Assembly (NCBI GenBank): GCA_026417075.1
Contig: JAOADY010000167.1
Location: 1 to 32,720 of the forward strand
Direction: 5' to 3'
Source: Caloramator sp.
Lineage (GTDB): Bacteria > Bacillota > Clostridia > Clostridiales > Caloramatoraceae
Length of the DNA: 32,720 bases
Shown here: positions 1-32,720 of the stretch, piece after piece
How positions within the stretch are numbered: the first letter of the stretch is position 1
Layout of the letters: each line of letters opens with the position of its first letter
The notes under the pieces: model-generated
Databases searched by the model: none
Told to the model about the DNA's origin: nothing
The model's input: the letters and a program-made list of their open reading frames with translations, nothing else
Translations under genes and position numbers: made by a program

Positions 1-19
1 AGATGTGTATAAGAGACAG
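1..19 (+). other. Library adapter (Tn5/Nextera mosaic end), not genomic
   Basis: The first 19 bases, AGATGTGTATAAGAGACAG, are identical to the mosaic-end sequence used in transposase-based sequencing libraries. Genomic sequence appears to begin at base 20, in the middle of purF. This is untrimmed adapter at a contig end, so nothing in these bases should be read as biology. Confidence 0.96.
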
Positions 20-1194
20 GTGTGGCAGCAATTGGGCATGTGAGATATTCAACAACAGGCTCAAGCAGTCCAGCTAATGCACAGCCAATTCTTTCAAGAT
101 ATAAGCTTGGCTCTATTGCAATAGCTCATAATGGAAATCTTGTAAATGCCGATGTAATAAGGGAGCTTTTAGAGGATGGAGGGGTTATATTTCAAACCTC
201 AATAGATTCGGAAGTGATTTTAAATCTTATAGCAAGAGGGGCAAAAAAAGGCATAGAAAGATCTGTTGCAGATGCGATTCAGGCTGTTAAAGGATCCTAT
301 GCAATTGTAATACTAACGGAGGATAAGCTTATTGGAGTTAGAGATCCTAATGGGATTAGACCTCTTTGTATAGGGAAAATTGGTGATTCCTATGTATTAT
401 CTTCTGAGAGCTGTGCAATAGATGCTTTAGGAGGAGAATTTATAAGGGATGTATTGCCAGGTGAAATTGTAATAATAGATAAAGATGGTTTAAAATCCAT
501 ACACTTTGCAGAAAAGACTAAGTGTGAAACCTGTGCCTTTGAGTTTATATATTTTGCAAGGCCCGACAGCACAATAGATGGTATAAATGTTTACAAATCG
601 AGAGTTAAAGCAGGTCAGATTCTATATAAGGAGTGTCCTGCAGAGGCTGACATGGTAATAGGCGTTCCCGACTCTGGAGTTGCAGCGGCGATAGGTTATG
701 CAGAAGCTTCAAACATACCCTATGGAATTGGACTTATAAAAAATAAATACGTTGGTAGAACTTTTATATCTCCAAGTCAGGAAATCAGGGAAAGGGCTGT
801 TTCGGTTAAACTTAATGTTCTTAAAGTTAACGTCGAAGGAAAAAGGATAGTATTAATAGATGATTCTATAGTAAGGGGTACTACATCAAGAAAGCTTGTT
901 GAGCTTTTAAGAAGGGCTGGGGCAAAAGAGGTACATTTCAGAGTTGCTTCTCCGGTTGTAAAATATCCCTGCTACTTTGGAATAGACACTCCTCACAGGA
1001 GTGAGCTTATAGGCTCAAAGTTAGAGATTGAAAAGATAAGGGAGGAAATAGGTTCAGACAGCCTTGGATATTTAAGCATGGATGGGCTTTTGTCGGCACT
1101 AAATAGTAAAAATTTTTGTCTTGGGTGCTTCAGTGGAGTTTATCCTGTATCGGCTCCCTTTGAAACTGATAAATTTCATTTTGAAAAAAGATAA
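20..1194 (+). CDS. purF: Amidophosphoribosyltransferase, 5'-truncated
   Basis: This enzyme makes 5-phosphoribosylamine from PRPP and glutamine, the first committed step of purine synthesis, in the cytosol. The readable frame (codons from 22) enters at the GHVRYST segment of the N-terminal glutaminase domain, so about 70 residues are missing, including the catalytic N-terminal Cys. Numbering from codon 22, the PRPP-binding motif VLIDDSIVRGTT lies near residues 277-288. Cysteines at about 171, 317, 366 and 369 sit where the Bacillus subtilis-type enzyme binds its 4Fe-4S cluster, so this should be an oxygen-labile iron-sulfur PurF. The in-frame GTG at 22 is an internal codon, not a start. It leads the purF-M-N-H-D cluster, and purM follows after 33 bases. 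Confidence 0.96.
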
Positions 1195-1227
1195 TATTGC
1201 TGTTTTTTCAGCGGAATGGAGGATACT

Positions 1228-2223
1228 ATGGCAACTTACAGAGAATCCGGCGTTAACATAGAAGAAGGTTACAGGGCGGTAAAATACTATAAAGAATACG
1301 TAAAAAAAACCTTTATCCCAGGAGTTATAAATAACCTTGGAAGTTTTGCTGGAATGTTTGAGCTTAAGGACTATAAAAATCCAGTTTTGGTATCTGGAAC
1401 TGACGGTGTCGGCACAAAACTTGACATTGCCTTTAGAATGAAAAAATACGACACCGTTGGAATCGACTGCGTTGCAATGTGTGTTAACGATATACTCTGT
1501 CATGGAGCAGCCCCAATCTTTTTCCTTGACTATCTTGCCTGTGGAAAACTTGATGCAGATGTTGCTGCGGATATAGTAAAGGGAGTATCAAAAGGATGTA
1601 TTGAAGCAGGCTGTGCCCTTATTGGAGGAGAAACTGCAGAGATGCCGGGATTTTATAAAGAAGGAGAATATGATATTGCAGGCTTTGCAGTAGGTGTTGT
1701 TGAAAAGGATAAGATAATAGATGGAAGCGATATAAAGGACGGAGATGTTTTAATAGGAATTCAATCCTCAGGAATACACAGCAACGGCTATTCCCTTGTT
1801 AGAAAGCTGATAATAGATCTTAATATGGACTTTAACGGTAAAAGGATAGGGGAAGTTCTTTTAACTCCAACAAGGATTTATGTAAAAAGCATACTTGAGC
1901 TTTTAAAGGAATTTAAAATAAAAGGAATGGCGCATATAACAGGAGGAGGATTTATTGAAAATATTCCAAGGATGTTCAAAGGTGATTTTACTGCTGTTAT
2001 AGAGAAAAATAATATAAATGTTTTAGATATATTTAAATATATAATGTCCCTCGGCGTTGAGGAGGAGCATATGTATAACACATTCAACATGGGAATAGGT
2101 TTTGTACTTTGTGTAGATAAAAAGGATGAAGAAAGTATACTTAAAGCTTTAGAGAATATGGGAGAAAATGCCGTAAGAATAGGATATGTGGCATCTGGAG
2201 GTGGAGGGGTTTGCTTAAAATAG
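1228..2223 (+). CDS. purM: Phosphoribosylformylglycinamidine cyclo-ligase (AIR synthetase)
   Basis: The enzyme closes the imidazole ring, converting FGAM to AIR with ATP, at the fifth step of purine synthesis. The protein is 331 residues. It carries the family landmarks GTDGVGTKLDIAF, the CHGAAPIFFLDYL stretch, GGETAEMPGFY and the Gly-rich GGGFIENIPR segment. The start is set by the ribosome binding site: an in-frame ATG at 1216 lies upstream of GGAGG (1218-1222), while ATG 1228 sits five bases after it and gives the usual MATYRESGVNI N-terminus. Its last codons overlap the start of purN by 13 bases, which suggests translational coupling. Confidence 0.97.
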   Translation: MATYRESGVNIEEGYRAVKYYKEYVKKTFIPGVINNLGSFAGMFELKDYKNPVLVSGTDGVGTKLDIAFRMKKYDTVGIDCVAMCVNDILCHGAAPIFFLDYLACGKLDADVAADIVKGVSKGCIEAGCALIGGETAEMPGFYKEGEYDIAGFAVGVVEKDKIIDGSDIKDGDVLIGIQSSGIHSNGYSLVRKLIIDLNMDFNGKRIGEVLLTPTRIYVKSILELLKEFKIKGMAHITGGGFIENIPRMFKGDFTAVIEKNNINVLDIFKYIMSLGVEEEHMYNTFNMGIGFVLCVDKKDEESILKALENMGENAVRIGYVASGGGGVCLK

Positions 2224-2819
2224 CTGTTTTAATATCAGGAGGAGGAAGCAACCTTCAATCTATAATAGATGCTGTCGAAAATAAAGAAATTTTATGTTCG
2301 ATAGAGTGTGTAATAAGCGATAGAGAAGCCTTTGGAATAAAATGGGCAAAGGAACATAAAATTAAAACTTTTATTTTAGATAGAAAAATATACGGGGATA
2401 CTCTTTCCGATGAGATATTAAAAATAGTTGAGGGAAGGGTTGATTTAATAGTTCTTGCAGGGTATCTTTCAATATTAAAGGGAGATATACTAAAAAAATT
2501 TAAAAATAGAATAATAAATATACATCCATCACTGATACCAAGCTTTTGTGGTCCTAATATGTACGGGATTAAGGTTCATGAGGCTGCAATAGAATATGGG
2601 GTTAAAGTGTCCGGATGTACAGTACATTTTGTAGATGAGGGAACAGATACGGGGCCTATAATACTTCAAAGAACAGTTGAGGTTTATCCAAATGATGATG
2701 CTAAAACTCTTCAGCAAAGAATTTTAACTCAGGAGCACAGGGCTATAATTGATGCTATAGATTTAATTTCAAAGGGACTTGTAAAAATAGATGGGAGAAG
2801 GGTTATAATAAACAAATAA
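2211..2819 (+). CDS. purN: Phosphoribosylglycinamide formyltransferase (GART)
   Basis: It transfers a formyl group from 10-formyl-THF to GAR, the third step of purine synthesis. The 202-residue protein starts with the phosphate-binding [10 protein letters not shown] segment. The catalytic triad can be placed at Asn103, His105 (NIHPSLIP) and Asp146 (the Asp before TGPI). Translation should begin at TTG 2211, inside the 3' end of purM, just after GGAGGGG at 2203-2209. No ATG in this frame gives the conserved LKIAVLISG start. The SFCGPNMYG segment after the HPSLIP motif differs from the E. coli version but does not touch the catalytic residues. Confidence 0.95.
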
Positions 2820-2877
2820 TATTTTTACTTATTCGATTCCATATTTTAGCCATAATAATGGTAGAATGGAGGGTAAA

Positions 2878-4377
2878 ATGATTAAAAGAGCACTTATAAG
2901 CGTTTATAAAAAGGATAAAATATTTGAGCTTGCTTCATTTTTAAACTCAATCGGTACACAGATAATATCGACAGGAGGAACATTTAAATATCTTAAAGAA
3001 AAGGGAATACCTGTAGTTGAAGTTTCTGATGTTACAGGCTTTGAGGAGATACTTGAGGGGAGAGTTAAAACTCTTCATCCTAAGATTTACGGAGGCATAC
3101 TTGCTGTAAGAGATAATAAAGAGCATATGAATACCATAAAGGAGAAGAAAATTGAGCCTATTGATATGGTGGTTGTAAATCTTTACCCTTTCTTTGAAAA
3201 GGTTAAAGATGATATATCCTTTGATGAAAAAATAGAGTTTATTGATATTGGAGGCCCTACGATGATAAGGGCTGCAGCTAAAAATTTCAGGGATGTTTTA
3301 GTTTTAACTGATGTTTCTGATTATGATGATGTTATAAATCAGTTAAAAGAAAAGGGAGATGTTGATTTTCAAACGAGAAGAAAACTTGCAGGTAAGGTAT
3401 TTAACTTAACATCTGCCTATGACAGCGCCGTTGCTAATTTTCTATTAGAAGAAAACTATCCTCAATATTTATCTTTGTCCTATAAAAAAGAGATGGATTT
3501 AAGATATGGAGAAAATCCTCACCAGAGCGCTGCATATTATGTTTCAACTACGGATAAAGGTTCAATTAGGGACTTTGAAAAGCTTAACGGAAAGGAACTA
3601 TCCTATAACAATATTAAAGATATGGATGTTGCATGGAAGGTTGTAAATGAATTCGATGAGATTTGCTGTTGTGCTGTAAAACATAATACCCCCTGTGGCG
3701 TTGCAATAGGAGATAGTGTGGTAGATGCATATAAAAAGGCTTTTGAATGTGATAGCATATCTATATTTGGAGGAATTGTAGCCTTTAATAGAAAAGTTGA
3801 CGCAGATACTGCGAAGGAGCTTGTTAAAATATTTCTTGAAATAGTAATAGCTCCGGATTATGATGAGGATGCAATTAAAATACTCTGTGAGAAAAAGAAT
3901 TTAAGGGTTATAAAATGTAGCATAAAACCATGCCAGAAATATGAAGTTTGCTCCGTTGATGGAGGAATATTAGTTCAAAATACGGATGATGTTCTTATTG
4001 ACAAAATGGAATGTGTAACGCAGATAAAACCTGATGAAAAGTATTATGATGACATGATTTTTGGAATGAAGGTTGTAAAATATGTTAAATCCAATGGAAT
4101 AGTTGTTGTTAAGGATAAAATGGCAGTTGGGATAGCAGGGGGACAGGTAAACAGGATCTGGGCAGCAAAGCAGGCATTAGAGAGAGGAAAGGGAGGAAGA
4201 GTTCTTGCCTCGGATGCATTCTTTCCCTTCAGCGATGTAGTTGAGGAGGCTTCAAGGTTTGGAATAAAGGTTATTGTTCAACCTGGAGGCTCAATAAACG
4301 ATAACCTGTCTATAAAAGCCTGTGATGAAAAGGGGATAGCCATGGTATTTACGGGAGTTAGACATTTTAAACATTGA
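2878..4377 (+). CDS. purH: Bifunctional AICAR transformylase / IMP cyclohydrolase
   Basis: It carries out the last two steps to IMP. The protein is 499 residues, close to the usual 510. The N-terminal MGS-like cyclohydrolase domain (about residues 1-195) has [19 protein letters not shown] and [14 protein letters not shown]. The C-terminal transformylase domain has KHNTPCGVA with Lys268 and His269 at the catalytic positions and ends in the family's [15 protein letters not shown] at 2868-2873 sits five bases before ATG 2878. The in-frame ATG at 2866 precedes that site and is not the start. A 58-base gap separates it from purN, and purD begins 28 bases downstream. Confidence 0.97.
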
Positions 4378-4405
4378 TTTTTATCTATGTTAAGGGGTTG
4401 ATATT

Positions 4406-5647
4406 ATGAAAGTTCTTGTTATAGGTAGTGGCGGAAGGGAACATGCAATAGCCTACAAAGCATCTAAAAACGATAATGTTGATATTGTATATTGTGCACC
4501 GGGAAATGGGGGAACAGCCCTTGAACATAAATGTGTAAATGTAGATATTTCAAGAAAGGATGAAATATTAGATTTTGCCTTAAGGGAGAAGATAGATCTT
4601 ACAATAGTAGGACCAGAAGCCTACCTTGTTGATGGAATAGTTGACGATTTTAAAGAAAAAAATCTTAAAATTTTCGGACCTTCTCAAAGGGCAGCAAAGC
4701 TTGAGGGAAGCAAGGCCTTTGCAAAGGAATTTATGAGAAAATATAATGTAAAAACTGCAAAGTGCGAAGTGTTTGAGAACTATGATATAGCAGTAGATTA
4801 TATAAATAAATTGGATTGTCCCTTTGTTATAAAAGCTGATGGCCTTGCAGCAGGCAAGGGTGTGGTTATATGTAAAAGTTTTGAAGAAGGAGAAAAAACT
4901 CTTAGAGATTTTATGATAGAAGGAACGTTAAAAAGCTCCGGCAAAAAAGTTGTAATTGAAGAGTTCTTAGAAGGTGTTGAAGCGACTATATTATCTATAA
5001 CTGATGGTAAAAGCATAATACCTTTTATATCTTCAAAGGATCATAAAACTATTTTTGAAGGAGGAAAAGGGCCCAATACAGGCGGAATGGGAGTTGTCGC
5101 TCCAAATCCCTATTGTAGCAAGGATGTTTTAAGAGAGTTTGAAAAAGATATATTAATTCCAACATTAAAAGGGATAAGAGAGGAAGGCTTTGATTACTGC
5201 GGAATAATATATTTTGGGATAATGATAACAAAAAAGGGAGTTTATCTTCTTGAATATAACGTAAGGATGGGAGATCCTGAAACGCAGGCGGTTCTTCCGC
5301 TTTTAAAGACTGATTTTATAGAGCTTATAGAAGCATCGATAGATAAAAGATTGGAAGATATTAAAATAGAGTGGATTGACGGTGCTTCCTGCTGCATTGT
5401 TGCATCATCAAAGGGTTATCCTGAGAAATATGAAACTGGACATGAAATAAGCATAGGGAATGTGTATGGTAAAATTTTTATAGCAGGAGCAGCTTTAAAA
5501 GATGAAAAACTTATAACGACTGGGGGAAGGGTTTTGTCGGTAGTTTGCGTTTCAAAGGATTTAGATAAGGCAAGAGAGGCAGCCTATAAAGATATAAAAA
5601 ATATAAATTTCAGCGGAATGTATTATAGGAAGGATATAGGAGAGTAG
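4406..5647 (+). CDS. purD: Phosphoribosylamine-glycine ligase (GARS)
   Basis: An ATP-grasp ligase that joins glycine to phosphoribosylamine, the second purine step. The 413-residue protein begins with the KVLVIGSGGREHAIA nucleotide fold. It then shows FGPSQRAAKLEGSKAFAKEF, the ATP-grasp core VIKADGLAAGKGVVIC, the substrate loop PNTGGMGVVAPNP and the metal-binding ENVRMGDPETQ-like segment (here YNVRMGDPETQ). The start follows AAGGGGTTGAT at normal spacing. It is the last gene of the pur cluster, and a hairpin spans its stop codon. All landmarks are intact. Confidence 0.97.
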   Translation: MKVLVIGSGGREHAIAYKASKNDNVDIVYCAPGNGGTALEHKCVNVDISRKDEILDFALREKIDLTIVGPEAYLVDGIVDDFKEKNLKIFGPSQRAAKLEGSKAFAKEFMRKYNVKTAKCEVFENYDIAVDYINKLDCPFVIKADGLAAGKGVVICKSFEEGEKTLRDFMIEGTLKSSGKKVVIEEFLEGVEATILSITDGKSIIPFISSKDHKTIFEGGKGPNTGGMGVVAPNPYCSKDVLREFEKDILIPTLKGIREEGFDYCGIIYFGIMITKKGVYLLEYNVRMGDPETQAVLPLLKTDFIELIEASIDKRLEDIKIEWIDGASCCIVASSKGYPEKYETGHEISIGNVYGKIFIAGAALKDEKLITTGGRVLSVVCVSKDLDKAREAAYKDIKNINFSGMYYRKDIGE

Positions 5648-5664
5648 CTATACCCTTCCTTTTC
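5627..5664 (+). terminator. Probable terminator of the pur operon
   Basis: The arms AGGAAGGATATA (5627-5638) and TATACCCTTCCT (5649-5660) pair over 12 positions with one mismatch around a 10-base loop. The 3' arm runs into TTTC. The stem starts inside the last codons of purD. The T-tract is short, so termination may be incomplete. Confidence 0.55.
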
Positions 5665-5727
5665 TATTAAAAAAGTATCTTTATTAATATGCTTTTACAG
5701 AGTTTTTGAATATATTCTAACTTTTTA

Positions 5728-5783
5728 AGCTGGTGGCTTTGTGGTTATACGTCTATTGAAATAGACTCACCCCACTAAAAAGG
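5728..5783. other. Unexplained structured segment (possible RNA or element end)
   Basis: In the gap between purD and a convergent small gene there is a perfect hairpin, GTCTAT-TGAA-ATAGAC (5751-5766). It is flanked by GTGG (5741-5744), which can pair with CCAC (5772-5775), and by GGTG (5732-5735), which can alternatively pair with CACC (5768-5771). The mutually exclusive pairings resemble a structured RNA, but the segment could equally be the hairpin end of a decayed small transposon. It is downstream of genes on both strands, so its strand is unknown. The rest of 5664-5858 shows nothing else I can support. Confidence 0.35.
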
Positions 5784-5858
5784 TTGTTTTGCTTTCAACA
5801 TTATAATTTTATAAAGTTAATTTCAATTTTTCATGAGTAATAAAAAATCGAAAAGCTT

Positions 5859-6101
5859 TTATTGTTTAGGTATTACTCCTTTCTTTTTTAGAGTTTCAAC
5901 TGAATCCAGTGAAGTGTTTGGATTTTCAGGAACTGAGGAAACTTCATAGGTATCTATAAGATCGATTCCTCCTTTTAACTTTTCAGGCCACAGTATTGCA
6001 TTGTTTATGTTTTCAATAATCGGGTATGGGACATTTGAAGTTTTAACATCAACACTTTTTTTATCCTTATAAGTCAAATTAGGATCTTTTGCATTTTTCA
6101 T
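5859..6101 (-). CDS. Small hypothetical protein, 80 aa
   Basis: I do not recognise this protein. It is soluble-looking, with no signal peptide or membrane segment. The N-terminal 20 residues are rich in Lys and Asp, and the middle (NVPYPIIENINNAILWPEKLKGGIDLID) looks compact. The tail ends ETLKKKGVIPKQ. Support for a real gene is an AGAGGTG ribosome binding site six bases before the ATG, its placement in a gap that no other frame explains, and ordinary residue composition. It is transcribed against purD and away from the lytic transglycosylase gene. Confidence 0.65.
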   Translation of the reverse strand: MKNAKDPNLTYKDKKSVDVKTSNVPYPIIENINNAILWPEKLKGGIDLIDTYEVSSVPENPNTSLDSVETLKKKGVIPKQ

Positions 6102-6203
6102 ATTTTCACCTCTTTATTTTTTCTTTTTTTTAATATGCGACATAATATAAAAAATTATTTATTATAAAATTTAAAAATTAGTAGAGAATGTTGAAAAATT
6201 TTA

Positions 6204-6232
6204 ACTTTAAATAATTTGCTATGTGGTATAAT
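6204..6232 (+). promoter_or_regulatory. Extended -10 promoter for the lytic transglycosylase gene
   Basis: TGGTATAAT at 6224-6232 is a perfect extended -10 (TGnTATAAT). The -35 position 17 bases upstream (ACTTTA, 6204-6209) is poor, as is usual for extended -10 promoters. The predicted start near 6239 leaves a leader of about 54 bases before the ATG at 6293. Confidence 0.6.
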
Positions 6233-6292
6233 TAATAATATATCAAATTTATTATTAATGAAGTTCAATATTTACTAATTAAGGAGGGGCCT

Positions 6293-6877
6293 ATGAAGGT
6301 AGAAGAAGTTGCTCAAATAATGAGAATTTATATGATGCAGAATTTATATTTTTCGGATGGTGAAAGTGGTAGAGATTTATCTTCAGTGTTTTCATTAGTG
6401 CTTGATAATCTTCTTCAGAATATGGATATTAATATGGACAATTTTAATAAAGATGATAACAAGATAAATAATAATATAAATAATAATATATCCGATGCAA
6501 TAAAAAAGTCTTCACAGAAATATAATGTAGAGGAGAATTTAATAAAGGCAGTAATCGATGTGGAATCCTCGTTTAATCCTATGGCTGTGTCAAAGGCAGG
6601 GGCTCAGGGATTAATGCAACTTATGCCGCAGACTCAAAAAAGTCTTGGAGTAAATAACCCCTTTGATGTACTTGAAAATATAGATGGAGGGACAAGATAT
6701 TTAAGGACGCTTCTTGATGCCTTTAGAGGAAATAAGGAGCTTGCTCTTGCAGCTTATAACGGAGGAATAGGCAGAATGAAAAAACTTGGAGTAGATAGCG
6801 TCGAAGAGATACAAAAGATGCCAAAGGAAACCCAAAATTACGTAAGAAAAGTGCTAGAGGAGTATAGCAAATACTAA
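6293..6877 (+). CDS. Lytic transglycosylase (SLT domain), no signal peptide
   Basis: SLT-family enzymes cut the MurNAc-GlcNAc bond of peptidoglycan. The 194-residue protein has an Asp/Asn-rich linker at about 47-65 (DDNKINNNINNN) and a catalytic SLT domain from about residue 70. The family motifs are present: the catalytic glutamate Glu91 in DVESSFNP, GLMQLMP (106-112) and AYNGG (154-158). The start follows a perfect AAGGAGG. The N-terminus (MKVEEVAQIMRIYMMQNLYF) has no signal peptide, so export by the normal route is not predicted. Such SLT proteins exist in Firmicutes near flagellar or phage genes, but neither is nearby here. The patatin gene follows 21 bases later, probably in the same transcript. 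Confidence 0.92.
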   Translation: MKVEEVAQIMRIYMMQNLYFSDGESGRDLSSVFSLVLDNLLQNMDINMDNFNKDDNKINNNINNNISDAIKKSSQKYNVEENLIKAVIDVESSFNPMAVSKAGAQGLMQLMPQTQKSLGVNNPFDVLENIDGGTRYLRTLLDAFRGNKELALAAYNGGIGRMKKLGVDSVEEIQKMPKETQNYVRKVLEEYSKY

Positions 6878-6898
6878 TCATCCTAAAGGGGGATGGAT

Positions 6899-8233
6899 AT
6901 GGAAAATTATGCACTTGTATTAGGCGGAGGGGGAGCAAAGGGAGCATATGAAATTGGGGTTTGGCAAGCTTTAAAGGAGCTTAACATACCTATCAATATG
7001 GTGTGCGGTACTTCGGTTGGAGCATTAAATGGAGCTATTATAGTTCAGGGAGACTTTGAACTCGCAAAGGATTTGTGGACAAGTATAAGCTTTGAGAGCG
7101 TTGTAAAGGTTGAAAAAGAACTTGCATCTGTTGAAGAGAAGATAGGTTTAAAAGATAGAATGATGCTTATAAGGGAAGCTGTAAGTGGTGGTGGATTTGA
7201 TATATCGCCCTTAAGACAGCTTTTAAATGATATTATTGATGAGAAAAAAATAAGGAAGTCTACGATAGATTTTGGATTAGTTACATTTTCTATAACGGAT
7301 TTTAAGCCTGTTAAAGTATTTAAAGAGAATATACCCGAGGGAAAGTTGGTTGACTATCTTCTTGCTAGTGCATGTTTTCCTGCATTTAAGCCTTTAGAAA
7401 TAGATAATAAAAAATATATAGATGGAGGAGTTTATGATAACATTCCAGTTTCTCTTGCAATTGAGAGAGGGGCTAAAAAGATTATAGCTGTTGATGTTTC
7501 AGGACCGGGTATAACAAGAAGCACTGGTAAAAAAAATTCTAATATAGTATATATTAAAAATAAAGATATATTAGGCGGGGTACTTGAGTTTGACAGCCAA
7601 AAATCTAAGGCTAATATGAACATTGGATATTTAGATTGTTATAAGTCTCTTGGAATGTTAAAGGGATATAAATATTATATTAAAGATGATGATAGAATAA
7701 AAAGCAGATATGATTTTATAAATAAACTGCAATTGGAGGATTTGAAGAAGATATATTCATTTTTGGGAATTGATGTCAATGGAAAAACTTTAATGTCAAA
7801 TAGGTTTATACTTGATGTAATAATAAGAACCATACAGCAATATACCGAAGGGAAAATAGAAACGAGTAATATTTTTATAGCGATGGCTGAAATTACAGCA
7901 GAACAGCTTGAGATAGACAGACAATGTGTATACAGCATTGATGAGTTAATAGACAGGATATTGAAAAAGTATGAGGATATAAGAAATAGCAATGATTTTA
8001 AGCAGTATGTAGGAAATATAAAGAAGCTTATAATGAGCAAAAGTCAGCTAGAGTTTGATAGAGAAATAAAAAATACTTTAATAGAAGGTAAGTTTTTAAT
8101 ATCCTACAATGCTGATTTTAAGGATATGGATGAAAAAACTAAAAGGTTTAGAAGGTTTATAGCTGTAGCCTTTCCTAAAATATTAATTTCTAATATGTTT
8201 ATATCGTTTCTAATGGAAAATAAAAATCAGTAA
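6899..8233 (+). CDS. Patatin-like phospholipase with a C-terminal extension
   Basis: This is a lipid acyl hydrolase of the patatin/RssA type, using a Ser-Asp dyad. Of its 444 residues, the first 180 or so hold all family motifs: the oxyanion GGGGAKGAYEIG (9-20), the nucleophile elbow GTSVG with Ser39, and the catalytic Asp175 in YIDGG. The remaining 250 residues are mostly helical and charged, and I recognise no domain there. AAAGGGGG at 6885-6892 sits six bases before ATG 6899. The ATG at 6893 directly abuts that site and is unlikely to be used. There is no signal peptide, so it is probably cytosolic or peripheral on the membrane. It shares a transcript with the lytic transglycosylase, which may link it to envelope turnover; that is inference. 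Confidence 0.9.
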   Translation: MENYALVLGGGGAKGAYEIGVWQALKELNIPINMVCGTSVGALNGAIIVQGDFELAKDLWTSISFESVVKVEKELASVEEKIGLKDRMMLIREAVSGGGFDISPLRQLLNDIIDEKKIRKSTIDFGLVTFSITDFKPVKVFKENIPEGKLVDYLLASACFPAFKPLEIDNKKYIDGGVYDNIPVSLAIERGAKKIIAVDVSGPGITRSTGKKNSNIVYIKNKDILGGVLEFDSQKSKANMNIGYLDCYKSLGMLKGYKYYIKDDDRIKSRYDFINKLQLEDLKKIYSFLGIDVNGKTLMSNRFILDVIIRTIQQYTEGKIETSNIFIAMAEITAEQLEIDRQCVYSIDELIDRILKKYEDIRNSNDFKQYVGNIKKLIMSKSQLEFDREIKNTLIEGKFLISYNADFKDMDEKTKRFRRFIAVAFPKILISNMFISFLMENKNQ

Positions 8234-8287
8234 TGAAAAATATAGAAATAATTAGGGAAATTATTTTATGGTTAATATAGAAATTTT

Positions 8288-8330
8288 TGCAGCGATTTGC
8301 TTGTAGCACGCTGCATTATTTTATGCTTTT
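8288..8330 (+). terminator. Weak candidate terminator after the patatin gene
   Basis: TGCAGCG (8288-8294) and CGCTGCA (8309-8315) form a perfect 7-bp stem with a 14-base loop, followed by ATTATTTTATG. The loop is long and the T-tract broken, so this is tentative. The rest of 8234-8436 is AT-rich and shows nothing else I can support. Confidence 0.35.
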
Positions 8331-8439
8331 TTATTTGCTAGTATTTAGATTTTTTAATAATAAGTAAATATTAAAAAATAATATTTATTTAATGGTTATC
8401 AATGTAGTTTTTGCTTTGCATCTATATAAAACCTACTTG

Positions 8440-8468
8440 TTTTCACATTTTTGGTTTTATGATATAAT
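8440..8468 (+). promoter_or_regulatory. Promoter for rsuA (extended -10)
   Basis: TGATATAAT at 8460-8468 is an extended -10. TTTTCA at 8440-8445 is a possible -35 with 17 bases between it and the hexamer. Transcription would start near 8475, about 23 bases ahead of the ATG at 8498. Confidence 0.6.
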
Positions 8469-8497
8469 TGCTTAAATACAAAGATGGAGGAAACATT

Positions 8498-9226
8498 ATG
8501 ACAAGAGAACGACTTGATAAAATACTTTCAAATATGGGTTTTGGAACGAGAAAAGAAGTAAAGTTGCTTACAAAATCAGGAGAAGTTTCTGTTAACGGTG
8601 AGATAATTAAGGATTCTTCTAAGCATATAGATCTAGAAAAGGATGTAATTGAAGTTTGTGGAGAAAAATTAAATTATAGAAAGTATATATATCTTATGAT
8701 GAACAAGCCAAGTGGAGTAATATCAGCTACGGAGGATTATTACGAAAAAACAGTAGTTGACTTACTTGAGGATGAATATATAATTTTTAATCCAGCCCCT
8801 GTAGGAAGATTAGATAAGGATACGGAAGGACTTTTGATTTTAACTAATGACGGAGAGTTAAATCATATGCTTTTATCTCCAAAGAGGCATGTACCTAAAA
8901 AATATTTTGCAAGAATAGATGGAAAAGTAACATTAGATGATGTTAAGAAGTTTAAAAATGGTGTTACGCTTGATGATGGATATAAAACTTTACCTTCGGA
9001 ACTTAAAATAATACAATCCGATGAAATATCAGAGGTTGAGATTATAATATATGAAGGTAAATATCATCAGATAAAAAGGATGTTTGAAACGGTTGGTAAA
9101 AAAGTAGTGTATCTTAAAAGAATTGAGATGGGACCTTTAAAGCTCGATGATGATTTAAAGCTTGGAGAATATAGAGAACTTACTGATGATGAAGTGGAAA
9201 TGTTAAAGCAAGCCGTGAAAAGGTGA
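8498..9226 (+). CDS. rsuA: RsuA/RluB-type pseudouridine synthase
   Basis: This enzyme isomerises a uridine in ribosomal RNA. The 242-residue protein has an N-terminal S4 RNA-binding domain (about 1-60, RLDKILSNMGFGTRKEV) and a pseudouridine synthase domain. The catalytic motif GRLDKDTEGLLILTNDG contains Asp106. Length and residue spacing fit RsuA (16S rRNA U516) better than the longer 23S enzyme RluB, but the two are hard to separate by eye. GGAGG (8486-8490) is seven bases before ATG 8498. An in-frame TTG at 8468 lies inside the promoter and is not the start. It has its own promoter and appears monocistronic. Confidence 0.88.
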   Translation: MTRERLDKILSNMGFGTRKEVKLLTKSGEVSVNGEIIKDSSKHIDLEKDVIEVCGEKLNYRKYIYLMMNKPSGVISATEDYYEKTVVDLLEDEYIIFNPAPVGRLDKDTEGLLILTNDGELNHMLLSPKRHVPKKYFARIDGKVTLDDVKKFKNGVTLDDGYKTLPSELKIIQSDEISEVEIIIYEGKYHQIKRMFETVGKKVVYLKRIEMGPLKLDDDLKLGEYRELTDDEVEMLKQAVKR

Positions 9227-9450
9227 TGTAATAAAAATTCCTTTAAAAGCTCAAAATCATGATAATTTAAGTAATTAATTTGCTAGTTATGTTAAGAAAT
9301 AATTTATTATATTAATAAATTTGTTTAAAAATACTATGTGTGTAAATAATTCTTTTGTAGATTTATATATATGTTAATTATAGTAAATATTTAAGAAATA
9401 AATATATTTTTTGAAATTTTTGTATTTTTATATGTTTTTGTAATGGGTTA

Positions 9451-9459
9451 TGATATAAT
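9451..9459 (+). promoter_or_regulatory. Extended -10 promoter for the YerC-like regulator
   Basis: TGATATAAT at 9451-9459 matches TGnTATAAT. No good -35 is visible 16-18 bases upstream. The rest of the AT-rich gap from 9227 to 9450 shows no gene or structure I can support. Confidence 0.5.
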
Positions 9460-9503
9460 TTAATTGATGTATTAAATTGAATTTTTTAATATGGGGTGGT
9501 AGC

Positions 9504-9821
9504 GTGAGTGAATATAAATCAAAAATAAAGAGCGATGATGTGGATCTTTTATTTGAAGCAATCTTAACCCTTGAAACAATAGAAGACTGTTATAGATTTT
9601 TTGAGGATATATGTACCGTTAATGAAATAAAGGCTATTGCTCAAAGGCTTCATGTTGCAAAAATGTTAAGAGAAAGAAGGACATATATAGATATTGCTGA
9701 TACCACAGGTGCAAGTACTGCAACTATCAGCAGAGTAAATAGGTTTTATAATTATGGGAATGATGGGTATAAAAGGGTTCTTGAAAGACTTAAAGAGAAG
9801 GGAAAATTATGTTCAGATTAG
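9504..9821 (+). CDS. yerC: TrpR/YerC-family DNA-binding protein
   Basis: A small 105-residue helical protein of the TrpR superfamily (YerC/YecD group). The helix-turn-helix is clear at TYIDIADTTGASTATISRVNR. Unlike true TrpR, YerC-type proteins are not known to bind tryptophan. In Bacilli and Clostridia the gene often lies next to pcrA and ligA, as here, but its targets are not established to my knowledge. The start is GTG 9504, three bases after GGGGTGGT. An in-frame TTG at 9477 precedes the ribosome binding site and would add nine residues not expected in the family. The stop codon overlaps the first base of a terminator. Confidence 0.88.
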   Translation: MSEYKSKIKSDDVDLLFEAILTLETIEDCYRFFEDICTVNEIKAIAQRLHVAKMLRERRTYIDIADTTGASTATISRVNRFYNYGNDGYKRVLERLKEKGKLCSD

Positions 9822-9845
9822 GCGGCATTATATGCTGCCTTTTAT
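9821..9845 (+). terminator. Rho-independent terminator of yerC
   Basis: GGCGGCAT (9821-9828) pairs with ATGCTGCC (9832-9839) through one G-T wobble, with a three-base loop, then TTTTATG. The stem begins on the last base of the yerC stop codon. Confidence 0.8.
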
Positions 9846-9881
9846 GTTATAATAGCAGCATATATAAAATAATGTTATAAT
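9845..9881 (+). promoter_or_regulatory. Two tandem extended -10 elements upstream of pcrA
   Basis: TGTTATAAT occurs twice, at 9845-9853 and 9873-9881, 28 bases apart. Both match TGnTATAAT and neither has a clear -35. Transcripts would begin near 9860 and 9888, upstream of the pcrA ribosome binding site GGGAGG. The first copy overlaps the terminator tail of yerC. Confidence 0.5.
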
Positions 9882-9920
9882 CTATTTGAATATTAATTGG
9901 TAACTTGGGAGGAATAAAAG

Positions 9921-12149
9921 GTGATAGATTTAAGTTTATTAAATAAGCAACAAAGGGAAGCGGTAGAAACCCTAAAGGGGCCTCTTTTAATACTTGCAGG
10001 GGCAGGCAGTGGGAAGACCAGGGTTTTAACATATAGAATAGCAAAACTTATTGAAAATGGAGTTTATCCAGGGAATATTCTTGCAATAACTTTTACAAAT
10101 AAAGCAGCAGGCGAGATGAAGGAAAGGGTAATTGATTTAATTGGAGATGAAGCAAAAAGTATATGGATAACAACTTTTCATTCAGCCTGTGTGAGAATAC
10201 TCAGGCAGGAAATTGAAAAACTTGGATATAGCAGAGATTTTGTAATATATGATACTTCTGATCAGGAAAAAATTATGAAGGATTGTTTAAAGGAATTGAA
10301 TATAGATGAAAAGTTTTTTCCTCCAAAGGATGTTATATCTAAAATAGGTTCTTTTAAGGATGAACTTATAGATGCTGATACATACTTTAGAAAGCATGGA
10401 ATGGATTTTAAGACGCGAAATTTAGCAAACCTTTATAAACTCTACCAAAATAAGCTTCAAAAGAGTAATGCTCTTGATTTTGATGATATTATAATGCTTA
10501 CAGTTAAACTCTTTAAAGAAGATGATGATGTTTTAAGTTATTATAGAAGAAAATTCAGATATATTTTAGTTGATGAGTATCAAGACACAAACAAGGCACA
10601 GTATGAGCTTATAAATATTCTTTCAAAGGAGCACAGAAACCTTTGTGTTGTTGGAGATGATGACCAGTGTCTTTATTCATGGAGGGGTGCTAAAGTTGAA
10701 AATATTCTTGATTTTGAGAAGGATTATCCTGATGTTAAGATAATAAAGCTTGAGCAAAACTATAGATGTACAAAAAGAATACTTGATGTTGCAAATTATG
10801 TTATACAAAACAATGAAAAGAGAAAGGCCAAGAGGTTATGGACACAGAATATTGAAGGGGATAACATAAAGTTTTATAGGGCAGAAAGCGGCGAAGATGA
10901 GGCGCAATTCATAGTAAATGAGATATTAAAGTTAAAGAGAGATGGAAAGACTTTTAAGGATTTTGCTGTTTTATATAGGACAAATGCGATGTCTCGTTCC
11001 CTTGAAGAAGCTTTTGTAAGGGCATCTCTTCCCTATAGAGTTATAGGAGGTTTGAAGTTCTATGACAGGAAGGAAGTAAAGGATATATTAGCATATCTTA
11101 AGGTTATAAATAATCCTCTTGATAGTATAAGCCTTGAAAGGATTATAAATGTTCCAAAAAGGGGAATAGGGCAGTCTACTATAGATAAATTAAAGGAATA
11201 TTCATTATCAAAGGATATAAGTCTTTATTATACTCTTTTAGAGATAAATTCTATAAATGACCTTAATAAAAGGGCGCTAAATTCCATAGAAAAATTTATA
11301 AGCCAGATGAATTACTTTGTTATGTCAAAGGATTCTATGAAGGTTTCGGATCTTATAGATAAAATATTAAATACTACAGGATATATCAAAGAACTTGAAA
11401 AGGAAAACTTAAAAGAAAATCAAGACAGAATAGAAAATCTTAGGGAATTTAAATCTGCTGCTGTTGAATTTGAAGAGAGTAGCGAGGATAAGAGCCTTTC
11501 AGCTTTCCTTGAAAAAGTAGCCCTCGTATCTGATCAGGATCAGATAGAATCTGTAGATGCTGTTAACCTTATGACGCTTCATACTGCAAAGGGTCTTGAA
11601 TTTCATGTTGTATTCATAGCAGGAATGGAGGAGGGTATCTTTCCTCACTTTTCAGCTCAAGAAGATGCGGATGAATTTGAAGAGGAGAGAAGGCTTTGTT
11701 ATGTTGGAATAACAAGGGCAAAGAGCAAACTTTATCTAACCTGTGCAAAATATAGACTCCTTTATGGAAGACAGATGTTTAACAGCGTATCGAGTTTTAT
11801 TGAGGAAATACCGGAGCATCTGATAGACGACATAACTAAAAAGAACATTAGCTTTAATAGGAATTACGGATATGAGGAAAACAGATTTTCAAAGTTTAGC
11901 GGAAATACTTCAAATTATCAAAAGCATAGTAGTCCTTTGAACATAATAAAACCAGAAAGCAAAGATAAACCTTTAATTAAAAAAATAATAGAGTATTCTG
12001 TTGGGTGCAGGGTAAAGCATGATAAATTTGGTACTGGAATGATAGTTGCCATAAAGGATATATCATCGGATAAAATGATAACCGTAGCCTTTGATGAAAT
12101 AGGCATTAAAAATCTTTTGGCATCCGTTGCGCCCCTTGAAAAGATATGA
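9921..12149 (+). CDS. pcrA: ATP-dependent DNA helicase PcrA (UvrD/Rep family)
   Basis: A 3'-to-5' superfamily 1 helicase for nucleotide excision repair, replication restart and removal of RecA filaments. It has 742 residues, and the Bacillus enzyme is about the same length. The motifs are in order: LNKQQREAV (Q motif), Walker A AGAGSGKT (26-33), Walker B VDEYQDT (217-223), GDDDQCLYSWRGA (245-257), LMTLHTAKGLEF and VGITRAKSKLYL. The C-terminus carries the family's small RNA-polymerase-interacting fold (GCRVKHDKFGTGMIVAI). The start is GTG 9921 behind GGGAGG. ligA follows 23 bases later, the usual Firmicute pcrA-ligA pair. Confidence 0.97.
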   Translation: MIDLSLLNKQQREAVETLKGPLLILAGAGSGKTRVLTYRIAKLIENGVYPGNILAITFTNKAAGEMKERVIDLIGDEAKSIWITTFHSACVRILRQEIEKLGYSRDFVIYDTSDQEKIMKDCLKELNIDEKFFPPKDVISKIGSFKDELIDADTYFRKHGMDFKTRNLANLYKLYQNKLQKSNALDFDDIIMLTVKLFKEDDDVLSYYRRKFRYILVDEYQDTNKAQYELINILSKEHRNLCVVGDDDQCLYSWRGAKVENILDFEKDYPDVKIIKLEQNYRCTKRILDVANYVIQNNEKRKAKRLWTQNIEGDNIKFYRAESGEDEAQFIVNEILKLKRDGKTFKDFAVLYRTNAMSRSLEEAFVRASLPYRVIGGLKFYDRKEVKDILAYLKVINNPLDSISLERIINVPKRGIGQSTIDKLKEYSLSKDISLYYTLLEINSINDLNKRALNSIEKFISQMNYFVMSKDSMKVSDLIDKILNTTGYIKELEKENLKENQDRIENLREFKSAAVEFEESSEDKSLSAFLEKVALVSDQDQIESVDAVNLMTLHTAKGLEFHVVFIAGMEEGIFPHFSAQEDADEFEEERRLCYVGITRAKSKLYLTCAKYRLLYGRQMFNSVSSFIEEIPEHLIDDITKKNISFNRNYGYEENRFSKFSGNTSNYQKHSSPLNIIKPESKDKPLIKKIIEYSVGCRVKHDKFGTGMIVAIKDISSDKMITVAFDEIGIKNLLASVAPLEKI

Positions 12150-12160
12150 TAATAATTTAA

Positions 12161-14161
<2,001 letters not shown>

Positions 14162-14162
14162 A

Positions 14163-14447
14163 ATGAAGGTTCTTGATATTTTGATGTGGATAATGTTCTT
14201 TATATCCTTTGTTATATCCATAATCACAACGATTGTTCTCTTTGGAATTTCCTATGGAGATGTGTTAAAACCCTTTACGACAATGCTCCCTCTTGAGATA
14301 AGCCTTGCATTTACTTTGTTTCTTTGGGGGCTTAGTAGCTTGTATGGATGTAATGTATCTGATGAAAAAAGCAGTCCTAAGATTTCAACTATGCTTTTTG
14401 CTCTCGGAGGTATACTGCTACTATTTTTAGTTTTTGGTATATATTGA
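14163..14447 (+). CDS. Small membrane protein, 94 aa, unknown
   Basis: I do not recognise this protein. Three hydrophobic segments can be seen at about residues 5-28, 42-60 and 75-93. Between the last two lies a short polar loop (NVSDEKSSPKIS) with one Cys just before it. The ATG is one base after the ligA stop, and AAAGGAG lies within the end of ligA, so it is translated from the same mRNA. It is followed by a strong terminator, which makes it the last gene of the pcrA-ligA transcript. Linkage to DNA repair genes does not by itself indicate a role. Confidence 0.75.
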   Translation: MKVLDILMWIMFFISFVISIITTIVLFGISYGDVLKPFTTMLPLEISLAFTLFLWGLSSLYGCNVSDEKSSPKISTMLFALGGILLLFLVFGIY

Positions 14448-14465
14448 TTATAAATAAATAAAAAT

Positions 14466-14527
14466 AAAACAGAGATTGGATGAAAATATTTATAAAAATT
14501 TTATCTAATCTCTGTTTTATTTTTTGA
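14466..14527. terminator. Strong terminator closing the pcrA-ligA transcript
   Basis: AAAACAGAGATTGGAT (14466-14481) pairs with ATCTAATCTCTGTTTT (14503-14518) over 16 positions with one G-T wobble, followed by ATTTTTTG. The A-rich flank upstream makes it T-rich on the other strand as well, so it may work in both directions. Confidence 0.85.
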
Positions 14528-14533
14528 GTAGTA

Positions 14534-14553
14534 TTCATATATTTTTATATGAA
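14534..14553. promoter_or_regulatory. Palindrome in the opp leader, possible operator
   Basis: TTCATATA-TTTT-TATATGAA is a perfect 8-bp inverted repeat between the upstream terminator and oppB. A weak promoter may overlap it: TTGAGT at 14524-14529, then TATATG at 14546-14551 after 16 bases. A role as operator is inference, since AT-rich palindromes arise easily in this genome. Confidence 0.3.
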
Positions 14554-14573
14554 CTAATAAAGGGGTGTTAAGT

Positions 14574-15494
14574 TTGGTAAAGTATATAATCAAAAGGGTT
14601 ATATCCTGCATTATAACTATGTGGGCAGTAGCCACAATAACATTTCTTTTAATGCATGCTGTTCCAGGGGGACCCTTTGAGAAGGAAAAAAAGATACCTC
14701 CTGAGATAAAAAAACAGATTGAGGCAAGATATAATCTAGACAAGCCACTTTGGTGGCAGTATCAGGACTATTTTAAACATCTTTTAAAAGGTGATTTTGG
14801 CCCTTCTTACAGATACATAGGAAGAAGTGTTAATGACTTAATAGAAGAAGGCTTCCCAGTATCTGCACAGCTTGGAGGAGTTTCTGTTATTCTTTCACTT
14901 TTATTTGGTATACCCTTTGGAATCATATCAGCATTAAATCAGGGAAAGTGGCAAGATAATTTCGTTATGTTTCTTGCTACAATAGGTATAACAATTCCAA
15001 GCTTTGTACTTGCAACTCTTCTTTTATATTTTCTATCTTTTAAACTTGGTATTTTTCCGTCGATGAGATGGGGAACAGCAAAACACTATGTTCTTCCAGC
15101 TATTGCCCTTGCAGCAACACCAACAGCTTTTGTTTCAAGACTTACACGGTCAAGCCTTCTTGATGTTATAAGACAGGATTATGTAAGGACTGCGAAGGCA
15201 AAGGGAATTCCAGATAAAATTGTAGTATATAAGCATGCTTTAAAAAACGCAGTTATTCCAGTAATTACATATCTTGGGCCATTGGTTGCAGGTATTTTAA
15301 CAGGAAGTTTTGTTATAGAAAAGATTTTCTCTATTCCAGGGATGGGAAGACAGTTTGTTGAAAGCATTACAAACAGAGACTATACAACTATTCTTGGACT
15401 TACAATATTTGATAGTTTCCTTCTTGTATCCTTTAATCTTTTAGTTGACATATTATATGTTGTATTCGATCCAAGAATAAAGCTTGATAACTAG
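14574..15494 (+). CDS. oppB: Oligopeptide ABC transporter permease OppB
   Basis: The first of two inner-membrane channel subunits for peptide import. The 306-residue protein begins MVKYIIKRVISCIITMW, a first transmembrane helix typical of OppB/DppB. A large outside loop holds the family's HAVPGGPF and YNLDKPLWWQY segments. The cytoplasmic EAA-like loop near DYVRTAKAKG...HALKNAVIPV contacts the ATPases. The likely start is TTG 14574, six bases after AGGGGTG. The GTG at 14565 overlaps the ribosome binding site. oppC follows after 11 bases. Confidence 0.94.
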   Translation: MVKYIIKRVISCIITMWAVATITFLLMHAVPGGPFEKEKKIPPEIKKQIEARYNLDKPLWWQYQDYFKHLLKGDFGPSYRYIGRSVNDLIEEGFPVSAQLGGVSVILSLLFGIPFGIISALNQGKWQDNFVMFLATIGITIPSFVLATLLLYFLSFKLGIFPSMRWGTAKHYVLPAIALAATPTAFVSRLTRSSLLDVIRQDYVRTAKAKGIPDKIVVYKHALKNAVIPVITYLGPLVAGILTGSFVIEKIFSIPGMGRQFVESITNRDYTTILGLTIFDSFLLVSFNLLVDILYVVFDPRIKLDN

Positions 15495-15505
15495 GGGGTG
15501 AGGGA

Positions 15506-16438
15506 ATGGATTTAAATTTTAAAGATATTGATAAAGAGTTTTTTGAGTATATTCCTAAAGAAGATAAAGATTTAAATACAGTTGTACGCCCAAGTGAAAC
15601 CTATTGGCAGGATGCTTGGAGAAGGCTTAAGAAAAACAGAGTTGCAACCTTTTCTTTGTTCGTTTTAATTATTCTTATTCTTATTTCGATAATTGGCCCT
15701 TATCTCTCAAAATTTGATTATAGAACTAACGATATAAATTCATTAAATCTTTCACCAAATTCAGAACACTGGTTTGGAACTGATGAACTTGGAAGAGATC
15801 TTTATGTAAGAGTTTTGTATGGTATGAGAATATCTTTATCTGTTGGGATAGTATCAGCCCTTATAAATTTTGTAATAGGTGTAATATATGGAGGTATATC
15901 CGGGTATTACGGAGGAAACATTGATAATATAATGATGCGTATTGTTGATGTATTATATAGTGTGCCAACGGTTTTGTATGTAATACTTCTTATGGTTGTT
16001 TTAGGTGAGGCAAGCCTATCTAACATATTCATAGCTCTTGGTATATCTTATTGGGTTGGAATGGCAAGAATAGTTAGAGGACAGGTTCTTGCATTAAAAC
16101 AGCAGGAATTTGTTCTTGCTGCAAGAGCTCTTGGAGTTAAAAATATTAGGATTATATTAAGACACCTTATTCCAAACAGTATGGGATCTATAATAGTAAC
16201 TCTCATGATGTCAATACCAAGTGCAATATTTACTGAAGCTTTTTTAAGTTTTATAGGGCTTGGGGTTTCAGCTCCTATGGCATCCCTCGGAGTTTTGTGC
16301 AACGATGCAATTACGACTTATAGAACATATCCCTATCAGCTGTTTTTCCCCTCCCTTGCTATATGCATTATAATGCTTGCTTTTAATCTTTTTGGAGATG
16401 GATTAAGAGATGCCCTTGATCCTAAAATGAGAAAATAG
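15506..16438 (+). CDS. oppC: Oligopeptide ABC transporter permease OppC
   Basis: The second channel subunit, 310 residues. An N-terminal cytoplasmic stretch of about 45 residues precedes the first membrane helix (TFSLFVLIILILISIIGPYL). The OppC signature HWFGTDELGRDLYVRVLYGMRIS follows, and then the ATPase-contacting loop EFVLAARALGVKNIRIILRHLIPNS. It ends in DGLRDALDPKMRK, as OppC/DppC proteins do. The AGGGGGTGAGGG ribosome binding site fits the ATG. It lies within the five-gene opp operon between oppB and oppD. Confidence 0.95.
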   Translation: MDLNFKDIDKEFFEYIPKEDKDLNTVVRPSETYWQDAWRRLKKNRVATFSLFVLIILILISIIGPYLSKFDYRTNDINSLNLSPNSEHWFGTDELGRDLYVRVLYGMRISLSVGIVSALINFVIGVIYGGISGYYGGNIDNIMMRIVDVLYSVPTVLYVILLMVVLGEASLSNIFIALGISYWVGMARIVRGQVLALKQQEFVLAARALGVKNIRIILRHLIPNSMGSIIVTLMMSIPSAIFTEAFLSFIGLGVSAPMASLGVLCNDAITTYRTYPYQLFFPSLAICIIMLAFNLFGDGLRDALDPKMRK

Positions 16439-16449
16439 GAGGGACGGCT

Positions 16450-17490
16450 ATGGAAAAACTGTTAAAGGTAAATAATCTTCATACCTCTTTCTATACCCAT
16501 GTTGGAGAGGTTATGGCTGTTAGGGGAATAACTTTTGATGTTGAAAAGGGAGAGGCAGTAGGACTTGTTGGGGAGTCAGGCTGTGGGAAAAGCGTTACAA
16601 TGATGTCACTTTTAAGGATTTTAGCTGATACAGGAAAGATAAAAGAAGGAAGTGCATTATTTGAGGGAAGGGATCTTGTTAAAATATCTAATATAGAGAT
16701 GTTAAAAATTAGAGGGAATGAGATAAGCATGATTTTCCAAGACCCTATGACTTCTTTAAACCCTGTGTTTACAATAGGCAATCAGCTTATGGAACCTCTT
16801 TTAAGGCATAAGAAAATGACAAAACATGATGCTAAGAAAAAGGCTGTGGAACTGTTAAGGCTTGTTGGTATACCTGAGGCAGAAAAAAGGCTCTCTCAAT
16901 ATCCCCATGAATTTTCCGGTGGTATGAGGCAAAGGGTTATGATAGCAATGGCACTATCCTGTGACCCTAAACTTTTGATTGCTGACGAGCCTACCACAGC
17001 TCTTGATGTTACTATTCAGGCACAAATACTCGACTTGATGAAAGAACTTAAAAATAAGCTAAATACATCTATTATTCTTATAACCCATGATCTTGGGGTT
17101 GTTGCAGATCTTTGTAGCAGGATAAATGTTATGTATGGAGGGAAAATTGTAGAGCAGGGAACAAAAAGAGATATATTTTATAATCCATCCCATGCTTATA
17201 CGTTAGGACTATTAGGAAGCGTTCCAAATCCTAAAACATTAATTAAAGAGAGGTTAAAGCCGATTGAAGGACAGCCTCCGGATCTTTTAAAACCCCCTGC
17301 AGGATGCCCATTTGCACCTAGATGTAAATACGCAATGAGAATATGTGAAATTAAAATGCCTCCTTATTTTGAAATAAGCGAAGGACATAGAGCAGCCTGC
17401 TATCTCAATCATCCGTATGCTCCAAAGGTTGAAGGCTTTAAAGGAAGGGGAGAGAATGATGGAAGAGAAAAAAAGCGAATTTTTAATTGA
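16450..17490 (+). CDS. oppD: Oligopeptide ABC transporter ATP-binding protein OppD
   Basis: One of the two ATPases driving peptide import. The 346-residue protein has Walker A GESGCGKS (41-48), the signature FSGGMRQR (155-162) and Walker B LLIADEP (175-181). The oligopeptide-specific C-terminal domain contains [15 protein letters not shown] and a later Cys (AACYLNH). This four-Cys pattern binds an iron-sulfur cluster in some DppD/OppD homologues, so it may do so here. The start follows GGAGGG. The 3' end overlaps the start of oppF by 35 bases. Confidence 0.95.
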
Positions 17491-18445
17491 GATAAAGAAT
17501 TTGAAAAAATATTTTCCAGTAAAAAAAGGGATTTTTAAAACTTCACCAAGTTATGTTAAGGCAGTAGATGATGTATCCTTTGGAATTAAAAAAGGAGAAA
17601 CTTTAGGGCTTGTTGGTGAGTCAGGATGTGGTAAAACTACTTGTGGCAGAACTATATTGAAACTTTATGAACCAACTTCTGGGGAAATATTATATGATGG
17701 GAGGAATATAACAAGTTTATCTGTAAATCAAATGCTTCCATATAGAAGAAAGATGCAGATTATATTTCAAGACCCTTATGCATCTTTAGATGCAAGGATG
17801 ACAGTTGGAGATATAGTAGGGGAAGCTATAGATATTCATAAGTTAATGGGGAAAAAGGAAAGAGACGAGAGGGTTCAATATCTTCTTCAAAGGGTTGGGC
17901 TAAATAGTGAACATGCAAATAGATATCCTCATGAATTTTCAGGGGGACAAAGACAAAGAATTGGTATTGCAAGGGCTCTTGCTGTTCAGCCTGAATTTAT
18001 TGTTTGTGATGAACCTATATCTGCTCTCGATGTTTCGATTCAGGCACAGGTTGTAAATATGCTTGAGGACTTGCAGAGTGATTTAGGGCTTACTTATCTT
18101 TTTATAGCACATGATCTTTCAATGGTTAAGCACATATCAAACAGGGTTGGGGTTATGTATCTTGGAAAACTTGTTGAACTTGCAACAAGTAATGAGCTGT
18201 ATAAAAGTCCTCAGCATCCTTATACTCAGGCTCTTTTATCCTCAATACCTATTCCTGATCCTGATATAGCGGAAGAAAAAAAGAGAATCATACTTGAGGG
18301 TGAGATACCATCTCCTATAGATCCTCCTCCAGGATGCAGGTTTAAGGGAAGATGCAGATTTGCAAAGCCTATATGTTCAAAAGAAAATCCAGCCTTTAAG
18401 GATTTAGGTGGAGATCATTACGTGGCTTGTCATTTATTTGATTAA
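17456..18445 (+). CDS. oppF: Oligopeptide ABC transporter ATP-binding protein OppF
   Basis: The second ATPase, about 329 residues. It has Walker A GESGCGKT, signature [15 protein letters not shown], Walker B FIVCDEP and a C-terminal Cys-rich domain ([14 protein letters not shown], then VACH). The segment [11 protein letters not shown] near the N-terminus is typical of OppF/DppF rather than OppD. Two adjacent ATGs (17456 and 17459) follow AAGGAAGGGGAG, and I cannot choose firmly between them. A further in-frame ATG at 17417 lacks a ribosome binding site. The start lies inside oppD in another frame, so translation of the two ATPases is probably coupled. Confidence 0.94.
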
Positions 18446-18473
18446 ATATCAATAAATATTATTATGATGAATA

Positions 18474-18496
18474 TCCAGTAAAATTTATATACTGGA
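18474..18496 (+). other. Hairpin between oppF and oppA
   Basis: TCCAGTA (18474-18480) and TACTGGA (18490-18496) form a perfect 7-bp stem with a 9-base loop. A-rich rather than T-rich sequence follows, so this is not a normal terminator. In opp operons an intercistronic hairpin upstream of the binding-protein gene can act as a processing or stability element that raises its level; applying that here is inference. Confidence 0.4.
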
Positions 18497-18522
18497 AAAA
18501 AATAAAAATAAGGGGGTTTATT

Positions 18523-20154
18523 ATGAAAAGAAAAAAATTATTTATCTGCTTAACTCTCATTCTTACCATAGCTTTGGCTACAACACTATTTGCTGGTTGT
18601 GGTAATAAGAGTGCGTCAAATGCTAATCAAACTCTTATTTACAACCTTGGTACTGACTCGGAGACAATAGACCCTGCATTAAATGAGGCAGTTGATGGAG
18701 CAACTGTTATTGTAAATGCTTTCGAAGGGCTTACAAGAATAGGCGATGATAACAACGTTAAACCAGGAGTTGCAGAGAAATGGGAAATAAGCTCTGATGG
18801 AACGATTTATACATTCTATCTTAGAAAGGATGCAAAATGGTCAGATGGAAAACCTGTTACTGCAAAGGATTTTGAATTTGCTTGGAAGAGAGCGCTTGAT
18901 CCTAAACTTGCAGCCTCTTATGCTTTTTTTCTTACTGATAATATAAAAAACGCACAGGAATACTATAAAGGGGAAGCACAATGGGAAGATGTCGGGATTA
19001 AGGTTAAGGATGATTATACTATAGAAGTTACATTAAAAGTTCCAACAGCATTTTTCCTGCAGCTTGTTGCAATGCCAATATACATGCCTTTAAGGCAGGA
19101 TGCTCTTGAAAAGGGCGGAGAGCAGTGGACACAAAGTGGAGAGACATACATTGGGAATGGTCCTTTTAAGATGGTAAAATGGACTCACAACGACTCTATG
19201 GAATGGATAAAGAATGAGAATTACTGGGATGCAAAAAATGTTAAACTCTCGAAGATGACTTGGGTTATGGTAAATGAGGCATCGTCAGCTTTGCCATCCT
19301 GGGAAAAGGGAGAAATTGACATTATAGAATCGGTTCCTCCAGCAGAAGCTCCAAGGCTTATTAAAGAAAAGAAGCTTCAGATAATACCTGAAATTGGAAC
19401 GTATTATTTATATTTCAATACAAAAAAAGCTCCTTTAAATGATGTAAGAGTAAGGAAAGCGTTGGCTCTAGCTATAAATAGACAATCTATAAAGGAAGCA
19501 GTATTAAAAACAGGTCAGATAGCAGCCTATGCTCAGGTACCCTATGGAATAAAAGAATCCGATGGAAAAACAGATTTTAGAGAAAAGGCAGGAGATTTAT
19601 TTAAAGAAGATGTAAATCTTGCAAAACAGCTTTTAGCTGAAGCTGGATTTCCAGATGGAAAGGGATTCCCAGAGATGACATATCTTTATAATACAAACGA
19701 ATCCCACAAAAAGATAGCTGAAATGATTCAGGATATGTGGAAGAAAAACCTTGGTATCAATATTAAGCTTGCTAATCAGGAGTGGAAGGTATTCCAAAAG
19801 ACAAGACAAAATGGACAATTTGATATTGCAAGGGGAGGATGGATTGCTGATTATGTTGATCCTATGACATTCCTTGATATGTTCATGAGCGATAATTCAT
19901 TTAATGACGGTAAATACACTAATGCACAGTATGATGCTCTTCTTAAGGAAGCTAAGGTTACCATAGATTTGGCAAAGAGAGATCAGCTCATGCATGATGC
20001 TGAAAAGATTATAATAGATGAAATGGGGATTTGTCCAATATACTTTTATGTAAGCAATATGTGCATACAGCCGTGGATTAAGGGAGTATATAAAACCCCT
20101 CTTGCAACTGTATATTTTGATCATGCTTATGTAGATGAAAGCGTAAAGAAGTGA
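18523..20154 (+). CDS. oppA: Oligopeptide-binding lipoprotein OppA (SBP family 5)
   Basis: The extracellular peptide receptor of the transporter. The 543-residue precursor starts with a lysine-rich N-terminus and a hydrophobic signal ending in the lipobox LFAGC, so Cys26 should be lipidated and anchor the protein to the membrane. The mature part shows the family-5 landmarks: GTDSETIDPALNEAVDG, the LRKDAKWSDGKPVTAKDFEFAWKRALDP stretch and IADYVDPMTFLDMF. AGGGGG precedes the ATG. It is the last opp gene, and the terminator follows five bases after the stop. Which peptides it binds cannot be told from the sequence. Confidence 0.95.
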   Translation: MKRKKLFICLTLILTIALATTLFAGCGNKSASNANQTLIYNLGTDSETIDPALNEAVDGATVIVNAFEGLTRIGDDNNVKPGVAEKWEISSDGTIYTFYLRKDAKWSDGKPVTAKDFEFAWKRALDPKLAASYAFFLTDNIKNAQEYYKGEAQWEDVGIKVKDDYTIEVTLKVPTAFFLQLVAMPIYMPLRQDALEKGGEQWTQSGETYIGNGPFKMVKWTHNDSMEWIKNENYWDAKNVKLSKMTWVMVNEASSALPSWEKGEIDIIESVPPAEAPRLIKEKKLQIIPEIGTYYLYFNTKKAPLNDVRVRKALALAINRQSIKEAVLKTGQIAAYAQVPYGIKESDGKTDFREKAGDLFKEDVNLAKQLLAEAGFPDGKGFPEMTYLYNTNESHKKIAEMIQDMWKKNLGINIKLANQEWKVFQKTRQNGQFDIARGGWIADYVDPMTFLDMFMSDNSFNDGKYTNAQYDALLKEAKVTIDLAKRDQLMHDAEKIIIDEMGICPIYFYVSNMCIQPWIKGVYKTPLATVYFDHAYVDESVKK

Positions 20155-20158
20155 TTTT

Positions 20159-20189
20159 AAGGCCCGCATTAGCGGGCCTTATTCTTTTT
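20159..20189. terminator. Strong terminator of the opp operon, shared with the convergent gene
   Basis: AAGGCCCGC (20159-20167) and GCGGGCCTT (20172-20180) form a perfect 9-bp G+C-rich stem with the loop ATTA, followed by ATTCTTTTT. The stop codon of the minus-strand gene (20179-20181) overlaps the stem, so the structure sits at the end of both transcripts. Confidence 0.92.
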
Positions 20190-20340
20190 CAGGAGGAGCA
20201 TCTGAAGTTTTCTCACGTGGAGAAAAATATGCACAGTTGGTTCCATGACCCATTACGCTTTGGGTAATACTAACATGGTTTAAGGTGCATTTTCCGTTCT
20301 TTTCATGAACACAGTTTGCAGAGCAGTTTATATTTGTCAT
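20179..20340 (-). CDS. Small Cys-rich protein, DUF1540-like, 53 aa
   Basis: A short gene, easily missed, starting ATG at 20340. A near-perfect AAGGAGGGG lies seven bases upstream. The protein begins MTNINCSANCVHEKNGKC and continues through NHVSITQSVM to GTNCAYF. Cysteines 6, 10, 18 and 36 follow the DUF1540 pattern (I-x-C-x3-C, then C, then C-x-x-F). A charged tail, REKTSDAPPEKE, follows. The family is common in Clostridia, has no known function and probably binds a metal. Assignment rests on the motif only. It is convergent with oppA and shares its terminator. Confidence 0.8.
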   Translation of the reverse strand: MTNINCSANCVHEKNGKCTLNHVSITQSVMGHGTNCAYFSPREKTSDAPPEKE

Positions 20341-20388
20341 TTAAAATCCCCTCCTTAATTATAGTATTGAATTTTTGTACCATATTTA

Positions 20389-20418
20389 TTTACAAAGGAA
20401 AAGATTCAATATTATAAT
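20389..20418 (+). promoter_or_regulatory. Sigma-A promoter candidate without an annotated gene
   Basis: TTTACA (20389-20394) and TATAAT (20413-20418) are separated by 18 bases, an almost consensus sigma-A promoter on the plus strand. The predicted start is near 20425. The only thing downstream before the convergent gene at 20585 is the 33-codon ORF at 20456. Confidence 0.5.
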
Positions 20419-20455
20419 GATTTTCTATATATTTTTCACAGGAAGAAGGGTTAGT

Positions 20456-20557
20456 GTGAAACAAATAATTAAAAAATTTAATATCTATATAAACTTATCG
20501 CATTTGTTTCATGCTTTCGTTGTGGCTATTTTTAGTTATGTCCTGTTACTTATTTAA
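20456..20557 (+). CDS. Possible 33-aa hydrophobic peptide
   Basis: Downstream of a good promoter, GAAGAAGGG (20442-20450) lies five bases before GTG 20456. The frame encodes a lysine-rich start (MKQIIKKFN) followed by one continuous hydrophobic segment to the end (HAFVVAIFSYVLLLI). This is the layout of small membrane peptides and of many type I toxins. A perfect 10-bp inverted repeat, TGAAACAAAT (20457-20466) with ATTTGTTTCA (20502-20511), would fold the start region. No terminator or antisense RNA promoter is evident. It could also be chance in AT-rich DNA or an untranslated small RNA. Confidence 0.3.
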   Translation: MKQIIKKFNIYINLSHLFHAFVVAIFSYVLLLI

Positions 20558-20584
20558 GATATGTTATTAACAATTAAAATAAAT

Positions 20585-22057
20585 TTATTCAGCAAAAATT
20601 AAAGAGTCGTCAGGTGAATTATTAATATTATCGATTTTTGGGGGAATTTTATTTTCATTATTATCTACATAATCTATTATTTGGTTGAAATAATGAAGGA
20701 AGATGTAGCTTGAGTAGAAGGAATAAAAACTGTAAAATTGTCTTGAAAGAGTAAGTGAAGTAGGATATTTTTTATATGATGTTCTAAAACTTTTAATAAA
20801 TACAGGAGCTTTTCCTGAAGCATATATGTCAGGCAATTCTTTAATATTTATATTATGACCTTTAAAATACATATCGCTGCTTGAGATGCTTTGCATTATA
20901 TTTGAATTTTCAATAGAAGCACTATAAAAGTCTGTAATCATTTTTAAAGTTTGTTCACTATCAGTAGTAGAATATACTAAAAACATACATTTTAAAATTT
21001 CACAGATATCTCTGATAGAGTAACTTATTTTAGAATAATCATCGTATATAAAAAGAGAATATACAGGATCATATAGATCTAAAAGAATATTATATGTTTT
21101 AAAAGCAGCATCTTTAAATTTTTCAATTTTAGTTTCAAAATAGCCTTCAAGAAGAGCTGAAACGGTTTTAAAATGAGTAATTACTGAAGTAACTGAAGTA
21201 TCAATTCCTCCTCTTTCTACTTCTCCGGTAATTTTTATTCTGGATTCAAGTTCTGCACAAAGCAAAGAAACTAAAAGCCTGTATTTTTCCTTTCTTTCTA
21301 TGTCCTCTTCTAAAGCTATACATCGAGCAAAGGATGATATAGCAAGGCTGAGTTCCTTCGATGACAACTCAAATATTTCGTTGCAGTTATTAAATAAAAA
21401 ATCAAAAAGATTATTTAAGTCGATATTGTATTTATCTGTCTTTGAAGAAATGCTATCATTACTGCTTTTAGAAGAAGATTTATAAAGGAACAAAAGAGCT
21501 TCATGCATAAAAATTTGATCTATGAGTTTTGCTTCCTTTTGAATAGGTTTTATTTTAAGTTCCTCTTCGAAATTTTTTGTTTTATCCTCAACAGATATAA
21601 AAAGCCCGTCTTCATTTCTCATATATGCAGTTGAAAAATCATAGTAATTTTGAGCAGTTAAAATCATTAAATATGATAAAAAATCATCTTTAGGTTCAAT
21701 AAATTCCATAGTTTTTAAAAGACCTAATATAGCATAGGCCTGAGAAGCAGGGAGGATTGTTTTATTAAAACTATTAGGATTCCACATATATTTGTGCTCT
21801 CTATCCCAATTGGATATATCTAAAAGAGGCTTGCCTTTTTTGTATGAACATTTTAAGAGTATTATGTCTTCTGATGTGTTGTTAAATTTTTCCGACGATT
21901 CAATAGGATTTAAAATTCTTTTAATATCTTTCACATCCCCAAATTGACATATACCGGCACCTGAGTAGAGTATTCCCCATTTAATATTATCAACGCTCAT
22001 ACAGCACAGCTTAATGGAAGTGTTTAATAAATCGATGTTTTTTTGATGGTCTTGCAA
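20585..22057 (-). CDS. Uncharacterised 490-aa protein
   Basis: I do not recognise this protein. It looks soluble and largely helical, with no signal peptide. Pairs of helices recur, including ILPASQAYAILGLLKTMEFI, DDFLSYLMILTAQNYYDF, KLIDQIFMHEALLFLY and ELSLAISSFARCIALEE. Together with YMRNEDGLF this gives it the feel of an alpha/alpha toroid, but I cannot name a family. A serine-rich linker (SSSKSSNDSISSKTDK) lies near residue 195-210, and the C-terminus is acidic. The start is TTG 22057, with AGGTGGTG (22063-22070) upstream. It is divergent from the HypE-like gene, and a perfect palindrome lies between them. Confidence 0.8.
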   Translation of the reverse strand: MQDHQKNIDLLNTSIKLCCMSVDNIKWGILYSGAGICQFGDVKDIKRILNPIESSEKFNNTSEDIILLKCSYKKGKPLLDISNWDREHKYMWNPNSFNKTILPASQAYAILGLLKTMEFIEPKDDFLSYLMILTAQNYYDFSTAYMRNEDGLFISVEDKTKNFEEELKIKPIQKEAKLIDQIFMHEALLFLYKSSSKSSNDSISSKTDKYNIDLNNLFDFLFNNCNEIFELSSKELSLAISSFARCIALEEDIERKEKYRLLVSLLCAELESRIKITGEVERGGIDTSVTSVITHFKTVSALLEGYFETKIEKFKDAAFKTYNILLDLYDPVYSLFIYDDYSKISYSIRDICEILKCMFLVYSTTDSEQTLKMITDFYSASIENSNIMQSISSSDMYFKGHNINIKELPDIYASGKAPVFIKSFRTSYKKYPTSLTLSRQFYSFYSFYSSYIFLHYFNQIIDYVDNNENKIPPKIDNINNSPDDSLIFAE

Positions 22058-22111
22058 AATTTACACCACCTATGATAATAATTCCTTATATTTATTTTAT
22101 GTATGGTGGAC

Positions 22112-22125
22112 ATGTAAATTTACAT
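22112..22125. promoter_or_regulatory. 14-bp perfect palindrome between divergent genes
   Basis: ATGTAAATTTACAT is a perfect palindrome in the 141-base divergent gap. On the minus strand its right half supplies TTTACA, a plausible -35 for the 490-residue gene. It ends 20 bases before the -35 of the plus-strand promoter. That position is right for an operator controlling the minus-strand gene. This is inference from layout; no cognate regulator is visible. Confidence 0.4.
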
Positions 22126-22145
22126 AGAATTATAAATTTATTAAT

Positions 22146-22174
22146 TTGTCATCTTGTTGTTATATATGTATAAT
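22146..22174 (+). promoter_or_regulatory. Sigma-A promoter for the HypE-like gene
   Basis: TTGTCA (22146-22151), 17 bases, TATAAT (22169-22174). Five of six and six of six consensus bases at ideal spacing. Transcription should start near 22181, with the GGAGG ribosome binding site at 22187-22191 close behind. Confidence 0.8.
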
Positions 22175-22198
22175 ATATTTGGAAATGGAGGTTTTAAA

Positions 22199-23179
22199 AT
22201 GAAGTGTGGTAAACTTCCCAATGATGTGCTTGAGGATATAATAATTTCAAGCATAAAGAAAAAAAATAAAGATATTTTTGTAGGTCCTAAAGTTGGAGAG
22301 GACTGCTCAATAGTAGATTTTGACAATGAGGTTTTAGTTTTAACTACAGATCCTGTAACGGCAGCACAAAATGATGCAGGAAGAATAGGTATACATATAT
22401 GTTGCAACGATATTGCTTCTTCAGGGGTTGCTCCCTTAGGAGTTCTTGTTACGATACTGGTGCCTCCAAGTAGTACAATTGATGATATTAAAAAAGTTAT
22501 GAATGAAATAAACGAAACCTGTGAAGAATTAAATATAGATGTTCTAGGAGGGCATACGGAGATAACTGATGCCGTAAATAGAATAGTACTTTCAATAACT
22601 GCAATAGGAAAGAGTAAAGGAAAAAGATATGTTACAACTGGAGGAGCAAAAACAGGAGATGATGTCATAATTACAGGTAATATTGCTGCTGAGGGTACTG
22701 CGATAATTGCAAAGGATTATTATGAGAAGTTGAAAGTTAAAATAAATGAAGAAATTCTTTTAAGAGCTCAAAATCTTATAAAAGATATCAGCGTTGTAAA
22801 AACAGGTTTGATTGCAGGAGAATTTGGAATAAATGCTATGCACGATGCTACAGAGGGTGGAGTGCTTGGAGCAATTTGGGAAGTGGCACAGAGCAGCGGC
22901 AAGGGAGTTTATGTTTATGAAGATAAAATAACTATACAAGAAGAAACTAGGATTATATGTGAGACTTTAAATTTAGACCCCTTGAGATTAATATCTAGCG
23001 GATGTATGATAATTACTTGCAGCAATGGAGAGGAGCTTATTAAAAAGCTGCATGATAATAAAATAAAAGCTTGCATAGCAGGAAAAATAATAGATGAGGG
23101 GAAAATAATTTTATCAAAGGGTAAAGAAAGGGAATTATCTCCTCCTGATTCGGATGAAATCTATAAATTAAATCTTTGA
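22199..23179 (+). CDS. HypE/PurM-superfamily protein (AIR synthase-related)
   Basis: A 326-residue ATP-binding protein of the PurM/HypE/ThiL/SelD fold. The N-terminal half has GPKVGEDCSIVDFDNEVLVLTTDPV and the metal/ATP motif NDIASSGVAPLGVLVTILVPP. GGHTEITDAVNR and the Gly-rich HDATEGGVLGAIWEV follow. The overall layout is closest to HypE, the hydrogenase maturation factor. However, HypE ends in an invariant Cys that carries the cyanide precursor, and this protein ends DEIYKLNL without it. No hyp genes are nearby, so a hydrogenase role is unlikely and the substrate is unknown. GGAGG is seven bases before ATG 22199; upstream in-frame starts lie in the promoter. Confidence 0.85.
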   Translation: MKCGKLPNDVLEDIIISSIKKKNKDIFVGPKVGEDCSIVDFDNEVLVLTTDPVTAAQNDAGRIGIHICCNDIASSGVAPLGVLVTILVPPSSTIDDIKKVMNEINETCEELNIDVLGGHTEITDAVNRIVLSITAIGKSKGKRYVTTGGAKTGDDVIITGNIAAEGTAIIAKDYYEKLKVKINEEILLRAQNLIKDISVVKTGLIAGEFGINAMHDATEGGVLGAIWEVAQSSGKGVYVYEDKITIQEETRIICETLNLDPLRLISSGCMIITCSNGEELIKKLHDNKIKACIAGKIIDEGKIILSKGKERELSPPDSDEIYKLNL

Positions 23180-23196
23180 AACTTAAAATTCTCAAA

Positions 23197-23279
23197 GTAG
23201 TAAAAACTACGTTTTCTTGTACTAAAACAAAGTACTATTTGTAAAATATTTTGAAAAAGTAAAAGTTTTTTACTTTTTT
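23197..23279 (+). terminator. Three consecutive hairpins, probable terminator region
   Basis: Between the HypE-like gene and rph are GTAGT-AAAA-ACTAC (23197-23210, then GTTTTCTTG) and GTACT-7-AGTAC (23219-23235). The third is an 11-bp AT stem, AAAAAGTAAAA with TTTTACTTTTT (23254-23278). Each is weak alone. The first is followed by a T-rich run and the last has T-rich arms, so together they may end the upstream transcript. Confidence 0.4.
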
Positions 23280-23300
23280 ATAAGTTAAGGGAGGATATAA

Positions 23301-24089
23301 ATGGCAAGAATTGATGGAAGACAAAGCAATGAGATAAGACCATATAAAATTACTAGAAATTATATAATGCATGCTGAGGGTTCTGTGCTTGTTGAATCAG
23401 GAAATACTAAGGTTATTTGTACGGCATCTATCGAAGATAAAGTTCCACCATTTTTAAAAGGAACAGGAGAAGGATGGATAACCTGTGAATATGGTATGAT
23501 TCCAAGGTCAACTCATATAAGAAAAGCAAGGGAAGTAAGCAAGGGAAGAGTTGATGGAAGGACAGCAGAGATACAAAGAATTATAGGAAGAGCATTAAGA
23601 TCTGTTGTTGATTTAAAATTAATTGGAGAGAGGACTATTTGGATAGATTGTGATGTTATACAAGCAGATGGAGGAACAAGAACTGCTTCTATAACAGGAG
23701 CTTTTGTAGCCCTTGTTGATGCGGTAAACAAGTTAGACAGCACTGTTAATTTTTCAGTATATCCTATAAAAAGTTATGTCGCGGCTGTAAGCGTTGGAGT
23801 TGTGGATGATGAAGTTTTAACCGATCTTTGTTTCGAGGAAGATTCAAAGGCAAGAGTAGATATGAACGTTGTTATGACGGATAAGGGGCAGTTTGTTGAA
23901 ATACAAGGAACTGGAGAGGATAGTCCATTTAGTAGAGAAGAGCTTGATAAATTACTTTTGTATGCAAAGGAAGGAATAGAGAATTTAATAGCAATACAAA
24001 AGGATTCTCTCGGAGATGGGGGTAAAAGAATAGGCACTGGAGGAGAAAGTAATGAAATTAGAGAAAATAATAATAGCCAGCAACAATAA
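23301..24089 (+). CDS. rph: Ribonuclease PH
   Basis: A phosphate-dependent 3' exoribonuclease that trims tRNA 3' ends. Of its 262 residues, the core through about residue 240 matches the family: [17 protein letters not shown], the [22 protein letters not shown] stretch, [19 protein letters not shown] and [16 protein letters not shown]. The C-terminus is extended slightly because its end overlaps rdgB by 38 bases. GGGAGG precedes the ATG. rph-rdgB-phosphodiesterase is a recurrent Firmicute arrangement, and here it lies directly upstream of a tRNA array, whose transcripts are its substrates. Confidence 0.96.
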
Positions 24090-24657
24090 TCATAAAGTAG
24101 ATGAGATAAAAAACATTTTAAATGGCTTTTGCGATGAAATTTTATCTTTAAAAGAAGCCGGAATAGATTGTGAAATAGAAGAAAATGGAACAACCTTTGA
24201 AGAAAATGCGTATATAAAGGCAAAAACTATAGCAGATTTAACAGGACTTCCATGTATTGCAGATGATTCAGGTCTTGAAGTTGATGCTTTAAACGGTGCT
24301 CCCGGAGTATATTCTGCAAGATTTGCTGGAGAACATGGAAATTATAAAAAAAATAATGAAAAATTGTTATCGCTTTTAAAGGGAGTTCCAAAGGGAAAAA
24401 GAGGGGCAAGATTTGTAACAGCTATTGTTCTTGTAACGCCTGATGGAGATAAAGTATTTGCAAGAGGAGAAATAAGAGGTATAATAACTGAAAAAGAATT
24501 AGGTAGTAATGGATTTGGATATGATCCTTTGTTTTTAGTTGAAGATATTAATAAAACCTTTGCTCAGCTAAGTTCGGATGAAAAAAACAGAATTAGTCAT
24601 CGTGCAAGGGCGTTGAAGGATTTACAGGAAAAACTTATTTCTATAGGATTAAGATAG
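24052..24657 (+). CDS. rdgB: Non-canonical purine NTP pyrophosphatase (ITPase/XTPase)
   Basis: It hydrolyses ITP, dITP and XTP to monophosphates and so cleans the nucleotide pool. The 201-residue Ham1/RdgB protein has the phosphate-binding [11 protein letters not shown] start and the metal and catalytic segment [33 protein letters not shown] and SHRARAL follow. It begins at ATG 24052 inside rph in another frame, after GGAGGAGAAAG, which suggests coupled translation. The stop is followed after 12 bases by the next gene. Confidence 0.95.
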
Positions 24658-24669
24658 GGGGAAGGTTTT

Positions 24670-25149
24670 GTGCGTATTGGCGTAGTCAGCGATTCCCATC
24701 GGGATTTATATATGTTAGATAAGGCTATAAAAAGTATGGGAAAGTTAGATCTTGTAATACACTTAGGAGATGAATACCGGGATATAATAAAAGTTAATGA
24801 AAAATATAAATTGCCCGTAGAATATGTAAGTGGCAATAATGACTTTGGAGTAGAAAGAATACCTGAGAAAGTATTAAGTATTAATGGAAAAAAAATATTT
24901 ATAACCCATGGACATAGATATAATGTTTATTTTGGACTTGAGAGCCTTTATTTTAAAGCTCTAGAAGCAGGTGCTGAACTTGTTTTATATGGTCATACTC
25001 ATGTTCAAGATATAAATAATAGGAAAAATATATTTTTTTTAAATCCAGGTAGTGTATCAAGACCAAGGGACACAAAACCTGGATGTGCAGTAGTTGATAT
25101 AAATGATACGGGAGATATTGATTTTAATCTTATAAGGCTTGAATATTAG
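24670..25149 (+). CDS. Metallophosphodiesterase, YfcE/MJ0936 family
   Basis: A 159-residue calcineurin-like phosphodiesterase, probably using manganese or nickel. The metal ligands are in order: DSH near residue 8, HLGD (Asp35 region), GNND, THGH and GHTH. Relatives cleave cyclic or phosphodiester test substrates, but their physiological substrates are not settled. The start is GTG 24670 after AGGGGGAAGG. It closes the rph-rdgB transcript. The 115 bases that follow hold the tRNA promoter. Confidence 0.92.
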   Translation: MRIGVVSDSHRDLYMLDKAIKSMGKLDLVIHLGDEYRDIIKVNEKYKLPVEYVSGNNDFGVERIPEKVLSINGKKIFITHGHRYNVYFGLESLYFKALEAGAELVLYGHTHVQDINNRKNIFFLNPGSVSRPRDTKPGCAVVDINDTGDIDFNLIRLEY

Positions 25150-25198
25150 CGTTTGAAGAAGTTTTTAAAATTGAAATATATTTTTTAAAAAAAAGGTA

Positions 25199-25227
25199 TT
25201 GACGATTTACATAATATCCTGTATACT
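25199..25227 (+). promoter_or_regulatory. Strong sigma-A promoter of the tRNA array
   Basis: TTGACG (25199-25204), 17 bases, TATACT (25222-25227). Near-consensus at ideal spacing, 38 bases upstream of the tRNA-Pro gene, as expected for a stable-RNA promoter. Confidence 0.85.
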
Positions 25228-25265
25228 CTATATTGTCGCCGGAAGAAATGACTTAAAAAAGGTTT

Positions 25266-25341
25266 CGGGGTGTGGCGCAGATGGGAGCGCGCGTGGTTTG
25301 GGACCATGAGGTCGCAGGTTCAATCCCTGTCACCCCGACCA
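25266..25341 (+). tRNA. tRNA-Pro (anticodon TGG)
   Basis: A 76-base cloverleaf with acceptor arms CGGGGTG/CACCCCG, anticodon loop TTTGGGA (anticodon TGG), a GGTTCAATCC T-arm and CCA encoded in the gene. One G-T wobble occurs in the anticodon stem. It is the first of six tRNA genes. Confidence 0.95.
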
Positions 25342-25353
25342 TTAAAAAGATTG

Positions 25354-25382
25354 TTGACAAGAACGGCGGAATATGTTATTAT
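25354..25382 (+). promoter_or_regulatory. Second sigma-A promoter inside the tRNA array
   Basis: TTGACA (25354-25359), 17 bases, TATTAT (25377-25382). It lies between tRNA-Pro and tRNA-Gly and would start transcription near 25389, just ahead of the tRNA-Gly gene. Confidence 0.8.
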
Positions 25383-25397
25383 ATTTAAGCTGAATAT

Positions 25398-25471
25398 GCG
25401 GGTGTAACTCAATGGTAGAGTGCCAGTCTTCCAAGCTGGTAACGTGGGTTCGATTCCCATCACCCGCTCCA
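25398..25471 (+). tRNA. tRNA-Gly (anticodon TCC)
   Basis: A 74-base cloverleaf with acceptor GCGGGTG/CACCCGC, anticodon loop CTTCCAA in a CCAGT/GCTGG stem (anticodon TCC), GGTTCGATTCC T-arm and encoded CCA. Confidence 0.95.
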
Positions 25472-25476
25472 TATAT

Positions 25477-25553
25477 GCGCCCATAGCTCAGTTGGATAGA
25501 GCAACGGCCTTCTAAGCCGTGTGCCGGGGGTTCGAATCCCTCTGGGCGCACCA
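25477..25553 (+). tRNA. tRNA-Arg (anticodon TCT)
   Basis: A 77-base cloverleaf with acceptor GCGCCCA/TGGGCGC, anticodon stem ACGGC/GCCGT and loop CTTCTAA (anticodon TCT, reading AGA/AGG, which are frequent codons here). CCA is encoded. The D-loop has the A expected for arginyl-tRNA synthetase recognition. Confidence 0.95.
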
Positions 25554-25568
25554 AAAAAGGCCAGAGAG

Positions 25569-25645
25569 GCGCCCATAGCTCAGCTGGATAGAGTTGCAGA
25601 CTTCGAATCTGAAGGTCGTAGGTTCGAATCCTACTGGGCGCACCA
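25569..25645 (+). tRNA. tRNA-Arg (anticodon TCG)
   Basis: A 77-base cloverleaf with the same acceptor stem as the preceding tRNA-Arg (GCGCCCA/TGGGCGC). The anticodon loop is CTTCGAA, giving anticodon TCG for CGN codons. The anticodon stem GCAGA/TCTGA has a G-A mismatch at its outer pair. CCA is encoded. Many bacteria read CGN with an ACG anticodon instead, so this isoacceptor is worth noting. Confidence 0.9.
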
Positions 25646-25658
25646 GAAAAGAGAATGC

Positions 25659-25734
25659 GGGTCATTAGCTCAGTTGGTAGAGCACCTGACTCTTAATCAG
25701 GGTGTCCTGGGTTCGAGTCCCCGATGGCCCACCA
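25659..25734 (+). tRNA. tRNA-Lys (anticodon CTT), copy 1
   Basis: A 76-base cloverleaf with acceptor GGGTCAT/ATGGCCC (one T-G wobble), anticodon stem CCTGA/TCAGG with loop CTCTTAA (anticodon CTT), and encoded CCA. Confidence 0.95.
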
Positions 25735-25743
25735 AATAAATAC

Positions 25744-25819
25744 GGGCTATTAGCTCAGTTGGTAGAGCACCTGACTCTTAATCAGGGTGTCCTGGGTTCG
25801 AGTCCCCGATAGCCCACCA
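25744..25819 (+). tRNA. tRNA-Lys (anticodon CTT), copy 2
   Basis: A 76-base cloverleaf identical to copy 1 except in the acceptor stem, which is GGGCTAT/ATAGCCC and fully Watson-Crick. Anticodon CTT, CCA encoded. It is the last gene of the array. Confidence 0.95.
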
Positions 25820-25821
25820 GT

Positions 25822-25852
25822 AAGGATCATCAAAAGATGATCCTTTTATTTT
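25822..25852 (+). terminator. Terminator of the tRNA array
   Basis: AAGGATCATC (25822-25831) and GATGATCCTT (25836-25845) form a perfect 10-bp stem with an AAAA loop, followed by TTATTTTT. Confidence 0.93.
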
Positions 25853-25853
25853 T

Positions 25854-25899
25854 GGCTCTATGTCAATAGTTGGGGTGGGCAATTATTCAAATGCCCATC
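25854..25899. repeat. Insertion-end-like repeat, copy 1, with hairpin
   Basis: The 22-base motif at 25854-25875 (GGCTCTATGTCAATAG then TTGGGG) matches copy 2 at 20 of 22 positions. It runs into a hairpin, GGTGGGCA (25874-25881) with TGCCCATC (25892-25899). The GG-initial motif resembles transposon terminal repeats, perhaps of the ISL3 kind, but no transposase is present. I cannot assign a family. Confidence 0.55.
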
Positions 25900-25929
25900 T
25901 TTGCTTGTTTTATAGGTATTTTAATTAAG

Positions 25930-25961
25930 GGCTCTTTGTCAATTGTTGGGGCTACGCCCCA
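25930..25961. repeat. Insertion-end-like repeat, copy 2, with hairpin
   Basis: The motif at 25930-25951 (GGCTCTTTGTCAATTG then TTGGGG) is followed by the perfect hairpin TGGGGC-TAC-GCCCCA (25947-25961). It is in direct orientation with copy 1, 76 bases downstream. It lies in the leader of the sigma-54 activator gene. Confidence 0.55.
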
Positions 25962-26023
25962 GCATTTATTATAGAACCTTTTATGATAAAATAGTAGTAT
26001 ATATTCTGTTTGGAGGGATAAAA

Positions 26024-27799
26024 ATGTCCTATTTAAAACTATTGCAGGATAGAATACAGCATTTATCTCAAGATTTATCTTCTGCTCTTGATGTTGATGT
26101 AACGGTTGTTGATGAGAATTATGTAAGAATAGGAGGTACAGGTGGATTTATTGGAGAGATAAATAAGAATTGCCCTGAGAATTCTATATTTGCAAAGGTA
26201 TTAAAAGATGGCAACGAAGAGATAAATATAGATATTAGAAAAAAAGAGAAATGCAAAAACTGTGCTAATCATTTAAAATGTCAAGAAATAGGGAATATGG
26301 CATATCCAATAAAACTTGATGGAAATGTTATAGGGGTAATAGGATTTGTAGCATTTAGTCCTAAGCAGATTAATAATATGATAGCCAAATCCTGTGAATA
26401 TAAAAAAATGTTATCCCAGACTGCTAAAATAATAGAAAATGAAGTTTTGAATATAAAAATAAAAAATAAGCTTATAATTGAAATGGCAGAAATAAATGAA
26501 ATTATAAATTCTATAAATAAAGGAATAGTTATTATAAATTCTGAAGAAGTGATTACCCATATAAATACAAAGGCAATAAAGATATTGGGTATTAATTTCA
26601 GTGAAGAAACTATAATTGGGAAAAATATTCATAAAATAATAAAAAATCTTAAAATAACTGACACTCATAATAAGGAGTTAATTGAAAACTGGGTTATCGG
26701 AGAAAATTATGTAAAAGTTATATATGAAATAAATGAAATAGTTGCTGATAATCAAAAAATTTCAACGCTTATAAGTTTTGATGGTCTAAAAGAAATTATA
26801 AATATTGCAATGAATTATACAAAATCTGATAATATAGATTTTTCTAATATAGTAGGAAAAAGTAAAAAACTAGTAAAGGTAATAGAAAAGGCTAAAATTG
26901 CATCTCTGTCTGATTCTACCATACTCCTTGAAGGTGATAGCGGGACTGGCAAGGAATTGTTTGCAAGAGCAATACATTGTTGTAGTAAAAGAAAAGATGA
27001 AGCTTTTGTTGCTGTAAATTGTGCTAGTATTCCTGAAAATCTTTTAGAATCGGAGCTTTTTGGTTATGAATCAGGAGCATTTACAGGAGCAAGTATTAAA
27101 GGCAAGATTGGTAAATTTGAACTTGCAAATAAAGGTACGCTTTTTTTGGATGAGATAGGAGACTTACCATTGCATTTACAGCCTAAGCTTTTAAGAGCAA
27201 TTCAAGAAAGAGAAATAATAAAGGTAGGAGGTTCTAGTCCTATCAAGGTTGATGTAAGAATAATCTGTGCTACTCATAAAAATTTAGAGCAGCTTGTTGA
27301 GGAAAAAGGTTTTAGAAAAGATTTGTTTTATAGACTTAATGTTATACCTTTAAATATACCTTCATTAAAAGAAAGAGAAAATGATGTAATACTTTGTTCA
27401 GAGTACATATTAAATAAGTTAAGTTTGAAAATGGGAGTAGAAAAGAAATCCTTATCGAAACAGGTTGAAAACTTTTTTTTAAATTATGAATGGCCAGGGA
27501 ATGTAAGAGAACTTGAAAATGTTTTAGAATATGCTGTAACTTTTTCAGCAGGCTGTGAAATTAAAATAGAAGATTTGCCGGATTATTTATTAAATAAAAA
27601 CAAAAAAAATTTTTGTCCTTTGGAAATAAATATAGATGAATGTTCCCTTGAAAGTAAAATTAAACAATTTGAGAAAGATATAATCAAACAATATTTAGAT
27701 AAATATGGAAGAACAACGGAAGGTAAGAAAATAACTGCAGAAAAACTCGGTATTAGTCTTGCAACATTATATAGGAAATTAGAAGAATTCACTTCCTAA
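26024..27799 (+). CDS. Sigma-54-dependent activator, CdsR-like
   Basis: An enhancer-binding protein that uses ATP to open sigma-54 promoters. Of its 591 residues, about 1-130 form a sensory domain with a tight Cys cluster (Cys77, Cys80, Cys86 in CKNCANHLKC). About 155-265 looks like a PAS domain. The AAA+ domain has Walker A GDSGTGKE (304-311), the sigma-54 contact GAFTGA (351-356) and LFLDEIGDLP. The end is a Fis-type helix-turn-helix (ITAEKLGISLATLYRKLEEF). GGAGGG precedes ATG 26024; the upstream in-frame TTG at 25943 lies inside a repeat. It sits next to a sigma-54 promoter and a cysteine desulfidase gene, the arrangement known for CdsR of Clostridioides difficile. Cysteine as its signal is inference. 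Confidence 0.9.
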   Translation: MSYLKLLQDRIQHLSQDLSSALDVDVTVVDENYVRIGGTGGFIGEINKNCPENSIFAKVLKDGNEEINIDIRKKEKCKNCANHLKCQEIGNMAYPIKLDGNVIGVIGFVAFSPKQINNMIAKSCEYKKMLSQTAKIIENEVLNIKIKNKLIIEMAEINEIINSINKGIVIINSEEVITHINTKAIKILGINFSEETIIGKNIHKIIKNLKITDTHNKELIENWVIGENYVKVIYEINEIVADNQKISTLISFDGLKEIINIAMNYTKSDNIDFSNIVGKSKKLVKVIEKAKIASLSDSTILLEGDSGTGKELFARAIHCCSKRKDEAFVAVNCASIPENLLESELFGYESGAFTGASIKGKIGKFELANKGTLFLDEIGDLPLHLQPKLLRAIQEREIIKVGGSSPIKVDVRIICATHKNLEQLVEEKGFRKDLFYRLNVIPLNIPSLKERENDVILCSEYILNKLSLKMGVEKKSLSKQVENFFLNYEWPGNVRELENVLEYAVTFSAGCEIKIEDLPDYLLNKNKKNFCPLEINIDECSLESKIKQFEKDIIKQYLDKYGRTTEGKKITAEKLGISLATLYRKLEEFTS

Positions 27800-27888
27800 T
27801 TCTCAATATTGATAAAAATTATTGTAAATGAGAAATTTAATAAATATTTTTGTTTATTTGAGAATTCTTAAAAACTATGTTTGAGAAT
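27799..27888. promoter_or_regulatory. Repeated TTGAGAAT-type upstream activator sites
   Basis: The gap ahead of the sigma-54 promoter holds four related sites. They are ATTCTCAA (27799-27806, inverted), TGAGAA (27829-27834), TTGAGAATTCTTAA (27858-27871, nearly palindromic) and TTGAGAAT (27881-27888). They lie about 30-120 bases upstream of the -24 element, where activators of this class bind. Binding by the adjacent regulator is inferred. Confidence 0.55.
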
Positions 27889-27917
27889 ATTTATATATAA
27901 TTTTTAGGATAAAAATG

Positions 27918-27934
27918 TTGGCATGATCCTTGCG
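27918..27934 (+). promoter_or_regulatory. Sigma-54 (-24/-12) promoter of the cysteine desulfidase gene
   Basis: TTGGCATGATCCTTGC has GG at 27920-27921 and GC at 27932-27933 with exactly ten bases between, the strict sigma-54 spacing. Flanking bases fit TTGGCAC-N4-TTGC at all but one position. Transcription should start near 27945, giving a leader of under 20 bases. Confidence 0.9.
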
Positions 27935-27962
27935 TATTTAAAGTGCGAAGGGAGGGAAAAAA

Positions 27963-29243
27963 ATGAATTATGATAAAATAGTTAAAGTGTTAAATCAACA
28001 AGTAAAGCCGGCATTAGGCTGTACAGAGCCTGTAGCTGTTGGCATTGCAGTAGCAAGAGCTTGTAAGGAAGTTAAAGGGGAACCTGATAATATATCTGTA
28101 AAGTTAAGTCCCAATATATTTAAGAATGGTATGAGAGTTGGAATTCCAGGGACAAGTCATAGTGGAATACCCTTTGCCATAGCTTTATCAGCTGTTTGTG
28201 GAGATTCTGATTTAGGACTTGAGGTTTTTAAAAATGTTACATTAGAAGATGAAAAAAATGCGGAAAAACTTTTATGCAAAGGAATAGTTGAAATAGGAGT
28301 TGATGACTCTAAAGATAACTTTTATATAAGAGCAGATGTAAAAACTGATAAGGGTTATGCAGTTTGCATAATTGAAGGTTTTCATACTAACATAACCTAT
28401 GTTGAAGCCAATGGAAATGTGATTTATAAAAAAGATTATAAATCCTGTAGTAGTAAAGAAGAACTTGAAAAAATAGGGGATTTAACTATTAAAGAACTTA
28501 TAGAAATAATAGAAAATATTCCATTTGAAGATATAAGATTTCTTCTTGAGGGCGAGAAAATAAATATGGAAATAGCAGCTAAAGGGCTTGAAGAAGGGAT
28601 AGGACTTGGTCTCGGACGAGGAATTAAAAAGTTAATAGATACTGGAACCATTGACAAGGATATGGCAAATACGGTAAGATTTTATACAGCAGCAGCTTCC
28701 GATGCAAGAATGGCTGGAGTTAATATGCCGGTTATGAGCAGTGCTGGGAGTGGAAACCATGGCATTACTGCTATTATCCCAGCTTCAATTGTTTGCCGAT
28801 TTTTAGGCTATGGCGATGAGAAACTTTCAAGAGCACTTGCCCTGAGTCATCTTGTTACAGTTTATATTAAAGAATACACAGGGAGATTGTCTCCTGTATG
28901 CGGCTGTGGTATTGCTGCAGGAGTTGGAGCCTGTGCTTCGGTTGCATGGCTTATAGGATGCGATGATAAGCAGATAGAGGGTGCTATAAAGAATATGATA
29001 GGCAATCTGGCAGGACTTTTATGCGACGGTGCAAAGGGAGGATGTGCCTTTAAACTTTCAACAGCATCTTCAGAGGCAGTTATTCAAGCATATCTTGCTA
29101 AGAATAATGTTATTATATCTGACTATGATGGAATCGTATCAAAAGAAACTGAAAATACAATAAAAAATCTTGGTAAATTATGCAAGGAAGGTTTATCAGG
29201 AGTTGATAATAAGATAATTGAAATAATGCTTGGGGATAAATAA
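27963..29243 (+). CDS. cdsB: L-cysteine desulfidase (UPF0597/CdsB family)
   Basis: It breaks L-cysteine down to pyruvate, ammonia and sulfide with an iron-sulfur cluster and without PLP. The 426-residue protein has the family landmarks: LGCTEPVAVG with Cys20, GIPGTSHSGIPFA and SSAGSGNHGITAI. The C-terminal Cys positions are Cys313 and Cys315 (SPVCGCGIAAG), Cys354 and Cys361 (LLCDGAKGGCAFK), the likely cluster ligands. Related proteins include E. coli CyuA and archaeal L-cysteine desulfidase. AGGGAGGG precedes the ATG, behind a sigma-54 promoter. The SLC1-type symporter follows. A serine dehydratase activity cannot be excluded, because the fold is shared. Confidence 0.9.
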   Translation: MNYDKIVKVLNQQVKPALGCTEPVAVGIAVARACKEVKGEPDNISVKLSPNIFKNGMRVGIPGTSHSGIPFAIALSAVCGDSDLGLEVFKNVTLEDEKNAEKLLCKGIVEIGVDDSKDNFYIRADVKTDKGYAVCIIEGFHTNITYVEANGNVIYKKDYKSCSSKEELEKIGDLTIKELIEIIENIPFEDIRFLLEGEKINMEIAAKGLEEGIGLGLGRGIKKLIDTGTIDKDMANTVRFYTAAASDARMAGVNMPVMSSAGSGNHGITAIIPASIVCRFLGYGDEKLSRALALSHLVTVYIKEYTGRLSPVCGCGIAAGVGACASVAWLIGCDDKQIEGAIKNMIGNLAGLLCDGAKGGCAFKLSTASSEAVIQAYLAKNNVIISDYDGIVSKETENTIKNLGKLCKEGLSGVDNKIIEIMLGDK

Positions 29244-29266
29244 CCCCAGCTATTTCAATTTTTTTC
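29228..29266 (+). terminator. Candidate terminator or attenuator between cdsB and the symporter
   Basis: TGGGG (29231-29235) and CCCCA (29244-29248), extended by GC/GC around a bulged T, span the cdsB stop codon. A TTTTTTT run follows about ten bases later. The short stem suggests partial read-through, which would lower symporter expression relative to the enzyme. Confidence 0.45.
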
Positions 29267-29344
29267 ATTTTAGGGCACTATTTAATAAATATATTATTTT
29301 GATTTAAATAATAGAAAAAAACTATAAAAGCAAGGGGGATTTAA

Positions 29345-30508
29345 ATGTCTAAAATGAAAGATAGTTTAATAGTAAAAATTGTTTTGGCGGTTATATTAGG
29401 TATTATATTAGGATTAACAGTTAATTCAACATTAATAGGAATTATAGCCACTTTGAAGTATATACTAGGGCAGTTTATATTTTTCTGTGTTCCACTTATA
29501 ATATTGGGATTTATTACACCTTCAATAACAGGATTAAAATCAAATGCAAGTAAAATGTTAGGGTGTGCAATTTTAATAGCATATTTATCATCAGTTGGGG
29601 CAGCGGCTTTTTCGGCTATTGCAGGTTACATATTGATTCCGGGGCTTAATATTGTAAGTAATCCTGAGGGACTTAAAAAATTACCTGAGTTAGTATTTAA
29701 ACTTGACATACCACCGGTTATGTCTGTAATGACAGCACTAGTACTATCAATAGTATTAGGGCTTACAGTTATTTGGACGGATTCAAAAAATATAAACAAC
29801 ATTTTAGTAGAACTTAATAATATTATGATGCAGGTAGTAACAAAAATGGTAATACCTATTCTTCCTGTTTTTATATCAGCAACCTTTGCTGGTTTAACTT
29901 ATGAAGGCAGAATAACAAAACAATTTCCGATATTTTTAAAGGTAATTCTTATAGTTATTGTTGGGCATTTCATATGGCTTACATTACTTTATCTAGTTGC
30001 AGGCTTAATATCAAAGAAAAATCCAATGGAAGTTATAAAGCATTATGGTCCTGCGTATTTAACAGCTGTTGGCACTATGTCTAGTGCAGCAACTCTTCCA
30101 GTTGCTCTTAGCTGTGCAAGAAAGTCAAAGGTACTTGATAGGGAAGTTGTAGATTTTGCAATACCTATAGGATCAACTATACATCTTTGTGGCTCTGTGC
30201 TAACAGAAACATTTTTTGTTATGACGGTATCAAAAATATTATATGGAACATTACCGCAAATGCATACTATGGTTATATTTATTATTCTTCTCGGTGTTTT
30301 TGCAATTGGTGCTCCAGGTGTACCAGGAGGCACAGTAATGGCTTCATTAGGGTTAATTACAGGTATTTTAGGTTTCGATCAATCTGGAGTTGCTCTTATG
30401 CTTACTATATTTGCTCTTCAGGATAGTTTCGGAACAGCATGTAATGTTACTGGAGATGGAGCTATAGCACTTATGCTTACTGGAATATTTAAAAATAAGA
30501 ATAAATAA
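29345..30508 (+). CDS. SLC1/DAACS-family symporter, atypical substrate and ion motifs
   Basis: A secondary transporter of the GltPh/SstT fold in the cytoplasmic membrane. The 387 residues show the family's helices and re-entrant loops: HP1 SSAATLP (246-252) and HP2 GAPGVPGG (322-329). Helix 8 has D360, T364, N367 and D371, aligning with the GltPh positions D394, T398, N401 and D405. The arginine that binds an acidic side chain (GltPh R397) is Gly363, so glutamate or aspartate is unlikely and a small neutral amino acid is favoured. The helix-7 NMDGT motif is HLCGS (280-284), losing the sodium-binding Asp. Its position after the desulfidase gene suggests cysteine uptake. GGGGG precedes the ATG. 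I see no sigma-54 site of its own. Confidence 0.88.
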   Translation: MSKMKDSLIVKIVLAVILGIILGLTVNSTLIGIIATLKYILGQFIFFCVPLIILGFITPSITGLKSNASKMLGCAILIAYLSSVGAAAFSAIAGYILIPGLNIVSNPEGLKKLPELVFKLDIPPVMSVMTALVLSIVLGLTVIWTDSKNINNILVELNNIMMQVVTKMVIPILPVFISATFAGLTYEGRITKQFPIFLKVILIVIVGHFIWLTLLYLVAGLISKKNPMEVIKHYGPAYLTAVGTMSSAATLPVALSCARKSKVLDREVVDFAIPIGSTIHLCGSVLTETFFVMTVSKILYGTLPQMHTMVIFIILLGVFAIGAPGVPGGTVMASLGLITGILGFDQSGVALMLTIFALQDSFGTACNVTGDGAIALMLTGIFKNKNK

Positions 30509-30518
30509 AATATAAGAT

Positions 30519-30549
30519 TAAAAAAAGGAGGTTTAACCTCCTTTTTTTA
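30519..30549. terminator. Strong terminator of the cysteine locus
   Basis: A long stem, AAAAAAAGGAGG with CCTCCTTTTTTT around a TTTAA loop, at 30519-30549. A-rich on one side and T-rich on the other, so it should work in both directions. Confidence 0.9.
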
Positions 30550-30600
30550 ATTTAAATATTAGGGTATAATAATTAATAGTATTATTTGGGAGGAATAGAT

Positions 30601-31434
30601 ATGGGAAAACCAAGTATATTCAGTAGCAAATATGAACAACAGATGAAAAGAAGAAGAATAAATATAATACTTATAATACTTATTTTTATAAGCGCTTCTT
30701 ATTTTGGAGGAAAGTATTTTTTAAATAAAAATAACATCAATATTAACATAAACATATTAAAAAATAAGAAGATCACAGAGAAAAAAGTTGATAATCAAAA
30801 AAGAAATATTAGTGCAGATAATACGAATAAGAAAAACACAGTTCCTAAAACTAAAAATAATATCAATACTTCTGTAGAAAATGAAAAAAAGTTAAGTTAT
30901 GAGTATAAAACTGCTAATGGTTCAGTATTAAAAATAAATTATAAAGTAAAGGGAGACTTAAAAGAATTTTTAAATTTGGAGGATACATCCTCTCAGACTT
31001 TCTATGATATTTCTGAAGATAAAAAATATATTATATTTGATGATGTGACATCGAATGATATAATATTAGCCGATGTTAATGGTAATTTTAAAAAGTTAAC
31101 TAAGATGAATTATAAATCCTATTCAACCGGTCATACATATAAAAAAGATAAGATACTTTCATATAATCCTAAATATGTGTGGTCAAGGAAGCCGCATTTT
31201 ACTAGGGATGGAAGGATAGTTTATATTTCTCAGTTGCCTTATTTCAGAAAGAATGGCAAACTTTATTTATGGGTAGTTAATTTTGATGGGAGCGATCATA
31301 AAAAAGTTGGATTTATAGGAAATGATTTAAATTTAGTAACTTATGCTGGATATGATTCGGAAGGTAATATTAGAATAAAATCCAACAATGTTATATATTA
31401 TCTCAAAAAAAATGCATATTATTTAAGCAAATAA
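30601..31434 (+). CDS. Membrane-anchored protein of unknown function, 277 aa
   Basis: I do not recognise the family. A basic N-terminus (KYEQQMKRRR) precedes one hydrophobic helix (about 21-41, INIILIILIFISASYFGGKYF). An Asn/Lys-rich linker of about 60 residues follows. The outer domain, from about residue 100, has short beta-type repeats such as YDISEDKKYIIFDDVTSNDIILAD and PHFTRDGRIVYISQLP...LYLWVVNFDGSDHKKVG. These resemble blades of a TolB-like propeller, though too few for a complete one. The predicted topology places that domain outside the cell. GGGAGG is seven bases before ATG 30601; a TTG at 30586 precedes that site. A TATAAT at 30565-30570 may be its promoter. Confidence 0.8.
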   Translation: MGKPSIFSSKYEQQMKRRRINIILIILIFISASYFGGKYFLNKNNINININILKNKKITEKKVDNQKRNISADNTNKKNTVPKTKNNINTSVENEKKLSYEYKTANGSVLKINYKVKGDLKEFLNLEDTSSQTFYDISEDKKYIIFDDVTSNDIILADVNGNFKKLTKMNYKSYSTGHTYKKDKILSYNPKYVWSRKPHFTRDGRIVYISQLPYFRKNGKLYLWVVNFDGSDHKKVGFIGNDLNLVTYAGYDSEGNIRIKSNNVIYYLKKNAYYLSK

Positions 31435-31521
31435 ATATGACATGTACTATTTTTTTAAAGATACAAAATAAATGCATATTCTTCATATAATTATATAAAG
31501 AACTACTCGGAGGAATATTTG

Positions 31522-32370
31522 ATGTTAAGCTATCACAGCAACTGTGATAAAGATAAAATATCAATGTTTATTAATGATTGTAGCAAAGGAAATAGAACTA
31601 TAGCTTCAATTATAGCCGGATTTTACAGAACATATGGTTTTAGAAATGAGGGTACTGCATTATCTTTAGAGATAGTAAATTCTATTAAAGATGATACATT
31701 AAATTTAAAGGAAAGGAACCTTTTGGTTTGGAACTTGTACTTGCTCTCTAGTGAGAGTATAGATGATGAATTTTACGATGAGGCACAAAGAATGCTTGAT
31801 AGGGCTGAAAAAAATTGGAGTAGAGATGTAATACTTGGGGATGATATTGGAGTATATCATGTTTCATGGATTGAGCAAATATGGCTAAAAAAAGCCGAGA
31901 TTTATCTTCTTATTGGAGATAAAGAAAATTTTGAAATTATGACTGATAGAATACTTTGTAGCAGATTTGAACTATTTAAAAATGCTTATAGGGAAACTGG
32001 GGAAAGCATAATTTATGATAGATGTACTTATAGTTGCTTAGAACTTATGGCAATTGAAATGAGGAAAAGAAATGTAGCATTGGCTAATAAAATAATAAAA
32101 AAAGCTGTGCTTTATAAGGGCGGTTTTGATATATATGATTTGCATAATTTTAAAGAAGCACAAAAAATAGAGAACAATGGAATGGCTTATAAGGCATTTC
32201 AGATGTATTTAAAGGAATATTATAAGCTTTTAGATAGCCAGTATGATAATTTAAAATATGGTTATTGTAGTACATGTTTTTATTTTGATGGTTTTAGGTG
32301 CAATAGATATAATTTATATGTAAATCAGAATAAATCATGTTCATATTATAGGTTAATAAAAAGCATATAG
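31522..32370 (+). CDS. Unknown 282-aa protein with C-terminal Cys motif
   Basis: I do not recognise this protein. About residues 1-240 are helical and could form TPR-like pairs (EGTALSLEIVNSIKDDTL, LVWNLYLLSS, WIEQIWLKKAEIYLLIGDK, AYKAFQMYLKEYYKLL). The last 35 residues hold Cys249, Cys252, Cys260 and Cys273, spaced C-x2-C-x7-C-x12-C, which could bind zinc or an iron-sulfur cluster. There is no signal peptide or membrane segment. CGGAGGA is seven bases before ATG 31522; an adjacent TTG at 31519 is a less likely start. It follows the membrane-anchored gene by 87 bases, possibly in one transcript, and ends before a long stem-loop. Confidence 0.8.
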   Translation: MLSYHSNCDKDKISMFINDCSKGNRTIASIIAGFYRTYGFRNEGTALSLEIVNSIKDDTLNLKERNLLVWNLYLLSSESIDDEFYDEAQRMLDRAEKNWSRDVILGDDIGVYHVSWIEQIWLKKAEIYLLIGDKENFEIMTDRILCSRFELFKNAYRETGESIIYDRCTYSCLELMAIEMRKRNVALANKIIKKAVLYKGGFDIYDLHNFKEAQKIENNGMAYKAFQMYLKEYYKLLDSQYDNLKYGYCSTCFYFDGFRCNRYNLYVNQNKSCSYYRLIKSI

Positions 32371-32382
32371 AAGTTAAAATAA

Positions 32383-32475
32383 AAAAGGCAATCCCCATGG
32401 AACAATATGTAATTTTTTATGGCAGCACAGAAACAGGAACAAACAGGAGTAAAATAAGGGATTGCCTTTTAAACG
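32383..32475 (+). terminator. Long stem-loop with T-tail, terminator or small RNA
   Basis: AAAAGGCAATCCC (32383-32395) and GGGATTGCCTTTT (32458-32470) are perfect 13-bp complements with a 62-base loop, followed by TTTTAAAC. The loop holds a short direct repeat, AACAGGA, twice. As a terminator the loop is unusually large. It may be a terminator interrupted by an insertion, or a structured RNA. Confidence 0.5.
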
Positions 32476-32720
32476 TAGTTAATATTTTGAACTTCGATTA
32501 TTATATTATCCATTATGAATATTTTTATACTATAAAAATAGATTTTTTTGTTATAAAGAATATGAAAAGATATACTACAAAATTTGATTGTGTTAAGTAA
32601 ATATGAAAAAATAGCGTAGCTAGACGTATAATTACTCAAAATTACTTAGGTTTTTACTAAATTCTAAAAAATAGTTTTTAATAAATAGGAAATTTATAAA
32701 AAATAGGCATGCCGAAGGCA
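32471..32720. other. AT-rich sequence without a recognisable gene, ending at a palindrome
   Basis: I see no gene with a ribosome binding site here. Two short hairpins stand out: TAGC-GTA-GCTA near 32612-32622 and TGCC-GAA-GGCA at 32710-32720, the latter overlapping GGCATGCC (32706-32713). The sequence ends exactly on the second hairpin, as if the assembly stopped inside a repeat. Confidence 0.5.

Follow-up and report, generated by a model that had tools for sequence, protein, structure and literature searches.

A conserved SLC1-type transporter variant encoded with L-cysteine desulfidase in Caloramator sp., a candidate cysteine importer

The 32,720-nucleotide stretch of Caloramator sp. DNA analyzed here (the window) encodes an SLC1-type transporter in which residues of the acidic-substrate and sodium sites are replaced, raising the question of which substrate this protein carries and which ions drive it. 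The original prediction, made from the letters and translations of the window, proposed a small neutral amino acid as the substrate and an altered or reduced coupling to sodium. The features bearing on these proposals are listed in Table 1. Elsewhere in the window, a 490-aa ORF (20585-22057, minus strand) had no Pfam match at 1e-8 and overlapped no other long gene.

Table 1. Features of the transporter locus, with positions in the window and the basis of each assignment
Feature	Position	Strand	Basis
Sigma-54 enhancer-binding activator, CdsR-like (PAS, AAA+ with GAFTGA, Fis HTH)	26024..27799	+	Domains; C. difficile CdsR architecture and position
Sigma-54 promoter TTGGCATGATCCTTGC, 29 nt upstream of the cyuA start codon	27918..27933	+	Exact match to the Clostridiales consensus
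L-cysteine desulfidase CyuA/CdsB, 426 aa, directly upstream of the transporter	27963..29243	+	PF03313; 9fsl match; residues
SDF/SLC1-type transporter, HLCGS clade, 387 aa, candidate L-cysteine importer	29345..30508	+	PF00375, orthologues, fold
S82-S83 = GltPh T92-S93, the Na3 side-chain ligands still present	29588..29593	+	Clade alignment
H280-L281-C282-G283-S284 = GltPh N310-M311-D312-G313-T314; TM7 break; nexus of Na1, Na3, and substrate	30182..30196	+	Three alignments, 42/42 invariance, model
E288 = GltPh Q318 = EAAT1 E406/EAAT2 E404/EAAT3 E374 (EAAT proton acceptor)	30206..30208	+	phmmer, clade counts, residue table in PMC3958442
TM8 substrate motif D360-S-F-G363-T-A-C-N367-V-T-G-D371 (GltPh D394, R397 to G, N401, D405)	30422..30457	+	MAFFT, hhalign, clade counts
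Intrinsic-terminator-like palindrome 3' of the transporter, closing the operon	30517..30551	.	Called on the minus strand; palindrome symmetric

Transporter gene, fold, and site residues

The transporter ORF has an ATG start and a good ribosome-binding site. Its sole Pfam match was PF00375 (SDF), which covered the full length (residues 8-378) with an E-value of 1.6e-77 and 261.6 bits against a cut-off of 27.9; the NCBIfam profiles assigned it to no named family, and its orthologues share 58-81% identity with it. An AlphaFold2 model built from 14 alignment rows was of moderate confidence (mean pLDDT 67), and it matched GltPh (6wyk) with a VIA-align Z of 34.1 and 3.3 A over 363 residues. Profile and elevator fold thus both place the protein in the SDF/DAACS/SLC1 superfamily. 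In the model, the TM7 helix was interrupted exactly at residues 280-281, between helices 266-279 and 282-300.

The sites were mapped onto GltPh by phmmer to human EAAT2, by MAFFT with homologues, and by hhalign between the clade profile and GltPh. The GltPh reference sequence aligned end to end with PDB 1xfh/7ahk, with at least one mismatch, outside the sites used. All three alignments set NMDGT (310-314) on HLCGS (280-284) without gaps, as originally proposed, and together with the TM7 break in the model they ruled out a misplaced motif. The assignments in TM8 were likewise confirmed by MAFFT, hhalign, and the clade counts: R397, the mark of acidic amino acid and dicarboxylate carriers, is Gly363 here, and D394, N401, and D405 are kept. 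The original reading is supported in part; N310H as a site change, Q318E, and the cyuA operon were not among its points.

Conservation of the HLCGS motif and ion coupling

Homologues were drawn from genomes of Tissierella, Tepidimicrobium, Alkaliphilus, Anaerosalibacter, and Clostridium pascui and from further genomes of the class and phylum. They comprised 42 proteins of the HLCGS type and 55 sister-type proteins, most of which have HLSGS or HLAGS; a literature search found no description of the HLCGS clade. The HLCGS proteins, which belong to clostridia-like anaerobes, formed a single clade with an SH-aLRT value of 95 in a quick tree calculated without the motif columns and having long outgroup branches. 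H280, L281, C282, G283, and S284 were each invariant in 42/42 members, which ruled out random degeneration or a sequencing error in one gene; the transporter is a real, conserved variant within a known family. In GltPh numbering, Ser92, His310, and Cys312 occurred in all 42 members, Gly397 and Asp394 in 41/41 (members sequenced there), and Asp405 in 40/41. The cysteine that had been described as introduced at an ion-ligand position does align with D312; however, since Cys at 312 is present in every member, Cys282 is a fixed character of the clade and not private to this gene, and the sister clade has Ser or Ala in its place. H310, G397, and D394 are common to both types, and the sister-type exceptions at 312 were one Pro and one Cys, the latter in an HMCGS protein without E318. 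A background sample of 70 further SDF proteins from the phylum contained H310 in two, C312 in one, and G397 in none. At position 318, Glu is present in 41/42 members of the HLCGS clade; the 55 sister proteins have only Leu or Ile there, and none of the 70 background proteins has Glu.

Two variations of these sites were observed in relatives. One contig of another genome of the same family (G413, contig C26, L064:1-6000) carries three tandem HLCGS genes, approximately 61-64% identical to the window transporter, with E288 replaced by Ile in one copy and D371 by Gly in another; no CyuA was shown in that genome. At eight loci, the motif of a sister subgroup is HLAGD, with Asp at the position where T314 binds the substrate; this is possibly another relocation of negative charge within the same pocket.

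Judging by the residues, an acid is gone from the Na3 site of the clade (D312, together with N310) and is present at the proton site of EAATs. This can be described as a shift of the acid from one site to the other because human EAATs accept their proton at position 318; E374 of EAAT3 carries the proton, and the exchange E374Q abolishes the pH dependence of that transporter (PMC3958442; PMC6769379). Having lost N310 and D312, the protein should have a disabled Na3 site, while D371 leaves Na1 possible. Reduced sodium coupling, as suggested originally, is therefore plausible, and a scheme other than the standard three-sodium one probably drives the transporter. It fits neither of the signature classes of Reddy et al. 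(2025). From the Na+ signature (S/T92-93, N310, M/S311, D/E312, and D/E405), S92, S93, and D405 are present, but the other positions read N310H, M311L, and D312C; from the H+ signature (nonpolar 92, L311, and N405), only L311 is present, position 92 being Ser and position 405 Asp.

The loss of D312 alone is no proof of lost Na+ use, because E. coli SstT, with Ala at this position, is annotated as a serine/threonine:Na+ symporter. SstT is also without R397 (Glu) and keeps D394 and D405, so that an ordinary Na+ symporter, in which Na3 was simply replaced in the same manner and E288 and H280 are structural only, has a real, though minority, claim. This parallel is weakened by the residues that SstT retains, namely N310, M311, and Ile at 318, as N310 and M311 are both changed in the transporter and an acid is fixed at 318. 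A Na+-independent, proton-coupled cysteine importer using E288 and/or H280 as the proton carrier, convergent with EAATs and with H+ symporters of the GltP type, appears rather unlikely. Such coupling would agree with the clade-fixed E288 at the EAAT proton site, which is absent elsewhere, with L311, which belongs to the three-residue H+ signature of Reddy et al., and with a titratable histidine, H280, where a Na+ ligand would otherwise lie. However, at the positions where H+-coupled members have N405 and a nonpolar residue at 92, this protein retains D405 and S92/S93. Moreover, carrying a proton is one of two possible roles for E288: position 318 adjoins position 397 and can reach it, so the residue may instead line the side-chain pocket and face the side chain of the substrate.

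The cyuA operon and the substrate

The gene directly upstream matched CyuA of M. maripaludis (PDB 9fsl) with an E-value of 1.2e-31. Its product has the catalytic residues C20/E22 and the Fe-S ligands C313, C354, and C361 (Cys23/Glu25 and Cys287/329/336 in MmCyuA), which identify it as an L-cysteine desulfidase. The promoter TTGGCATGATCCTTGC was the sole exact match to the Clostridiales sigma-54 consensus within the window, and a site 5' of cyuA was exact in seven orthologous loci and had one mismatch in two more. The activator gene adjoins this cdsB-type gene and its -24/-12 promoter, and its domain composition is that of CdsR. A gap of 101 bp, with a weak palindrome after cyuA, separates cyuA from the transporter gene, and we infer that the two are cotranscribed. 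Just upstream of the activator gene lie six tRNA genes (Pro, Gly, Arg, Arg, Lys, and Lys; 25266-25819), both tRNA-Lys copies having the anticodon CTT.

Across relatives, 20/42 HLCGS genes had a CyuA gene at most four genes away, against 0/55 sister genes (Fisher 1.9e-9, a value that ignores shared ancestry). All 20 pairs lay on the same strand, 18 of them were immediately adjacent with gaps of 2-133 nt, and both gene orders occurred; on the tree, the adjacency label needed 10 changes. The remaining 22 HLCGS genes had no CyuA neighbour, and no CyuA was shown in 7/27 HLCGS genomes; some members of the clade may therefore carry a substrate other than cysteine. Co-occurrence at the genome level was rejected as support since no enrichment was found (20/27 HLCGS genomes vs. 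21/29 sister-only genomes); because CyuA is equally common in the latter, the link between HLCGS and CyuA is one of adjacency and not of presence. Where the HLCGS neighbour of CyuA was missing, a crude hydrophobicity count mostly found no other transporter nearby. In one genome of the same genus (G402, locus L139), CyuA (89% identical) and the activator are present, no SDF-family transporter adjoins CyuA, and no HLCGS type was found in the genome; the importer appears to have been lost or gained within the genus.

That the substrate is small and neutral, as originally proposed, is well supported by the residues of the pocket: G397 is combined with a retained D394, and SstT also lacks R397. The engineered variant GltPh-R397C accepts Ser, Ala, and Cys, and the apparent number of Na+ coupled to their transport is 1.5-1.8 (PMC5750217); since R397 is gone here as well, the pocket should accept small neutral side chains. 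The operon context singles out cysteine from these as the most likely physiological substrate, and the transporter is probably a cysteine importer because its gene stands in an operon with that of a cysteine-degrading enzyme. As a whole, a dedicated importer of L-cysteine, possibly also of serine, that feeds CyuA is the best explanation and a probable one.

A general importer of small neutral amino acids (Ser/Thr/Ala/Cys), for which the cyuA link concerns one of several substrates, as in SstT and the sister clade, is unlikely. It would account for the location of about half of the HLCGS genes away from cyuA and would accord with GltPh-R397C, which takes Ser, Ala, and Cys alike. Serine (Sda) or threonine dehydratase genes neighbour 15/55 sister HL[S/A]GS genes; nevertheless, they neighbour 0/42 HLCGS genes. 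Sister HLSGS operons (L074, L078, L080, L081, and others) include SdaAA, SdaAB, threonine dehydratase, and RidA, and the sister HLSGS transporters are probable serine/threonine importers for amino acid fermentation. Furthermore, the genome has just one additional SDF gene (G000:C14:11336-12484, L016), which is SstT-like (NMAGA, QDSCETALNSSTD), and a serine/threonine carrier is therefore already present. An acidic amino acid or dicarboxylate transporter, as the family name implies, or an exporter of excess cysteine, in line with the safety-valve role against cysteine that has been proposed for C. difficile CdsB, is very improbable, given that R397 is Gly throughout, the amino-group ligand D394 is always kept, and CyuP, the partner of cyuA in E. 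coli, is an importer for fermentation.

For the preferred reading, a dedicated cysteine importer, the following mechanism is proposed. The elevator-type SLC1/DAACS transporter would import L-cysteine and possibly serine, and the co-transcribed desulfidase would turn the imported cysteine into pyruvate, ammonia, and H2S for energy, the CdsR-like sigma-54 activator inducing the operon, presumably on cysteine. D360 and N367 are the expected ligands of the substrate's alpha-amino and alpha-carboxylate groups, and with G363 at the position of R397, the selector of acidic side chains would be gone. With Na3 putatively dismantled (N310H and D312C), Na1 keeping its aspartate D371, and E288 as a new acid at the EAAT proton-acceptor position, the number of coupled ions would probably be below three; perhaps Na+ binds at Na1 and a proton on E288 or H280.

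Significance and known systems

The HLCGS clade provides a specific importer candidate for anaerobic cysteine fermenters and, for transporter biophysics, a natural SLC1 lineage in which ligands of Na3 are lost and the EAAT proton residue is gained. It is a ready system for the question of Reddy et al. (2025) of how SLC1 proteins switch coupling ions. A bolder reading, which we hold only tentatively, is that of a second, independently evolved kind of dedicated bacterial cysteine importer on the SLC1 fold, in which the Na3 acid was given up, an acid was acquired at the EAAT proton site in exchange, and coupling moved from three Na+ towards H+ (or H+ and Na+), convergently with EAATs. If true, such a proton-shifted SLC1 cysteine importer would show that proton coupling of the EAAT type occurs naturally in bacteria.

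The transporter is best read as analogous but unrelated to CyuP, which we take to belong to the HAAAP family, other than PF00375. In the CyuP-CyuA cysteine fermentation operon of E. coli, a transporter is likewise encoded with CyuA (PMC9040844), but here it is an SLC1/DAACS protein (PF00375) accompanied by a sigma-54 activator, while E. coli has CyuP and CyuR/DecR. The cdsR-cdsB locus of Clostridioides difficile also has a sigma-54 activator adjoining the cysteine desulfidase gene and a -24/-12 promoter; its authors found no CyuP orthologue and left the cysteine importer open (PMC5767170, PMC6615313). No transporter is known for that locus, whereas the operon described here carries one.

Within PF00375, SstT (of E. 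coli, and the second gene of this genome) resembles the transporter in the DAACS fold, the loss of D312 and R397 with D394/N401/D405 kept, and neutral substrates. It differs in having NMAGA, E397, and no acid at 318 as opposed to HLCGS and G397, and the transporter falls on a branch separate from the SstT subfamily (SH-aLRT 98), with motifs other than NMAGA/QDSCET. GltPh and GltTk have the fold and the substrate backbone ligands in common with the transporter, but in GltPh, N310/D312 and with them the Na3 site are intact, and residue 318 is Gln. The sulphur amino acid carrier TcyP (YdjN), a cystine symporter, is also a PF00375 member, but it keeps R397 and has a QNGC-type TM7 and S405. Human EAAT1-3 (SLC1A3/2/1) share with the transporter the Glu at position 318, their proton acceptor, but they keep NMDGT and R397 and couple 3 Na+/1 H+/1 K+.
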